A stretch of DNA of 64,000 nt from Octadecabacter sp. SW4 (GTDB lineage Bacteria > Pseudomonadota > Alphaproteobacteria > Rhodobacterales > Rhodobacteraceae). Shown here piece by piece: positions 1 through 64,000 of the stretch. A program made the translations under genes and the position numbers. Positions within the stretch are counted from its first letter, which is position 1, and every line of letters starts with the position of its first letter. The DNA is taken from contig NZ_CP042819.1 of the NCBI RefSeq assembly GCF_008065155.1, forward strand, positions 1 to 64,000, read 5' to 3'. The notes beneath the pieces are model-generated. The model made no database searches. It was not told the DNA's origin and saw only the letters and a list, made by a program, of their open reading frames with translations.

Positions 1-1329
1 ATGAAAGACGCGATTTGGTCGGACGTAAAAGAGACGCTGCAAGGGACATTGGGAGCTAACAATTTCAAGAACTGGATCGAACCGCTGGATCTTCATGATC
101 TGTCCGGTGGGATCGCAACCTTCCATGTGCCCACCAACTTCTTTGGAAACTATGTTTCGCAGAATTTCGGTGATCAAATCCTCTATCAGATACAGCGTGG
201 GCACGATGCAATCGGACGCCTGAAATTTGTCGTCAACAAGTCAGCCGAGCGCGCCGCGCCCAAGGCCCATGCCGCCCCGGCCAAACATGCCAAAAGCGCC
301 AATATCGACGCCCGCTTTACCTTTGACAGCTTCGTTGTCGGCAAGCCAAACGAACTGGCCCATGCCGCCGCCCGCAAGGTCGCCGAAGGTGGGCCCGTGT
401 CGTTCAACCCGCTGTTCCTTTACGGCGGTGTCGGTCTTGGCAAGACGCACCTGATGCACGCCATCGCCCACGAGTTGCAGCGCGCCAAGCCCGAACTGAA
501 CGTGCTGTATTTGTCGGCAGAGCAGTTCATGTATCGGTTCATTTCCGCCCTGCGCGAACGCAAGATGATCGACTTCAAGCAGATGTTCCGCGCCGTTGAC
601 GTGCTGATGGTCGATGATGTGCAATTCATCGCAGGCAAGGAATCTACTCAAGAAGAATTTTTCCACACTTTCAATGCCTTGGTTGATCAGAACAAGCAAA
701 TCATCATTTCGGCCGACCGCGCGCCCGGTGAAATCAAGGACCTCGAGGATCGGATCAAATCGCGCATGCAATGTGGCCTGGTGGTTGATCTGCACCCCAC
801 CGATTACGAACTGCGCCTGGGCATTCTGCAAAACAAGGAACAGGCCTTTGCGTTGCAATACCCCGATGTGGTGCTGACAGACGGCGTGCTTGAATTCATG
901 GCGCATCGGATCGCCATGAACGTGCGGATCCTCGAAGGGGCGCTGACCCGTCTTTATGCTTTCGCGTCACTTGTGGGGCGTGAGATCACGCTTGATCTGG
1001 CGCAGGACTGTCTGGCCGATATTCTGCGCGCCTCTGATCGCAAGATCACCGTCGAGGAAATTCAGCGCAAGGTCGCGGATTACTACAACATTCGCCTGTC
1101 GGATCTGGTTGGCTCCAAGCGCCTGCGCGCCTTTGCGCGCCCGCGCCAGATTGCGATGTATCTTAGCAAGCGCATGACCTCGCGCTCCTTGCCCGATATC
1201 GGTCGTCGTTTCGGCGGTAAGGATCACACAACAGTCATGCATGGTGTCAAACGCATCGAAGAGCTGCAAATGACAGACAGCCAGATCGCCGATGACATCG
1301 AAATGCTGCGCCGCGCCCTCGAAGCATAA
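1..1329 (+). CDS. dnaA: Chromosomal replication initiator protein DnaA
   Basis: DnaA is an AAA+ ATPase that binds and opens the chromosomal origin. The 442-residue product has the usual layout: an N-terminal DnaB-interaction domain (about 1-85), a short Ala/Lys-rich linker, the ATPase core with Walker A GGVGLGKT at 142-149 and Walker B VLMVDDVQF around 201-209, and a C-terminal DNA-binding domain with the signature FGGKDHTTVMHG from about residue 404. The window begins exactly at this ATG, so the sequence was probably rotated to dnaA and nothing upstream can be seen. dnaN follows in the same direction after about 130 bases. Length and motifs match the family; only the start codon is not independently supported. 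Confidence 0.97.
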   Translation: MKDAIWSDVKETLQGTLGANNFKNWIEPLDLHDLSGGIATFHVPTNFFGNYVSQNFGDQILYQIQRGHDAIGRLKFVVNKSAERAAPKAHAAPAKHAKSANIDARFTFDSFVVGKPNELAHAAARKVAEGGPVSFNPLFLYGGVGLGKTHLMHAIAHELQRAKPELNVLYLSAEQFMYRFISALRERKMIDFKQMFRAVDVLMVDDVQFIAGKESTQEEFFHTFNALVDQNKQIIISADRAPGEIKDLEDRIKSRMQCGLVVDLHPTDYELRLGILQNKEQAFALQYPDVVLTDGVLEFMAHRIAMNVRILEGALTRLYAFASLVGREITLDLAQDCLADILRASDRKITVEEIQRKVADYYNIRLSDLVGSKRLRAFARPRQIAMYLSKRMTSRSLPDIGRRFGGKDHTTVMHGVKRIEELQMTDSQIADDIEMLRRALEA

Positions 1330-1457
1330 GCGGCGCTTGACGCGGCGCGCGCAGTAACGGACAGTCCAGAAAATAGAATTGGCTTGAGTTGGAGGGGGAA
1401 ACAGGTAGTTTTCCCCTCCGGCATCTGTCAGCCCGGAAGAAATGCGGAGCAAGGGAT

Positions 1458-2576
1458 ATGAAACTTAGCATCGAGCGCGGCGCGCTTCTCAAGGCCGTTG
1501 CACAGGCCCAATCGGTCGTCGAACGCCGCAACACCATCCCGATCCTCGCCAATGTCTTGATCGAGGCCGAGGGCGACACCGTGCAGTTCCGCGCCACCGA
1601 TCTGGATATCGAAGTTGTCGACAAGGCTCCGGCCAAGGTTGAACGCGCCGGCGCCACCACCGTCAGTGCCGTGACCTTGAACGAAATCGTGCGCAAGCTG
1701 CCAGATGGCGCGCTTGTGACACTGTCCGAGGATGGCGCGTCGGGCCGGTTGGCAATCGAAGCGGGGCGGTCAAACTTCAGCCTCGCCACCCTGCCCAAAG
1801 AAGACTTCCCCGTGATGGCCTCGTCGGACTACGCGACGAACTTTTCCTGTCCCGCGCCCGTGCTGCGCCGCCTGTTCGACAAGTCGAAATTCGCGATCAG
1901 CACCGAAGAGACCCGTTATTACCTGAATGGCGTTTACATGCATGTCTCGGATGCGGACGGCGGCAAGGTGCTGCGCTGCGTGGCGACAGACGGCCACCGC
2001 CTTGCCCGCATCGATGCCGACCTGCCCGAAGGGGCCGATGGTATGGCAGGTGTGATCGTGCCGCGCAAAACGGTGGGCGAATTGCGCAAGCTGCTGGACG
2101 ACGACGATATGAAAATCGCCGTGTCCGTGTCAGAAACCAAGGTGCGCTTTGCCACTCCCGACATCACCCTGACCTCCAAGGTGATCGACGGTACGTTCCC
2201 CGATTACACCCGCGTGATCCCGCAGGGGAACACACGCAAGATGGAAGTGGACGCGGCCGAATTCGCCAGGGCCGTTGACCGCGTCGCAACCGTGTCATCC
2301 GAACGCTCGCGCGCTGTAAAACTGTCGCTTGATGAAGACAGGCTGGTGCTGTCCGTCAACGCGCCTGACAGCGGTGCCGCCGAAGAAGAGCTCGCGGTGG
2401 CCTATGGTGACGAACGTCTGGAAATCGGTTTCAACGCCAAGTATCTGCTGGAAATCGCCAGCCAGGTAGATCGCGAAAACGCCGTGTTCATGTTCAACTC
2501 CTCGGGCGATCCGACCCTGATGCGCGAAGGCAATGACACCAGCGCCGTCTATGTGGTCATGCCGATGCGTGTTTAA
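1458..2576 (+). CDS. dnaN: DNA polymerase III subunit beta (sliding clamp)
   Basis: This is the ring-shaped processivity clamp that tethers DNA polymerase III to DNA. The 372-residue product starts MKLSIERGALLKAVAQAQSV and ends VYVVMPMRV, both typical of the family (usually 366-375 residues, three clamp domains). The frame is open upstream to 1389, but that extension is not clamp-like. The ATG at 1458 follows an AGCAAGGG ribosome site and gives the conserved N terminus. It lies between dnaA and recF as in most bacteria and is probably transcribed with recF, though an 8-bp inverted repeat separates the two. Confidence 0.97.
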   Translation: MKLSIERGALLKAVAQAQSVVERRNTIPILANVLIEAEGDTVQFRATDLDIEVVDKAPAKVERAGATTVSAVTLNEIVRKLPDGALVTLSEDGASGRLAIEAGRSNFSLATLPKEDFPVMASSDYATNFSCPAPVLRRLFDKSKFAISTEETRYYLNGVYMHVSDADGGKVLRCVATDGHRLARIDADLPEGADGMAGVIVPRKTVGELRKLLDDDDMKIAVSVSETKVRFATPDITLTSKVIDGTFPDYTRVIPQGNTRKMEVDAAEFARAVDRVATVSSERSRAVKLSLDEDRLVLSVNAPDSGAAEEELAVAYGDERLEIGFNAKYLLEIASQVDRENAVFMFNSSGDPTLMREGNDTSAVYVVMPMRV

Positions 2577-2604
2577 GGGGCCAGTTTCTTTTCAACAAAC
2601 TGTG

Positions 2605-2627
2605 CAAAACTCGTATCAAGAGTTTTG
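2605..2627. other. Inverted repeat between dnaN and recF
   Basis: CAAAACTC at 2605-2612 is followed by a 7-base spacer and its perfect complement GAGTTTTG at 2620-2627. It sits in the 80-base gap before recF. There is no clear T-run after it, so it may be a weak attenuator or an mRNA-processing hairpin that lowers recF expression relative to dnaN. The structure is seen directly; the role is inferred. Confidence 0.4.
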
Positions 2628-2656
2628 GCCCGCAAAACGAAAAGGGGCACGGTGAA

Positions 2657-3772
2657 ATGAGCCTCTTTTTGTCGGACCTTACCCTATCGCATTTCCGTTC
2701 GCACAAGCGCGCGCAGATGTCGGCTGATGGTCGCCCTGTGGCGATTTACGGCGCAAATGGCGCGGGTAAAACCAATATCCTCGAGGCGATTTCCATGTTG
2801 TCTCCGGGGCGCGGTCTGCGCCGCGCAGGCGTCGATGATATCGCCCGTCGCCCCGAAGCCCTGGGATGGAAAGTCAGAGGCGTTTTGCATACCCTGCATC
2901 ACACCCACGAGATTGAAACCAGCGCCGAGGCCGGGGCAAGCCGCACTGTTCGCATCGACGATAAAACCGCCGCGCAGGTCGCGCTGGGCCGCATCGGCCG
3001 CATCCTGTGGCTGATCCCCGCGATGGATCGCCTATGGATCGAAGGGGCCGAAGGGCGGCGTCGTTTCCTTGATCGCGCCACGCTGAGTTTCGAGCCGCGG
3101 CACGCCGAAACCGTCCTTGCCTATGAAAAGGCCATGCGCGAACGTAACCGGTTGCTGAAAGACATGGTGCGCGATGCCCATTGGTATGCCGCGCTGGAAA
3201 CCCAAATGGCCGAGGCGGGCGCGCAAATCCATGTCAACCGCTTGAACGCACTGACGGCCCTGACCGCCGCGCAAGAGGCGGCGCAAACCGTCTTTCCCAC
3301 CGCCACGCTTGCGCTGACGCACCCCGAACCGGTCTGCGATGCGCCTGGGGACGCCGAGGCCCTGCGCGTCACCTTTGCCGAAGGGCGGTTGCGTGATTTG
3401 GCCGCCGGGCGCACCCTGTCCGGTCCACACCGCGCCGACCTGGACGCGACATTCGCTGCTAAAGGCGTGGCGGCCAAGGACTGTTCGACCGGTGAACAAA
3501 AGGCGCTGCTGATCTCGCTGATCCTTGCCAACGCCCGCGCCTTGGCGCGCGATTTTGGCGCACCGCCAATCCTTTTGCTCGACGAGGTTGCGGCCCATCT
3601 AGATGCGACCCGCCGCGCCGCGCTTTACGATGAAATCACCGCGCTGGGGGCACAGGCCTGGATGACGGGCACCGGCCCCGAGCTGTTTGCCGAACTGGGC
3701 CACTGCGCGCAATATATCGAAGTCACCGAAACCGATGGCAGCTCTGCCGTTCATGAAAGGCCCGCTCCATGA
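2657..3772 (+). CDS. recF: DNA replication and repair protein RecF
   Basis: RecF is an SMC/ABC-like ATPase that, with RecO and RecR, loads RecA at single-strand gaps and stalled forks. The 371-residue protein has Walker A GANGAGKT at 32-39, an ABC-type signature LSGPHRADL in the C-terminal half, and a Walker B/D-loop ILLLDEVAAHLDATRR near residue 310. It begins with the typical LTLSHFRSH segment. The stop overlaps the start of the next gene in an ATGA arrangement, implying translational coupling to an otherwise unrelated VOC protein. Confidence 0.95.
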   Translation: MSLFLSDLTLSHFRSHKRAQMSADGRPVAIYGANGAGKTNILEAISMLSPGRGLRRAGVDDIARRPEALGWKVRGVLHTLHHTHEIETSAEAGASRTVRIDDKTAAQVALGRIGRILWLIPAMDRLWIEGAEGRRRFLDRATLSFEPRHAETVLAYEKAMRERNRLLKDMVRDAHWYAALETQMAEAGAQIHVNRLNALTALTAAQEAAQTVFPTATLALTHPEPVCDAPGDAEALRVTFAEGRLRDLAAGRTLSGPHRADLDATFAAKGVAAKDCSTGEQKALLISLILANARALARDFGAPPILLLDEVAAHLDATRRAALYDEITALGAQAWMTGTGPELFAELGHCAQYIEVTETDGSSAVHERPAP

Positions 3773-4206
3773 CCCCACAACGCGTCACTTTGATCACCCT
3801 TGGCGTTGCCGATCTGGCCCGCTCCAAATCATTCTACGATGCGCTTGGCTGGCAGGCGACCGAAAGCACCGAGGGTGTGATTTTCTATCAAATCAACGGC
3901 TTGGTGCTTGGGCTGTTTGGCCTTGGCCCGCTCGCACATGATCAAGGACGCCCCGACGCGACCCTTGGCACCGGTGCGATGTCCCTTGCGCAGAACTTCA
4001 CCACTGAAGCCGAGGTTGACGCCGCTTACGCCGCCGCGCTTGCCGTGGGTGCGACCCCGTTGAAAGCACCGGAAAAGGTATTCTGGGGCGGTTATTCCGG
4101 TTACTACGCCGACCCGGACGGCCACGTTTGGGAGGTCGCGATGAACCCGTTTTGGCCCTTGAACAAAGACGGCAGCCTGACGTTGCCAACGAATGATGCT
4201 GATTGA
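3769..4206 (+). CDS. VOC family (glyoxalase/bleomycin resistance fold) protein
   Basis: A 145-residue protein of the vicinal oxygen chelate superfamily. It begins with the characteristic first strand RVTLITLGVADLARSKSFY and ends with a second module containing DPDGHVWEVAMNP, where the Glu is the usual metal-ligand position. Members are small metal-dependent lyases, dioxygenases or resistance proteins, and the substrate cannot be told from sequence. The start overlaps the recF stop (ATGA) and the end overlaps the next gene by 14 bases, so the three genes form one transcriptional run. Confidence 0.85.
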   Translation: MTPQRVTLITLGVADLARSKSFYDALGWQATESTEGVIFYQINGLVLGLFGLGPLAHDQGRPDATLGTGAMSLAQNFTTEAEVDAAYAAALAVGATPLKAPEKVFWGGYSGYYADPDGHVWEVAMNPFWPLNKDGSLTLPTNDAD

Positions 4207-4723
4207 GCGGATCGAAGAAACGCGCCTGACAGCGCAGGACGAGGCGCAGATCGCAGGCCTTATGGCGCGTGCCTTTGACACCGATTTTGGTGGCCGCAGC
4301 TATTACCAGCAACGCCACCATGTCCGGCTGGTAACACGCGAAAACGGCAAAATCACCGGCCACATGGCGCTTGATTTTCGTGATATCCGCATCGGGGACA
4401 CCCTGATGCCCGTCGCGGGTCTGGCCGAGGTCGCAACCCACCCTGATCTGCGCGGCAGAGGGATCGCCAGCCACCTGCTTTCGGCAGCGATCCACGAGGC
4501 CCGCGCCATGCGCGCGCAGTTCTTCCTGCTGTTTGGTGACCGCCCGATTTATGCAGGGCGCGGGTTTGTGGCGCAGCCAAATTCGGTCACCTTTACCGCG
4601 CTTATCGGCGCGCGCACCGGCGCAGTTCAGACCGTCGCCGCCAGCAATTTGATGGTCATGCAACTGGGCGATTCCGCTTGGGATTCCAGCCTTCCGGTTG
4701 ATCTTCTGGGTCACAAATTCTGA
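4193..4723 (+). CDS. GNAT family N-acetyltransferase
   Basis: A 176-residue acetyl-CoA-dependent acyltransferase fold. The acetyl-CoA pyrophosphate-binding motif is LRGRGIASHLL (RxxGxxS/A form), preceded by the strand VAGLAEVATHPD. The following region FFLLFGDRPIYAGRGF resembles the C-terminal part of YhbS-like acetyltransferases. The substrate is unknown. It overlaps the end of the VOC gene and stands about 100 bases ahead of gyrB. Confidence 0.85.
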   Translation: MMLIERIEETRLTAQDEAQIAGLMARAFDTDFGGRSYYQQRHHVRLVTRENGKITGHMALDFRDIRIGDTLMPVAGLAEVATHPDLRGRGIASHLLSAAIHEARAMRAQFFLLFGDRPIYAGRGFVAQPNSVTFTALIGARTGAVQTVAASNLMVMQLGDSAWDSSLPVDLLGHKF

Positions 4724-4759
4724 CGCAGCGGCGAGGCCCCGCAAATACGCAAAATATAG

Positions 4760-7243
<2,484 letters not shown>

Positions 7244-7340
7244 GTGCCAGATCATATGATTGGGAAGCCGCAATCACGGCTGTGACGGAATCCCGGTCAG
7301 CCTTTCCGCGCGCTGACCACGCCTGCGCAAGGAGGCACCC

Positions 7341-7712
7341 ATGACAACAACCACTGGCGGCTGCCGTTGCGGCAAGGTGCGGTTTATCGCCCGTGGCCAA
7401 CCGCTGCGCGTCGGGATCTGTCACTGTCTTGATTGCCGCAAACATCACGGTGCGCCGTTCTATGCGGCGGCTGTCTTTGAAGCGGCCAAGGTCACGATCA
7501 CCGGCACCCCAAAGGATCATTCAGGCCGCTTTTTCTGCGCGTCATGTGGTGCGTCCGTCTTTGCCCGCAGCGGGGACGACATTGAACTGCATTTGGGAGC
7601 AATGGACGCGCCAAACCAATTTACCCCGACTTACGAATGCTGGACAATTCATCGCGAAACATGGCTGCCACCGTTTGATGGCATGACGCCATACGACCGC
7701 GACCGCCGCTAG
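7341..7712 (+). CDS. GFA/CENP-V domain zinc protein
   Basis: A 123-residue protein of the glutathione-dependent formaldehyde-activating enzyme family (CENP-V/GFA fold). The zinc-binding cysteines are seen at C8/C10, C27/C29/C32 and C66/C69 in the family order ([23 protein letters not shown]). Family members are often annotated as S-(hydroxymethyl)glutathione synthases, but most have no proven activity. The start follows AAGGAGGC, a strong ribosome site. The stop overlaps the stop of trhO on the other strand in CTAG. Confidence 0.88.
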
Positions 7713-8614
7713 GCAGGCCCGATATGGCGTTCGCCCCGCGCTGCGGCAAGCGTCATTTGCTTTTGCCGCTCGCGGAAGGCTGCCTTGCGTTCGCTACTGG
7801 TTTCTTGCGCGCACTGATGGCAGGACACGCCCTGTTCAAATTCGGGGCGGTCACGGTCCTCGGGCAGCAGGGGGCGGCGACAGGCATGGCACAGGATATG
7901 CGGCCCTTCGGTCAGCCCGTGATCAACCGACACGCGCCCGTCAAATACAAAACACGAGCCTTCCCAAAGGCTCTCGTCTTGCGGCACGTCCTCAAGGTAT
8001 TTCAGGATGCCCCCTTTGAGGTGAAACACATCCTCGACCCCTTGGCCGATCAGGTAATTCGTTGATTTCTCGCAGCGAATCCCGCCAGTGCAGAACATCG
8101 CGATCCGCTTGTTGTGGAACCGATGCTTGTTTTCCTCCCACCATGCGGGAAAGTCGCGAAAAGTATCGGTCTGCGGGTCAATGGCCCCCTTGAAGGTGCC
8201 GATCCCGACCTCGTAGTCGTTGCGCGTATCAATCACAGCCACATCCGGGGCGCTGATCAGATCGTTCCAATCGGCGGGGTCGACATAGGCGCCAACGCTT
8301 GCGCGCGGGTCTACATCTGGCTGGCCCATTGTGACGATCTCCTTTTTCAAACGCACTTTCATGCGGATGAAGGGCGCGTCGATGGCAGTGCTTTCCTTAT
8401 GCACCAGATCGCCGCAGCCGGGCAGGGCGCGGATATGCGCCAACACGGCGTCAATCCCTGCGCGGCTGCCCGCAATCGTGCCATTGATCCCCTCGCGCGC
8501 CAACAACAGCGTGCCATTGACGCCCTGCGCCTTGCACAGGTCCTGCAACGGCCCTTGCAACGCGGCGGGGTTATCAAACCGGGTAAAGTGGTATAGCGCG
8601 GCGACTGTAAACAT
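7709..8614 (-). CDS. trhO: tRNA uridine(34) hydroxylase TrhO (rhodanese domain)
   Basis: TrhO (YceA) hydroxylates uridine 34 in certain tRNAs using molecular oxygen, the first step toward 5-methoxyuridine-type wobble modifications. The 301-residue protein has the N-terminal domain with [19 protein letters not shown], a central rhodanese domain with [13 protein letters not shown], and the conserved active-site loop [17 protein letters not shown] Cys-rich tail (CHACRRP, CHQC) may bind zinc. Length and motifs fit the family closely. Confidence 0.93.
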
Positions 8615-8636
8615 GCGCGCGTTTTGATCCTGTCAG

Positions 8637-8700
8637 GCGGGTGGGTCAAGACCCACCTTACGTTGCCCACGCATTTGGGTAAGGTGGGTTTCAACCCACA
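8637..8700. repeat. Intergenic GGTGGGTT palindromic repeat, copy 1
   Basis: Two short palindromes, GTGGGTCAAGACCCAC and GTGGGTTTCAACCCAC, are themselves arranged as an inverted pair (ACCCACCTTAC and GTAAGGTGGGT) between trhO and pncA. The same core occurs in inverted or direct form at 35491-35519 and 57718-57775. It resembles a REP-like mobile or structural element. It lies in the divergent gap, so it may also affect both promoters. Confidence 0.7.
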
Positions 8701-8715
8701 CCACCGGAGACCCCA

Positions 8716-9309
8716 ATGACTCACGCCCTTCTTGTTATCGACGTCCAGAACGATTTTTGCCCCGGTGGTGCACTTGCCGTGCCCGAAGGCGATGCGATCG
8801 TGGCGGGCATCAACGCGCTGATGGATGATTTCGGCGCCGTGATCCTGACACAAGACTGGCATCCCGCAGGCCATTCGTCATTTGCGTCCACCCACAAGGC
8901 CGCCCCGATGAGCATAATCGACATGCCCTACGGTCCCCAGGTGCTCTGGCCCGATCACTGCATCCAAGGCAGCACCGGCGCGCAGTTCCACGCCGACCTC
9001 AACACCACCCGTGCCGCCATGATCATCCGCAAAGGTTACAACCCCGCCATCGACAGCTACTCGGCCTTCTTCGAGAACGACCACACGACCCCCACGGGGC
9101 TGGAAGGCTACCTGCGCACGCGCGCAATCACGACGCTGACGATGGTCGGGCTAGCCACCGATTTCTGCGTCAACTACTCAGCCGTGGACGCCGCCAAGCT
9201 GGGCTTCGACGTCACCGTGCGCATGGACCTCTGCCGTGCGATTGATTTCGACGGGTCACTGGACGCGGCCGTGGCGGGAATGAATGGCGCGGGGGTCGTG
9301 GTGGTTTGA
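8716..9309 (+). CDS. pncA: Nicotinamidase/pyrazinamidase PncA
   Basis: PncA hydrolyses nicotinamide to nicotinate in NAD salvage. The 197-residue isochorismatase-fold enzyme has the catalytic Asp in LLVIDVQNDFCPGGALAV, the metal-binding DWHPAGHSSF, and the nucleophilic Cys in GLATDFCVNYSAVDA. The downstream pncB (11425) uses its product. The two would normally be close neighbours; here a flavin reductase, a pirin fragment and DUF2585 stand between them. An ACCGGAGACC segment provides the ribosome site. Confidence 0.95.
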   Translation: MTHALLVIDVQNDFCPGGALAVPEGDAIVAGINALMDDFGAVILTQDWHPAGHSSFASTHKAAPMSIIDMPYGPQVLWPDHCIQGSTGAQFHADLNTTRAAMIIRKGYNPAIDSYSAFFENDHTTPTGLEGYLRTRAITTLTMVGLATDFCVNYSAVDAAKLGFDVTVRMDLCRAIDFDGSLDAAVAGMNGAGVVVV

Positions 9310-9358
9310 GTGGCCGCTTTGAGCCCAACTTTACCGATTTTCTATCTTGCAGCGAATG

Positions 9359-9736
9359 TCAGCAATCGGAAACTGCTAGTTGCAGGAGCAATTTCCGACT
9401 TCGAGTGAACCCTAGCCAAAGATTACGCCACTGTTGGGTTACGCCATTGCCTGCGATCATCCAGTTTACCTCGCCAGGATGGATCATCTGATTGGTCCCA
9501 ATGCTGTCGCGGTGTTGAATTTCGCCCTTGTATAGATATGTTACCGTTGCAAGCCCGATATGGGGATGCGGACGGACGTCAATGCCTTGGTTGGTCAAAA
9601 ACTCTGCGGGACCAACTTGATCGAAGAACACAAAAGGCCTCACCATTTTCCGCTTTGTCGACGGCAATGCGCGACGCACTTCGAAATCGCCAATGTCTCG
9701 CGCACGCGGGATTATGACGGTCTCAATTGCGTCCAT
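9359..9736 (-). pseudogene. Pirin family protein, 3'-truncated
   Basis: The first about 100 residues are a clear pirin N-terminal cupin: [38 protein letters not shown] and [11 protein letters not shown], with the metal-binding HPH seen. Homology stops at about 9440 (plus-strand coordinate), just before the conserved ITHSER-like segment. The remaining 25 codons ([16 protein letters not shown] and on) are unrelated and end at a stop. A normal pirin is about 230-300 residues, so roughly half the gene has been replaced by unrelated sequence. It lies downstream of the flavin reductase, so the pair may once have been an operon. Confidence 0.75.
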
Positions 9737-9819
9737 GGCATTTACGTCGGGACTTTGCGGTTCAAGGGTGGGGTTCCAACTGATAATAAGTTTCCATTTG
9801 CGTTAGGCCATTGAGAACG

Positions 9820-10404
9820 CTACTTCTTTGCGGATTTGGTCGCATTTGCCCACCAAACCATATCGTCCAAAAGATCAGTTGCTCCGGCCATCAAGTGATC
9901 TTCGATTGTCTCAATCTCACCATTTGCACCGAGCGGATGCACGGCCATAAAATCACCGCCGGCAATGTGGACTGCACCATGCACTGGCACCATCGCAAGT
10001 TCGACCGCGATGTTGCGCAGATGCTCGACTGCACGCGCAGCACCAACGCCACCATACCCGATGGCACCCATTGGTTTGCGATTCCATTCGTTGTAGGCTT
10101 GATCCAACGCGTTCTTCAGGGCGCCAGTGATCGAATGGTTGTATTCTGCGGTTACAAAAATGTAGCCGTCAAATTCCGCAATCTTTGCCTGCCAAGCAAG
10201 CGCCTTGGGGTCGCTAGACGGCATCCATTTGTTCGATGCCATTTCATTAAACAGCGGCAGTTCGAAATCGCGCAAATCAACCAGTTCGGCCGTCATGTCT
10301 GTGCGAGCTTGCGCTTGCTTTAGCATCCACTGTGCGGGCTTGTCAGCAAAGCGTGCACCACGCGTTGAGCCGATAATGATGGCGATTTTTGGTGTGTCGG
10401 ACAC
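9820..10404 (-). CDS. NADPH-dependent FMN reductase family protein
   Basis: A 194-residue flavodoxin-like reductase of the NADPH-dependent FMN reductase/NAD(P)H:quinone reductase type. The N terminus IAIIIGSTRGARFADKPAQW forms the FMN phosphate-binding loop, and the central FVTAEYNHSITGALKNALD is the family signature. The next block KPMGAIGYGGVGAARAVEHL is also typical. Base composition is more AT-rich than the flanking pnc genes. The start follows CTCAGGAGATAAGTT, a good ribosome site. It is likely to reduce quinones or flavins; the physiological substrate is unknown. Confidence 0.88.
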   Translation of the reverse strand: MSDTPKIAIIIGSTRGARFADKPAQWMLKQAQARTDMTAELVDLRDFELPLFNEMASNKWMPSSDPKALAWQAKIAEFDGYIFVTAEYNHSITGALKNALDQAYNEWNRKPMGAIGYGGVGAARAVEHLRNIAVELAMVPVHGAVHIAGGDFMAVHPLGANGEIETIEDHLMAGATDLLDDMVWWANATKSAKK

Positions 10405-10779
10405 AACTTATCTCCTGAGGTTCATAAAACTATATATGGAATAGTTAGGCCGATCAGCCCAGTGACAACAGTCCATGTAAGAGCGCAGGTCCTGTGCGAG
10501 GAAAAACAGAAGTCTCTGAGTGCAGTCGAAAATGCAATTCCGACGTATTTTTATATCCGCTTGTTTCTGTAGAAGCCGTCAAGTGCGCACCTGCAGCGGA
10601 CGACCGCTTCTCGGTCTTGGTGCTTCTCGCTGCGTGCGCTGTGTTCGAAAGCGGCCGTTGGTCAGGCGAACGACAAGGTCGGCTTTGTCCGCAAAGTGGC
10701 CATCCACGCCCCCGCCCCATTCTTGCCACATCCCCCTATTAACGACGCGTCAATCACGAGTAGCACACAGGAGCCGTAA
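10405..10779. other. Intergenic region without a supported gene
   Basis: About 375 bases between the flavin reductase and the DUF2585 gene. Several short frames are open, but their translations are low-complexity Arg/Ser/Pro-rich strings without domain features. The segment is rich in short GC-rich inverted words (for example GCGGCCG and the GGTCGGCTTTGTCCGC area). It probably contains the promoter of the plus-strand gene and leftover sequence from a past rearrangement. Confidence 0.4.
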
Positions 10780-11367
10780 ATGGCCCGCACGTCCCTTTAT
10801 ACCTTTGCCGTCACGGGCCTTTTCCTGATTGCAGGTACCCTCTATCTTTGGGGGCAACCGCTGATCTGCACCTGTGGCGAGGTGAAGCTCTGGGTCAATT
10901 CCATATTTGATGGCGGCAATTCCCAGCATATCGCTGACTGGTATACGCTCTCGCACATTCTGCATGGCGTGCTGGTCGCACTGATTGGGCGGCTGTTCTT
11001 TCCGCGCCTCAGTTTCGAAGTGCTGTTCCTTGTGGCCATTACCTCCGGCATCTTCTGGGAGATCATCGAGCATACCAACTGGGTTCTCGATGCCTTCCGT
11101 GCCACGACGATCAACGCCGGATATCTTGGTGATAGCGTGCTGAACGCCGTCAGCGACTACCTCTTCATGCTGGCCGGCTTCTTTGCGGCCTATAATTTTC
11201 GCGTCCCGCTGGTGATTGCCGGTGTGCTTGGCCTTGAACTGACGGCAGGGCTGATCGGGCGCGATAACCTGACGCTCAGCACGATTCAACTGATCGCCCC
11301 GATTGATGCAATTGACGACTGGCAGCAAGAGCTGAACCCCGTGCCTTACATCGGGATCGCCAACTAA
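10780..11367 (+). CDS. DUF2585 family integral membrane protein (UPF0314)
   Basis: A 195-residue membrane protein with about four to five hydrophobic segments (roughly 8-25, 65-85, 90-105, 128-148, 150-165). The conserved core includes CTCGEVKLWV near residue 30, NSQHIADWYTLSHILHG and FWEIIEHTNWVLDAFRATT, which match the alphaproteobacterial DUF2585 family. The many conserved His, Glu and Trp residues at the membrane face suggest an enzyme or metal site, but no function is established. It ends 57 bases before pncB and may be cotranscribed with it. Confidence 0.85.
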   Translation: MARTSLYTFAVTGLFLIAGTLYLWGQPLICTCGEVKLWVNSIFDGGNSQHIADWYTLSHILHGVLVALIGRLFFPRLSFEVLFLVAITSGIFWEIIEHTNWVLDAFRATTINAGYLGDSVLNAVSDYLFMLAGFFAAYNFRVPLVIAGVLGLELTAGLIGRDNLTLSTIQLIAPIDAIDDWQQELNPVPYIGIAN

Positions 11368-11424
11368 TCCTTGCCCTTGGCCCCCCGCCTTTGATCTAAG
11401 CGGTCAAAGCAAAGGGAGCCTGCA

Positions 11425-12717
11425 ATGGTCGATATCGCCACCCGCGTCTGGAACCACAAGTGGAAGATCGACCCGATCGTCCGCTCCCTGATTGATACGG
11501 ATTTCTACAAGCTGCTGATGTGCCAGTCGGTGTTTCGCAACAAACCTGATGTGACCGTCACATTCTCGCTGATCAACCGGACCAAATCCGTGCGGCTGGC
11601 CGATCTGGTGGACGAAGGCGAATTGCGCGAACAGCTTGATCACATCCGCTCGCTGTCCCTGACGCGGGGCGAAAGCACATGGCTGCGCGGCAACACATTT
11701 TATGGCAAACGGCAGATGTTCACCCCTGCCTTTGTCGAATGGTTCGAAAATCTGCGCCTGCCCCCCTACCACCTCGAAAAACGCGACGGCCAGTATGAAC
11801 TGACCTTCGAGGGCAAGTGGCCCGAGGTGATGATGTGGGAAATTCCCGCCCTCGCCGTGTTGATGGAACTGCGCGGGCGCGCCGTGCTTGGCACGATGGG
11901 GCGATTCGAACTACAGGTGCTTTATGCCCGTGCCATGACGAAGGTCTGGGAAAAGGTCGAGCTGCTGCGCCCGCTCAAAGGGCTGCGTGTCGCCGATTTC
12001 GGCACCCGCCGCCGTCATTCGTTCCTGTGGCAGGACTGGTGCGTGCGCGCGATGCACGAAGGGCTGGGAACCGGCTTTACCGGCACCTCCAACTGCCTGA
12101 TTGCGAAAAACCGCGACCTCGAGGCAATCGGCACAAACGCCCACGAATTGCCGATGGTCTATTCCGCCTTGGCCCCTGATGACGCCGCCCTCGCGCAGGC
12201 CCCCTATGACGTGCTGAGCGATTGGCACGAAGAGCACGACGGCAACCTGCGCATCATCCTGCCCGACACCTATGGCACCCAGGGCTTCCTTGATAACGCG
12301 CCCGATTGGCTGGCAGGCTGGACGGGTATCCGCGTCGATTCAGGTGACCCCGCCGAAGGGGCCGAGCGTGCCATCCGCTGGTGGCAATCGCGCGGCGAAG
12401 ACCCAGCGGATAAACTGGTGATCTTTTCCGATGGGCTGGACGCGGGCAAAATCGTCGAGCTCCACCAACAATTCCTTGGCCGCTGCAAAGTCAGCTTCGG
12501 TTGGGGCACCATGCTCACCAACGACTTCAAAGGCCTGACAACCGGCGACGCCCTCGCCCCCTTCTCGCTGGTCTGCAAAGCCGTCGCGGCCAACGGCCAC
12601 CCCACCGTGAAACTCTCGGACAACCCGAATAAAGCGATGGGGCCGAAGGATGAGATTGCACGTTATAAGCGGGTGTTCGGGGTCGGAGAGCAGGATAGGA
12701 TGGAGGTTGTGGTTTAG
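11425..12717 (+). CDS. pncB: Nicotinate phosphoribosyltransferase PncB
   Basis: PncB converts nicotinate and PRPP to nicotinate mononucleotide, using ATP hydrolysis; it is the step after PncA in NAD salvage. The 430-residue protein shows the family N terminus [17 protein letters not shown], the active-site area [10 protein letters not shown] (the phosphorylatable His region), [10 protein letters not shown] and the PRPP-binding part [20 protein letters not shown]. Its ribosome site is AAAGGGAGCC. The stop overlaps the stop of the opposing HNH gene by four bases (TTAG). Confidence 0.95.
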
Positions 12718-13706
12718 AATGAACCAACACCGATATCGCGCATATACTTGAAACGAATTCTTTTCTTGAGCTGAGACAAGTCGGAAGGATCATCTTGCTT
12801 GTGGATCATTCGATGGCAGTTGGGGCATAATACTAGGAAATCCCGCGGAATTTCATATCGTCTCGTTTCCCCTTCAGCCAAACCCTGAAGCGGCTTGGAG
12901 TGGTGCACATCGAGCGGCGTTTGGTCAGGTCTCCCAGAGAACACGTAGTCAGTTTTTGGGTTCAATCCACAGCCCTCACAGACCGTTCCACGCTTTGCCA
13001 GCACCTGTCGCCTTACGCTTGGGGCCCGCTCGATCCTCTTTGAAAGAACATACCTTCTCGTCTCTTCAATACCCTGATTTCCGGCCTCCTCAATCATGGC
13101 ATCCGTCGGGGAAGTACCTCCTCGATCTATCAGCGCCTCGTAGGCGAAAAGCATTTTCTCCAAGTCAGAATTGAAATCTTTGGTATTGATATTTCTAGCA
13201 TCATATTCTCTCCCAAAGGCATGGCCCGCCACGTATCCGGATGGGAGAGTTGCATCAGAGCCGAGATCAATCGGGCCATCGTCAAAGTGCCGCGAAAAGT
13301 CGGATACCCGAAGTGCGATATCACGGGCTCTTCGGCGCAAGACGTCACGGCCAGTCTTAACACCGAATTCTTCGTCAACAGCCGTAGTACCTTGATTCAA
13401 GGATAGGAAAATCTTCTCCGATTGGGGGTTGATCAGGTAGACAATATAATAGCCCCGCGTAGCTGTGGTCGTTATGAGTGGATCGAAAAATGCCAACCAA
13501 GGGACTGCGGCCCAATTGCCGTTTCCTACGCTCGCCTTCACGGTCATTTCAAAAGGCAAGAAAATAAGTCGCTTCTTCGCTTCTTCAGCGATTTCTTTCC
13601 TTACAAAATTACCAAACGCGCTATTTTTAAATGGCTTTCCCCTCGCATAGGTGAATTCAGTTGCAACACGAGAGAGCATTTCTGAGAGCATTGTAGATAG
13701 AACCAT
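12714..13706 (-). CDS. MrcB-N (DUF3578) plus HNH endonuclease protein
   Basis: A 330-residue protein with two recognisable parts. Residues about 50-195 match the MrcB N-terminal domain (DUF3578), with the hallmarks [16 protein letters not shown] (61-76), RGYYIVYL (84-91) and FLSLNQG (100-106); in known systems this domain recognises modified DNA. Residues 243-303 form an HNH nuclease: C243xxC246, DVHHSKPL with H268/H269, and CPNCHRMIH with C294/C297 and a terminal His. The likely role is a one-gene, modification-dependent restriction enzyme, inferred from the domain pair. No methyltransferase or GTPase partner lies nearby. Its codons are AT-richer than its neighbours, suggesting acquisition. 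Confidence 0.85.
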
Positions 13707-13747
13707 TCATTGAAGCTTCACCGCCTAGGGTAGTCGGTGAGGGTCTA

Positions 13748-14173
13748 TCAATCAACTACAGGGCCTTTGCGCAGCGCCTTCACTTCCCCGCGCTTTTTCT
13801 TCCCTTCCACCCGCTTCCGCTTCTGATTAACCGACACCCGCGTTTTCACCCGTCGTTTCGGCACGACCAGCGCCGCGCGCACCAGATCGGCGAGCCGTTC
13901 CCGCGCCAGTTCTCGGTTGCGCGCTTGCGAGCGGGTGTCTTGCACGAAAATCACCACGGCGCCCTCTTTGGTCCAGCGTTGTCCGGCCAATCGGCGGAGC
14001 CGCGTTTTCACCGGACCCGTCAGCGCGGGCGAGCGTTCCGCCTCGAACCGCAGCTCCACCGCCGTGGACACTTTGTTCACGTTCTGCCCGCCGGGGCCCG
14101 AGGCGCGGGCAAAGCTTTCCGTCAGCTCCCACGCCGCAATCGTGATGTCATCGTTGATCCGCAAGTCGTCCAT
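13748..14173 (-). CDS. arfB: Alternative ribosome-rescue factor / peptidyl-tRNA hydrolase ArfB
   Basis: ArfB (YaeJ) enters the empty A site of ribosomes stalled on truncated mRNA and hydrolyses the peptidyl-tRNA. The 141-residue protein carries the catalytic GGQ in SGPGGQNVNKVSTAVELRF near the N terminus, and a strongly basic C-terminal tail (about residues 109-135, KRRVKTRVSVNQKRKRVEGK) that would lie in the mRNA channel. Length and layout match the family. A phased GTATGG repeat array lies directly upstream and may be its promoter or 5' UTR. Confidence 0.93.
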   Translation of the reverse strand: MDDLRINDDITIAAWELTESFARASGPGGQNVNKVSTAVELRFEAERSPALTGPVKTRLRRLAGQRWTKEGAVVIFVQDTRSQARNRELARERLADLVRAALVVPKRRVKTRVSVNQKRKRVEGKKKRGEVKALRKGPVVD

Positions 14174-14180
14174 AGGTTAC

Positions 14181-14219
14181 CCATACGCTTTCCATACGGT
14201 TTCCATACCCGTTCCATAT
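14181..14219. repeat. Four CCATAC direct repeats with exact 11-bp period
   Basis: CCATAC begins at 14181, 14192 and 14203, and CCATAT at 14214, giving four units of 11 bp each. On the arfB strand they read GTATGG and lie in the first 50 bases upstream of its start codon. The 11-bp period places the copies on nearly the same face of the helix, as in regulator arrays. The alternative is a slipped-strand tandem duplication of no function. Confidence 0.65.
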
Positions 14220-14224
14220 CACAA

Positions 14225-14256
14225 AAAGGGCCGCCCCGGCGATGGGACGGCCCTTT
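14225..14256 (-). terminator. Rho-independent terminator (minus strand)
   Basis: On the minus strand AAAGGGCCGTCCC pairs with GGGGCGGCCCTTT around a short loop and is followed by TTTTTG. It would end the transcript that starts upstream of the small ORF at 14380 and keep it apart from arfB. Confidence 0.75.
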
Positions 14257-14323
14257 CGAGTTCGCGGAGGTGGCGGTCGGTTAGAACGCATCCACCTGGG
14301 TGTTCACATGGCCAAAGGCTGCT

Positions 14324-14380
14324 CTAGCCACGCACCTCCCAAGCTGTCCCGACACACTTCTCCAATCTCTCTAATGACAC
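14324..14380 (-). CDS. Putative 18-residue peptide with ideal Shine-Dalgarno
   Basis: A GTG at 14380-14378 opens an 18-codon frame (VSLERLEKCVGTAWEVRG) ending at TAG. Immediately before it, the minus strand reads GAAAGGAGGTGATCC, complementary to the whole 3' end of 16S rRNA, with AGGAGG exactly 7 bases from the GTG. A second tiny frame in another phase (GTG at 14331, ending FGHVNTQVDAF and TAA at 14281) overlaps its end. Both precede the terminator at 14225-14256. No homologue is known to me. It could be a leader peptide, a small protein, or part of an sRNA that mimics an mRNA start. Confidence 0.4.
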   Translation of the reverse strand: MSLERLEKCVGTAWEVRG

Positions 14381-14460
14381 TGGATCACCTCCTTTCGTTG
14401 TTTCGCCTGAATATAGGTAAGCACAACTTGTGGGGATCGCCAAAAGAAAAATGCCCACCC

Positions 14461-15084
14461 CTAGTGGGTTTGTTGCAATCGCCCCACAATTAGGCGGAAC
14501 GGGACCAGCGCCAGAAGGGCAATCGCCAGCTTCACGCCCCAGTCCGCGACCGCCAGCGTGACCCAAAGCGGCGCGTCCGGACCGGCCAGCAAAAAGGGCG
14601 CGGGACTTTGCGCCCAGTCGATCTGCGCATCCGCATTTGCCCCAAACGACAGCAAGCCACTGAAAGCAATGGTAAAAAACAGCGCCGTATCCACGGTTGA
14701 TCCGATCAAAGTTGAGGTCAGCGGCGCACGCCACCACGCCCCATCGCGCAGCCGCGCAAAAATCGCCACGTCCAGCAGTTGCGCCACCAGGAACGCCGTA
14801 GCCGACCCGATCGCGACACGCAGCGCAACGGCAGGGCCAAACTCCAGCATGATCTGGCTCCCGATCAGCGAACAGATGATCCCGACGACAAAGCCCACAA
14901 ATACAACGCGCCGCGCCGGACCAACCCCGTAAACGCGGTTCATCACATCCGTGACGAGAAAGGCAAACGGATAGGTAAACGCCCCCCAAGTCAGCAGGCC
15001 ATCAAGGATCAGGAATTGAACAAGGATATTGGAGGCCACAACAATGGCGGCCATAGCAATTACGCCAGGAAGAATGCGGGTCAT
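14461..15084 (-). CDS. yhhQ: VUT family queuosine precursor transporter YhhQ
   Basis: A 207-residue integral membrane protein of the vitamin uptake transporter family that imports queuosine precursors (preQ0/preQ1). It begins MTRILPGVIAMAAIVVASNI and has about six hydrophobic segments. The family block GAFTYPFAFLVTDVMNRVYG and the later STLIGSTVDTALFF are seen. The frame is open to 15168, but the ATG at 15084 gives a transporter-like start. The downstream tiny ORF lies 80 bases beyond its stop. Confidence 0.88.
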   Translation of the reverse strand: MTRILPGVIAMAAIVVASNILVQFLILDGLLTWGAFTYPFAFLVTDVMNRVYGVGPARRVVFVGFVVGIICSLIGSQIMLEFGPAVALRVAIGSATAFLVAQLLDVAIFARLRDGAWWRAPLTSTLIGSTVDTALFFTIAFSGLLSFGANADAQIDWAQSPAPFLLAGPDAPLWVTLAVADWGVKLAIALLALVPFRLIVGRLQQTH

Positions 15085-15174
15085 TTTGGGTTCCGTTTTG
15101 ACAAGGGTGCGGCGACTTGGCCCCATGATGGGACGCGCCCGTCTAACGCCGCCCCTGGCAGGCGTCAATCCACC

Positions 15175-16089
15175 TTATTGGGAGCTGAGCACATCCACGC
15201 ACTGCGCTGGCAACCGGGCCATCGTCAGTTCGCCCCGCGGTGTTGGCCGGGGTGCGTTCGGGTCAGGTGGTGGCGGGTTCAGAATATCGTTTACCCAGCG
15301 CCGCGCATCGGCACAGCCGTCACCGGCAGGTGCTGGCGCTTGGTCTTCGCAGCTTCGATCTCCACTTGGGCAGGTCAGGCGCACGTGAAAATGCGAGTAA
15401 TGCCCATACCAGGGCCGGACCTTGTTCAGCCAAGACCGATCACCGGTTTCCCAATCGCACATGGCAACCTTGGCCCCGGGAAACACGAAGATACGCGCGA
15501 CACGCGGGTCACTTGCAGCAGCGCGCAGCAATTCCATATGCTGGGTTGTCCAGTTGCCATTGGTATAGGCGCCATTGGCGCGGCGCATGGAAATCGAGGA
15601 CAGTTGTTCGCGTTCGCCGGGTGACAGGTTCAAACGGTTGGGCGGAAGCATCCAGATATCGGCATCAAGGCCAATTTGGTGGCTGGCATGGCCCTGAACC
15701 GGCCCGCCACGTGGTTGCGATATATCCCCGACATAAAGCCCTTCCCAGCCGGGCAAGGTGGCGGCGAAACGCGACAGATCCTGCACGAAATCCAGCATGC
15801 GGGGTTGCGCCCAATTGCGGTTGCGCGACAGGCGCATCGCCTGCCAAGTTGGTCCGGTTTCGGGCAACTGCACAGCACCTGCCTGACAGCCGCGGGAATA
15901 GCTGCCAAGGGCTTCGGAGGACTGGGCCGATGGGCCGGGCACGGCAGCGAACAGCGCCTTAGCCACACGCATATCGCCTGCGTTTTGGGTGGAAACGGTC
16001 GCCGCCTGGGTGACCTCGGCGTCTTGCTGACAGCCTGCCAGCACGGCAAGCGAAAGGATCAGGGCGCCGGTATTGAGGATTTTGACCAT
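15175..16089 (-). CDS. mepA: Penicillin-insensitive murein endopeptidase MepA
   Basis: MepA cleaves D-alanyl-meso-diaminopimelyl cross-links in peptidoglycan. The 304-residue protein starts with a lipoprotein signal, LSLAVLAGCQQD, with the lipidated Cys near residue 20. The LAS metallopeptidase zinc motifs are HASHQIGLDADIW (HxxGxDxD form) and GHYSHFHVRLTCP (HxH). It overlaps the end of the upstream MFS gene by 31 bases, so the two are cotranscribed. Length and motifs agree with the M74 peptidase family. Confidence 0.93.
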   Translation of the reverse strand: MVKILNTGALILSLAVLAGCQQDAEVTQAATVSTQNAGDMRVAKALFAAVPGPSAQSSEALGSYSRGCQAGAVQLPETGPTWQAMRLSRNRNWAQPRMLDFVQDLSRFAATLPGWEGLYVGDISQPRGGPVQGHASHQIGLDADIWMLPPNRLNLSPGEREQLSSISMRRANGAYTNGNWTTQHMELLRAAASDPRVARIFVFPGAKVAMCDWETGDRSWLNKVRPWYGHYSHFHVRLTCPSGDRSCEDQAPAPAGDGCADARRWVNDILNPPPPDPNAPRPTPRGELTMARLPAQCVDVLSSQ

Positions 16090-17450
16090 TCGTCGCGATC
16101 TCCCTCTGGATTAACGTAACGTAACAGAAAATATCCCGCCAGGAAAAGCAGGATCACCGGCGAAAAGCCCAAACGGGCATTTTGTAGCCACCACGTGAAC
16201 AGACCGATCAGCCCCGGCGCAAGGAATGCAGTGGCCTTGCCCGACAGTGCGAACAGCCCAAAGGCTTCGGTCGGGCGCTCGGGATGGGTGTGCCGCACCA
16301 TCATGGAACGGCTGGCCGAATAAATGCCGCCACCCGCACCGCCAATGATTGCGCCGCAGATGTAAAACACGATGTCGGGCAGGGATGATCCCGGGGCCAG
16401 CGGCACCCCGAAAAACGTTTCGCGCGACATGCCGACGATGATCACGCAGACGACCATCAGGGTGATGATACAGAAATGGATCACGGGGCGGGGGCCGTAT
16501 TTGCGATCCATCCGTCCGGCAATGGATGTCGAGATGGCGGCCGTAATCGCACCGACAACGCCAAACACGGCGATCTGCATCAGCTGCCAATCCAGCACCA
16601 GTGCAGCGTAAACGCCACCAAAGGCATAAAGCGCATTCAGCGCGTCACGATACAGCATCGACGAGATTAGAAAATTCAGCAGGCTTTTGCGTTTGACCAC
16701 ACCCTTGAGCGAGGTTTTCAGATCGCGCAGTGCCTCGCCCATACCACCCTGTCGGTTCGGGTCGCGGCCTTCGCGCACATACATCCAGTACGGGATCATG
16801 AAGATGGCAAACCAGACAGCAATGAATGGTCCGACAATGCGCGTGCCTTCGCGCAATTCGCCGTCCAAGCCGAATGGCGGTGGGTTGCCCATCAGGGTCT
16901 TACCTTCAGAGAGCTCAAAGAAAAACACCAGCATGATGGCGAGCGAGACAACACCGCCCCAATAGCCCAGCGCAGCTCCATCCCCCGAAATCCGCCCGAT
17001 TTCATCCTTGTCACCAAGGCTGGGCAGAATGGCGTTGGTAAAGATCAGCGCATATTCGGCGGCCACAAAGGCGATACAAAACGCGATCAGTGCAAACCAG
17101 ATCGCCGATCCGTCCGGCACCATATACCACAACATCCATGCGGCAATGACATAGATGATCGAAAACCCGATGAGCCAAGGCATCCGCCGTCCGGTGCTAT
17201 CGGCATATGCCCCGAGGATCGGCGCGGTAATGGCGATAAATAGCCCGGCGAGGGTCTGACCCAATGACCAAACCGTTTGTGCCTGCGCATCGGCGGCACC
17301 TTCGGCCATGCCGCCCGTCATGAAATATTCCGCCGCGACCGTCGCGAAATACGGGCCAAATATGAACGTCAGACCAAGGGTATAAAACGGTTGTGTGGCC
17401 CAATCAAAAGCCATCCACCCCCAAATGCGTTTGCGTGCTGCCGTTGCCAT
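16059..17450 (-). CDS. UMF1-type MFS transporter
   Basis: A 463-residue transporter of the UMF1/Atg22-like branch of the major facilitator superfamily, with about twelve membrane segments. The N terminus RIWGWMAFDWATQPFYTLGL and the loop ILGAYADSTGRRMPWL (the MFS motif A equivalent) are typical. Bacterial members are of unknown substrate, possibly amino acids or peptides. The ATG at 17450 is preferred over one 18 codons upstream because it follows the ribosome-like GGGGGACGCCAGA and removes a non-conserved Cys-containing leader. Its end overlaps mepA, hinting at uptake of cell-wall fragments, which is inference only. Confidence 0.85.
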   Translation of the reverse strand: MATAARKRIWGWMAFDWATQPFYTLGLTFIFGPYFATVAAEYFMTGGMAEGAADAQAQTVWSLGQTLAGLFIAITAPILGAYADSTGRRMPWLIGFSIIYVIAAWMLWYMVPDGSAIWFALIAFCIAFVAAEYALIFTNAILPSLGDKDEIGRISGDGAALGYWGGVVSLAIMLVFFFELSEGKTLMGNPPPFGLDGELREGTRIVGPFIAVWFAIFMIPYWMYVREGRDPNRQGGMGEALRDLKTSLKGVVKRKSLLNFLISSMLYRDALNALYAFGGVYAALVLDWQLMQIAVFGVVGAITAAISTSIAGRMDRKYGPRPVIHFCIITLMVVCVIIVGMSRETFFGVPLAPGSSLPDIVFYICGAIIGGAGGGIYSASRSMMVRHTHPERPTEAFGLFALSGKATAFLAPGLIGLFTWWLQNARLGFSPVILLFLAGYFLLRYVNPEGDRDEWSKSSIPAP

Positions 17451-17513
17451 TCTGGCGTCCCCCTGTTTTTCAGGGATAAGACCCGCTGTGCGGCAATCTG
17501 GCAAGGCATGATC

Positions 17514-18083
17514 TTAGGACGCGAGGGCGCGCGGCTGTTCGTCGTTGGTATCCTGCATCGGTGGCCAGGGGCGCGTGGCCTCGGCGGCGATCCAGTTTTG
17601 CACCCAGGCGGCGGGAACGGGCCGCGGCGCGGTGATCCCGAGCGCGGCAATCAATTGATCGGTTGGCACCGCACGGTTCTTTTCCACAACAGCCGTGCGA
17701 AACAACACATGGCTGGCGCATTCGCCGTTCCGCTTGAACATCCCTTGCTCGATATAGACGAACCGGTCGTCCCAGGTGGCGATCCGCGTGCGCGTTTCGA
17801 ATTTTTCAAACGGCAGCAAACGTCGCCGATATCTAATCGACGTCCCTGCCACTGTCAGCCCCCATTTGCGTTCTTTCAGCAGCGCCCAAAGCCCCATGCG
17901 CACCGCCGCCTGAAAGCGCCCGAGTTCGTATAGCGTCAGGATACGCCCGTTATTCATTTCCATGAAGATGTCGCAGTCCTGCGGCCAGCAGCGGTGCTGC
18001 GACACATGCGGGTCAAGCGGTGACATCGCGGGCATACGGCGCGCTTTGAGCAGGGAATGGGCAAGGCGAACAAAAGGATACAT
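17514..18083 (-). CDS. Acyl-CoA thioesterase (hotdog fold)
   Basis: A 189-residue protein of the 4-hydroxybenzoyl-CoA thioesterase-like hotdog group. The active-site area is CDIFMEMNNGRILTLYELGR, where the Asn/Gly loop and following helix are the family signature (THEM6-like). The later strands TVAGTSIRYRRRLLPFEKFE and RFVYIEQGMFKRNGE complete the fold. The substrate is unknown. It is transcribed away from yggT and lies 60 bases upstream of the MFS gene on the same strand. Confidence 0.85.
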   Translation of the reverse strand: MYPFVRLAHSLLKARRMPAMSPLDPHVSQHRCWPQDCDIFMEMNNGRILTLYELGRFQAAVRMGLWALLKERKWGLTVAGTSIRYRRRLLPFEKFETRTRIATWDDRFVYIEQGMFKRNGECASHVLFRTAVVEKNRAVPTDQLIAALGITAPRPVPAAWVQNWIAAEATRPWPPMQDTNDEQPRALAS

Positions 18084-18198
18084 GCGTCTTCAATTAGGTA
18101 GCTTTACGTTAACGTCAATCCGTGACGCAGCGGAAAGGCATTGCCCTTTGGCGCACCTGTGCTTACCTCTCCACCAAATCGCAACAAAGGACCGTCAA

Positions 18199-18486
18199 AT
18201 GCAATCTCTCTTTCAGATCCTCATGCTGTTGATCGGTGTCGTCCGGTTCTTTATCATCGCGCACTTCATCATGAGTTGGCTGATCAGCTTTCAGGTTCTC
18301 AATGTCCGTCAGCCCTTTGTGTCGCAGGTCTGGTATGGCCTGAGCCGCCTGCTTGATCCGATCTATGCGCCGATCCGCCGGATTTTGCCGCCAATGGGCG
18401 GGCTTGACCTTGCGCCGCTGGTCGCGCTGATCGGGCTAGAGATCATTCGCATCCTGCTGATTAACAACTCCGGCATCTTCCTCTGA
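18199..18486 (+). CDS. YggT family membrane protein
   Basis: A 95-residue protein with two hydrophobic segments (about 5-28 and 71-90) separated by the conserved loop YGLSRLLDPIYAPIRRILPP, the hallmark of the YggT family (linked to cell-division and ion-homeostasis phenotypes in other bacteria). The frame is open from 17962, but the ATG at 18199 gives the standard length. The ribosome site is AAAGGACC about 10 bases upstream. Confidence 0.9.
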   Translation: MQSLFQILMLLIGVVRFFIIAHFIMSWLISFQVLNVRQPFVSQVWYGLSRLLDPIYAPIRRILPPMGGLDLAPLVALIGLEIIRILLINNSGIFL

Positions 18487-18562
18487 CTCTTGCCCCCGAT
18501 TCCGGCATGTGAGACTGTGCTGTTAACGAGCAGTTAACAACAATCTGACAGGTCATTCGGGC

Positions 18563-20596
18563 ATGAGTGCCGCCACGCTTCTTCGTGATGTTTTCGGATT
18601 CGACGGGTTTCGGCCCGGCCAACAAGAGATCGTGGAAGCCGTCACCGATGGGCGCAATACCCTTGCGATCATGCCCACGGGTGGCGGGAAATCTCTGTGT
18701 TTCCAATTGCCTGCCCTGGTGCGCGATGGCGTCACGGTTGTGATTTCCCCGCTGATTGCCCTGATGCGTGATCAGGTGCGCGGCCTGCGCGAAGCGGGTG
18801 TCGAGGCCGGCGCGCTGACCTCTGGCAATACCGAAGAAGAAACCGATGCGGTTTGGCGCGCGCTGGAACAGGGCAGTCTGAAACTGCTCTATATGGCGCC
18901 CGAGCGGCTTGCATCCGGCGGCACCCAGCGGATGTTGCGTCAGGCGGGCGTGTCACTGATTGCCGTGGACGAGGCTCATTGCGTCAGCCAATGGGGCCAT
19001 GATTTCCGCCCGGATTATCTGCGGATCGGCGAATTGCGCCGCGCGTTGGACGTCCCGCTGGCGGCCTTTACCGCGACGGCTGACGCCGAAACCCGCGCCG
19101 AGATTGTGGAAAAACTGTTCGATGGCGCGCCGCCTGACACGTTCTTGCAAGGTTTCGATCGCCCCAACATCCACCTTGCCTTCGCCGCCAAAGACGGGCC
19201 GCGCGCGCAAATCCTGAACTTTGCCAATGCACGCAAGGGACAATCCGGCATCGTCTATTGCGGCACACGTGCCAAGACCGAAACGCTCGCACGGGCGCTG
19301 GGCGAAGCGGGCCATTCCGCCTGTCACTATCACGGCGGGATGGAGGCCGAAGACCGCCGTATCGTCGAACGCCGCTTTCAGCAAGAAGACGGGCTGATCG
19401 TTTGTGCCACGGTCGCCTTTGGCATGGGGATCGACAAGCCCGACATCCGCTGGGTCGCCCACGCCGACCTGCCCAAGTCAATCGAGGCCTATTATCAAGA
19501 AATCGGTCGCGCGGGCCGTGATGGTGCCCCTGCCGAAACCCTGACGCTGTTCGGCCCTGATGATATCCGTTACCGCCGCCAGCAAATCGACGAAGGGCTG
19601 GCACCCCCAGAACGGCGCGCAGCAGATCATGGCCGCCTGAATGCGCTGACCGGATTGGCCGAAGCGCTGGCCTGTCGCCGCCAATCCCTGCTGTCCTATT
19701 TTGGCGAGGATCCGCAGCCCTGTGGCAATTGTGACCTATGCGACAAACCCGCCGAGGTGTTTGACGGAACGACAGCGGTGCGCATGGCGTTGTCGGCCGC
19801 GCTGCGCACCGATGAACGGTTCGGCGCGGGCCATCTGATCGACATTCTGCTGGGCAATATGACCGAAAAGGTCGCCCAACGCAGCCACGATCAACTGCCC
19901 ACGTTCGGCGTGGGCAAGGAATATTCGCGCGTCCAGTGGCAGGCGATCTTCCGGCAGATGATGGGCCACGACCTGATGCGCCCCGACGGTGAACGCCACG
20001 GTGCGTTGCGCATGACGCAAAAGGCCCGCCCGATCCTGCGTGACGAAGCGGCGATCCAACTGCGCCGCGACACGATCAAGGCGGCGAAATCCGGCCCCAA
20101 GGTGCGCCAGATGGTGAGCGAGGAAGACGCGCTGCTGCTCTCGGCTCTCAAGGCCAAGCGCCGCGCTTATGCCGAACAGCAGGGCGTGCCCGCCTATATC
20201 ATCTTTAACGATCGGACGCTGATCGAAATGGCCGAAACCCGTCCAAAAAACCTGGACGATATGGCTGGCATTGGTGGTGTCGGTGCCAAAAAGCTGGAAA
20301 GCTATGGCAAAGGGTTCCTAGAGGTGATCAACGGCGAGGCGGAAACCTTGCACCCTACGCGGCGCAAGCTGGCCGGACGGGCCGAAGGCGATATTTACGA
20401 TCGGCTTTTGCAGGCGCAGGCCGACCTTGCGCGCGGCCCGCATGGGGCGGACAAACCGATGTCGTGTTCCGCCTCGCAACTGGCCAAGGTCGCGCAAAAG
20501 AAACCCTCCGATATTGACGCGCTGACCCGTCTTGTCGGCGACCGTCACGCCGAAAGGTTTGGCGATGCCTTTCTCGAAGTTCTGTCCGAGGGTTGA
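18563..20596 (+). CDS. recQ: ATP-dependent DNA helicase RecQ
   Basis: RecQ is a 3'-5' DNA helicase acting in recombination and fork repair. The 677-residue protein shows Walker A MPTGGGKSLCFQLPAL, the DEAH box VDEAHCVSQWGHDFRPDY, helicase motif VI QEIGRAGRDG, the zinc site CRRQSLLSYFGE with CGNCDLC, a winged-helix region, and an HRDC domain at about 515-585. About 75 further residues form a second HRDC-like segment ending HAERFGDAFLEVL. The product is longer than E. coli RecQ (609) because of this tail, which is common in alphaproteobacteria. Confidence 0.96.
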   Translation: MSAATLLRDVFGFDGFRPGQQEIVEAVTDGRNTLAIMPTGGGKSLCFQLPALVRDGVTVVISPLIALMRDQVRGLREAGVEAGALTSGNTEEETDAVWRALEQGSLKLLYMAPERLASGGTQRMLRQAGVSLIAVDEAHCVSQWGHDFRPDYLRIGELRRALDVPLAAFTATADAETRAEIVEKLFDGAPPDTFLQGFDRPNIHLAFAAKDGPRAQILNFANARKGQSGIVYCGTRAKTETLARALGEAGHSACHYHGGMEAEDRRIVERRFQQEDGLIVCATVAFGMGIDKPDIRWVAHADLPKSIEAYYQEIGRAGRDGAPAETLTLFGPDDIRYRRQQIDEGLAPPERRAADHGRLNALTGLAEALACRRQSLLSYFGEDPQPCGNCDLCDKPAEVFDGTTAVRMALSAALRTDERFGAGHLIDILLGNMTEKVAQRSHDQLPTFGVGKEYSRVQWQAIFRQMMGHDLMRPDGERHGALRMTQKARPILRDEAAIQLRRDTIKAAKSGPKVRQMVSEEDALLLSALKAKRRAYAEQQGVPAYIIFNDRTLIEMAETRPKNLDDMAGIGGVGAKKLESYGKGFLEVINGEAETLHPTRRKLAGRAEGDIYDRLLQAQADLARGPHGADKPMSCSASQLAKVAQKKPSDIDALTRLVGDRHAERFGDAFLEVLSEG

Positions 20597-20645
20597 GGTT
20601 GGCGACCCGCCTGCTATCTAAACCGTGAACGCCAAAGGATCGCCC

Positions 20646-21419
20646 ATGCTGACCGTCATTTCCCCCGCCAAATCGCTTGATATGGAGCCCGTCACCGTTG
20701 CGGCCACACAGCCGGAATTTCAGGCCGACGCGGTGCGCCTCGCGAAAACCTCGCGCGGGCTCACGCTGAAGGGATTGCGCGATCTGATGGGCATTTCCGA
20801 CGATCTGGCGCGGCTGAACCGTGACCGCTTTCGCGATTTTTCGCAGACGCCTGATGCTGATGCGACCAAGCCCGCAGCACTGGCGTTTAACGGTGACACA
20901 TATCAGGGACTCGAGGCGAAGACGCTATCCGATGAAGACCTGCGCTATGCTCAGGACCACCTGCGCATTCTGTCGGGGCTTTACGGGTTGCTGCGCCCCT
21001 TGGACGCGATACAGCCCTACCGGCTTGAAATGGGTAGCCGGCTGAAAACGCGGCGCGGCAAATCGCTTTATGATTACTGGGGCGATACGATCGCCAAGGC
21101 GCTGAACAAACAGGCCGCGGCAACGGGCACCGACATATTAGTCAACTGCGCCTCGCAGGAATATTTCGGTGCTGCTGACACACCGGCGCTCAAGTTGCGT
21201 GTCATCACGCCGGTCTTCATGGAAGTGAAGGACGACAAACCCCGCATCGTCAGCTTTTTCGCCAAACGGGCGCGTGGCGCGATGGCGCGCTATGTGATCG
21301 AAAACCGGGTGACATCGGTCGACGATCTGCGCGGGTTTGACAGCGGCGGCTACGGGTTTGACGCCGATCTGTCGGACGGCGAAAGAATGGTTTTCCTACG
21401 CGATTATCCAACAGGGTAG
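20646..21419 (+). CDS. yaaA: Peroxide stress protein YaaA (DUF328)
   Basis: YaaA binds DNA and limits oxidative damage by lowering free iron after peroxide stress in E. coli. The 257-residue protein starts with the signature MLTVISPAKSLDMEP and has the family blocks LYGLLRPLDAIQPYRLEMG, LVNCASQEYF and VSFFAKRARGAMARYVIEN. The ATG at 20646 is chosen from the conserved N terminus; it follows AAAGGATCGCCC. It stands 50 bases after recQ and probably shares its transcript. Confidence 0.93.
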   Translation: MLTVISPAKSLDMEPVTVAATQPEFQADAVRLAKTSRGLTLKGLRDLMGISDDLARLNRDRFRDFSQTPDADATKPAALAFNGDTYQGLEAKTLSDEDLRYAQDHLRILSGLYGLLRPLDAIQPYRLEMGSRLKTRRGKSLYDYWGDTIAKALNKQAAATGTDILVNCASQEYFGAADTPALKLRVITPVFMEVKDDKPRIVSFFAKRARGAMARYVIENRVTSVDDLRGFDSGGYGFDADLSDGERMVFLRDYPTG

Positions 21420-21441
21420 CGCACGCCGTGTTCGAATTGCG

Positions 21442-22617
21442 TTAGAACCGCTCGATCGCTAGCGCGATGCCCTGTCCGCCACCGATGCACATGGTGATCA
21501 ACGCCCGCTTTCCCTTGATACGCTCAAGTTCATACATCGCCTTGACGGTGATGATCGCACCGGTGGCACCTACCGGATGGCCAAGCGCAATCGCGCCGCC
21601 ATTTGGGTTCACGCGCTGCGGGTCCAGCCCCAGTTCCCGGGTGACCGCGAGGGCCTGCGCGGCAAACGCTTCGTTGGATTCGATCACGTCGAAATCGTCG
21701 GGTCCGAGCCCCGTTTTGGCAAAGAGATCGCGCACCGCAGGGACTGGCCCAATGCCCATTACCTCGGGGCGCACTCCGGCGTGGCCATAGCCCAGCACGC
21801 GAAAAGCAGGCTCTAACCCGGCCCGACTCGCGGAATCGAGCCGTGCCAATACAATCGCGCCCGCCCCGTCGTTGATCCCCGAGGCGTTCCCCGCCGTAAC
21901 GGTTCCGTCTTTCTGAAATGCGGGGCGCAGGCCCGCCAACGCTTCGAGTGTCGTCGCCTTGGGGTGTTCATCACGCGCAAAGGCAACTTCCTCGCGGCGT
22001 TTCTTGACCATGACGGGCGCGATCTGGCTATCAAAGTGACCCGCAGCAATGGCGCGCGCCGCCCTGTCCTGGCTCTCCAGCGCAAACGCATCCTGGGCGG
22101 CGCGGCTGATGCTATGTTCGGTGGCGACGTTTTCTGCCGTAACCCCCATGTGGCCGGTCCCAAACGGGCAATTTAACGCGCCAAGCATCATGTCGCGCAT
22201 GGTGATATCGCCCATCTTGGCGCCCCAGCGTTGGTCGGAATTGATGAATGGCGATCGGCTCATGCATTCGGCCCCGCCCGCAAGCCCAAATTCGGCGTCA
22301 CCCAACATCAGGGACTGCACGACCGACACAATCGCCTGCACACCAGAGCCGCAAAGCCGGTTTACATTCATCGCGGGAACACTGTCGGGGACGTCCGCAT
22401 TCATTGCTGCGACACGCGACAGATACATATCCCGCGGTTCGGTGTTGATAACGTGTCCAAAGGCGACATGACCGACCTTGTTACCGCTGATACCTGCCCG
22501 ATCCAGCGCCGCTTTGGCGGCAATTGCCCCCAGTTCGATGGGCGGCGTTCCGGCCAATGCACCGCCAAACGCGCCAATTGCCGTGCGGGCGCCCCCCATG
22601 ATCACGATTTCAGACAT
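21442..22617 (-). CDS. Acetyl-CoA C-acetyltransferase (thiolase)
   Basis: A 391-residue biosynthetic-type thiolase that condenses or cleaves acetoacetyl-CoA-like substrates. The acyl-accepting Cys89 lies in NRLCGSGVQA, the His in GGAIALGHPVGATGA, and the second Cys in TMCIGGGQG, all in family positions. The frame extends to 22650, but the ATG at 22617 follows GGAAGGGGTTAGC and gives the normal MSEIVIMGGARTA start. It is divergent from kbl/tdh, whose pathway yields acetyl-CoA. Whether it serves polyhydroxybutyrate synthesis or beta-oxidation cannot be told from this window (no phaB or phaC nearby). Confidence 0.92.
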   Translation of the reverse strand: MSEIVIMGGARTAIGAFGGALAGTPPIELGAIAAKAALDRAGISGNKVGHVAFGHVINTEPRDMYLSRVAAMNADVPDSVPAMNVNRLCGSGVQAIVSVVQSLMLGDAEFGLAGGAECMSRSPFINSDQRWGAKMGDITMRDMMLGALNCPFGTGHMGVTAENVATEHSISRAAQDAFALESQDRAARAIAAGHFDSQIAPVMVKKRREEVAFARDEHPKATTLEALAGLRPAFQKDGTVTAGNASGINDGAGAIVLARLDSASRAGLEPAFRVLGYGHAGVRPEVMGIGPVPAVRDLFAKTGLGPDDFDVIESNEAFAAQALAVTRELGLDPQRVNPNGGAIALGHPVGATGAIITVKAMYELERIKGKRALITMCIGGGQGIALAIERF

Positions 22618-22713
22618 GCTAACCCCTTCCGGTTTCCTGCTTGACCTCATCCTAAAAAACGCGCGGTGTGATGCCTAGCAGAACGTGCCGTAACTTGGAC
22701 GGGAAAGAATGCC

Positions 22714-23898
22714 ATGACTACCTTTCTGGACAGTATCGCGACCCGCTTGGACGACATTCGCAATGACGGGCTGTGGAAAACCGAACGCCCCATTACGACA
22801 GCCCAAGGCACGCATATCACGGTGAACGGGCGTGAATTGATCAACCTGTGCGCCAATAACTATCTTGGGCTGGCCAATCATCCCACCCTTGTGGCTGCCG
22901 CAAAGGACGCGATGGATACGCATGGGTTCGGCATGGCGTCAGTGCGGTTTATCTGCGGAACGCAAGACCTGCATCGCCAGCTTGAACAGCGTCTTGCCGG
23001 GTTTCTGGGGCACGACGACAGTATCCTGTTCGCGGCCTGTTTTGACGCGAATGGCGCAGTGTTCGAGACACTTTTGACGGATCAGGACGCGGTGATTTCA
23101 GATGCGCTGAACCATGCGTCGATCATTGATGGCATCCGGTTAAGCAAGGCCAGGCGGTACCGGTATGCCACCTCGGATATGGACGATCTTGAGGCACAGC
23201 TGCGCAAGGCCCGTGCCGATGGGGCGCAGCAGATCATGATCGCAACGGACGGCGTGTTTTCGATGGATGGCACGCTTGCGAAACTGCCCGAAATTCGCGC
23301 GCTCGCCGATACATACGATGCTGTTCTGATGGTCGATGATTGCCATGCGACCGGGTTCATGGGGCCCAAAGGGGCGGGAACGCCAGCGCATTTCGGCGTT
23401 ACGGCGGATGTTGTGACAGGCACTTTGGGCAAGGCGCTGGGTGGCGCGATTGGCGGCTATATTGCCGGACCGCAGCAGGTTGTTGACCTGTTGCGCCAGC
23501 GTGCGCGGCCTTACCTGTTTTCCAACGCCTTGCCACCAGCGGTCGTCGCGGCCGGGATCGCGGTGCTTGATCTGGTTGAAAACGGTGATGATCTGCGCAG
23601 TCAACTGACTGAAAATGCCAAATATTGGCGGGCTGGACTGACTCGCGCAGGATTTGATCTGTTGCCCGGCGAGCATCCGATTATTCCGGTGATGACCTAT
23701 GATGCCCATAAGGCGCAGACCCTCGCCGCGCAGCTATTTGACCGTGGCGTCTATGTGTCGGGTTTTTTCTTTCCCGTCGTTCCAAAAGGGCAGGCGCGCA
23801 TCCGCACCCAAATGAATGCGGCCCTGTCGCGCGCAGACCTTGAACAGGCGCTTGCGGCATTCACGCAGGCGGGCAAAGCCACAGGAGTGCTATCATGA
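22714..23898 (+). CDS. kbl: Glycine C-acetyltransferase (2-amino-3-ketobutyrate CoA ligase)
   Basis: Kbl cleaves 2-amino-3-ketobutyrate with CoA into glycine and acetyl-CoA, the second step of threonine breakdown. The 394-residue alpha-oxoamine synthase has the PLP-binding Lys240 in [17 protein letters not shown], the conserved [13 protein letters not shown] near residue 45, and [12 protein letters not shown] around residue 210. The stop overlaps the tdh start in ATGA, so the two pathway enzymes are translationally coupled. Confidence 0.95.
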
Positions 23899-24932
23899 GC
23901 AACCAGATGAAAGCGCTGGTCAAAGCCAAGCCAGAAACTGGCCTTTGGATGGAGCGCGCACCCGTGCCAGAGATCGGCCCCGAAGACGTGCTGATCCGCA
24001 TCAAGAAAACCGGCATCTGCGGCACCGATATACACATCTGGAACTGGGACGACTGGGCGGCGCATACGGTTCCCGTGCCAATGATCACCGGGCACGAATT
24101 TGCCGGCGAAATTGTCGAAGTCGGACGCGATGTAAAAGATCTGGAGATTGGCCAGCGCTGTTCCGGTGAAGGGCATTTAATTGGCAAGACCAGCCGCCAA
24201 AGCCGCGCAGGCAAGTTTCATCTTGATCCGGGGACGCGCGGGATTGGCGTGAACGAACAGGGGGCATTTGCGCAGTTTTTGCGTCTGCCAGCGTTCAACG
24301 TCGTGCCGCTCCCCGATGCGATTGATGACGAGATCGGTGCGATCCTCGATCCTTTGGGTAATGCCGTGCACACCGCCCTGTCGTTCGATCTGATTGGCGA
24401 GGATGTTTTAATCACAGGTGCTGGTCCGATCGGGATCATGGCGGGCGCCGTTGCCCGCCATGTCGGTGCACGCCATGTGGTGATCACGGATGTCAACCAG
24501 GACCGGCTTGATCTGGCTGCGCAGGTTGCCGATGTGGTGCCCGTGAACGTTGGGACGGATGATTTGGCTGAAACAGTGTCTAATCTAAAGATGAAACAGG
24601 GCTTTGATGTGGGATTGGAGATGTCGGGCAATCAGCGCGCCCTTGACCAAATGGTCGAAAGCCTTGTGATGGGTGGCCGGATTGCCTTGCTTGGTATTCC
24701 ACCCGGCAAAAGCCCGGTCGATTGGTCGCGCATCGTCTTCAAGGCGATCACGATCAAGGGTGTTTATGGCCGCGAAATATTCGAGACCTGGTATAAAATG
24801 ATTGCCATGCTTGAAAACGGATTGGACGTGCGTCGCGTCATCACCCACCGTTTTCCGGTCGATGAATTTGCAAGTGGATTTGCCGCGATGCTGTCGGGGA
24901 GTAGCGGCAAAGTCGTGCTGGACTGGACATAA
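23895..24932 (+). CDS. tdh: L-threonine 3-dehydrogenase
   Basis: TDH oxidises L-threonine to 2-amino-3-ketobutyrate with NAD; Kbl then makes glycine. The 345-residue medium-chain dehydrogenase has the catalytic-zinc ligands C42 ([16 protein letters not shown]) and H67-E68 ([13 protein letters not shown]), and the NAD-binding [13 protein letters not shown]. Where E. coli TDH has four structural-zinc cysteines (C93, C96, C99, C107), this protein has G97, S100, S103 and D111, so the structural zinc is predicted absent. The rest of the lobe, including [11 protein letters not shown], is conserved, so activity is expected. Confidence 0.94.
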
Positions 24933-24967
24933 GTGGCGGCGCGCCGGAAATCGGCGCGCCATCCGCG

Positions 24968-25135
24968 TTATCGCAACTGACGGTTCCCGACGGTGGTATC
25001 ACGCAAGGCGTCTTCGCCGGTGATCAATGTCCACAAATGCAGCATCCCCAAAGCTTCGCTTGCGCGGCTGTTTTCTTCGGGATGTGTTTCTTCAAGTTTC
25101 AGATATTTCACGCCGTCGATCATCTTGGTTTTCAT
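24968..25135 (-). CDS. Hypothetical 55-residue protein
   Basis: A short frame encoding a soluble, acidic/basic mixed peptide (KTKMIDGVKYLKLEETHPEE, then SRASEALGMLHLWTLITGED). The ATG at 25135 follows GGGTGAGA, a fair ribosome site. It is the first thing downstream of tdh on the opposite strand. The amino acid use looks protein-like, but no family is recognised. Confidence 0.4.
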   Translation of the reverse strand: MKTKMIDGVKYLKLEETHPEENSRASEALGMLHLWTLITGEDALRDTTVGNRQLR

Positions 25136-25296
25136 TCTCTCACCCTTTGGCACTTTAGCGCCCCCACGGATGAATTTGCCGCCAAGTTCCTATCAAAAGG
25201 TAAATCGCACCCCAGCAAGAAATCGGGATTCATATCAAATGCTTTGGGCTTGACGGCGGCGCTCTGATCGCAAGACTGACCGAGTTGGGGGACTTC

Positions 25297-25407
25297 ATGC
25301 GACAGATAGAAAACGCCTTGCGCTTTGTGCGGGTTTTGGCGGTGACATTCGCCATCGCGACCGTCGCGCCGGGCGCTATTGTCGCAGTGATCGGGGTCTT
25401 TTCCTAG
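25297..25407 (+). CDS. Putative 36-residue single-span membrane peptide
   Basis: An ATG at 25297 follows TTGGGGGAC and opens 36 codons: a short N-terminal charged part (RQIENALRFVRV) and then one hydrophobic segment of about 22 residues (LAVTFAIATVAPGAIVAVIG), ending FS and TAG. The pattern fits a small membrane protein. It lies in the gap before the ABC transporter operon and could be its first gene or unrelated. Nothing else supports coding. Confidence 0.3.
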   Translation: MRQIENALRFVRVLAVTFAIATVAPGAIVAVIGVFS

Positions 25408-25451
25408 CGCTTTCGCTTGCCCATCCTGTGTCTCTCTGGGATGAAGGGGGC

Positions 25452-26108
25452 ATGTTATTGACAGCGCGCGATGTTGCGAAAACTTTTACCTCTGCGGATG
25501 GGCCTGTGGCGGTCCTGCGCGGGATTGACCTTGACCTTGGCGCGCGGGAATCACTGGCATTGACGGGCGAAAGCGGCAGCGGGAAAAGCACGCTATTGCA
25601 CATGATCGGCGGGCTTGATGCGCCGGACAGCGGGTCAATCCTGATCAACGGCGCAGATATCGCGGGCATGGATGACCGCGCCCGCGCCAGGATGCGGCGC
25701 GAAACGGTCGGCGTCATCTTTCAACAGTTCAACCTGATTCCGTCGTTGAACGTTGCCGACAATATCAGCTTTCAGGCGCGCCTTGGCGGCCGGCATGATG
25801 CGTCATGGGAAAGCGCGTTGATCACGCGGATGGGGCTGGCCGAACAGGTCCGTAAATATCCCGAACAGCTCTCGGGCGGGCAGCAGCAGCGGGTCGCGAT
25901 TGCCCGCACGCTTGCGGCGCGCCCGGCGCTCGTGTTGGCTGATGAACCAACTGGAAACCTTGACGAAGATACAGCGCAGACCGTGCTTGATCTGATGCTT
26001 GAACTGGTGGCCGAGGCAGGGGCAGGCTTGTTGATGGTTACCCACTCGATACGGCTTGCCGAACGGATGGACCGTCAGGTGCATTTGCGCGCAGGTCACA
26101 TCGCATGA
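25452..26108 (+). CDS. ABC transporter ATP-binding protein (LolD/MacB type)
   Basis: A 218-residue ATPase of the MacB/LolD/FtsE group, which power transporters or mechanotransmission rather than simple import. It has Walker A GESGSGKST, the Q-loop FQQFNLIPSLNV, the signature LSGGQQQRVAIAR and Walker B ALVLADEPTGNLDED. Another in-frame ATG at 25428 would add eight non-conserved residues; the later start is preferred because MLLTARDVAKTF resembles the family N terminus. The stop overlaps the permease start in ATGA. Confidence 0.9.
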   Translation: MLLTARDVAKTFTSADGPVAVLRGIDLDLGARESLALTGESGSGKSTLLHMIGGLDAPDSGSILINGADIAGMDDRARARMRRETVGVIFQQFNLIPSLNVADNISFQARLGGRHDASWESALITRMGLAEQVRKYPEQLSGGQQQRVAIARTLAARPALVLADEPTGNLDEDTAQTVLDLMLELVAEAGAGLLMVTHSIRLAERMDRQVHLRAGHIA

Positions 26109-28501
26109 TCCGCGTGGGCTTGCAGGCGTTGGCGTCGCATTGGTGGCGCAACCCGTTGCAATTGTTTACTTTACTGGCTGGTTTGGCGCTGGCGACGGCG
26201 CTTTGGTCAGGGGTGCAGGCCGTCAACGCCGAGGCGCGCCAAAGCTATGATGCCGCCGCCGCAACATTGGGCGAAGGGCAGTTCGCGCAACTATTGCCCG
26301 CGGCTGACGCGGCGATCAGTCAGGACACCTATATCGCGTTGCGCCGCGCCGGTTGGCTGGTCAGCCCCGTTGTCGAAGGGCGCATCAATGGCGTGCGGGT
26401 TGTCGGAATCGATCCGCTAACATCACCCGGAACGATCGGCCCGGTGTCCCTGGCCCCCGGCACAGATATCGCGGGCTTTCTGACTGGGCGCGGGCAGGTT
26501 TATGGCACACAAGAGACCGTGGATGCCCTGCGCGGCCAGATCGCGGCCGATCTGATCACAGCGCCGGATATCGCCCCCAACGTTGCGATGACAGATATCG
26601 GTGTGGCGCAGCAGTTACTGGGGCGCGAGGGGCAGATCTCGCGTTTGATTGTTGCGCCGGATCAGCCTTTGGGGCAACCGGCGCTTGCCGAAATCGCGCC
26701 CGATCTTGCACTGCGCCCCCCGCAGGGCGGTAGTGATGTCGCGCGGCTGACTGACAGTTTCCACCTGAACCTTTCGGCCTTTGGGCTGCTCTCGTTTGCC
26801 GTGGGGATATTCATCGTGAACGGCGCGATTGGCCTTGCGTTTGAACAACGGCGCAGCGTGGTGCGAACCCTGCGCGCGCTTGGGTTCCCCTTGCGGATGC
26901 TGATCGCCCTGATGGCGGTTGAATTGCTGTTTCTTGCACTTCTAGCCGGGGCGCTCGGGGTATTCCTGGGCTATTTGATCGCGGCCGCTCTTTTGCCTGA
27001 TGTGGCGGCAACCCTGCGCGGTCTTTACGGGGCCGAGGTCTCGGGCAACCTGCAATTGCGCCCGTCGTGGTGGCTATCGGGGATGGCGATCGCCGTCGGT
27101 GGCACGGGCCTGGCAGCTGCGGGATCGTTTTGGCGGTTGGCGCGCATGCCGCTTTTGGCCTCGGCGCGCCCGCGGGCATGGGCGATGGCGGCAGGCAAGG
27201 GTGCGCGTTGGCAAGGCGCTGTGGCGCTGGCATTGTTGATCATCGCGGCTGGCCTGATCGTCTTTGGACAGGGTCTATTGCTGGGGTTTTTCGCACTTGC
27301 AGCCCTGTTGATTGGCGCGGCGCTTGCACTGCCGCTTGTGCTGGATCGTGTCCTTGCCATTGGGCAATCCTTGGGCAAAGGCGCGACAGTCAGTTGGTTT
27401 TGGGCCGATACGCGCCAACAGCTGCCGGGCCTGTCACTGGCCCTCATGGCGCTGCTTTTGGCGATGGCCGCGAATGTCGGCGTGTCGACAATGGTCTCGA
27501 GCTTCCGGCTCACATTTGTCGGCTTTCTTGATCAGCGCCTTGCATCCGAACTTTACGTCTATGCGCATGATGCACAGCAGGCAGCGGACCTCGCGGCCTA
27601 TGTTGCACCGCGTGTTGACGCTGTCTTGCCGATCCAGTCGGTCGAACGTGATCTGGCGGGGCTGCCTGCGGAAATCTATGGCTACCGCCCGCACGCAACC
27701 TATTCAGACAACTGGCAATTCTTGACCGCCGTCGAAGACGCATGGGGCGTTCTGGGGCGTGGGGAAGGCGTGATTATCAACGAACAGCTTTACCGCCGCG
27801 CCGGGCTGGCTTTGGGAGATCCCGTACAAGTCGCAGGAGGGCTGACACTGCCTGTCATTGGTGTCTACGGTGACTACGGCAACCCCATCGGGCAGGCTGT
27901 CATTACCGAGTCTCTTTTTGCACAGACCTTCCCCGAAGCCGTGCCATTGCGGTTTGGCCTGCGCCTGCCGCAAGACGAAGTTCCCGCTCTAGCCGCGGCT
28001 TTGCGCGATGATTTCGGACTAAGCGGGGGCAATGTGATCAATCAGGCCGGGATCAAGGCGTTTTCGCTGTCGGTGTTTGAACGCACCTTTACCGTCACAA
28101 CGGCGCTCAATGTCCTGACCCTTGCGGTCGCGGCCTTTGCCATTTTGATGAGTCTGCTCACCCTTGCAGGCATGCGCCTGCCGCAGCTTGCCCCCGTCTG
28201 GGCGCTTGGGCTGACGCGCGCGCAGATCGGGCGATACGAACTGGCGCGCGCGGTGGTGCTTGCCGTGGTCACGACCGTACTTGCGCTTCCTCTTGGCCTT
28301 GCGCTGGCATGGATCCTGCTGGCAGTCGTCAACGTCGAGGCATTTGGCTGGCGTTTGCCGCTTTATCTTTTCCCGCTCGATTATCTGCGGCTTGGTGTTT
28401 TCGCGCTGGCGGCAGCGGCCCTTGCTGCGCTCTGGCCCGCGCTGCGTCTTGCGCGCACCCCGGCGAGCGAGCTTCTCAAGGTGTTTTCCAATGAACGCTA
28501 A
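26105..28501 (+). CDS. ABC transporter permease, FtsX/MacB-like
   Basis: A 798-residue permease with an N-terminal anchor helix (about 17-36), a periplasmic domain, a first membrane block of several helices near 230-430, a second periplasmic domain, and a C-terminal block of three helices with the typical RTPASELLKVFSNE tail. This is the duplicated FtsX-like layout seen with AttH-type secreted proteins. The coupled ATPase lies upstream (ATGA overlap) and an AttH-like protein overlaps its end. Such three-gene units probably release or process a lipid or lipoprotein at the outer face of the inner membrane; the substrate is not known. Confidence 0.9.
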   Translation: MIRVGLQALASHWWRNPLQLFTLLAGLALATALWSGVQAVNAEARQSYDAAAATLGEGQFAQLLPAADAAISQDTYIALRRAGWLVSPVVEGRINGVRVVGIDPLTSPGTIGPVSLAPGTDIAGFLTGRGQVYGTQETVDALRGQIAADLITAPDIAPNVAMTDIGVAQQLLGREGQISRLIVAPDQPLGQPALAEIAPDLALRPPQGGSDVARLTDSFHLNLSAFGLLSFAVGIFIVNGAIGLAFEQRRSVVRTLRALGFPLRMLIALMAVELLFLALLAGALGVFLGYLIAAALLPDVAATLRGLYGAEVSGNLQLRPSWWLSGMAIAVGGTGLAAAGSFWRLARMPLLASARPRAWAMAAGKGARWQGAVALALLIIAAGLIVFGQGLLLGFFALAALLIGAALALPLVLDRVLAIGQSLGKGATVSWFWADTRQQLPGLSLALMALLLAMAANVGVSTMVSSFRLTFVGFLDQRLASELYVYAHDAQQAADLAAYVAPRVDAVLPIQSVERDLAGLPAEIYGYRPHATYSDNWQFLTAVEDAWGVLGRGEGVIINEQLYRRAGLALGDPVQVAGGLTLPVIGVYGDYGNPIGQAVITESLFAQTFPEAVPLRFGLRLPQDEVPALAAALRDDFGLSGGNVINQAGIKAFSLSVFERTFTVTTALNVLTLAVAAFAILMSLLTLAGMRLPQLAPVWALGLTRAQIGRYELARAVVLAVVTTVLALPLGLALAWILLAVVNVEAFGWRLPLYLFPLDYLRLGVFALAAAALAALWPALRLARTPASELLKVFSNER

Positions 28502-29528
28502 GGTAATCGCCCTCTGTCTTCTGCCGTTCGCCGCCCATGCCCAGGGGTTCGCGGGATTGGGCAGCGATGCCGAAGGGTTTGCAGTGCCAACACCTGCGCC
28601 GGTTTTTGACTTTCCGCGCGATCATGGTGCGCACCCCGACTACCGCATTGAATGGTGGTATGTCACAGCGAACATGACCGGCCCTGACGGGACGGACTAT
28701 GGGCTGCAGTGGACCTTGTTTCGTTCGGCCCTTGCACCCACGGATGGGGAAAACTGGCAATCGCCGCAGCTATGGATGGGGCACGCGGCAGTGACCACGC
28801 CTGAAGATCACTTTGTCACCGAAAGGCTGGCACGTGGCGGGATTGGTCAGGCAGGCGTGACAGCCGGGCCATTCGCGGCCTGGATCGACGATTGGGCATT
28901 GATAGGGTCTGGTTTTGACACGCTAACCATGACAGCGACCGGTCCAGATTTCGCGTATGAAGTCGATTTGACGGCGCGAGGCCCGCTCGTGTTTCATGGC
29001 GAGGACGGCTATTCCGTGAAATCCGCGGCAGGGCAGGCCTCGTATTATTACTCGCAGCCCAATTACGCGCTGTCGGGTGTGCTCAGTCTGCCAGAAGGTG
29101 AGGTTCCCGTTACCGGCACCGCATGGCTTGACCGTGAATGGTCATCACAACCGCTTTCGGAAAGCCAGACGGGCTGGGACTGGTTTTCGCTGTCGTTCGA
29201 CACCGGCGACAAGCTGATGGGTTTTCTGCTTCGTCAAAGCGATGGCAGCAGCTATTCTTCGGCGACATGGATCGGTGCCGATGGCACCGTCACGCCCTAT
29301 GCGGACGGTGCTTTCTCCGCCCGCCCGTTAAAGCGTTCCGAGGTCGCCGGCCGCGATATCCCGACTGAATGGCAAGTCACGCTGCCGGAACGCGACGTCG
29401 ATGTTTCAGTCAGGGCGATCAACACCGATGCGTGGATGGATGTCAGCGTGCCCTATTGGGAGGGGCCGGTCCGGATCACGGGCAGCCATGCTGGGCGCGG
29501 CTATCTTGAAATGACTGGCTATGAGTGA
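28491..29528 (+). CDS. AttH-like secreted lipocalin/carotenoid 1,2-hydratase family protein
   Basis: A 345-residue protein with a signal peptide (VIALCLLPFAAHAQG, cleavage near residue 18) and the CrtC/AttH double-lipocalin domain. Family hallmarks are FDFPRDHGAHPDYRIEWWYV near residue 40 and TGTAWLDREWSSQPL further on. In other bacteria these are called predicted secreted hydrolases and are encoded with an FtsX-type ABC transporter, exactly as here. It overlaps the permease by 11 bases. A role in handling a hydrophobic ligand passed from the transporter is inference. Confidence 0.88.
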   Translation: MNAKVIALCLLPFAAHAQGFAGLGSDAEGFAVPTPAPVFDFPRDHGAHPDYRIEWWYVTANMTGPDGTDYGLQWTLFRSALAPTDGENWQSPQLWMGHAAVTTPEDHFVTERLARGGIGQAGVTAGPFAAWIDDWALIGSGFDTLTMTATGPDFAYEVDLTARGPLVFHGEDGYSVKSAAGQASYYYSQPNYALSGVLSLPEGEVPVTGTAWLDREWSSQPLSESQTGWDWFSLSFDTGDKLMGFLLRQSDGSSYSSATWIGADGTVTPYADGAFSARPLKRSEVAGRDIPTEWQVTLPERDVDVSVRAINTDAWMDVSVPYWEGPVRITGSHAGRGYLEMTGYE

Positions 29529-29587
29529 CGCAGACGTGACAAACCTGCCAGTGGCCGAAACCGGCTTGCTGGGCTAAGGCTGCGTTT

Positions 29588-31768
29588 ATGAGACCCGATC
29601 TTCCCCTTGTCCAAGACCTTGTGCTGATCGGTGGTGGCCATACGCATGCACTGGTGCTGCGAAAATGGGGGATGAACCCGCTTGCCGGTGTGCGGGTCAC
29701 GGTAATCAATCCCGGCCCTACCGCGCCCTATTCCGGCATGCTGCCCGGCTTTGTTGCGGGGCATTACGGTCGCGATGATCTTGATATCGACCTTGTTCAG
29801 CTTGCGCGGTTCGCTGGTGCGCGGGTGATCAACGGTAAGGCAATCGCGATTGACCGCGCGGCGCGGGAAATCATGGTTCAGGGGCGTCCGCCGATAGCCT
29901 ATGATATCGCCTCGCTTGATGTGGGCATCACATCGGAAATGCCCAAACTGTCGGGGTTTGCCGAACATGGAATACCCGCGAAACCCTTGGGCGCGTTTGC
30001 CGCGCGCTGGGATGCTTTTCGTGAAACTACAGATGACCCTTCGGTCGCGGTGATCGGAGGTGGTGTTGCGGGCGCAGAACTGGCAATGGGGATGGCCCAC
30101 GCCTTGCGCGCGCGCGGGCATGATCCCAAGGTCACGCTTATTGATCGCAGTCGCATCCTTGACGGTTTTGGCGAAACTGCGCGCCGCCTTATGGTCGACG
30201 CGTTGACCGCTAAGGGGGTCGCGCTGATCGAAAACACAGGCGTCGAATGCGTCATGGCCGATGGTGCGGTGCTGTCTGACGGACGCACGATCGCGGCAGC
30301 CTTTGTGACCGGTGCTGCTGGTGCGCGACCGCATGACTGGATTGTTGCAACCGGTCTTGACCTGCACGATGGTTTTGTCACTGTCGGGGCCGATCTGCGC
30401 AGTAATGATCCTGCCATCTTTGCCGTGGGCGATTGTGCCCACATGGCCCATGCACCACGCCCCAAGGCTGGCGTGTATGCGGTGCGCCAGGCACCTGTTT
30501 TATTTGATAATATGCGCGCTGCGATGTCTGGCGGAGACCTGCGCGACTACCACCCGCAAAGAGACTACCTCAAAATTGTCTCGCTTGGCGCAAAACAAGC
30601 CTTGGCCGAGAAATTCGGAACCGCGCGCAGGGGTGCGTTGCTGTGGCGCTGGAAAGACAGGATTGACCGGAAATTCATGGATCAGTTCCGCGACCTGCCA
30701 CAAATGGACCAACCCAAAATACCGCGCACCGCTGCGGTGGGGGTGACGTCGGCCTTGGGTGACAAGCCCATGTGCGGCGGCTGTGGTGCCAAGGTCGGGC
30801 GTGGCGCTTTGCGCGGCGTGCTAGCGGGCCTGCCCCAGCACGGGCGCGATGATGTGCAGTCTGTTGCGGGCGATGATGCTGCGATTTTACGCACCGGAGG
30901 GGTGACGCAGGTTATGACAACCGACCACCTGCGCGCGTTTTCGAATGATCCGGTGGTGATGACGCGTATTGCTGCGATTCACGCGCTGGGCGACATATGG
31001 GCGATGGGTGCCGCGCCCCAAGCGGCGACGATCAATGTGATCCTGCCGCGGATGTCGGCCGATTTGCAAAAACGCACTCTGACGGAAATCATGCAAAGCG
31101 CGGATCGCGTGCTGCGCGAGGCTGGTGCGGCGATTGTCGGTGGCCATACCTCACTAGGCGACGAAATGACGATCGGGTTCACAATCACCGGTCTGGCCAA
31201 GTCCACTCCGATTACCATCGCGGGGGCCAGGGCGGGAGATGTGTTGATCCTGACGAAACCTGTTGGATCGGGTGTGATCATGGCCGCTGACATGGCTGGC
31301 GCTGCGCGTGGTGAGGATGTGATCACAGCTCTTGACCTGATGTGTCAATCGCAGGCCAAAGCCGCAAGTATCCTGTCAAAAGCCCACGCCATGACCGATG
31401 TGACTGGTTTTGGCCTTGCCGGGCATCTGGCAGGTATCTGCGAAGCGTCTAACGTTGCGGCAACGTTGAAACTGAACCATATTCCGGTCATGAATGGCGC
31501 GCTTGAACTGTCCCAGAGCGGCACAAGATCGACGCTGTTTCAGGACAATTTTGCTGGAATAGACTCTATTTTTGGCGCGACAGGTCCGCATGCTGACTTG
31601 TTGTTTGATCCACAAACCGCTGGCGGCCTTTTGGCTGCGGTTTCCCCGCGTTCAGCGCCTTCGATGCTAAAGAAGCTGCACGCGGCGGGCTACACGGCAG
31701 CGCTAATCGGCAGTCTTGGCCAAGGGCGCGGTATTCATGTGATCACAAACGATCCAGAATCTGCTTGA
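29588..31768 (+). CDS. selD: FAD oxidoreductase fused to selenide, water dikinase (SelD)
   Basis: The C-terminal half (about 390-726) is SelD, which makes selenophosphate from selenide and ATP. The catalytic pair is C399 and K402 in MCGGCGAKVG, and GGHTSLGDEMTIGF and DPQTAGGLLAAVS are family blocks. The active-site residue is encoded by an ordinary Cys codon, not TGA. Residues 1 to about 375 form an FAD/NAD(P)-binding oxidoreductase of the NDH-2 type, with LIGGGHTHALVLRKW, VAVIGGGVAGAELAMGMAHA and AVGDCAHMAH. The fusion is known in other proteobacteria. The oxidoreductase may supply reduced selenium, which is inference. selU is convergent and overlapping by 26 bases. Confidence 0.95.
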   Translation: MRPDLPLVQDLVLIGGGHTHALVLRKWGMNPLAGVRVTVINPGPTAPYSGMLPGFVAGHYGRDDLDIDLVQLARFAGARVINGKAIAIDRAAREIMVQGRPPIAYDIASLDVGITSEMPKLSGFAEHGIPAKPLGAFAARWDAFRETTDDPSVAVIGGGVAGAELAMGMAHALRARGHDPKVTLIDRSRILDGFGETARRLMVDALTAKGVALIENTGVECVMADGAVLSDGRTIAAAFVTGAAGARPHDWIVATGLDLHDGFVTVGADLRSNDPAIFAVGDCAHMAHAPRPKAGVYAVRQAPVLFDNMRAAMSGGDLRDYHPQRDYLKIVSLGAKQALAEKFGTARRGALLWRWKDRIDRKFMDQFRDLPQMDQPKIPRTAAVGVTSALGDKPMCGGCGAKVGRGALRGVLAGLPQHGRDDVQSVAGDDAAILRTGGVTQVMTTDHLRAFSNDPVVMTRIAAIHALGDIWAMGAAPQAATINVILPRMSADLQKRTLTEIMQSADRVLREAGAAIVGGHTSLGDEMTIGFTITGLAKSTPITIAGARAGDVLILTKPVGSGVIMAADMAGAARGEDVITALDLMCQSQAKAASILSKAHAMTDVTGFGLAGHLAGICEASNVAATLKLNHIPVMNGALELSQSGTRSTLFQDNFAGIDSIFGATGPHADLLFDPQTAGGLLAAVSPRSAPSMLKKLHAAGYTAALIGSLGQGRGIHVITNDPESA

Positions 31769-32795
31769 TCTGTTCTGTCATGGCGGCACGACCCTCGCGA
31801 TCAAGCGTTTCCGCGTGCAATGTTGCGATCACATCATGCCTATGGTTGGCACGTGATTTTGCATAGGCGGGATCATAATGATCGGCCATAAGCGCGGTGG
31901 CCAGCCCGATATGATCGCCACTTTCCAACAACGCCACCCAACGATTCACGGTTTCGTGCCCGCGGTGACGGCGCAGGAAATCCAGTTGCCCACGCAGGCG
32001 TTGCCGGTCGCTGATGACTTCGGCATAGGCCGCGACCAGCCACCCGGCACGGGCCGCAAGTGATGCGTCAATCTGGATACGCGGCGCGGCGATCATTTGC
32101 GCCCAGACTGTCGGCGGAATGACCCGTTTGCCGATCTTGCTGCTTTCGGCCTCGACCACGGTGATCTTGTGCGGATCAAGCCTTGCGAAGGCGGACGCCA
32201 GCAGGGATTCAAATTGCTTCTGGCTTGGCTGGCCCTCGGGTATTTCGCCCAACAGCGATCCGCGATGCCCAGCAAGCCCCTCAAGGTCGACGATCTGCAC
32301 ATCAAAGGCGGCCAAACGGGCCAGAATGTCGGTTTTGGCGGTGCCAGTATTGCCATCCAAAAGGACCATACGATGGGGCAGGGGCACGTCATACATCGCC
32401 CCGTGAACAAGGCGTCGGTAGGTCTGGTATCCACCCGCGATCACGTCGGCGCGCCAGCCGATCTGCTGCAAAATACTTGTGAAAGACCCTGACCGCTGCC
32501 CGCCGCGCCAGCAATAGACCAGCGGTCGCCAGCCTCCGTCAAACCCGCTGAGCGGCCCGGCAATGTGGTCGGCCGCGTTGCGTGACACCAGCGCGGCCCC
32601 GACCTTGCGCGCATCAAAGGCGGACACCTGCTTGTAGATCGTCCCGACCTTTGCCCGTTCGGTGTCGGATAAAACAGGCAGGTTGATCGCGCCCGGTAGG
32701 TGGTCCTCGGCAAATTCGGCGGGGCTGCGCACGTCGATTACCGCGTCATAGCCGTGATCCAAAAGCGCTGCGAGGGTGTCGAATGTCTTGGGCAT
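31743..32795 (-). CDS. selU: tRNA 2-selenouridine synthase SelU (MnmH)
   Basis: SelU replaces sulfur by selenium in 2-thiouridine 34 of some tRNAs, using selenophosphate from SelD. The 350-residue protein has an N-terminal rhodanese domain with the catalytic Cys in VYCWRGGQRSGSF, and a P-loop domain with LLDGNTGTAKTDIL. Its overlap with selD (convergent, 26 bases) makes this a two-gene selenium unit. No selA, selB or selC is visible here, so the local evidence is for tRNA modification only. Confidence 0.95.
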   Translation of the reverse strand: MPKTFDTLAALLDHGYDAVIDVRSPAEFAEDHLPGAINLPVLSDTERAKVGTIYKQVSAFDARKVGAALVSRNAADHIAGPLSGFDGGWRPLVYCWRGGQRSGSFTSILQQIGWRADVIAGGYQTYRRLVHGAMYDVPLPHRMVLLDGNTGTAKTDILARLAAFDVQIVDLEGLAGHRGSLLGEIPEGQPSQKQFESLLASAFARLDPHKITVVEAESSKIGKRVIPPTVWAQMIAAPRIQIDASLAARAGWLVAAYAEVISDRQRLRGQLDFLRRHRGHETVNRWVALLESGDHIGLATALMADHYDPAYAKSRANHRHDVIATLHAETLDREGRAAMTEQIKQILDRL

Positions 32796-32956
32796 GGGGC
32801 GGTTCTAGCCCGCTGCCACGACGGGTGAAAGCATCAAGTTATCTTGTGACACTGCCGTTCAGGCGCCCGATTGCGCGGTGCGCGCGGACGTGGCCCGCGA
32901 CATCTTGCTGCGCAATGGCGTTCTGTTTCACGGGCGTCATTCGCACGGATCAGTGT

Positions 32957-33745
32957 CTAATCGGGTAAAAGCGGCACCCGTCCCGCATCTGTCAACGTCC
33001 AGACATCGCGCCCTTCAAAGACGGCCGGCACCAATGGCCGGCCATATCCGGCACCGCCATCAAGGTTTACACGGTTTACGTAGTGGTGCGGGTGATCCAA
33101 GGCGGTGTGGCCATGCACCACCAGCCGCCCGTGATCGCGCGGATCGTCCAGCCAACCATCGCGAATCCAGATCAGATCGTCCTCGGTTTGAGCGGCGAGT
33201 GCGACACCGGGCCGGATCCCTGCGTGAACGAACAATAGGTCGCGGGTGACATGTGTCAGCGGACGCTGTTCAAGAAAGTCTAGATGTGTCGTCGGCACAG
33301 CCGCCTGAGCCAAGGCAACCAGCTGATCGCGTGATTGGCGTGGAACAGGGTCTAAACCGTTGCGCAGAACAGTGTCGCCATCACCGCCATCGGGGTGATG
33401 GAACCCGTTTAACGCCCCATAGGACGACAGTGTCTCCGGGCCACCCAAAGCCGTATGCAGCCAGCCCTTGCCAGAGGCAATCATCGGATCGGTCGATGTG
33501 CCGTTCCGCACAAACCGCGTGAACATCCGGTCGTGGTTGCCACGCAAGACGTGCCACGGCCGCCCCGCGGTAACGCCATCCAGCAGCCGCTGAATGACAC
33601 CGCGGCTGTCAGGCCCGCGATCTGTGTAGTCGCCGACAAACACGATGTCCGCATCCGGCCCGCCATCGGCCTGAATAAGCGCCAGGGCCCGATCAAGTTG
33701 ATCGAGATACCCGTGGATGTCGCCGACGGCGTAAATTGGTTTCAT
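32957..33745 (-). CDS. Metallophosphoesterase, PP1/ApaH-like
   Basis: A 262-residue phosphoprotein phosphatase-type metallophosphoesterase. All five metal-site motifs are present: GDIHGYLDQL, GDYTDRGPDS, LRGNHDRM, a later His in LLFVHAGIRPG, and VHGHTALDHP. Such enzymes act as Ser/Thr protein phosphatases or diadenosine tetraphosphatases; which one applies cannot be decided. About 160 bases between its stop and selU hold no gene. Confidence 0.92.
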   Translation of the reverse strand: MKPIYAVGDIHGYLDQLDRALALIQADGGPDADIVFVGDYTDRGPDSRGVIQRLLDGVTAGRPWHVLRGNHDRMFTRFVRNGTSTDPMIASGKGWLHTALGGPETLSSYGALNGFHHPDGGDGDTVLRNGLDPVPRQSRDQLVALAQAAVPTTHLDFLEQRPLTHVTRDLLFVHAGIRPGVALAAQTEDDLIWIRDGWLDDPRDHGRLVVHGHTALDHPHHYVNRVNLDGGAGYGRPLVPAVFEGRDVWTLTDAGRVPLLPD

Positions 33746-33820
33746 GTGGACCTCGGGGTTGCAAAACGGATGGTCAGACTTTGTGGCGACTGGCGGAGCC
33801 TTCGGCGAAAGTTATTCTGG

Positions 33821-33863
33821 AAGAAAAAGCGAAATGGGCGCCCGACGATCGTGACGGGCACCC
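33821..33863 (-). terminator. Probable serA terminator
   Basis: On the minus strand, just after the serA stop, GGGTGCCCG pairs with CGGGCGCCC (one G-U pair) over a 10-base loop and is followed by ATTTCGCTTTTTCTT. It fits an intrinsic terminator for serA and lies upstream of the phosphatase gene. Confidence 0.6.
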
Positions 33864-33868
33864 AGTTG

Positions 33869-35461
33869 TCAGACATCAAAAGTCAGCGGTTTGACCTGCG
33901 TGAACAGCCCTGTTGATTCGAGCTTGTTGATGATCGGCGCGGGCACGGCATCATCGACGTAAAGCAGCGCGATTGCTTCGCCCTTGGCAGCAGATCGCCC
34001 AAGGGTAAAGTTGGCGATGTTGACGTTGTTTTCACCCATCGTCATGCCCAGTGTGCCGATGATCCCCGGCACGTCTTCGTTGGTGGTATAAAGCATATGC
34101 GCACCGATTTCGGCGTCGATGTTGATCCCCTTGATCTGGATAAAGCGCGGCTTGCCGTCGCTGAACACCGTGCCCGCGATTGAACGCTCGCGTTTGTCCG
34201 TGACAACCGTGACCTTGATATAGCCGTCAAAGCTGCCGGACTGGTCTTGCTTGGTGGTAGATATCTGGATGCCGCGTTCCTTGGCGATCACGGGCGCGCT
34301 GACCATATTCGTGTCGGGGTTTGCCTTTTTCATGATGCCCGCGATTGTGGCAGCGGTCAGCGCCTTGAGGTTCATTTCGCTGACTACACCGTCAAACAGG
34401 ATATTGATCGCCTTGATCGGTTCGTCCGTCATCTGGCCGACAAAGTTGCCAAGGTGGCCGGACAGTTTGATCCACGGCCCCATGACTTTGGCTTCTTCGG
34501 CCGTGACCGAGGGCATGTTCAGCGCGTTGGTCACAGCACCCGTAAGGAGGTAGTCGGCCATTTGTTCCGCGATTTGCAGCGCCACGTTTTCCTGCGCTTC
34601 GGTCGTGGCAGCACCCAGGTGAGGCGTGACCACGACGTTGGGCAGGTTGAACAACGGACTGTCGGTGGCCGGTTCAACGGCGAAGACATCAAAGGCCGCG
34701 CCAGCCACATGGCCCGATTTCAGCGCCTCGGCCAGGGCCGCTTCATCGACCAGGCCGCCCCGCGCGCAGTTGACGATCCGCACGCCCTTTTTCAGCTTGG
34801 CGATGTTTTCGGCAGACAGGATATTTGCGGTCTGGTCGGTGAATGGCACATGCAGGGTGATGAAATCGGCCTTGGCAAGCAATTCGTCCAATTCGACCTT
34901 ATGCACCCCCATCTGTTCGGCTTTTTCTTCGCCAAGGTAGGGGTCATAGGCCAGCACCTTCATCTTGAGGCCCAGCGCGCGCTCGCAGACGATCCCGCCG
35001 ATATTGCCCGCACCGATCACACCAAGGGTTTTGCCGGTCAGTTCCACGCCCATGAACTTGGACTTTTCCCACTTCCCGGCGTGGGTTGAAGCGCTGGCTT
35101 CGGGGATCTGGCGCGCAACGGCGAACATCATCGCGATGGCATGCTCCGCCGTGGTGATCATGTTGCCGAACGGCGTGTTCATGACGATGATACCGGCCTT
35201 GGATGCGGCATCCTTGTCCACGTTATCGGTGCCGATCCCGGCGCGCCCGATCACCTTGAGGTTGGTCGCAGCCTTGATCAGTTTCTCGGTCGCCTTGGTG
35301 GCACTGCGGATCGCAAGACCGTCATATTGATCAATGATCGACAGTAATTTTTCCTTGTCCTTGCCAAGGTCGGGCATGAAATCTACGTCGATGCCGCGAT
35401 CACGAAAAATCTGCACTGCGGTTTCAGAAAGTTTGTCAGAGACGAGCACTTTGGGGGCCAT
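33869..35461 (-). CDS. serA: D-3-phosphoglycerate dehydrogenase
   Basis: SerA oxidises 3-phosphoglycerate to 3-phosphohydroxypyruvate, the committed step of serine synthesis. The 530-residue long form has the NAD-binding motif GVIGAGNIGGIVCERALG, the catalytic HLGAATTEAQENVALQIAEQ region, an intervening allosteric substrate-binding domain, and a C-terminal ACT domain (GINIDAEIGAHMLYTTNED onward) for serine feedback. serC lies 54 bases upstream on the same strand, and serB is 4 kb away on the other strand. Confidence 0.96.
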   Translation of the reverse strand: MAPKVLVSDKLSETAVQIFRDRGIDVDFMPDLGKDKEKLLSIIDQYDGLAIRSATKATEKLIKAATNLKVIGRAGIGTDNVDKDAASKAGIIVMNTPFGNMITTAEHAIAMMFAVARQIPEASASTHAGKWEKSKFMGVELTGKTLGVIGAGNIGGIVCERALGLKMKVLAYDPYLGEEKAEQMGVHKVELDELLAKADFITLHVPFTDQTANILSAENIAKLKKGVRIVNCARGGLVDEAALAEALKSGHVAGAAFDVFAVEPATDSPLFNLPNVVVTPHLGAATTEAQENVALQIAEQMADYLLTGAVTNALNMPSVTAEEAKVMGPWIKLSGHLGNFVGQMTDEPIKAINILFDGVVSEMNLKALTAATIAGIMKKANPDTNMVSAPVIAKERGIQISTTKQDQSGSFDGYIKVTVVTDKRERSIAGTVFSDGKPRFIQIKGINIDAEIGAHMLYTTNEDVPGIIGTLGMTMGENNVNIANFTLGRSAAKGEAIALLYVDDAVPAPIINKLESTGLFTQVKPLTFDV

Positions 35462-35490
35462 TTCGATGGTCCTTTGATTTGAATGATAGG

Positions 35491-35519
35491 GGGTAGGTGG
35501 GGCGGAAACCCACCCTAGG
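35491..35519. repeat. Intergenic GGTGGG palindromic repeat, copy 2
   Basis: GTAGGTGGGGCGGAAACCCACCCTAG lies between serC and serA, with GGTGGG and CCCACC as its arms; the end contains the serC stop codon. It is a shorter, more diverged copy of the element at 8637-8700. On the operon transcript it would form a hairpin between serC and serA. Confidence 0.55.
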
Positions 35520-36654
35520 CGTTGATTTCAGACATGAATGCCCATTCAAGCCAGGGCAGCATCGCCTCGATATCCGAGGTGTCCACAGTCGCGCCGCACC
35601 AGATCCGCAGACCGGCGGGCGCGTCGCGGTAAGCCCCGATATCAAGTGCGACGCCTGCATCAGCCAGCCGTTTGGCAACGGCCTTGGCAAAGACAGCACC
35701 ATCGCTGATCCGATCATCGGTGAATTTCAGGCAGACGCTGGTGTTGGATCGCGTGGCCGGATCAATCGCGAGGTTGTCAATCCAGTCCCGTGCAGCGCAG
35801 AAATTCCACACGGCGCGCGCGTTGGCATCGGCGCGGTGACGCAGGGCGTCCAACCCACCGATGGATTTCGCCCAGTTCAGCGCGAAAAGGTAATCTTCGA
35901 CACACAGCATCGAGGGTGTGTTGATGGTTTCACCGACAAAGATACCTTCGATCAGTTTGCTGCCTTTGGTCAGGCGGAAAATCTTGGGCAACGGCCATGC
36001 GGGTGTGTAGTTTTCCAGCCGCGCAACGGCGCGGGGCGACAGGATGATCATGCCATGTGCTGCTTCGCCGCCCATGACTTTTTGCCAGGAAAAGGTCGTC
36101 ACATCGAGCTTGTCCCAAGGGAGATCCTGGGCAAATGCGGCACTGGTCGCATCGCAGATCGTCAGGCCTGCGCGATCATTGGGAATCTTGGCGCCATTGG
36201 GCATACAAACGCCCGATGTCGTGCCGTTCCAGGTGAATACCACATCGTTGTCATAGTTCAGCCCCGCCATATCGACGATATGCCCATAGTCAGCCGTGTG
36301 CACCCTCGCGTCGATTTTCAACTGCTTAACCACATCCGTGACCCAGCCTGCGCCAAAACTTTCCCATGCGACCATTTCAGCGGGGCGTTCGCCCAGAAGC
36401 GACCACATGGCCATTTCCATGGCACCTGTATCCGACGCGGGCACGATGCCGATGCGGTAATCCGCTGGCATCCCCAATATCTCGCGAGTCAGGTCGATGG
36501 CCTGCTTGAGTTTGGCTTTGCCCTCGGCTGCGCGGTGCGAGCGGCCCAGGGGCGCGTCGTCCAATGCCTTGGCTGTCCATGTGGGGGGTTTGGCACAGGG
36601 GCCAGAAGAAAAACGCGGATTCATCGGCCGCGTCGCCGGTTTTGTCGTAACCAT
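35515..36654 (-). CDS. serC: Phosphoserine aminotransferase
   Basis: SerC transaminates 3-phosphohydroxypyruvate to phosphoserine. The 379-residue PLP enzyme is of the alphaproteobacterial/methanogen-like branch: it starts [13 protein letters not shown], has the PLP Lys in [15 protein letters not shown], and NSVCLKF-like substrate contacts near the end ([11 protein letters not shown]). The frame is open to 36789, but the ATG at 36654 removes a 45-residue leader with no family match. It is followed by serA and forms an operon with it. Confidence 0.94.
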
Positions 36655-36826
36655 TGCTGGTATCCTCACAGATATGCGCCCTTCGTTGGGGAAGGGTGTC
36701 CCACTCACGCTGTTAGGCGTATTGCTGCGGCGCGACAAGATAGAAAAGATCAAAAACGACGGGACGGGGTCATTTTCCGGCGATTGCACGGCTGGACAAA
36801 TAAGAAAATCTACATATGTTTATGTG

Positions 36827-37633
36827 ATGGAGAACTTGATAACATACGAAGCCCTCTGGCGGGGCGGTATTTTTGTGGTGATCCTTGCCGCGATGGCGAT
36901 TTGGGAACTGTCCGCGCCCGCGCGACGCACCGAAATTCCGCGCCTGATCCGCTGGACAAATAACTTTGCGATGGTCGTTCTTGATACGCTGGTATTGCGG
37001 TTGGTGTTCCCGATCCTTGCGGTTGGCGTTGCGGCTGTTGCCACGGAACGCGGATGGGGGCTGTTTGGGTGGCTGAGCTTTGATGGACTCGGCGCGATTC
37101 TTCTTGGCTTCCTGCTTCTTGATCTGGCAATCTATGCGCAGCACATCGTGTTTCACAAGGTGCCCGTCTTGTGGCGCCTGCACCGGATGCATCACACTGA
37201 TCCGCACTTTGACATGAGCACGGCACTACGGTTTCACCCGATCGAGATCGTGCTGTCGATGTTGATCAAAATGGGCGTTGTCCTGGCGCTTGGGCTTGCG
37301 CCCGTCACCGTCATTCTGTTTGAAATCGCGTTGAGCGGCACGGCACTTTTCAATCATTCCAACGCGCGCCTTCCCGCATGGGCGGAAAAGCCGGTGCGCT
37401 GGCTTCTGGTGACCCCTGACATGCACCGCGTCCATCACTCGGAACTCCGGGAGGAAACCGATAGCAACTATGGGTTTTGCCTGCCGTGGTGGGATAGGGT
37501 CTTTGGCACCTACCGTGACCAGCCAAAGTTTGGTCACGACAAGATGGTGATCGGGATCGGTAAATTTGGCGAGCGGCGCGAACAGTGGCTTGACCGCCTG
37601 TTGATCCAGCCTTTCCGCCCTGACCGAAAGTAG
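36827..37633 (+). CDS. Sterol desaturase / fatty acid hydroxylase family protein
   Basis: A 268-residue membrane di-iron oxygenase-type protein. The His motifs are AQHIVFHKVPVLWRLHRMHH (HxxxH and HxxHH), FNHSN, and DMHRVHHSE (HxxHH), in the order that binds the two irons; four hydrophobic segments flank them. Members hydroxylate or desaturate lipids, sterols or carotenoids. The start ATG at 36827 is chosen because the upstream extension overlaps serC in antisense and is not membrane-like. It sits between serC and serB without an obvious metabolic link. Confidence 0.9.
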   Translation: MENLITYEALWRGGIFVVILAAMAIWELSAPARRTEIPRLIRWTNNFAMVVLDTLVLRLVFPILAVGVAAVATERGWGLFGWLSFDGLGAILLGFLLLDLAIYAQHIVFHKVPVLWRLHRMHHTDPHFDMSTALRFHPIEIVLSMLIKMGVVLALGLAPVTVILFEIALSGTALFNHSNARLPAWAEKPVRWLLVTPDMHRVHHSELREETDSNYGFCLPWWDRVFGTYRDQPKFGHDKMVIGIGKFGERREQWLDRLLIQPFRPDRK

Positions 37634-37702
37634 GGCAACGCACGATCCTCTGGTGCCCTTGGTCAAGATGTGCTTTTTGCACCACGAACCAAAGGATTGA
37701 TC

Positions 37703-38572
37703 ATGCACGTTGCAACCCTGATTGCCAAAGCTGGTGGGCTTGATCCTGCCCTCGTTCATTCCCTGCGCAACGCATGGGGTGGTGGCGATGCCCAGTGGCT
37801 GTCGCCAGACGAGGCGGCGGCCTTTCATATACAGGCTCAGCCTGCGAACGCCGATGATGTGTGGCGCAGCTTGCAGGGCGAGGGCGTCGATCTGGTGATC
37901 CAGCCCATCGCGAACCGCCGCAAAAAGATGCTGATCGCCGATATGGACAGCACGATGATACAGCAGGAGTGTATCGACGAACTGGCCGACGAAGCGGGCG
38001 TTGGTGCGCGCGTAGCCAACATCACTGCCCGCGCAATGAATGGCGAATTGGACTTTGAGGGCGCGATTGACGAACGGGTTGGCCTGCTTGCCGGCCTGGG
38101 CGCGGACATCATTGATCACGTCCTGAACACGCGGATCACCTATATGCCCGGCGGGCGCGCATTGGTGCAAACCATGAAGGCGCAAGGGGCGTTCGCGGCG
38201 CTTGTTTCCGGCGGGTTTACGGCCTTTACGGCCAAGGTCGCCGCCGATCTGGGATTTGATGAAAACCGTGCCAATACGCTCGGCATCCAAGAGGGCAGGC
38301 TGACTGGCAAAGTCGTGCGCCCGATCCTTGGACAAGAGGCAAAACTGGACGCGTTGAACGACATGACCGCGCGGTTGGGGATTGATCCGGCCGATGCGCT
38401 GGCCGTGGGTGATGGGATGAACGATCTGCTGATGCTGTCGCGCGCCGGAACCGGTGTCGCGCTGCATGGCAAACCCGCCCTGCAAGACAAATGCGCAGTC
38501 AAGATCAACCACGGTGATCTGACGGCGCTGTTGTTTATCCAAGGCTATGCCCGCGACGAATTCATCACCTGA
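37703..38572 (+). CDS. serB: Phosphoserine phosphatase
   Basis: SerB is a HAD hydrolase that dephosphorylates phosphoserine in the last step of serine synthesis. In the 289-residue protein the nucleophile and acid are D80 and D82 in ADMDSTMIQQECIDELAD, the Ser motif is FAALVSGGFTAFTAKVA, and GDGMNDLLML holds the metal-binding Asp. The N-terminal 70 residues are a regulatory-type extension. The ATG at 37703 follows AAAGGATTG; the longer frame from 37670 lacks a ribosome site. Its TGA shares one base with the next ATG. Confidence 0.95.
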   Translation: MHVATLIAKAGGLDPALVHSLRNAWGGGDAQWLSPDEAAAFHIQAQPANADDVWRSLQGEGVDLVIQPIANRRKKMLIADMDSTMIQQECIDELADEAGVGARVANITARAMNGELDFEGAIDERVGLLAGLGADIIDHVLNTRITYMPGGRALVQTMKAQGAFAALVSGGFTAFTAKVAADLGFDENRANTLGIQEGRLTGKVVRPILGQEAKLDALNDMTARLGIDPADALAVGDGMNDLLMLSRAGTGVALHGKPALQDKCAVKINHGDLTALLFIQGYARDEFIT

Positions 38573-39330
38573 TGATCGAGGTTAGCACTGACATCCTGTT
38601 GCTGCTGATGGCCGCAGCCTTCATCGCGGGAATCGTCGATTCCATTGCCGGTGGTGGTGGTCTGATAACGCTGCCCGTTCTGGTGATCGCTGGCGCACCA
38701 CCCCTGACGGCGATTGCGACAAACAAGGTGCAGGGGGTCTTTGGTGCGGCTATGGCTGCCTTTGCCTATGCCCGCGGTGGCCATGTGAACCTGCACCGCC
38801 AGTGGCAAGCGGCCTGCATAGCCTTCGCGGCCGCGATTATTGGCGCTCTCCTCACATCTTCCCTCCCGACCGAGGTGATCCGCCTTGGCTTGCCGGTCCT
38901 GCTGATCGCAATTGCGCTGTTCTTCGCGCTGAAGCCGGGGTTGAACGATCTGGACCGCACCGCGCGGGTCACGCCCGTGGTATTCACGCTGACGCTTGTG
39001 CCGTTAATCGGCTTTTATGACGGGCTAATCGGGCCGGGGGCGGGATCGTTCTATATGATCGGTTTTGTCGGGCTAGCGGGCTATGGCGTCCTCAAGGCAA
39101 CAGCCCATACGAAACTGCTGAACTTTGCCAGTAACGCCGGCGGCATTGTCGCCTATGCGGTCGTGGCGCAGCCCTGGTGGTTTGTCGGGCTGGCGATGGG
39201 TGCGGCACAGATGGCGGGGGCCTATGTCGGATCACGCCTTGCCATGCGCATCGGGGCACGGTTGATCAAACCACTGGTGGTGATCGCTGCAACCGCGCTG
39301 GCGCTGAAACTGATCTGGGACATGACCTAA
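38572..39330 (+). CDS. TSUP family transporter (TauE/SafE)
   Basis: A 252-residue membrane protein with about eight hydrophobic segments. The family repeats are AGIVDSIAGGGGLITLPVLV at the N terminus and the matching YDGLIGPGAGSFYMIGFVGL in the second half. Characterised members export sulfite, sulfoacetate or related organosulfur anions; here the substrate is unknown. It overlaps serB by one base and so shares its transcript. Its stop overlaps that of the convergent asparaginase (CTAA). Confidence 0.9.
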   Translation: MIEVSTDILLLLMAAAFIAGIVDSIAGGGGLITLPVLVIAGAPPLTAIATNKVQGVFGAAMAAFAYARGGHVNLHRQWQAACIAFAAAIIGALLTSSLPTEVIRLGLPVLLIAIALFFALKPGLNDLDRTARVTPVVFTLTLVPLIGFYDGLIGPGAGSFYMIGFVGLAGYGVLKATAHTKLLNFASNAGGIVAYAVVAQPWWFVGLAMGAAQMAGAYVGSRLAMRIGARLIKPLVVIAATALALKLIWDMT

Positions 39331-40313
39331 AGAACGGGGTGCATTTCGCCCGTGTCCCAACCGTTCCGATTTAAGATGCGCGGATTGCGATATTTAATTG
39401 CGGTGGGGTGGTTCGGGTCCAGCACACCAAGCCGCACAAGGATATCGGCAATCACGCATTCTGATGCGCGTGTGGCGCCATCGGTGATCTTGAGAGCAAC
39501 ACCGATACGCTTGTCGGGAATGATTGCGGTAAATGCTCCTTCCGCCCCGAACTTCACGGCGACTTTGCCATCCATCGCCTGCATCAAATCCGTGCTGGAC
39601 TGTGCTTTGCCCGCGACCATCTCGGGAAAGGCGATCATCGCTTGGGTCAGCCGCGCCGCAGCCTGTGAACGCAGATCGTTCCGATCCTGTGCTGTGGCAA
39701 AGAACGCCATCGCACGCGCCAGACCGTGGACCGTTGTCGCAAAATTCGGGGCCGAGCATCCGTCAAGTCCGTGGCCAAGGCTATCTTGCGATGTGACGTC
39801 TTCGAAGGATTGCTTGAATGCCCTCTGGAGCGGGTGGTCGAGCTCAATATACTCTGGACCCGCCTTGAGGTGGTTCACCACAGTCAGGAAGCCCGAGTGT
39901 TTGCCCGAACATTCGTTGTGGTATTGGCAGGGGCTGCTGTCGGTCTTGATAAGTTTGTTGCGGGCATCGTTGTCGGCTGGCATGGCTGGCCCGCAGCGAA
40001 AATCCGCATCACTATAGCCAAGCGTGGCAATCCACTCGCGCACAGTATCAGTGTGGATTTTTGCCGCACTGTGGGATGCGCAGGCCAGCGCCAGATGCGC
40101 GTCCGTCAACCCGAATGCATCTGCCGCGCCGCTTTCGACCAGCGGCAGCGCCTGCACCATCTTGCACGACGAACGCGGGAAAATCACCATTTCGGGATCG
40201 CCCCAGGCGTCGATAATCTGGCCCGACCCGTCACAAATCACCGCATGCCCCTGGTGCGCGGATTCAAAAATGCCACCGCGCCAAAGTTCGACCAAAGTCA
40301 CGGGATTTCCCAT
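39327..40313 (-). CDS. Asparaginase (AsnII family, COG4448 type)
   Basis: A 328-residue enzyme of the rhizobial-type asparaginase II family, unrelated to the E. coli type I/II enzymes. Conserved blocks are LVELWRGGIFESAHQGHAVI, FPRSSCKMVQALPLVESGAA, CASHSA, CSGKHSGFL and DGCSAPNFATTVHGLA; the Ser-Lys and Ser/Cys-Lys pairs in FPRSSCK and CSGKH are the proposed catalytic elements. It converts asparagine to aspartate and ammonia. Confidence 0.9.
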   Translation of the reverse strand: MGNPVTLVELWRGGIFESAHQGHAVICDGSGQIIDAWGDPEMVIFPRSSCKMVQALPLVESGAADAFGLTDAHLALACASHSAAKIHTDTVREWIATLGYSDADFRCGPAMPADNDARNKLIKTDSSPCQYHNECSGKHSGFLTVVNHLKAGPEYIELDHPLQRAFKQSFEDVTSQDSLGHGLDGCSAPNFATTVHGLARAMAFFATAQDRNDLRSQAAARLTQAMIAFPEMVAGKAQSSTDLMQAMDGKVAVKFGAEGAFTAIIPDKRIGVALKITDGATRASECVIADILVRLGVLDPNHPTAIKYRNPRILNRNGWDTGEMHPVL

Positions 40314-40504
40314 TTCGCTCTCCTAAAGGTGATTTCAGCGGCTTTCCGCGCAAATATGGGGGGCAATTAGGCTTTCCCCTAGGCGCAAATTCTTGTTATC
40401 CCTACACGTATCGAGTTGAAACACGTCCGACCAGCCATAAGATGCCAGAAGATGCATCAGGGGCCGGACACCAGAGGCAAGGACAGCTTGGAGGCTGTGT
40501 AGAT

Positions 40505-41035
40505 ATGATTTCAGCATTTTCACGTGTGATTGGCGTTACGACCGCCCTGATGATTGCGGGTAGCGTTTCCGCGCAAGAGGAAAGCGGCAACCGCGTCGCC
40601 GCAAACACCGATTGGTCCGTTTTCGTCGAGGACAGCCCGACCGAATGCTGGGGTGTGTCGGCCCCCAAGGAAACGGTGAATACCCGCGACGGGCAGCCCG
40701 TGGCCGTGCGGCGTGGCGATATCCTGTTGTTCGTGTTCTATCGCCCCGGTTCGGGCGTCCAAGGGCAGGTGACGTTTACAGGCGGCTACCCCTTTGCCGG
40801 CGGCTCGACCGTGGAAGTGGACATCGACGGATCGAAATTTGAACTCTTTACCGAAGGCGAATGGGCCTGGCCTGCCACTCCCGAAGATGATGCAGCCATT
40901 GTCGCCGCAATGCGCCGCGGTGCCGAAGCCAAGCTGACCGCGCGGTCGGGTCGTGGCACGCAAACAGCCGATACTTTCTCGCTGTTGGGCTTTACGGCCG
41001 CCGTTGAAGAGGCGCAGCGCCGCTGCTCGGGTTAA
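40505..41035 (+). CDS. Invasion-associated locus B (IalB) family protein
   Basis: A 176-residue secreted protein: signal peptide GVTTALMIAGSVSAQE (cleavage near residue 24), then the IalB-like domain with DWSVFVEDSPTECWGVS at the start. It is usually periplasmic or outer-surface; the molecular role is not defined outside Bartonella. The ATG at 40505 is preferred because the 21-codon upstream extension is not part of the signal peptide. A strong hairpin follows the stop. Confidence 0.82.
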   Translation: MISAFSRVIGVTTALMIAGSVSAQEESGNRVAANTDWSVFVEDSPTECWGVSAPKETVNTRDGQPVAVRRGDILLFVFYRPGSGVQGQVTFTGGYPFAGGSTVEVDIDGSKFELFTEGEWAWPATPEDDAAIVAAMRRGAEAKLTARSGRGTQTADTFSLLGFTAAVEEAQRRCSG

Positions 41036-41061
41036 GCTGAAAACAGTGTTGTGAAATGAAC

Positions 41062-41090
41062 GGGGCCGGTTTTCTTTGGAAACCGGCCCC
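41062..41090 (+). terminator. Hairpin after the IalB gene
   Basis: GGGGCCGGTTT at 41062-41072 is perfectly complementary to AAACCGGCCCC at 41080-41090 with a 7-base loop. It ends 46 bases before rlmN. No U-tract follows, so it is either a Rho-independent-like terminator with a weak tail or an RNA-stabilising 3' end. Confidence 0.55.
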
Positions 41091-41136
41091 GAATCCTATA
41101 TTGGGCCTATCTGACCCCAAACCCAAAAGGTTCATC

Positions 41137-42324
41137 ATGTCGGCCACTGCACCGATCACCCAAGACGTCATGACCATCAAACGCGCGCTTCCCGAAGGCC
41201 CGACAAATATCGTCGGTCTGACCCGTGATGCGCTGCGCGAGGCCCTGATCGCAATGGGCACACCGGAAAAACAGGCCAAGATGCGCGTGAACCAGATCTG
41301 GCAATGGATCTATCACTGGGGCGCGCGCGATTTCGCTGATATGACAAACCTCTCCAAGGATTTTCGCGCGCAACTGGCGGATACCTTTGTCATCGCCCTG
41401 CCCGAAGTTGTGACACGCGAGGTATCCACCGACGGCACCCGCAAATACCTTGTGCGTATTGCCGGCGGTCACGAGGTCGAGGTGGTTTATATCCCCGAAA
41501 CCGATCGCGGCACGTTGTGCATTTCCAGTCAGGTCGGTTGCACCCTGACCTGCAGCTTTTGTCACACCGGCACGCAGAAACTGGTGCGCAACCTGACCGC
41601 CGGTGAAATCGTCGGGCAGATCATGCTCGCCCGCGATGATCTGGACGGCTGGCCGGAACAGGGCGTCAGCACCGCCGACCAAGGCCCGCGCCTTTTGTCC
41701 AATGTCGTGCTCATGGGCATGGGTGAACCGCTTTATAATTTTGAAAACGTCCGTGACGCGATGAAGATCGCGATGGACGGCGAAGGCATCGCCCTGTCGC
41801 GACGCCGCATCACCCTGTCCACGTCCGGCGTTGTGCCGGAAATCCACCGCACGGCGCAGGAAATTGGCTGCCAGCTCGCCGTGTCGTTTCACGCCACCAC
41901 GGACGAGGTGCGTGACAAACTGGTGCCGATCAACAAGCGCTGGAATATCGCCGAGCTTCTGGACGCCCTGCGCGCGTATCCCAAGGTGTCCAACAGCGAA
42001 CGGATCACCTTTGAATATGTGATGCTGAAAGGCGTGAACGACAGCGACGATGATGCCCGCCGTCTGGTGAAACTGATCGACGGCATCCCCGCCAAGATCA
42101 ACCTGATCCCGTTCAACGAATGGCCCGGCGCGCCCTATGAACGCAGCGACAAGGCGCGGATCGACGCCTTCGCCGAAATCGTCTATCGCGCCGGCTACGC
42201 CAGCCCGATCCGGCGTCCACGCGGCGAAGACATCATGGCTGCCTGCGGTCAGTTGAAATCTGCCACCGAACGTGCCCGCAAATCCCGCAAGCAAATCGAC
42301 GCAGAGGCAGGCTTGGGCGACTAA
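41137..42324 (+). CDS. rlmN: 23S rRNA (adenine(2503)-C(2))-methyltransferase RlmN
   Basis: RlmN is a radical SAM enzyme that methylates C2 of A2503 in 23S rRNA and A37 in some tRNAs. The 395-residue protein has the CxxxCxxC iron-sulfur motif in [20 protein letters not shown], the family N terminus [20 protein letters not shown], and the methyl-carrier Cys in [11 protein letters not shown]. The start at 41137 gives the standard length. The stop overlaps the opposing gene by CTAA. Confidence 0.96.
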
Positions 42325-43235
42325 CCCCCGCCCAACGCGGCTTTCTTCTCGCGCAGGGCTTTGTCAAAGGCTTCAAGCTCTTTTTCGTGGCGTTCTATGG
42401 CGTCGGTGAAGATCTTGACCATGAAATCCCGGAAATCCTTTTCTTTCTTGGCCTTCTTGTCGGTCAATCCTTTGGTCAGGGGTCTGTCGCGTTCTTCCTG
42501 CGCGCGTTTGCGCAGCCATTTGATGTGGGCCTCGACCTTGGCACGATGCGCCTTCAGGGCATCTTCGGTGATGCCTAGCGTGCCAAGGTCATCAGGCAGC
42601 AGGGGGCGCGGCGGATCTTCGAACCGCGATGGGATCGGATCGCCCTTTTTGGGTTTGACGCAGTGGCGCAGGAAACTGCCGTGAAACTGCACCGCAAAGG
42701 GGAAGGACACAAACAGGTAGCCGCGCAACTGTTTACCCGGAACCCTCAGAATAAAGTGGCGGTATTCGACTTCGGCCCGAATGGCAAAGCTGGTATCGGG
42801 CGCAAACCCCGCCTTGAATTTGGCAATCGGCACGGTGACCTTGAAACTGGCCAGCGCGCCTTGCAGCGCCTTGTTAAGGTCCGCCAGACCGGACAAACCC
42901 GCCGCCTTGGCGGTGGCATTGGCAAACGCCTTGGCCCTTTTGGGGTGATTGCCGGGTGGGGCCTTGGGTGCGCTGGGGTCCGGCTTGCGCGGCACAAAGG
43001 CGAACAAATCGGTCTCAAGCGTGATCTGGTTATTCACGTCGATGGCAAAGCGTTTTTCGACCTTGGTGCGGCAATCATAGCGATAGACAAGGCGGTTGGA
43101 TTTCTGGCGTAATTCCCAATCGGCATGTTCAAAGAAATTTCGATAGCTATGTGGCGATGGAAACATCGTGCGCGGCGGGTCTTGCGGCACATAGGGTGTC
43201 GCCTCGAAGTCGATGCTGCCAATTTTGATTTTCAT
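42321..43235 (-). CDS. Hypothetical protein with C-terminal coiled coil
   Basis: A 304-residue soluble protein without a recognised family. The first about 90 residues look like a compact beta-rich domain ([36 protein letters not shown]), followed by a Pro/Lys-rich linker, a hydrophobic beta-strand region (about 135-190), and a long charged helical tail of Lys/Glu heptads (about 225-300, including [20 protein letters not shown]). The frame reaches 43283, but the ATG at 43235 follows GGGGGGCAC and is the likely start. Confidence 0.7.
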
Positions 43236-43355
43236 AGTGCCCCCCAATCCGCCAAAGCATAGCCCACAGTCGCGAATCCGCAAAACGGCGGGTGGTTGCG
43301 TGACGTATCGCGGTGGTTAACCTCGCGTTCACCAGAATCGCGTCAGTTTGGCGGC

Positions 43356-43559
43356 ATGGACCAGACACTCACAGTTCAACTGAAAATCGCCGCCCCAATG
43401 GAGGAGGCATTGCGCCTTGCCGCGTGGGAAGATGAAACAACGCTCGGTCATGTGGTGCGTGATGCGATCGCGCGTGAAATCAGGCGACGGCGGCAACATC
43501 AGGTTGCCGCCGCCAAAATTTCACAAGGCGCGCCCAGCCAACGGGCGTTTTCACCTTAG
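43356..43559 (+). CDS. Ribbon-helix-helix-like small protein
   Basis: A 67-residue protein whose first strand TLTVQLKI is followed by two helices (MEEALRLAAWEDE and LGHVVRDAIAREIRRRR), the pattern of ribbon-helix-helix DNA-binding proteins. It could be a repressor or an antitoxin, but no toxin-sized partner is adjacent. It is divergent from the hypothetical gene at 42321-43235. The stop overlaps that of the oxidoreductase (TTAG). Confidence 0.6.
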   Translation: MDQTLTVQLKIAAPMEEALRLAAWEDETTLGHVVRDAIAREIRRRRQHQVAAAKISQGAPSQRAFSP

Positions 43560-44686
43560 GCCAACAACGCGCGGGCCTCGTCGGCCGATAGGGCGGCGGG
43601 GCGTTCGCAGGTCGTCGTCATGTCTACAAAGCCGCGGGATTCGGCGGCGCGCAGGATACCTGTCATCACTTCAATCGCATGCACAGCCAGATCAATGTCG
43701 CACCGGTGCTTGCGCCCCTCGCTGATGGCTTGGGCCATATCGGCAAGACCGGCACAGCGATAATTGGCGCGCGGCGTGCCCTTGTCATCCTGATTGGCGA
43801 TCCCAAAGGGATGGTCCGTTGGCACCAGATTTGTGCGGTCACCATCCATCCCCGCGTGGCCGACATTGCCACCAAAGAAATTCGGGTCGGGCACAAACAG
43901 GCTGCCTGTTTCGCCGTAAAGTTCCATGTTGGGGTGGCTGTGCGCCCAAACATCCCAGCTCGCGCCCAGCGTCACGATGGCACCGTTGTGAAACTCCAGC
44001 AGGGCATGAATGTTGGTCGGCGTGTCCACCGGCACGGTTTCGCCATCCCGTGGCCCATTGGAAATGGTGCGAGTCTTGAAGGTGGCCGCGGCCATCGCGC
44101 TGACGGTTTTGACCGGCCCGATCAGCTGGATCAGGTTGGTCACGTAATAGGGGCCAATATCCAGAACCGGTCCGGCCCCCGGCTGGAAAAAGAAATCGGG
44201 GTTCGGGTGCCATTGCTCCATGCCGTGGCTCATCACGTGGCAGGTGCCACCGATGATCCGGCCCACATCGCCCGCATCAATGGCCGCACGCGCCTGCTGG
44301 TGTGCACCGCCCAGAAATGTATCGGGCGCTGACCCAACGCGCAGACCCTTGGCCGCCGCCAGTTCGCGCAGGGCTTCGCCTTCCTCAAGTGTCAACACCA
44401 GCGGTTTTTCGGAATAGGCGTGCTTGCCTGCCTCAAGAATTTGCCGCGTGACCTGATAATGCACCGCAGGGATCGTCAGGTTCACGATCACATCGATATC
44501 GCCCGCCGCCAGCAGCCCCTCAACGGTGTCGGCACGCACGCCAAATTCATCGGCACGCGCCTTGGCGGCATCCATGTTGATATCGGCTACCGCGCGCATA
44601 TCCAGCGCCTTGAACAGCGGACCCAAACGCAAATAGGCCGCCGAGATGTTCCCGCATCCAATGATGCCAACCCCAAGTTTCTTCAT
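43556..44686 (-). CDS. Gfo/Idh/MocA family oxidoreductase (1)
   Basis: A 376-residue NAD(P)-dependent sugar or polyol dehydrogenase. The N-terminal Rossmann motif is VGIIGCGNISAAYLRLG, the conserved catalytic-region Lys is in AYSEKPLVLTLEEGE, and the substrate-domain block VLDIGPYYVTNLIQLIGPV holds Asp and His/Tyr contacts typical of the family. It is the last gene of the minus-strand sugar operon, 12 bases after the isomerase. The paired genes on the plus arm are homologous in type but not closely similar, which suggests two separate substrates or steps. Confidence 0.9.
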   Translation of the reverse strand: MKKLGVGIIGCGNISAAYLRLGPLFKALDMRAVADINMDAAKARADEFGVRADTVEGLLAAGDIDVIVNLTIPAVHYQVTRQILEAGKHAYSEKPLVLTLEEGEALRELAAAKGLRVGSAPDTFLGGAHQQARAAIDAGDVGRIIGGTCHVMSHGMEQWHPNPDFFFQPGAGPVLDIGPYYVTNLIQLIGPVKTVSAMAAATFKTRTISNGPRDGETVPVDTPTNIHALLEFHNGAIVTLGASWDVWAHSHPNMELYGETGSLFVPDPNFFGGNVGHAGMDGDRTNLVPTDHPFGIANQDDKGTPRANYRCAGLADMAQAISEGRKHRCDIDLAVHAIEVMTGILRAAESRGFVDMTTTCERPAALSADEARALLA

Positions 44687-44698
44687 ATCCGTGATCCT

Positions 44699-45445
44699 TT
44701 AGAATTTCGTTGCGGTTGCCAGTGATCGGCGCGCAAAGCGTTCGTCGTCATTGGGGTTGTCGTGTTCAATGACAAAGTGCGTAACATTCGCAGCCGCAAG
44801 CGCTGCCGTGATCGATGCCCAATCCATCGTGCCGTGGCCCACATCGGCCCAGCCATCTTCATCCACGCATTCACCGCTGGGGGCAATGTCTTTGATGTGA
44901 ACAGCAACAAGCCGGTCCGCATATTTAGCGATCCACGCGGCAGGGCTTTGACCTGCGCGCTGCACCCACCCCAGATCAAGCTCGAGCGAGAGCGATGGGC
45001 CGCCTTCCATCATTGCATCGAGCGGCATGACACCATCGGCACCGGCCACAAGTTCAAAGTCGTGGTTATGCCAGCCAAAATTCAACCCCGCGTCGATGAT
45101 CGGCTGCCCGGCTTTGGCCAGCCGCGCACCAAAGGCGCGCCAACCAGCAGTATCTGTCGGGCGCAAGTCCTGCGCGATATGGGGCACAAGCACGTGTTTG
45201 ATCCCCAAAGTTTTGGCGACTTCGATCGCGCGTGCGGGATCGCCTTCGACCATATCAAGACCAAAGTGCCCGGTCGGCATTTGCAGCCCCGTCGCATCAA
45301 GTTGGGCGCGCAAGCCAGCCGCATCGTCATAAAGCCCGCCATACCCTTCGACATACGAATACCCGAGGCGCGACAGCATCGACAGCGTATCGCCCAGCGG
45401 CGGGAAGTTGCGGGAACAGTAAAGTTGATAGGCAATCGTCGGCAT
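44699..45445 (-). CDS. Sugar phosphate isomerase/epimerase (TIM barrel, AP endonuclease 2 family) (1)
   Basis: A 248-residue xylose-isomerase-like TIM barrel. Metal-ligand candidates appear in NFGWHNHDFEL, LSLELDLGWVQRAG (the Glu and Asp) and VAVHIKDIAPSG (HxKD). The ATG at 45445 follows AAAGGAAACCC; the upstream extension overlaps the GH2 gene and is Pro/Arg-rich. It stands between the beta-mannosidase and the oxidoreductase. Family members isomerise sugars or cleave 3-keto-glycosides. Confidence 0.88.
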   Translation of the reverse strand: MPTIAYQLYCSRNFPPLGDTLSMLSRLGYSYVEGYGGLYDDAAGLRAQLDATGLQMPTGHFGLDMVEGDPARAIEVAKTLGIKHVLVPHIAQDLRPTDTAGWRAFGARLAKAGQPIIDAGLNFGWHNHDFELVAGADGVMPLDAMMEGGPSLSLELDLGWVQRAGQSPAAWIAKYADRLVAVHIKDIAPSGECVDEDGWADVGHGTMDWASITAALAAANVTHFVIEHDNPNDDERFARRSLATATKF

Positions 45446-45464
45446 CGGGTTTCCTTTCAGGTTG

Positions 45465-47870
45465 TCAGGCCATCGTGGCCGTATGAAGATCGCGCAGGGT
45501 GAATGCGGGGGTGTCGCCCCTCTCCGGCACGAATGAGAACGTAAGGGGCGTATCAGGCATGAGATGCACAGCGTTGCGGTCAAACCGTCCGGCCGTAGAT
45601 GCCTCGAGACTGACGAAAAACGCGGGCTTTTGCGCCGTCAGCGTGATCTGCCAAACGCCACCTTGGTCCGCGACAGCCATTGCGATATCGGGTGCGTTCA
45701 ATGCGTAATGTTTGAAGGGGTGGGGTGCGTATATATCGCTGCCGCTGGTTCCATCGCTGCCGGTCCAGGCGAAAAACAGCATCTCTTGCGCACCTAGATC
45801 GCCAGCCTGCACGGTTAAAACATCAACTGCATCGCTGCCGATGCTGGCATCCGCCTTGCCAAGGTCGCGGGTGCTGCCATCCATCGCCAGGGCAACGGCC
45901 GTGACAAAGACATCGACCCTGTCAGCCAGATCATTGACGCCGCGCAGCACGATACCGTCGCCCATAGGCACGGCCGTCACCAGCACGGGGTTATAAAAAT
46001 CGCGCGCCATATGGTGCAGCAATTTCCAGTTGCCACCATGATCAAGCGAGGCCCAGGAACACACCGGCCAGGTATCGTTCAACTGCCAGTAAAGCGTGCC
46101 CATGCACTGCGGTTTCAGGCTGCGCCAGTGGGTCACGGCGGTCTTGATCGCGATGCCCTGCTGCACCTGGCTCAGATACACGAAATCTTCAAATTGCGCG
46201 GGCCAGCGGAAATAGCGAAACATGGTTTCCGCAATCCGCGCATTGCCGCCAGCATTCTTTTGGTGGCTTTCCAGCACCGGAGCCGCGATGTTGAAATCTT
46301 CGGGCGCGGCGAATGTGCGGATCGCCGACATCGACGGATAGGATTGAAAACCGAATTCCGAACAAAAGCGCGGGGTCACATCGCGATAGTGGTCGAAATC
46401 GCGCCCCTCGTGCCAGACCGACCAGAAATGCATGTCGCCTTGCCCGTCCACATGCCAGCCATCGCGAAAATCCATCGGCCCAAGCGAAGGTGACGAGGGC
46501 CACCAGTTCGCCGCGGGATCAACCGATTTCATCGCCGTTTCAATAGTGCGGTTCAGCCGGTCGTAATTCACCAGATAGCGGTCGCGGTTGTCGCGGGTTT
46601 CCGGGAACCAGTCCAGCGAGCCGACCAATTCGTTATCGCCGCACCACAGCGCCAGACAGGCGTGATGCTGGAGGCGGGCGGTGTTTTCGCGCACCTCGGC
46701 GGTGACGTTTTCAAGGAATGCATCGTCGGACGGATAGATCGAACAGGCGAACATGAAATCCTGCCAGACCATCAGGCCCAACGCGTCGCAGGCATCATAA
46801 AAACTGTCCGGCTCGTAGCGCCCGCCGCCCCAAACGCGGATCATATTCATATGCGCGTCGGCTGCCGATTGCAGCAATCCACGCGTCTTTGCGTCGGTGA
46901 TGTTGCCCTGCAGGGCATCGGCTGGGATCCAGTTGGCACCCTTGGCAAATACAGCGCGTCCATTCACACGACACCCGAAAGACGCACCGGCCGTGTCAGG
47001 TTGCGTGACCAATTCGATGTTGCGCAGGCCCAGACGCCGGTGCGCGGTCACGCCGCCGGCGTCGATTTCAAGGTCGTGCAGGGTCTGGGGCCCTTGCCCG
47101 TTTGGCCACCACAGGTCAGGGTTCTTGATGGACAGGCGCACAAAAGCTTTGCCGCCATCTATCTCGGCGCTTGCCGTCTGATCACATAGGCGCGCCCGCA
47201 CCGTTTCACCGTCCAGAAAGGCCGCATTCACCGTCACATCAACGGCCACATGACCATCGCTGTGGGTTTGCTGCACCAGCACCGCATCAATCCGCGGCGC
47301 GCCTGTTGGCTCCAGCCGAATACCGCCGCCCACGCCAAAGGGTGTCAGCGCGATGTTCCAGTCCCAGCCGAAATCGCATTGCACCTTGCGCAGCATATTT
47401 CCGTTCGGGATCGGGTTGTTGTCGGTGGAATAGGGGATGGGGAAAGGGTGCGCGACCTGACGTTTTGCGCCCTCGGCCACGGGGGAATGAAAGGTGATCT
47501 CGACCGTGTTCTTGCCCGGCTTGGCCACATCGGACAGATCAATCCGAAAGCTGCGATGCACGTTATCACAGCGCAAGACCACCCGCCCGTTCCACCGGAT
47601 CGTCGCAACGGTATCGACGCCGGACACCACCAGATCAACCGCCATGTCGGTCAAGGTCACATCGCGGCGCACAACCCAGTCACGCTCGCCGATCCAGCGC
47701 AGATCATATTCGTTGCGTCCCCAATAGGGGTCGGGAATATGCCCCGCGGCGTGGAGCGCGGTAATGCCGTCACCGGGCAGCATCACGTCACAACGGTAAT
47801 CGCCGTTTATGTCGGTCAATGTCCAGGCGCCCGTCAGATCGGTGCCATCGGACCGGCCTTTTGGTGTCAA
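45465..47870 (-). CDS. Beta-mannosidase (glycoside hydrolase family 2)
   Basis: An 801-residue cytoplasmic glycoside hydrolase with no signal peptide. The GH2 order is seen: N-terminal jelly roll (DYRCDVMLPGDGITALHAAG, WGRNEYDLRWIGERDWV), Ig-like domain, then the TIM barrel with GANWIPADALQG and RVWGGGRYEPDSFYDACDAL. The acid/base Glu is in LWCGDNELVGS (near residue 410) and the nucleophile Glu in CSEFGFQSYPS (near 505). It closely resembles beta-mannosidases rather than galactosidases. It likely removes mannose from the non-reducing end of imported beta-mannosides. The start overlaps the ATPase stop by 4 bases. Confidence 0.9.
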   Translation of the reverse strand: MTPKGRSDGTDLTGAWTLTDINGDYRCDVMLPGDGITALHAAGHIPDPYWGRNEYDLRWIGERDWVVRRDVTLTDMAVDLVVSGVDTVATIRWNGRVVLRCDNVHRSFRIDLSDVAKPGKNTVEITFHSPVAEGAKRQVAHPFPIPYSTDNNPIPNGNMLRKVQCDFGWDWNIALTPFGVGGGIRLEPTGAPRIDAVLVQQTHSDGHVAVDVTVNAAFLDGETVRARLCDQTASAEIDGGKAFVRLSIKNPDLWWPNGQGPQTLHDLEIDAGGVTAHRRLGLRNIELVTQPDTAGASFGCRVNGRAVFAKGANWIPADALQGNITDAKTRGLLQSAADAHMNMIRVWGGGRYEPDSFYDACDALGLMVWQDFMFACSIYPSDDAFLENVTAEVRENTARLQHHACLALWCGDNELVGSLDWFPETRDNRDRYLVNYDRLNRTIETAMKSVDPAANWWPSSPSLGPMDFRDGWHVDGQGDMHFWSVWHEGRDFDHYRDVTPRFCSEFGFQSYPSMSAIRTFAAPEDFNIAAPVLESHQKNAGGNARIAETMFRYFRWPAQFEDFVYLSQVQQGIAIKTAVTHWRSLKPQCMGTLYWQLNDTWPVCSWASLDHGGNWKLLHHMARDFYNPVLVTAVPMGDGIVLRGVNDLADRVDVFVTAVALAMDGSTRDLGKADASIGSDAVDVLTVQAGDLGAQEMLFFAWTGSDGTSGSDIYAPHPFKHYALNAPDIAMAVADQGGVWQITLTAQKPAFFVSLEASTAGRFDRNAVHLMPDTPLTFSFVPERGDTPAFTLRDLHTATMA

Positions 47871-48945
47871 AGTCGCGCCTCGGTCTTTTTGTCAAACAGG
47901 GATGCCTGCGCCGGAACGATGCCGATCTTAAGGTCGTCGCCTTCGTGAACGCGGGCCTGGCCATCCATACGAATGCGAAAGGTTTTATCCGCCACCGTAA
48001 CGTGCACCAGCGTATCCGATCCCATCGGTTCTACCAGATCGGCGGTCACATCCATCTGGATCGGTGCGTTGTTCACCAGTTCGCCGGTGACGATATGTTC
48101 CGGGCGGATACCGATCACGGCGGCACCGTTGTGGACAGTCTCACTGGCGTATTCGTAACCTTCCATCGGCATGGCGATCCCGTTGGTGGTGAATGTCCCA
48201 TCGCGGAATTCGCCCTCCATGAAATTCATCGAGGGCGAGCCGATGAAATCGGCCACATAGATATTCTGCGGGCGGTTATAAATCTCGTCCGGTGACCCAA
48301 GCTGCATGATGTTGCCACCCTTCATGATCGCGATCCGGTCGGCCAGCGTCATTGCTTCGACCTGATCATGGGTCACATAGATCATCGTGTTTTTCAGGCT
48401 GTGGTGTAGCCGTTTCAATTCAACCCGCAGGTCCGCGCGCAATTTTGCATCAAGGTTGGACAGCGGTTCGTCAAACAGGAACACATCCACATCGCGCACC
48501 AGCGCACGGCCGATCGCGACACGCTGACGTTGCCCCCCGACAGCGCGCCGGGTTTGCGTTTCAGCAATTGTTCAATCTGCAAAACCTCGGCGGCGCGGGC
48601 GACACGTTGCGCAATTTCCGCCTTTGGCATTTTGGCGTTCTTGAGGCCGAACGATAGGTTCCCCTCGACGCTCATCTGCGGATAAAGCGCGTAGGACTGG
48701 AACACCATGCCGATGCCGCGTTCGCTGGGTTCTTTCCAGGTGACATTGTCGCCCTTGATGAAAATCTGCCCGTCGCTGACTTCCAAAAGCCCCGCGATGC
48801 AGTTCAACAGCGTGGATTTCCCGCAGCCGGACGACCCAAGCAGCACGATAAATTCACCCTCGTTGATATCGAGGTTCAGGTTGCGCAGTACCTGAACAGA
48901 GCCGAAATTAAGGTCGAGGTTTTTGATTTGAACAGAGTGAGTCAT
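47867..48945 (-). pseudogene. Sugar ABC transporter ATP-binding protein (UgpC/MalK type), frameshifted
   Basis: Two consecutive frames together make one CUT1-family ATPase of about 359 residues. The first (start 48945) carries Walker A GSSGCGKST and ends in the signature LSGG; the second resumes at RDVDVFLFDEPLSNLD with the Walker B and the regulatory C-terminal domain to 47867. The break is a run of six C at 48533-48538 (plus strand) where seven would restore LSGGQRQRVAIGRAL. The cause is either a real one-base deletion or a homopolymer sequencing error. The latter is favoured because the rest of the gene and the operon look intact. Confidence 0.85.
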
Positions 48946-48949
48946 GAGA

Positions 48950-49864
48950 TCAGCCTTTGACTGCGCCGGCCGCAATGCCGCGCACAAATAGTTTTCCAGA
49001 AGCGAAGTAAATGACCAGCGGCACAAGCCCGGTCAGCAGCGTCGCCGCCATATTGACGTTGTATTCCTTTACGCCCTGCACCGAGTTGACGATGTTGTTG
49101 AGCTGGACCGTCATCGGATAGGTTTCGGGTTTCGTGTAGATCACGCCGAATAGAAAATCGTTCCAGATACCCGTGACCTGAAGGATCACCGCCACCACGA
49201 AAATCGGGATCGCCATTGGCAGCATGATACGGAAATAAATGCCCCAGAAACCTGCGCCATCAACGCGGGCCGCTTTGAACAATTCCTCGGGAATCGAGGT
49301 GAAGTAGTTACGAAACAACAGCGTCAGGATCGGCATCCCGAACACGGTGTGCACCAGCACCAACCCCCAGATACTGCCCATCAACTTGATTTCGCGCAGC
49401 ATGATCACGATCGGGTAGATCATCGTCTGGTAGGGAATGAATGCGCCAAGGATCAGGATCGTAAAGAACACCTCGGAGCCTTTGAATTTCCAGTTGGACA
49501 GGGCGTAGCCATTGACGCTGGCAATCAGGATCGACAGCACCACCGAAGGCACCAGAATCTGCACCGAGTTCCAGAACCCGCGCGACAGCCCGTCACAGTT
49601 GATACCGGTGCACGCCTCGGCCCAGGCGGTGACCCAGGGTTGGAATGTCACCTCGATGGGCGGGCTGAAAATATTGCCCAGCCGGATTTCCGGCATCCCC
49701 TTGAGCGAGGTCACAACCATCACATAAAGCGGCAACAGGTAGTAAACCGAGACCAGCAATAGCGCACCATAAAGGAAAATGTTGTTGCGCGACAGTTTGC
49801 GTCTGGGCTTGGGGCCGCGCGGGCCGGTCATGTCGGTCGGCGTATGAAGGGTCGTATCAGCCAT
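48950..49864 (-). CDS. Carbohydrate ABC transporter permease (MalG type)
   Basis: A 304-residue inner-membrane permease with six predicted helices after a cytoplasmic N-terminal Arg/Lys-rich stretch. The EAA loop that docks on the ATPase is EELFKAARVDGAGFWGIYFR, followed by LPMAIPIFVV. Family features VTSLKGMPEIR and LNNIVNSVQGVKEYNVNMAA are also seen. The ATG at 49864 overlaps the other permease by 8 bases. Part of the sugar uptake system with SBP, permease and ATPase. Confidence 0.93.
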   Translation of the reverse strand: MADTTLHTPTDMTGPRGPKPRRKLSRNNIFLYGALLLVSVYYLLPLYVMVVTSLKGMPEIRLGNIFSPPIEVTFQPWVTAWAEACTGINCDGLSRGFWNSVQILVPSVVLSILIASVNGYALSNWKFKGSEVFFTILILGAFIPYQTMIYPIVIMLREIKLMGSIWGLVLVHTVFGMPILTLLFRNYFTSIPEELFKAARVDGAGFWGIYFRIMLPMAIPIFVVAVILQVTGIWNDFLFGVIYTKPETYPMTVQLNNIVNSVQGVKEYNVNMAATLLTGLVPLVIYFASGKLFVRGIAAGAVKG

Positions 49865-50750
49865 TTTTCTTGCCTCCGAATTCAAGGTAGGCCCAGGGGA
49901 TCAGGATGATGATCACCGACAAAAGCATCATCGTTGATGCAGCAAACCCCTGCGCAAGGTTCTGCGCCTGGAACATATAGTTGATGACGTATTTCGCGGG
50001 CACTTCGGACGCGAGGCCGGGGCCGCCGTTCGTCTGGGCGACCACAAGGTCGTAGAGTTTGATAATCCCGCTGGCGATCAGCACCAGAGCGGTGATGAAA
50101 ACAGGGCGCATCATGGGAATGACAACGCGGATATAGGTTTTGACGGTGCCGATTCCGTCAACGCGGGCGGCCTTCCAGATGTCTTCGTCAATGCCGCGCA
50201 GACCGGCCAGCATGATCACCATGATCAGGCCCGACCCCTGCCAGATCCCGGCGATCAGAATGCCGTAAATCACGATATTGGGGTTGTTGAGAGGGTCAAA
50301 TGTAAAGCTCTCCCAGCCAAGGCTGCGCACAACGCCCTGCACACCAAAGTCGGGGTTCAGGATCCATTGCCACGCAAGGCCGGTCACGACAAACGACAGG
50401 GCAAAAGGATAAAGAAAGATGGAGCGAAAGACAGCTTCGCCACGGATTTTGCGATCAAGCATCGCCGCAAGTGTAAAGCCGATCACCAGCGTCAGGATCA
50501 GCGAACAGACGCCGTAAACCGCAAGGTTCGAGATGGAAATCATCCAGCGGCTACTGGACCAAAGGCGTTCGTATTGTTCCAGCCCCACAAAGTCGAGCCT
50601 GGGCAACAGGCGCGAACTGGTGAAGGAGTGAACAACAGTCCACGTCGTTCCGCCAACGAAAACCACCAAGGCGGTGAGGATCATCGGCACAGATGCAATC
50701 TTGGCGTTAAGGTTTCGGAATAGCCTGCTGGGTCGCTTGCTCGCGTCCAT
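49857..50750 (-). CDS. Carbohydrate ABC transporter permease (MalF type)
   Basis: A 297-residue permease with six hydrophobic segments. The EAA loop is DIWKAARVDGIGTVKTYIRV, and the first helix region MILTALVVFVGGTTWTVVHS is typical of CUT1 permeases. Candidate starts at 50750 and 50762 cannot be separated; 50750 is used. It follows the binding protein by about 70 bases, leaving room for an mRNA-stabilising hairpin as in other sugar operons. Confidence 0.92.
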   Translation of the reverse strand: MDASKRPSRLFRNLNAKIASVPMILTALVVFVGGTTWTVVHSFTSSRLLPRLDFVGLEQYERLWSSSRWMISISNLAVYGVCSLILTLVIGFTLAAMLDRKIRGEAVFRSIFLYPFALSFVVTGLAWQWILNPDFGVQGVVRSLGWESFTFDPLNNPNIVIYGILIAGIWQGSGLIMVIMLAGLRGIDEDIWKAARVDGIGTVKTYIRVVIPMMRPVFITALVLIASGIIKLYDLVVAQTNGGPGLASEVPAKYVINYMFQAQNLAQGFAASTMMLLSVIIILIPWAYLEFGGKKNG

Positions 50751-50818
50751 CGTCGCCCCCATTTGTCTAGAAAGATTTTGGGCCCGGCACATTGGCCGGG
50801 CCCGCACTGCGCGAAAGC

Positions 50819-52048
50819 TTAATCAGCGTCAGCGATGATCGATGCGTAACGCGCTTGGGCGTCAGTGGCACTCATATCCGAAGACCAGAATTCGGCCATC
50901 AGCTCTTCGATCTGGGTCTGCGTGTCAGGCGTCAGATTCATGTCGCCAGAAGGCAGGATGCTCCCGCTTGCAAGAATATCAAGACCCTTCTGCATGCAGT
51001 CGTTTGCGGCAGACATGTCGATGTCACCACGCACCGGGAGCGAGCCCTTCGCAAGGTTGAACGAGACCTGCACCTCGGGCGAGATCAGCAGCGAGGCCAG
51101 TTCAAGCTGGGCTGCCTTTACTTCGGGATCGTCGATAACGGGGAAGTAGAATGCATCACCGCCAGTATCCAGAATCTCGGCTTCACCCAGACCGGGAAGA
51201 CAGGTGTAGTCTTCGCCGGCAACCTGACCGGCAACCTGGAATTCACCCTGCGCCCAGTCACCCATGATCTGACCGCCAGCTTGACCAGTGATCACCATGT
51301 TGGTCGCTTGGTTCCAGTCCTGCACGTTTGATCCGGCAGCGAATGCGCGGGCATCAACAGCCGCCTGGAACACGCGGGCGTATTCGGGGCCCGCGGCCAC
51401 ATCGGCGTTCTTGTCGATGTTCACGGCCGACCATGCGTCCTGACCTGCAAGCGCAATCGCCATCACACCGAACGCGCCACTTTGTTGCCAACCCTGCTGA
51501 CCCATCGCGAGCGGCTGAAGACCTGCCGCACGCAATGCGGGGGCAGCGGCTGCAAATTCGTCCCAGTTCGTTGGCACCGGAACGCCGGCTTCTTCAAATG
51601 CGGCATGGCTCAGCCAGATCCACTGCCACGAATGGATGTTGATCGGAACGCAATAGATGCGACCGTCCAGCGTGCAGCTGTCCAGAAGGGCGGACGGGTT
51701 GACAAGATCACGCCAGCCTTCGGCATCCGCCAGTTCGGTCAGGTCTGTCATCAGGCCCGCTTCGATCAGTTCCTCGGCCTGACGTCCGTGGTTCAACTGG
51801 GTTGCGGCCATCGGATCGCCGCCGATGATACGGCTGATAATGATCGGACGCGCGGTGCCGCCGGACCCGGCAATGGCACCGTCGACCCAAGTATGTTCTG
51901 TGTTGCTGTTCAGCGCTTCGGCGAGCTTGGAAACAGCCGCGGCTTCACCGCCGGATGTCCACCAGTGCGTGACCTCAAGTTCGGCGGCATGTGCCGTCGA
52001 AGCACCCACAAGTGCCGTGGCGGCAAGCAGTTTGGTTGTTAGTTTCAC
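50819..52048 (-). CDS. Sugar ABC transporter substrate-binding protein
   Basis: A 409-residue periplasmic binding protein of the CUT1 group. It has a signal peptide (TTKLLAATALVGASTAHAAE, cleavage after residue 21), the family start ELEVTHWWTSGGEAAAV, and WIWLSHAAFEEAGVPVPTNW in the hinge region. First gene of the minus-strand operon, directly facing the operator-like palindromes upstream. Given the adjacent beta-mannosidase, the ligand is probably a beta-linked mannoside or glucomannan fragment; this is inference. Confidence 0.93.
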   Translation of the reverse strand: MKLTTKLLAATALVGASTAHAAELEVTHWWTSGGEAAAVSKLAEALNSNTEHTWVDGAIAGSGGTARPIIISRIIGGDPMAATQLNHGRQAEELIEAGLMTDLTELADAEGWRDLVNPSALLDSCTLDGRIYCVPINIHSWQWIWLSHAAFEEAGVPVPTNWDEFAAAAPALRAAGLQPLAMGQQGWQQSGAFGVMAIALAGQDAWSAVNIDKNADVAAGPEYARVFQAAVDARAFAAGSNVQDWNQATNMVITGQAGGQIMGDWAQGEFQVAGQVAGEDYTCLPGLGEAEILDTGGDAFYFPVIDDPEVKAAQLELASLLISPEVQVSFNLAKGSLPVRGDIDMSAANDCMQKGLDILASGSILPSGDMNLTPDTQTQIEELMAEFWSSDMSATDAQARYASIIADAD

Positions 52049-52067
52049 GATTCTCTCCTCCCTGGTT

Positions 52068-52101
52068 CTAAATCGTTGTAGATTTTTCTATAACGTTTTA
52101 G
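52068..52101. promoter_or_regulatory. Tandem LacI-type operators
   Basis: Two 14-bp near-palindromes lie in the divergent gap: CTAAATCGTTGTAG (52068-52081) and CTATAACGTTTTAG (52088-52101). Both fit CTAnAaCGTTnTAG. Their centres are 20 bp apart, about two helical turns. They sit 20-50 bases upstream of the binding-protein start and about 80-110 bases from the LacI start, where a LacI-family repressor would control both transcripts. Confidence 0.65.
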
Positions 52102-52178
52102 ATTGATCTGGCAACAGTTATTCTGTTCAATTGTCCAACGGCTCTGCTATCCCGAGCCAAACCTGAAACGAGTGACAC

Positions 52179-53210
52179 GTGACAAACGAGGTAAAACCCG
52201 CAACCCCTGAAAAAGTAGGCCGCAAGCCTACTCTCAAGACGATCTCGCAACTCAGCGGGTTGGCTGTGCCGACCGTGTCACGCGCCCTGAGCGATGCACC
52301 TGACATCGGCCAAAAGACCAAGGAACGCGTGCGGCGAATCGCCAAGGAGGTCGGTTATGTGCCGAATCGGGCAGGGGTGCGTTTGCGCACCGGGCGCACC
52401 AATGTGATCAGCCTCGTGTTGTCGACGGAACATGACCTGATGAACCACACCGCCCGTCTGATTTCATCGATTGCAGGGGGGCTGAAGGAAACGCAATTTC
52501 ACCTCAACGTCACGCCCCACTACCCCGGTGACGACCTGCTGCGCCCGTTCCGTTATATTGTCGAAACCGGCTCGGCGGATGCGGTCATTTTCAACCAGAT
52601 CGAGCAAGACGACCCGCGCGTGGCCTATCTGCGCGACATGGGCTTTCCCTTTGCCACACATGGCCGCAGCAAATGGGCCGATCAGCATCCCTATTTCGAT
52701 TTCGACAATGATGTTTTTGGCCGGATCGCCGTTGAACATCTTGCCCGGCGCGGTCGCAAACGTCTGCTGTTGGTCGCGCCGCCGACGACACAAAGCTATG
52801 GCAGCGCAATGATCGAAGGCGCGCAATCCGCCGCGCGCGATTGTGGTCTGAACCTGACCGTGGCGCGCCGCATCGACAGCGACAGCAGCTCGGCCGACGT
52901 GCGAACATTCATTGCCCAGGCGGTCACACAAGACCCATTGATCGACGGGGTCATCAGCGGATCGACCACCGCGACGATGGCCGCAGTCGCGGGAATGGAG
53001 GCCGAAGGTTTTGATGTGGCAACCGACATTGATGTCTTCTCGAAAGAAGCGATGCCGTTTCTGCAACTGTTCCGCAAAGGCATTATCGTCATTCCCGAGG
53101 ACGTGAAACATGCCGGTGAATTTCTAGCCCGCGCGGCCATTCAGGCGGTGCGTGAACCAAACGCCCCGCCGATGCAGGGGCTTGAAGTGCCAACTCACCC
53201 CAAGGACTAA
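52179..53210 (+). CDS. LacI family transcriptional regulator
   Basis: A 343-residue repressor: N-terminal helix-turn-helix at about 18-40 (TLKTISQLSGLAVPTVSRAL), the hinge helix near 56-66 (EVGYVPNRAGVRLRTGRT), and a periplasmic-binding-protein-like effector domain from about residue 70. It divides the two arms of the sugar locus and its likely operators are at 52068-52101. It probably senses a mannoside-derived sugar. Unlike AraC or GntR types, it has the standard LacI length. Confidence 0.94.
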   Translation: MTNEVKPATPEKVGRKPTLKTISQLSGLAVPTVSRALSDAPDIGQKTKERVRRIAKEVGYVPNRAGVRLRTGRTNVISLVLSTEHDLMNHTARLISSIAGGLKETQFHLNVTPHYPGDDLLRPFRYIVETGSADAVIFNQIEQDDPRVAYLRDMGFPFATHGRSKWADQHPYFDFDNDVFGRIAVEHLARRGRKRLLLVAPPTTQSYGSAMIEGAQSAARDCGLNLTVARRIDSDSSSADVRTFIAQAVTQDPLIDGVISGSTTATMAAVAGMEAEGFDVATDIDVFSKEAMPFLQLFRKGIIVIPEDVKHAGEFLARAAIQAVREPNAPPMQGLEVPTHPKD

Positions 53211-53228
53211 CTTGAAAATAGGCTTGCC

Positions 53229-54284
53229 ATGACACCTCAAATCAAGGGCCCCGCCCTTTTCCTTGCGCAATTCGCTGGCGATGAAGCGCCGTTCAACACC
53301 CTTGAAGGGATCACCAAATGGGCCGCGGGTCTGGGTTACAAGGGCGTGCAAATCCCCACGTTTGATGGTCGGCTGTTTGATCTGACCAAAGCTGCCGAAA
53401 GCCAGACCTACTGTGACGAGGTCAAAGGCATCTGCGCCGATGCGGGTGTCGCGATCACCGAGCTCAGCACCCACTTGCAGGGTCAACTGGTCGCCGTGAA
53501 CCCCGCCTATGATCTGGCGTTTGATGCCTTCGCGCCAGACGACTGCAAGGGCAACCCCGCCAAACGTCAGGCCTGGGCCGTCGATCAGATGATGAAAGCT
53601 GCCGTTGCCTCGCAGCGCCTTGGCCTGAGCGCCACCGTCAGTTTCACCGGCGCGCTGGCCTTTCCTTATCTTTACCCCTGGCCACAACGTCCCGAAGGCC
53701 TGATCGACGAAGCCTTTGCCGAACTGGGCCGCCGCTGGACGCCGATCCTGAACCACTACGCCGATCACGGCCAGACCATCGGCTATGAAATTCATCCCGG
53801 CGAAGATGTGTTTGATGGCGCGACATACGAGATGTTCGTGGAGGCCTGTGGAGGCCACGATGCCGCCCTGATCAACTACGACCCCAGCCATTTCCTGCTG
53901 CAACAGCTTGATTACCTGGCCTTCATCGATCTCTATCACGACCGCATCAACGCGTTTCACGTCAAAGACGCTGAATTTAATCCCGACGGTCGCCAAGGCG
54001 TGTATTCCGGTTACCAAGGCTGGACAAACCGCGCGGGCCGCTTCCGGTCCTTGGGTGACGGGCAGGTCGATTTCGCCGGAATCTTTAGCAAACTCACGCA
54101 ATATGGTTACGATTCATGGGCCGTGCTGGAATGGGAATGCTGCATCAAGTCCGCCGAACAGGGGGCCGCCGAAGGCGCGCCATTCATTGCCGGACACCTG
54201 ATCGAGGCCCCGAAGTCCGCGTTTGACGACTTTGCCGGAGGCGCAAAAGACGAAGCAACAATCAAAAGGATGCTTGGCCTGTGA
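53229..54284 (+). CDS. Sugar phosphate isomerase/epimerase (TIM barrel) (2)
   Basis: A 351-residue TIM barrel of the AP endonuclease 2 family, 100 residues longer than the first paralogue. Predicted metal ligands are in YEIHPGEDVFDG (Glu, His), LINYDPSHFLLQQ (Asp/His), INAFHVKDAEFNP (His/Lys/Asp) and VLEWECCI (Glu). The large insertion (YSGYQGWTNRAGRFRSLGDG) before the last Glu is typical of the longer 3-keto-glycoside/sugar subfamily. It lies between LacI and the second oxidoreductase, whose GTG overlaps its TGA. Confidence 0.88.
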   Translation: MTPQIKGPALFLAQFAGDEAPFNTLEGITKWAAGLGYKGVQIPTFDGRLFDLTKAAESQTYCDEVKGICADAGVAITELSTHLQGQLVAVNPAYDLAFDAFAPDDCKGNPAKRQAWAVDQMMKAAVASQRLGLSATVSFTGALAFPYLYPWPQRPEGLIDEAFAELGRRWTPILNHYADHGQTIGYEIHPGEDVFDGATYEMFVEACGGHDAALINYDPSHFLLQQLDYLAFIDLYHDRINAFHVKDAEFNPDGRQGVYSGYQGWTNRAGRFRSLGDGQVDFAGIFSKLTQYGYDSWAVLEWECCIKSAEQGAAEGAPFIAGHLIEAPKSAFDDFAGGAKDEATIKRMLGL

Positions 54285-55402
54285 CACGTTTGAAGCTGGG
54301 GATGGTCGGCGGCGGCCAGGGCGCATTCATCGGCGGCGTGCATCGCTATGCCAGCCGACTTGATGGCCGCTGGGAATTGGTCGCAGGTGCTTTGTCGTCC
54401 AACGCACAGCGCGCCGCAGACAGCGCCGCTGAACTGGGTATCGCACCGGACCGGTCCTATGCCAATTTCAACGCGATGGCCGTGGCCGAAGCCGCGCGCG
54501 CCGACGGGATTGACGCTGTTTCAATCGTGACACCGAACCACATGCACGCGGCCCCGACGATTGCCTTTCTGAATGCGGGGATCAGTGTGATTTGTGACAA
54601 ACCGCTGTGCGCATCCTTGGACGAAGCCGCGGAAATTGCCACCGCGATCAAGGCCAGCCGCGCGCATTTTATCCTCACCCATAACTACACCGGCTATCCC
54701 TTGATGCGCCAGGCGCGCCAGATGATTGCCCGCGGCGATCTGGGCAAAATCCGTGTCGTTCAGGCGGAATATGCCCAGGATTGGCTGTCGGGCGCGCTGG
54801 AAACCGAAGGCAACAAACAGGCGGTCTGGCGCACCGATCCGGCGAAATCCGGTGGTGGTGGGGCGATTGGCGATATCGGCACCCACGCGCTGAACCTGCT
54901 GACATTCGTGACGGGTCTGGATGCCACGGCCCTGTCGGCCGACCTGCACAGCTTTGGCAAGGGACGCCAAGTTGATGACAACGCTCATATCATGCTGCGC
55001 CTTGACGGAGGCGCCAAGGCGATGCTGTGGGCCTCGCAAGTTGCCGTGGGCAATGAAAACGGCCTGCGACTGCGGATTTACGGTGACAAGGGCGGCTTCG
55101 AATGGGGACAGGAAAACCCCAACGCAATGACCTTTACGCCCTTGGGCGCACCCAAGCAGATCATCACACGCGGTGGTGCCGGATTGGGTGGCGGCGCGGG
55201 CGATTGGACGCGCATCCCGCCGGGCCACCCCGAAGGATACCTTGAAGGGTTCGCGACCATCTACAACGATGCGGCGGACCTGATCGGCGGCAAGGGTGAC
55301 GGCGCGCTGCTGCCCGGTATCGACGCGGGGCTTCAGGGCATGTGGTTCATTGATGCCTGCATTCGGTCATCGCGCGACGGCGGGGCTTGGGTTAGCCGCT
55401 GA
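54281..55402 (+). CDS. Gfo/Idh/MocA family oxidoreductase (2)
   Basis: A 373-residue NAD(P)-dependent oxidoreductase beginning GMVGGGQGAFIGGVHRYA (Rossmann loop) with ICDKPLCASLDEAAEI (the catalytic-region Lys) and the substrate block GAIGDIGTHALNLLTFVTGL. It starts with GTG inside the stop of the isomerase (GTGA), a translational coupling. The GGGQGAFIGGVHR motif is typical of the subgroup next to AP-endonuclease-like isomerases in inositol and 3-keto-sugar loci. Its end overlaps gntK by 11 bases on the other strand. Confidence 0.9.
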   Translation: MTRLKLGMVGGGQGAFIGGVHRYASRLDGRWELVAGALSSNAQRAADSAAELGIAPDRSYANFNAMAVAEAARADGIDAVSIVTPNHMHAAPTIAFLNAGISVICDKPLCASLDEAAEIATAIKASRAHFILTHNYTGYPLMRQARQMIARGDLGKIRVVQAEYAQDWLSGALETEGNKQAVWRTDPAKSGGGGAIGDIGTHALNLLTFVTGLDATALSADLHSFGKGRQVDDNAHIMLRLDGGAKAMLWASQVAVGNENGLRLRIYGDKGGFEWGQENPNAMTFTPLGAPKQIITRGGAGLGGGAGDWTRIPPGHPEGYLEGFATIYNDAADLIGGKGDGALLPGIDAGLQGMWFIDACIRSSRDGGAWVSR

Positions 55403-55886
55403 TGGCCTCGGCCAGCTGCGCAACAATCGCATCGACGGGCTGATCGACGCTGACGGTGATCGCGCCTTCATCGGGCGTGGGCACCTCGAGCGTGGCAAAC
55501 TGACTGTCCAGCAGGGCAAGCGGCATATAGTGGCCCGCGCGGGCCGCCATCCGTGACTGGATCAAGGTGCGGGGCGCATCTGGATAGATCAGGATCAGAT
55601 TTGCAATGCCGCGGCGTAGATGGTTACGGTAACTGCGCCGCAGCGCTGAACAGGCCAGCACAACATCACGATCGCCACCCACGCTGCCAACTTCGGTCAC
55701 CAACCGATCAAGCCACGGCCAGCGCATGTCATCCGTCAGCGGTTTGCCAGCGGCCATCCGCGCGACATTTTCGGGTGGGTGAAAATCATCGGCATCCAGA
55801 AAGGCCGCGCCGATCCGCCGCGCCAGCCCTTTGCCGATCGTCGATTTCCCCGACCCCGAAACACCCATCACCAGAATAGCGCGCAT
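55392..55886 (-). CDS. gntK: Gluconokinase
   Basis: A 164-residue P-loop kinase that phosphorylates gluconate. It begins MRAILVMGVSGSGKSTIGKG with Walker A, followed by FLDADDFHPPENVARMAAG and CSALRRSYRNHLR, the GntK signatures. The frame is open further upstream, but the ATG at 55886 overlaps the LOG-family stop by one base (TGATG), coupling the two. It could feed gluconate produced by the neighbouring sugar oxidoreductases into the pentose phosphate/Entner-Doudoroff route, which is inference from position. Confidence 0.92.
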   Translation of the reverse strand: MRAILVMGVSGSGKSTIGKGLARRIGAAFLDADDFHPPENVARMAAGKPLTDDMRWPWLDRLVTEVGSVGGDRDVVLACSALRRSYRNHLRRGIANLILIYPDAPRTLIQSRMAARAGHYMPLALLDSQFATLEVPTPDEGAITVSVDQPVDAIVAQLAEAISG

Positions 55887-56734
55887 CACCGCCCCGGAAT
55901 GGCGCCGCGCTTTTCGCCCGCACCTTGCCAGTTTGCGATGGCCGCGACGGCTTCGTCGGCGGTTTCCACAAAGCGGAACAAGTCCAGATCTTCTTCGGAA
56001 ATTGTGCCCGCATCGGCCAGAGCATCCCAGTTGATGATCTTTTCCCAAAACGCGCGCCCAAACAGCAGAAACGGCACCCGCTCCATCCGGCCGGTCTGGA
56101 TCAGCGTCAGCGCCTCAAAGGTTTCATCCAACGTGCCAAAACCACCGGGAAACACGCAGATCGCCTTGGCGCGCATCAGGAAATGCATCTTGCGAATAGC
56201 GAAATAGTGAAAGTTGAAACACAGATCAGGCGTGACGTATTCGTTTGGGGCCTGTTCATGGGGCAGCACGATATTCAAGCCGATGCTCTTGCCGCCAGCG
56301 TCCTGCGCGCCACGGTTGCCCGCCTCCATCACACCGGGGCCGCCGCCGGTGACAATGACATTCTCAAGCGCATCTGACTTTAACCCTTCGGTCGTGACGA
56401 TACGGGCAAGTTTGCGGGCCTCCGCGTAATACATCGACAGGTCCGCCAGCGTTTTGGTGCGGGCCTTGTCCTTGCTTTCTGGCGCTGGAATGCGTGCCCC
56501 GCCGAACATCACGATTGTGGACTGCACCTTGGCCTCATTCATCAGCAATTCGGGCTTGAGCAACTCCAACTGCAACCGCACAGGGCGCAATTCATCGCGG
56601 AGCATGAAGTCAGGATCGGCAAAGGCCAACGCATAGGACGGCGCGCGGGTTTGCGGCGTTTCGGGAATATGGCACGCGGTCTCGCGGTCCTCGCCACTGC
56701 GGCGAAACGGATGGCGATGCGGGTCGTCTTTCAT
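55886..56734 (-). CDS. LOG family protein (TIGR00730-type Rossmann fold)
   Basis: A 282-residue LOG-type protein. The signature nucleotide/phosphoribohydrolase motif is present as VTGGGPGVMEAGNRGAQDAG and FPGGFGTLDETFEAL (PGGxGTxxE). In plants these are cytokinin riboside 5'-monophosphate phosphoribohydrolases; bacterial members act on nucleotide monophosphates. The N-terminal about 90 residues (a Pro/Arg-rich lead and a helix) are an extension found in the long bacterial group. The ATG at 56734 follows GAGGGAGCACACC. One base overlap with gntK. Confidence 0.9.
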   Translation of the reverse strand: MKDDPHRHPFRRSGEDRETACHIPETPQTRAPSYALAFADPDFMLRDELRPVRLQLELLKPELLMNEAKVQSTIVMFGGARIPAPESKDKARTKTLADLSMYYAEARKLARIVTTEGLKSDALENVIVTGGGPGVMEAGNRGAQDAGGKSIGLNIVLPHEQAPNEYVTPDLCFNFHYFAIRKMHFLMRAKAICVFPGGFGTLDETFEALTLIQTGRMERVPFLLFGRAFWEKIINWDALADAGTISEEDLDLFRFVETADEAVAAIANWQGAGEKRGAIPGR

Positions 56735-56887
56735 ATGGTGTGCTCCCTCGTGAGTTGTTCGAAATGTCTGGCAGGGTTGGCGGGCAAAGTCCAATAACAC
56801 CACCGCGCTTGGTCCAAGTGATTGCGCGACAGGCCTGCCGCCGCTATAGCGCAGGCGAACCTGACCTTTGCCAAGCCGGAGAACACC

Positions 56888-57715
56888 ATGTCCAACGCCG
56901 CCCTTGAAACAGCCATTGAAGCCGCATGGGAGGCGCGCGACGGAATTTCTCCTACGACGACCGGCGCGGTGCGCGACGCCATCGAAGACACCCTGAATGC
57001 GCTGGACAGCGGCAAACTGCGCGTGGCCGAACGGCGTGAGAACGGCGACTGGCATGTGAACCAATGGGCGAAAAAGGCGGTTCTGCTGTCGTTCCGCCTG
57101 AACGACATGGAGACCATTCCCGGTGGCAACGGCGCATCCACATGGTGGGACAAGGTGCCGTCGAAATTTGACAATTGGGGCGACAATCAGTGGCGCGCTG
57201 CGGGTTTTCGCGCGGTTCCGGGCAGCATCGTGCGGCGGTCCGCCTTTATCGGCAAGAATGTGGTGCTTATGCCGTCGTTTGTTAACATCGGCGCATATGT
57301 CGATGAAGGATCAATGGTTGATGGTTGGGCCACGGTCGGAAGCTGCGCACAGATCGGCAAGAACGTGCACCTGTCCGGCGGGGTCGGGATTGGCGGTGTG
57401 CTGGAACCAATGCAGGCCGGCCCGACGATCATCGAGGACAACTGCTTTATCGGTGCGCGCTCGGAAGTGGTCGAAGGGTGCATCATCCGCGAAGGCTCGG
57501 TTCTTGGGATGGGCGTGTTTATCGGCCAATCGACCAAGATCGTGGATCGTGAAAGCGGTGAAGTCTTTTATGGCGAAGTGCCGCCCTATTCGGTGGTGGT
57601 TGCCGGGTCCATGCCGTCGAAAAACGGGATCAACCTCTATTGCGCGGTGATCGTGAAACGGGTCGATGAACGCACCCGTTCCAAAACCGGCATCAACGAA
57701 TTGTTGCGCGACTAA
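56888..57715 (+). CDS. dapD: 2,3,4,5-tetrahydropyridine-2,6-dicarboxylate N-succinyltransferase
   Basis: DapD succinylates tetrahydrodipicolinate in diaminopimelate/lysine synthesis. The 275-residue protein has an N-terminal helical domain, the left-handed beta-helix built from hexapeptide repeats ([40 protein letters not shown]) and the conserved [17 protein letters not shown]. The ATG at 56888 gives the normal [14 protein letters not shown] start. dapE, which acts two steps later, is 4.5 kb downstream. Confidence 0.96.
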
Positions 57716-57717
57716 TC

Positions 57718-57775
57718 AGGTGGGTGGGTTCACAACCCACCTTACCCGTCGGCCCGTTAGGTGGGTTAAAAACTC
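57718..57775. repeat. Intergenic GGTGGGTT palindromic repeat, copy 3
   Basis: GGTGGGTGGGTTCACAACCC and, 30 bases on, GTTAGGTGGGTTAAAAACTC form the same two-palindrome layout as at 8637-8700 and share ACCCACCTTAC. It fills most of the gap between dapD and the next gene. Confidence 0.65.
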
Positions 57776-57796
57776 ACCGTCCATGAAAGGCAGCAG

Positions 57797-58150
57797 ATGT
57801 CGGACGCCCCGCAGAAAAAGAAACCCTCGCGCCAGCAGGTCTTTACCTTGCTGGTCGAAGTGGGCCGCAAAGACGGTGATGGCCTGCCCAAGGATGCGAC
57901 CGGCGCGGCGTTGATGATCTATGCCAGCGGCGTGGACGAGGCCGAGGCCGTGCGCGAAACCGTTGCGATCCTTAAACAGGCCGATATGAACCCCTTGGAT
58001 GTGTCCGGCTATGGCACGCTTGATGAACGCCTTGCCGAGGGACATGACATCGCTGACGAGGAAAAAGATCTGATGGCGCGCGCGCTGGCCGAAAACAGCG
58101 TGATCGTCGCGCAGATGACGCCGTTTTTTGGTGATGACGAACCCGCCTAG
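57797..58150 (+). CDS. Conserved-looking hypothetical protein
   Basis: A 117-residue acidic, soluble protein with a basic start (SDAPQKKKPSRQQVFTLLVE). The body alternates helices (GAALMIYASGVDEAEAVRET, ILKQADMNPLDVSGYGTL) and a conserved-looking end DLMARALAENSVIVAQMTPF. No family is recognised. It has a clear ribosome site (AAAGGCAGC) and stands 81 bases after dapD. Its stop overlaps the opposing gene in CTAG. Confidence 0.7.
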   Translation: MSDAPQKKKPSRQQVFTLLVEVGRKDGDGLPKDATGAALMIYASGVDEAEAVRETVAILKQADMNPLDVSGYGTLDERLAEGHDIADEEKDLMARALAENSVIVAQMTPFFGDDEPA

Positions 58151-59199
58151 CCGCCCGCAGGGCCAAACCATTTCAGCTTGATTGCCTCGTATGTGCCGTT
58201 TTCGCGCAGGCGCAGCAGCGACTGGTTGATTTCCTCGGCCAGGGGGCTGCCCGTAGGCAGTGCGATCCCATAGCTTTCGGGCACGAAGACGGACCCCACC
58301 AAACGGCCTGTGTCAGCCCCGTCCGTTGTCACGTAATAGGCCAGAATGGGGGCGTCAAACACGACCGCGTCAAGCGTGCCGTCTTCGAAGGCCGCGATCA
58401 ATGTGTCCAGATCATCAAAGGTCAACGCACGCAAGTCGCGCCCCTCCAGAAAGCCGGCAGCAGTAGAGTCGCCAATCGTGCCAACGCGCTTGTCATAAAG
58501 GTCATTCACGCCTGACACATTTGTCTGAATTGCCGCGACGGTCAGCGTTGCGGTGATTTTTGCGACAAAGATCGACACACCGAACAGCGAGGCCACGACC
58601 AGGATGACGCCAAACAAGCGCCCCAGTGGCGAACGTGGCGCGCGTTCTTCAAAGCTGCCGTTTACCACAAGGTTCAACGCCCACCAAAACGCCGGAAAGG
58701 CCATCTTGCGCGCGCCTCCGTCGAAATAGGGCTGATGATTACGCTCAAACCGCCACATCATCATGCCTGCCGCAAACAGCACGCCAAACGCCGCCAGAAC
58801 ACCCAATAGCAGATCGCGTGAAAACAGCACCGACCAGAGCGATGCACCGCCCGCCCCGGCAGGGATCATGATTTGCAGACCGGCGGCAAAAATCGGTTGG
58901 CTAAAATCCATCATCGCTTCGCGCTCGGCGGTGATCGAAATATTGGCAATGGCGGCATCGACCTCGCCATCTATCACCATAGCAATCATTTCGGAAAAAC
59001 TGTCGGCACGGACAAAGTCATAGCTTCGCCCAAGGTCGTTCATGATGCTCGCCCAGAGGTCGACGGAAAATCCAACGTCATGCCCGCCGTCTATCATCGA
59101 AAATGGGGCGCGCGTGACTGTTGCGACCCGCAAGTCCTGCGCCGTAACCATTGACGCAAAACCCGCCATGAAGCCGATTAAGACAATTGGAAACCGCAT
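58147..59199 (-). CDS. Prokaryotic ionotropic glutamate receptor homologue with unusual pore
   Basis: A 350-residue GluR0-type protein: signal peptide (1-20, ASMVTAQ), ligand-binding lobe 1 (22-115), a pore module (TM1 about 130-150, pore helix/filter 167-187, TM2 about 191-214), then lobe 2 (228-345). This is a SBP_bac_3 domain interrupted by an ion channel. The pore module FWWALNLVVNGSFEERAPRS has NGSFEE where GluR0-like proteins have TVGYGD, so selectivity is probably not that of a potassium channel. Ligand is expected to be an amino acid. It could also be a solute-binding protein with vestigial membrane helices, but the pore-loop layout argues for a channel. Confidence 0.85.
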   Translation of the reverse strand: MRFPIVLIGFMAGFASMVTAQDLRVATVTRAPFSMIDGGHDVGFSVDLWASIMNDLGRSYDFVRADSFSEMIAMVIDGEVDAAIANISITAEREAMMDFSQPIFAAGLQIMIPAGAGGASLWSVLFSRDLLLGVLAAFGVLFAAGMMMWRFERNHQPYFDGGARKMAFPAFWWALNLVVNGSFEERAPRSPLGRLFGVILVVASLFGVSIFVAKITATLTVAAIQTNVSGVNDLYDKRVGTIGDSTAAGFLEGRDLRALTFDDLDTLIAAFEDGTLDAVVFDAPILAYYVTTDGADTGRLVGSVFVPESYGIALPTGSPLAEEINQSLLRLRENGTYEAIKLKWFGPAGG

Positions 59200-59257
59200 T
59201 GCTTCTTCCCCCCGAAGTCACCTTGCCTTACGCCAATTCCGACGGGCGAGGCAATAA

Positions 59258-60352
59258 CTAGCCCTGGGCCGTCGCCAATTCAGTGAGGGTCAGTGCCTCA
59301 AAGCCACGCAAGACGGGCAAGGCAAGATCCGATTGAAGGGGCCGCAATTCCGGCGGCAAGTCTCGCAAGACCGAATGGGGCAGCACGCCCGGATCGGCAA
59401 GAAGCGCGCTGACATCAAAGCTTTCAAGCGGTGCACCGTTGACAATAATGACGGCATGGCGATCCAACAGCACGTGATAATACCGCACCGTTTGCGGCGC
59501 AGGATCAATTGCCAGGACCGCCCGATGGTCGATCATATGGCGCATGGCTGCCGACACGCATTCTTCGCCAAACAGGTATTCAACATCTGATCCTGACAGA
59601 CAAATTCGCTGGTCGCGCCCAAGCAACAGATCGGCCGAGGCACCATGATAAGGCGCGCGCAACAGACAGGGTGCAAACCGCCCGCGGGCAGGCAACACCT
59701 GCGATCCCACCCAGCGCACCTGTGCCACGTCACCTTGGGCCGTGCTGACAAATTCACCTGGGCGCAATGTGTCGATCGGGGTTTCACCCGAGGGTGTTTT
59801 AATGCTGCCCCGCGCACCAATCGCGGGCATCGGCCCTGCGGGTTCAACACTGTCTGACACGGCGGCAAAGTGCAGGCTTGGGTCGGCTTTGCACAGCGTA
59901 TGATCAGCCATCAGACGTGTTGCATCGCGCAATGTTAACGGAAAAGGCGCGCTGACATCGGTTTGAAACAGTGTGCCACGATCCGGCACATAAAGCGTCA
60001 GCGTGCCACGTCGTGCAGGACAATCCCACGTATATGAAATCTGCAAAACGCTTTCGCTGACCTGCAAATCGGTCGCAAGATCGCGCGACAAATGGCGCGC
60101 GCCGTGCCGCATCAGCAGGCGCAGTGTCCCGTCTGTATCAAGGCATAGCGTCAAACCCGAAGGCCAGGGATCACGGGCAAACAGGCGCAGGATATTTACC
60201 GGAAGCGGCCCCGGTTCATAGCTGCACTCAATGAATAACGTGCCGCTGGTCAATAGCGTGTCGGGGTCAGGCGCATTGGCAAGATTGGGCTGGCCAAGCC
60301 CTGCCGGGTTCAGCACGCCCTCGCTGCCGTCGCGAAGCCCGATCCAACTCAT
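59258..60352 (-). CDS. Hint-domain protein without the catalytic Cys
   Basis: A 364-residue protein: an N-terminal beta-rich region (1-185, resembling a lectin/laminin-like fold) and a Hint domain from about 190 (PAIGARGSIKTPSGETPIDT to the end). Hint autoprocessing needs Cys or Ser at the first splice position; here the region corresponding to CFVAGT in the neighbour is AIGARGS, with no Cys. The Hint fold strands VRWVGSQVLPARGRFAPCLL and DRAVLAIDPAPQ are retained. It is likely non-processing. It is directly downstream of the second Hint protein, 20 bases apart, and so is part of the same transcript. Confidence 0.8.
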   Translation of the reverse strand: MSWIGLRDGSEGVLNPAGLGQPNLANAPDPDTLLTSGTLFIECSYEPGPLPVNILRLFARDPWPSGLTLCLDTDGTLRLLMRHGARHLSRDLATDLQVSESVLQISYTWDCPARRGTLTLYVPDRGTLFQTDVSAPFPLTLRDATRLMADHTLCKADPSLHFAAVSDSVEPAGPMPAIGARGSIKTPSGETPIDTLRPGEFVSTAQGDVAQVRWVGSQVLPARGRFAPCLLRAPYHGASADLLLGRDQRICLSGSDVEYLFGEECVSAAMRHMIDHRAVLAIDPAPQTVRYYHVLLDRHAVIIVNGAPLESFDVSALLADPGVLPHSVLRDLPPELRPLQSDLALPVLRGFEALTLTELATAQG

Positions 60353-60371
60353 GTTCGGCGCGCCCGCATTG

Positions 60372-61979
60372 TTACGCCGCCGCCTGTGATAGCAGCAACC
60401 GCGCCTCGTAGTGGCGCAGGGTGCGCCGCGCGGCAGGGCTATAGCCTTCGCCGGTCAGGGCGTTCAATTCGGGAAAGACGGCGCAAATCTCGTCGATGAT
60501 ATCCTGTTCGAATGCCTTGGTCGTTTGCGGGCCGGGCAGGAAACTCTCAGTCGCGAGACCTTCGGAATAGACGACCTGATGCTTGTCGAACAACAGGTGC
60601 ACATAGGTCACGTCGCCGCCTTCAATCGTGCGCACGGACCGGTCATTGACCAGATCCTTGGCGGCAACCAGAACTTCGCCTTCGCCAAACAGCAGCTCGG
60701 CCATCGTGTCGCGGATCAGCACGCGGTGCTGGGGCGAAAGCATCAAGGTGCCATGTTCGCCAAAGGTATTCTCGCGGATGCGAATGGGGGCCATGTTGCC
60801 GATGGCAGGCACAGTGCGTTGCCCGGCCCAGCGCACCGGCTGCGCCCCGTCATCATGGGTGATAACCATATCGTCGGCCTGCAACTGTTCGACAGGTTTG
60901 TCGCCGTCGGGCGTGCGGATCAGGGTGCCCGCCACAAAGCAAGGGATCGTTTCAACGGTGACAAACCCGACATCCGTTTCCAGAACCGTGCCGGACCCAT
61001 CCGTGCTTTCGACTTGGTAGGTAAAGCTCGTGGTTTCAAAGTCGCTGTCCGTCGTGATGTCGAACGTGCCATCGGCCAGCAGTGTGACTGTTTGGCCGGT
61101 CGGCAAGGTGATTGTCTGACCCACCGTCACGGCATTGCCGTTGATGTGGGTGATCTGCAAGGTGCCGCTCGTGTTGTTGATATCGTTGTCCAGCACATCA
61201 ACGTTCTTGGTTACACTGTCCTGCATGGTGACAAGGTCTTGTTCGGCCACCAGTTGGGTCTGCACGGAATCTGCCGCGATCAGAAGGTTCGAGTCATAGC
61301 TGCTGTCCGACACATCGGCGATGCCGATCTTGATCGTATTTGTCACGCCAACATTCACCGGAATCGTCAGCGTCATGGTGACGGTAAAACCGTCCATCTC
61401 GGTGTTGAACTGGTCGGACGTGTTGTCGTTATAAAGGTTGACGTTGTTGGTCTGATTGACCGCACCAATGGCCGTCTGGTTGGTGTTCGCAATCGACAGC
61501 GGCACGTGCGTTCCGTTGATCCAGACACCAACCATATCGTTGTAAATCGAATTCGAATACTCTGGGTATTCTTCAGAACTAAAGACGAACTGCATCGTCA
61601 TCACGTCATCGGTTGGGATGAAATCCACCACCATATACGAGGCATCATATGTGTTGGTGCCTGCCACCGCATTGAAATCGGCGTCATTGTTCGCGCCGCC
61701 GGTATTGGTGCTGGTATTGGTATCTTGGTTCGACTGGCCCGAAGAATTGGTGAAATTCGTCGCCCGACCCGTGGAGAAAATCACGCCCGTATCGCCCGGC
61801 GTCACGCCCGGGGCGAGTGAATCACCGTTCGAATAGATCGCCGAGGAATAGCTGGAACCCGAATAGCTCGCACTCGTGACCGTGACGCCATTGCCGAAAA
61901 TCGAGTTCGCCATCTGCATCGCAGTGGCGCTTGTGTCGTATGTCAGTTCGCTTGCCGCAACCATTTTGCCCCAACCCAT
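60372..61979 (-). CDS. Choice-of-anchor L and Hint domain surface protein
   Basis: A 535-residue protein low in Cys. Residues about 5-230 match the choice-of-anchor L domain (SNGDSLAPGVTPGDTGVIFS, MTMQFVFSSEEYPEYSNSIY), about 235-330 form an Ig/cadherin-like repeat with VDVLDNDI, and the Hint domain begins PCFVAGTLIRTPDGDKPVEQ (catalytic Cys present) and ends around ESFLPGPQTT. No Sec signal peptide is present, so type I secretion is likely, as for similar roseobacter Hint proteins. Function is possibly in surface display or adhesion. The start ATG could be at 61979 or 61964. Confidence 0.85.
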   Translation of the reverse strand: MGWGKMVAASELTYDTSATAMQMANSIFGNGVTVTSASYSGSSYSSAIYSNGDSLAPGVTPGDTGVIFSTGRATNFTNSSGQSNQDTNTSTNTGGANNDADFNAVAGTNTYDASYMVVDFIPTDDVMTMQFVFSSEEYPEYSNSIYNDMVGVWINGTHVPLSIANTNQTAIGAVNQTNNVNLYNDNTSDQFNTEMDGFTVTMTLTIPVNVGVTNTIKIGIADVSDSSYDSNLLIAADSVQTQLVAEQDLVTMQDSVTKNVDVLDNDINNTSGTLQITHINGNAVTVGQTITLPTGQTVTLLADGTFDITTDSDFETTSFTYQVESTDGSGTVLETDVGFVTVETIPCFVAGTLIRTPDGDKPVEQLQADDMVITHDDGAQPVRWAGQRTVPAIGNMAPIRIRENTFGEHGTLMLSPQHRVLIRDTMAELLFGEGEVLVAAKDLVNDRSVRTIEGGDVTYVHLLFDKHQVVYSEGLATESFLPGPQTTKAFEQDIIDEICAVFPELNALTGEGYSPAARRTLRHYEARLLLSQAAA

Positions 61980-62254
61980 GTGTTGGAGACAGTTCAGACG
62001 GATTCGTGCTTGCCTTGCACGTTAACCTATATCTTGTGGCTTCAACTGCTCGCCACGGACCATCTTGGGTCTCTTTGATGTCTGCCCTGCCTCGGGTCAA
62101 TTATTGGCTTCACATTAGGCCGAATTGTCCTTTTGTGTGAGTATTTTATGGCGCTTTCTTGATGTCACATGAAAAGGTGTCGCAAGCCCGCCACAGGGGT
62201 GTTTGCATCACGCCGTGGCGCGCGCTACCTCTGGGTGCAACACAGGAGCGGATC

Positions 62255-63409
62255 ATGACCAAACCCATAGACCCGGTTGACCTTACGGCACGTCTGGTGC
62301 GCTGCGCGTCGGTCACACCCGCCGAGGGCGGCGCGCTGACGGTGCTGGCTGACCTGTTATCGGATGCCGGATTTACCTGCACCCGCGTTGATCGCGGCGA
62401 GGTGTGCAACCTGTTCGCCCGCTGGGGTGCCAAGGGGGCCGCGCGTAGCTTTGGCTTTAATGGCCATACCGATGTTGTGCCAATCGGGGACGCCGCGGCC
62501 TGGACCCACGATCCGTTCGGCGCGGATATCGTCGACGGCTTCCTTTACGGGCGCGGTGCGACGGATATGAAATCGGGCGTCGCCGCATTTGCTGCCGCCG
62601 CCGTGGATTTCGTGCGCGCCTCGCCACCGGACGGCGCAATCATCCTTGCCATCACCGGTGACGAAGAAGGCCCGGCGCTCGACGGCACAACCGCGCTGCT
62701 TGACTGGATGGAGGCGCAGGGCGAAACCATGCGAGCCTGTATCGTTGGGGAACCTACCTGCGTCGAAACAGTGGGTGACATGATCAAGATCGGGCGGCGC
62801 GGGTCCATGACCGCGCATATCACAGTGGCAGGCAAGCAGGGACATGCGGCCTACCCGCAGCGCGCGCTGAACCCGCTGCCTGCGATGGTGCGGCTGATGG
62901 ACCGGTTGGCCGGCAAGACGCTTGACGACGGCACCAACCATTTCGACCCATCGACCCTTGCGATCGTCACGATCGACACTGGAAATCCCGCCAACAATGT
63001 GATCCCCGCCCAGGCGCGTGCCAGCGTGAATATCCGGTTCAATGACAGGCACACGGGCGATAGCCTTACGGCCTGGGTGCAGTCTGAAATCGACGCGGTG
63101 CAGGCCGAATTTGGCGTCCAGATCACCCAGGATGTGAGAGTATCAGGAGAGGCGTTCCTGACGCCCCCCGGCGCGCTTTCGACGCTGATCAGCGACGCGG
63201 TGCGCGCCGAAACGGGAAACACCCCTGACTTGTCCACGACCGGCGGCACATCGGACGCGCGGTTTGTCAAAGACCACTGCGCCGTGGTCGAATGTGGCCT
63301 TGTCGGTAAGCGAATGCATCAAGTGGATGAGCGTGTGCCGGTCACCGATATCGCAACCCTCAAGGCGATCTACACCCGCATCCTGCAGGCCTATTTCAGC
63401 CAGCCTTGA
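62255..63409 (+). CDS. dapE: Succinyl-diaminopimelate desuccinylase
   Basis: DapE releases succinate from N-succinyl-LL-diaminopimelate in the lysine pathway. The 384-residue M20 peptidase has the metal site [12 protein letters not shown] (H, D), the catalytic Asp-Glu region [12 protein letters not shown], and the C-terminal His in [14 protein letters not shown]. The longer frame from 62159 is not conserved; ATG 62255 follows CAGGAGCGGATC. A terminator-like hairpin follows it. Confidence 0.95.
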
Positions 63410-63418
63410 CCAGATTGA

Positions 63419-63440
63419 GCGCCTGCGGCGCGTTCTTTTT
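63419..63440 (+). terminator. Terminator after dapE
   Basis: A 5-bp stem GCGCC/GGCGC with a TGC loop is followed by GTTCTTTTT, 10 bases beyond the dapE stop. A weak but plausible intrinsic terminator. Confidence 0.5.
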
Positions 63441-63449
63441 ATGAATTTG

Positions 63450-63480
63450 CCTCCGGCGGAGGTATTTTTGGCAAGATGAA
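63450..63480. repeat. CCTCCGGCGGAGG hairpin with TATTTTTGGCAAGATGAA tail
   Basis: The palindrome CCTCCGGCGGAGG (63450-63462) followed by TATTTTT and GGCAAGATGAA. The same word combination is common, from memory, in intergenic spacers of roseobacter genomes; only one copy is in this window. On the plus strand it could act as a second terminator before rnr. Confidence 0.45.
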
Positions 63481-63517
63481 GCTGGCAAGGCGCAAGTGCC
63501 GTGGTAGGTGGTGAGAC

Positions 63518-64000
63518 ATGAAACGCATCCCATCCAGAGACGAAATCCTGCAATGGATTTCCGAAAATCCGACCCAATCGGCCAAGCGTGACATCGCGAG
63601 GGCGTTCGGGATCAAAGGCGCCGCGCGCATCGACCTCAAGCGGATCCTGCGCGAGCTTGAAGACGAGGGCCACCTTGAGAAACGCAAGAAGACCTATCGC
63701 GACCCTGATCGGCTTCCGCCGGTTTCGGTTCTCGAAATTGTCGGGCCGGACGCCGATGGCGACCTGATCGCGCGGCCCGTTGAATGGTTCGGCAAGGGTG
63801 ATGTGCCGGTGATTGCCTTCATCGCTGCCAAGGGCGACCCGGCGCTGGGCAAGGGCGATCAGATTCTCGCACGGTTGACCAAGGAGCAGGGCGAAGGTTT
63901 TGACTATACTGCCCGCCTGATCCGCCGCATTGGCACCAACCCCCTGCGTATTCTGGGTGTGTTCCGGCGCGGGTCTGACGGCGGCCGTGTGCTGCCCATC
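63518..64000 (+). CDS. rnr: Ribonuclease R (N-terminal part, runs off window)
   Basis: RNase R is a 3'-5' exoribonuclease that degrades structured RNA and defective rRNA. Only the first 161 codons are present: the start KRIPSRDEILQWISENPTQS, a helix-turn-helix-like part (AKRDIARAFGIKGAARIDLK) and the first cold-shock-like domain (VLEIVGPDADGDLIARPVEW). This matches the N-terminal region of alphaproteobacterial RNase R; the catalytic RNB domain is beyond 64000. The ATG follows GGTGGTGAGAC. Confidence 0.88.
   Translation, partial: MKRIPSRDEILQWISENPTQSAKRDIARAFGIKGAARIDLKRILRELEDEGHLEKRKKTYRDPDRLPPVSVLEIVGPDADGDLIARPVEWFGKGDVPVIAFIAAKGDPALGKGDQILARLTKEQGEGFDYTARLIRRIGTNPLRILGVFRRGSDGGRVLPI

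What the first reader, a model, noticed from the sequence alone, without database searches (positions are those of the whole stretch)
58147..59199. Bacterial glutamate-receptor-like channel with NGSFEE in place of the TVGYGD filter
The protein has the split ligand-binding domain and pore layout of GluR0-type receptors, with a P-loop between two helices. Aligned on the following RxPLGR, the filter is NGSFEE rather than TVGYGD. Two acidic residues in the filter suggest non-potassium, perhaps calcium or non-selective, conduction. It sits alone among dap and Hint genes, so its job is not given by context. What is seen is the motif order and the substitution; the change of selectivity is inference.
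Basis: partly seen in the sequence, partly recalled or inferred. Interest (0 to 1): 0.65.

Follow-up and report, generated by a model that had tools for sequence, protein, structure and literature searches.

The report
Bacterial glutamate-receptor channel, non-potassium filter
This gene encodes a bacterial relative of the brain's glutamate-gated ion channels whose pore lacks the potassium filter and instead carries an asparagine at the position that sets ion selectivity in NMDA receptors; it belongs to a known but electrically unstudied bacterial group, so it is a good test subject rather than a new kind of channel.

Summary
58147-59199 (-) is an intact 350-aa ORF: signal peptide, S1, M1, re-entrant pore loop, M3, S2. 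NGSFEE (residues 180-185) replaces TVGYGD without gaps. It is not peculiar to this gene, nor scrambled: of 100 distinct close pore sequences, 96 read NGGFEE, and the window alone reads NGSFEE. The gene's place beside a conserved 117-aa gene and dapD/dapE recurs in 15 of 16 loci of this clade that I examined. The closest described kind is the 'Group 2' prokaryotic iGluRs of Ger et al. 2010 (no K+ filter); GluR0 (K+ channel) is of the other group. Alignment puts N180 on the Q/R/N site (Asn in GluN1/GluN2, Gln in GluA2) and E184 on the +4 acidic site of AMPA receptors. Best reading: an amino-acid-gated, tetrameric, non-K+-selective cation channel, probably with some Ca2+ permeability owed to N180 rather than to the two glutamates. 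Conduction, tetramer and ligand were not tested; AlphaFold models were low-confidence. Caution: the only same-genus relative held has lost the whole pore. Verdict: new member of a known kind; moderate interest, because I found no electrical test of any bacterial iGluR with this filter.

The parts
58147..59199 (-). prokaryotic ionotropic glutamate receptor (iGluR)-like gene, 350 aa
59140..59199 (-). probable signal peptide, residues 1-20 (cleavage near A20/Q21)
   Evidence: hydrophobic N-terminus; no signal-peptide predictor was available
58843..59139 (-). S1 half of ligand-binding domain (residues 21-119), with ligand residues S88 and R93
58750..58818 (-). M1 transmembrane helix (about residues 128-150)
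   Evidence: hydropathy; helix in low-confidence models
58660..58698 (-). pore helix FPAFWWALNLVVN (residues 168-180)
   Evidence: conservation; helix 169-180 in model
58645..58662 (-). selectivity-filter position, NGSFEE (residues 180-185); family consensus NGGFEE
58654..58656 (-). codon of S182 (AGC), the window's own departure from an otherwise conserved glycine
58534..58629 (-). M3 helix and gate region (residues 191-222; IFVAKITATLTV at the SYTANLAAFLTV position)
58150..58524 (-). S2 half of ligand-binding domain (residues 226-350), with ligand residues S245, T246 and D282
57797..58150 (+). conserved 117-aa neighbour, no Pfam or NCBIfam hit; convergent, 4-base overlap
56822..57715 (+). 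dapD (syntenic neighbour)
62159..63409 (+). M20-family peptidase, dapE-like (syntenic neighbour)

Best explanation
The gene encodes a subunit of a ligand-gated cation channel of the plasma membrane. Four copies form a pore from M1, a re-entrant P-loop and M3 (inferred from the family). The S1/S2 clamshell lies in the periplasm and closes on an alpha-amino acid (glutamate-like ligand inferred), pulling the M3 gate open. The filter is of the eukaryotic iGluR kind: N180 takes the Q/R/N position, G181 and S182 line the narrow part, and the E184/E185 rings sit at the cytoplasmic mouth. It should conduct Na+ and K+ without strong discrimination, probably with some Ca2+, and may be sensitive to polyamines or Mg2+. 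Shown by computation: architecture, filter position, conservation, ligand-site residues, synteny. Inferred: tetramer, ligand, gating, selectivity.
For: Pfam SBP_bac_3, Lig_chan-Glu_bd and Lig_chan on one 350-aa protein. Closest solved relative over S1 and S2 is 2PYY, 'ionotropic glutamate receptor bacterial homologue', 6.9e-45. Pore profile hits GluA2 first (9.1e-11), with K+ channels and GluN1 also matching. N180 aligns with the first Q of GluA2 MQQGCD and E184 with its D. A single-sequence match of residues 169-219 to GluN1 (5uow_A) spans 51 residues on each side; written out, N180 falls on N of LLNSGIGEGAPRS. Ligand-site equivalents S88, R93, S245, T246, D282 conserved in 62, 63, 62, 62, 63 of 63 orthologues. 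N180 99/100, F183 100/100, E184 98/100, E185 97/100, P188 100/100. Topology and charge fit: hydrophobic segments at the N-terminus, M1 and M3, net-positive M1-P and P-M3 loops. Asn or Gln at the Q/R/N site raised Ca2+ permeation in an animal iGluR (PMC12226733). Ger et al. call such proteins putative glutamate-sensitive ion channels (PMC2950845).
Against: No structure of adequate quality: full-length mean pLDDT 47, pore 64, each from 3 sequences; Foldseek hits of the pore are P-loop channels but none reaches E 0.001. The M3 gate motif differs from SYTANLAAF. S182 is unusual in this clade, and the same-genus genome keeps only a remnant without the pore, so function in this lineage could be weakening. 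The gene is absent from most family genomes (79 of 298 positive, including paralogues with other filters). No electrophysiology of any filter of this type was found.
Confidence: 0.68

Rival explanations
1. A non-conducting membrane-anchored amino-acid sensor: the pore fold is kept as an anchor and dimer/tetramer scaffold, and signalling passes through a partner.
For: No current has been shown for this filter type. Bacterial homologues show many other filters, such as SANIDEGE, QAGAAQN, SGDYKE and SSAHEE, so conduction may not be kept in all of them.
Against: In this clade the filter is among the most conserved parts (NGGFEE 96/100), and the pore helix and P188 are near-invariant. There is no cytoplasmic output domain.
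Confidence: 0.15
2. A K+-selective channel with an aberrant filter, working like GluR0.
For: Ungapped alignment with KvAP and with bacterial TVGYGD homologues; several bacterial iGluRs are TVGYGD.
Against: None of the close sequences has GYG; the place of its second glycine is E184 in 98 of 100, and the place of its first is Ser in the window.
Confidence: 0.06
3. A decaying gene on its way to loss, with G182S an early loss-of-function change or a sequencing error.
For: The same-genus genome has a remnant at the same place: a stop after the signal peptide and loss of about residues 83-271. S182 and A203 depart from conserved columns.
Against: The window ORF is intact; only 3 of its residues depart from columns at least 95% conserved (others: median 1, up to 7); all ligand-site residues are kept. 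GluN2B has Ser at the matching +2 position, so Ser can be tolerated.
Confidence: 0.11

Closest known systems
Prokaryotic iGluR 'Group 2' (Ger et al. 2010, PMC2950845)
   Same: S1-M1-P-M3-S2 layout, Arg in S1 and Asp in S2, no ABC-permease domain, P-region without a K+ signature, similarity to eukaryotic iGluRs.
   Different: Group 2 is defined by lack of a recognisable filter; this clade has one fixed filter (NGGFEE), and the window carries NGSFEE. The published Group 2 sequences themselves were not compared here.
GluR0 (Synechocystis Slr1257), Group 1
   Same: Architecture and ligand-binding fold (1ii5/1iit matched).
   Different: GluR0 is a K+ channel (PMC13099474); here TVGYGD is replaced by NGSFEE.
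NMDA receptor GluN1/GluN2
   Same: Asn at the Q/R/N site; same spacing from that Asn to the following Pro (8 residues), APRS shared with GluN1.
   Different: No amino-terminal domain, M4 or C-terminal domain; M3 motif IFVAKITATLTV instead of SYTANLAAF; 14 of 52 pore residues identical to GluN1.
NpGluR ligand-binding domain (PDB 2PYY)
   Same: Best solved match across both halves of the ligand-binding domain, ligand residues shared.
   Different: Only the ligand-binding domain is solved; its pore could not be compared here.

Membership tests
Prokaryotic iGluR Group 2 (non-K+ filter) | S1 and S2 flanking two TM helices and a P-loop | tested here: met
   Pfam split SBP_bac_3 with Lig_chan between; hydropathy; helices in models
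Prokaryotic iGluR Group 2 (non-K+ filter) | no K+ channel signature in the P region | tested here: met
   NGSFEE at the TVGYGD position
Prokaryotic iGluR Group 2 (non-K+ filter) | Arg in S1 and Asp in S2 that bind the amino-acid backbone | tested here: met
   R93 and D282, each 63/63 in orthologues
Prokaryotic iGluR Group 2 (non-K+ filter) | no ABC-transporter domain | tested here: met
   no such Pfam family found
Prokaryotic iGluR Group 2 (non-K+ filter) | signal peptide | tested here: inconclusive
   hydrophobic N-terminus ending TAQ; no dedicated predictor on hand; Ger et al. found two Group 2 members without one
Prokaryotic iGluR Group 2 (non-K+ filter) | falls in the published Group 2 branch of the tree | not tested
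   the Group 2 sequences themselves could not be fetched by accession; my tree has only the homologues found here
Prokaryotic iGluR Group 2 (non-K+ filter) | amino-acid-gated ion conduction | not testable with these tools
   needs electrophysiology
GluR0-type K+ channel (Group 1) | TVGYGD-type filter | tested here: not met
NMDA receptor | Asn at the Q/R/N site | tested here: met
   N180 aligns with the GluN1 and GluN2B Asn
NMDA receptor | SYTANLAAF gate motif | tested here: not met
   IFVAKITATLTV at that place
NMDA receptor | amino-terminal domain, M4 and C-terminal domain | tested here: not met
   350 aa; [quoted passage not shown]
Any iGluR | tetrameric pore | not testable with these tools
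   only monomer prediction is offered; monomer models of low confidence

The most novel reading that the evidence does not exclude
A widespread Rhodobacteraceae clade of bacterial iGluRs has fixed an NMDA-like filter (Asn at the Q/R/N site plus acidic rings at +4/+5) and forms amino-acid-gated, Ca2+-permeable channels; the window is a natural +2 Gly-to-Ser variant of it. If so, Ca2+-permeable glutamate-gated conduction is not confined to eukaryotes.
Probability: 0.35. Interest if true: 0.72.

Novelty: new member of a known kind. Interest (0 to 1): 0.42.

Why it matters
The characterised bacterial glutamate receptor, GluR0, is a K+ channel, while eukaryotic iGluRs are non-selective cation channels. 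A small one-gene bacterial channel with the NMDA-type Asn at the selectivity site, conserved in about a hundred sequences and lacking all eukaryotic accessory domains, would let the role of that Asn and of the acidic +4/+5 residues be tested in a minimal pore, and would bear on whether the loss of K+ selectivity came before eukaryotes. The single-residue variant in the window (S182 for G182) is a natural experiment.

Tried and rejected
Foldseek of the pore model against PDB: all top matches are P-loop channels, but best E 0.19: suggestive only. A scan of viral contigs for relatives found none. An early filter tally by regular expression mis-anchored on M1 in some rows and was redone. Motif labels in the tree are unreliable where 'ADGG' occurs outside the filter; only the topology is used. 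A coordinate slip in one alignment call and two malformed requests (32, 69) gave nothing. Considered and rejected: artefact (intact ORF, conserved across the family); unique filter of this gene (the family shares it but for S182); strict K+ channel; ABC transporter component (no permease domain; such annotation is common for these genes).

Full report
WHAT IS THERE. The window reads an intact ORF at 58147..59199 on the minus strand, 350 aa, ATG start. Pfam finds SBP_bac_3 (residues 23-346, 6.3e-27), Lig_chan-Glu_bd (7.8e-11) and Lig_chan (residues 139-238, 8.7e-10, above its curated cut-off). It is the only Lig_chan gene found in this 3.54-Mb genome. Hydropathy shows an N-terminal hydrophobic stretch, one segment at 123-151 and one at 190-224, with net-positive loops between them, as expected if S1 and S2 are periplasmic. 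NGSFEE is residues 180-185 (DNA 58645-58662).

THE FILTER POSITION. Three alignments agree. A single-sequence search with the pore aligns NGSFEE on TVGYGD of KvAP without gaps. Bacterial homologues with TVGYGD align the same way. A profile of 16 pores aligns N180 with the first Gln of GluA2 MQQGCDISPRS and E184 with its Asp, with one gap further on; by literature numbering that Gln is the Q/R site (my knowledge; the +4 aspartate and the Q/R/N site are described in PMC12226733). Written out, N180 falls on the Asn of GluN1 LLNSGIGEGAPRS and of GluN2B LVFNNSVPVQNP.

CONSERVATION. In a draw of 298 genomes of the family, 79 had a match at E 1e-20 or better; this count includes more distant homologues with other filters. 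In 63 orthologues, N180 is kept in 62, G181, G182 and F183 in 63, E184 in 62, E185 and R186 in 61, P188 in 63. With a further draw from the order, 100 distinct pore sequences scoring over 140 bits give NGGFEE 96, NGSFEE 1 (the window), NGGFEV 1, SGGFGQ 1, NASFTI 1. So the filter is a fixed clade feature and the window is its only NGSFEE case. GluN2B has Ser at the same +2 place, so the change need not break the pore. In the whole protein the window departs from only 3 near-invariant columns (L72I, G182S, S203A).

LIGAND SITE. Residues matching GluA2 T480, R485, S654, T655 and E705 are S88, R93, S245, T246 and D282 (positions by my alignment from memory of GluA2; letters). They are kept in 62, 63, 62, 62 and 63 of 63 orthologues, and NpGluR (2PYY) shares them in the alignment. 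An alpha-amino-acid ligand is therefore likely; which one is not known.

CONTEXT. In 15 of 16 distinct loci of this clade examined, the gene sits next to the 117-aa gene and beside dapD and/or dapE, often with one or two Hint genes. Three of the other four loci looked at carry other filters (L155, L156, L157); the fourth (L146) is NGGFEE without the dap context. This is an old fixed location. It gives no function by itself, since the neighbour genes are convergent or separate; a ligand linked to the dap pathway is a speculation worth one assay.

A SISTER SPECIES HAS LOST THE PORE. In the only other genome of the genus held (G049), the syntenic place keeps residues 6-82 and about 269-350, with a TAG after the signal peptide and the whole pore missing. 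So the gene is dispensable in this genus, and relaxed selection on S182 cannot be excluded.

OTHER BACTERIAL FILTERS. Homologues elsewhere show TVGYGD/TIGYGD, MGGFEK, NASFTI, QAGAAQ, SANIDE, SGDYKE, SSAHEE and others; a cyanobacterial plasmid copy reads GQDVTMPRG. A tree groups the NGGFEE rows (19 rows, 100/99), then with the NASFT rows (98/90), then with L069 and L120 (99/99). Lack of the K+ filter is thus common among bacterial iGluRs, as Ger et al. found.

STRUCTURE. With three admissible sequences AlphaFold2 gave mean pLDDT 47 for the whole protein and 64 for the pore. The pore model has helices 128-155, 169-180 and 191-234, so the pore helix ends at N180. The top Foldseek matches are all P-loop channels (Kv3.1, MloK1, NaK, GluA, KcsA, NMDA), but the best E-value is 0.19. 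This agrees with a pore but does not prove it; a tetramer was not testable.

MECHANISM. Periplasmic ligand closes the S1/S2 clamshell and opens M3; cations pass a filter of iGluR type. I expect weak selectivity among Na+ and K+ and some Ca2+ permeation. In a placozoan receptor Ser at the Q/R/N site lowered Ca2+ permeation, and Gln or Asn raised it about 10-fold and 3-fold, while the +4 acidic residue governed polyamine block with minimal effect on permeation (PMC12226733). E185 has no acidic counterpart in GluA2 but aligns with Glu in GluN1.

NOVELTY. The kind is known: prokaryotic iGluRs without a K+ filter were set out in 2010 as 'putative glutamate-sensitive ion channels'. Searches of the held open-access library found no electrical recording from any of them, but subscription papers are missing from that library. 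The NMDA-like Asn fixed across this clade is a useful observation I did not find stated; that is not proof that it is unpublished.

Noticed in passing
L084/L085 (G049:C41, about 39166-39636): In the only same-genus genome held, the syntenic gene is a remnant with a stop after the signal peptide and loss of about residues 83-271, the whole pore included.
   Followed up: yes
window 57797-58150 (+): 117-aa protein with no Pfam or NCBIfam hit, yet 72-83% identical across family loci in this place (92% in G049) and always beside this iGluR in the dap-linked loci examined.
   Followed up: partly
window 59258-61979 (-): Two adjacent Hint_2-domain proteins, the second with a choice-of-anchor L and a bacterial Ig domain; they come and go beside the iGluR in relatives.
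   Followed up: no
L228 (G430:C64): Four tandem iGluR-like genes in one alphaproteobacterium with unusual filters (TSANIDEGE, TSENVVDGE, LNEAGDVST twice).
   Followed up: partly
L226, L227 (G1048, G1104): Family members 51-53% identical to the window protein whose filters have drifted (SGDYKE, SSAHEE) while the FPAFWWALN pore helix is kept.
   Followed up: partly
L159 and L160 (G060): One genome carries two NGGFEE iGluR genes, both with dap neighbours on different contigs: a duplication or an assembly mixture.
   Followed up: no
L229 (Kovacikia minuta plasmid pA): A cyanobacterial plasmid-borne homologue (33% identity) with a short AMPA-like filter region, GQDVTMPRG.
   Followed up: partly
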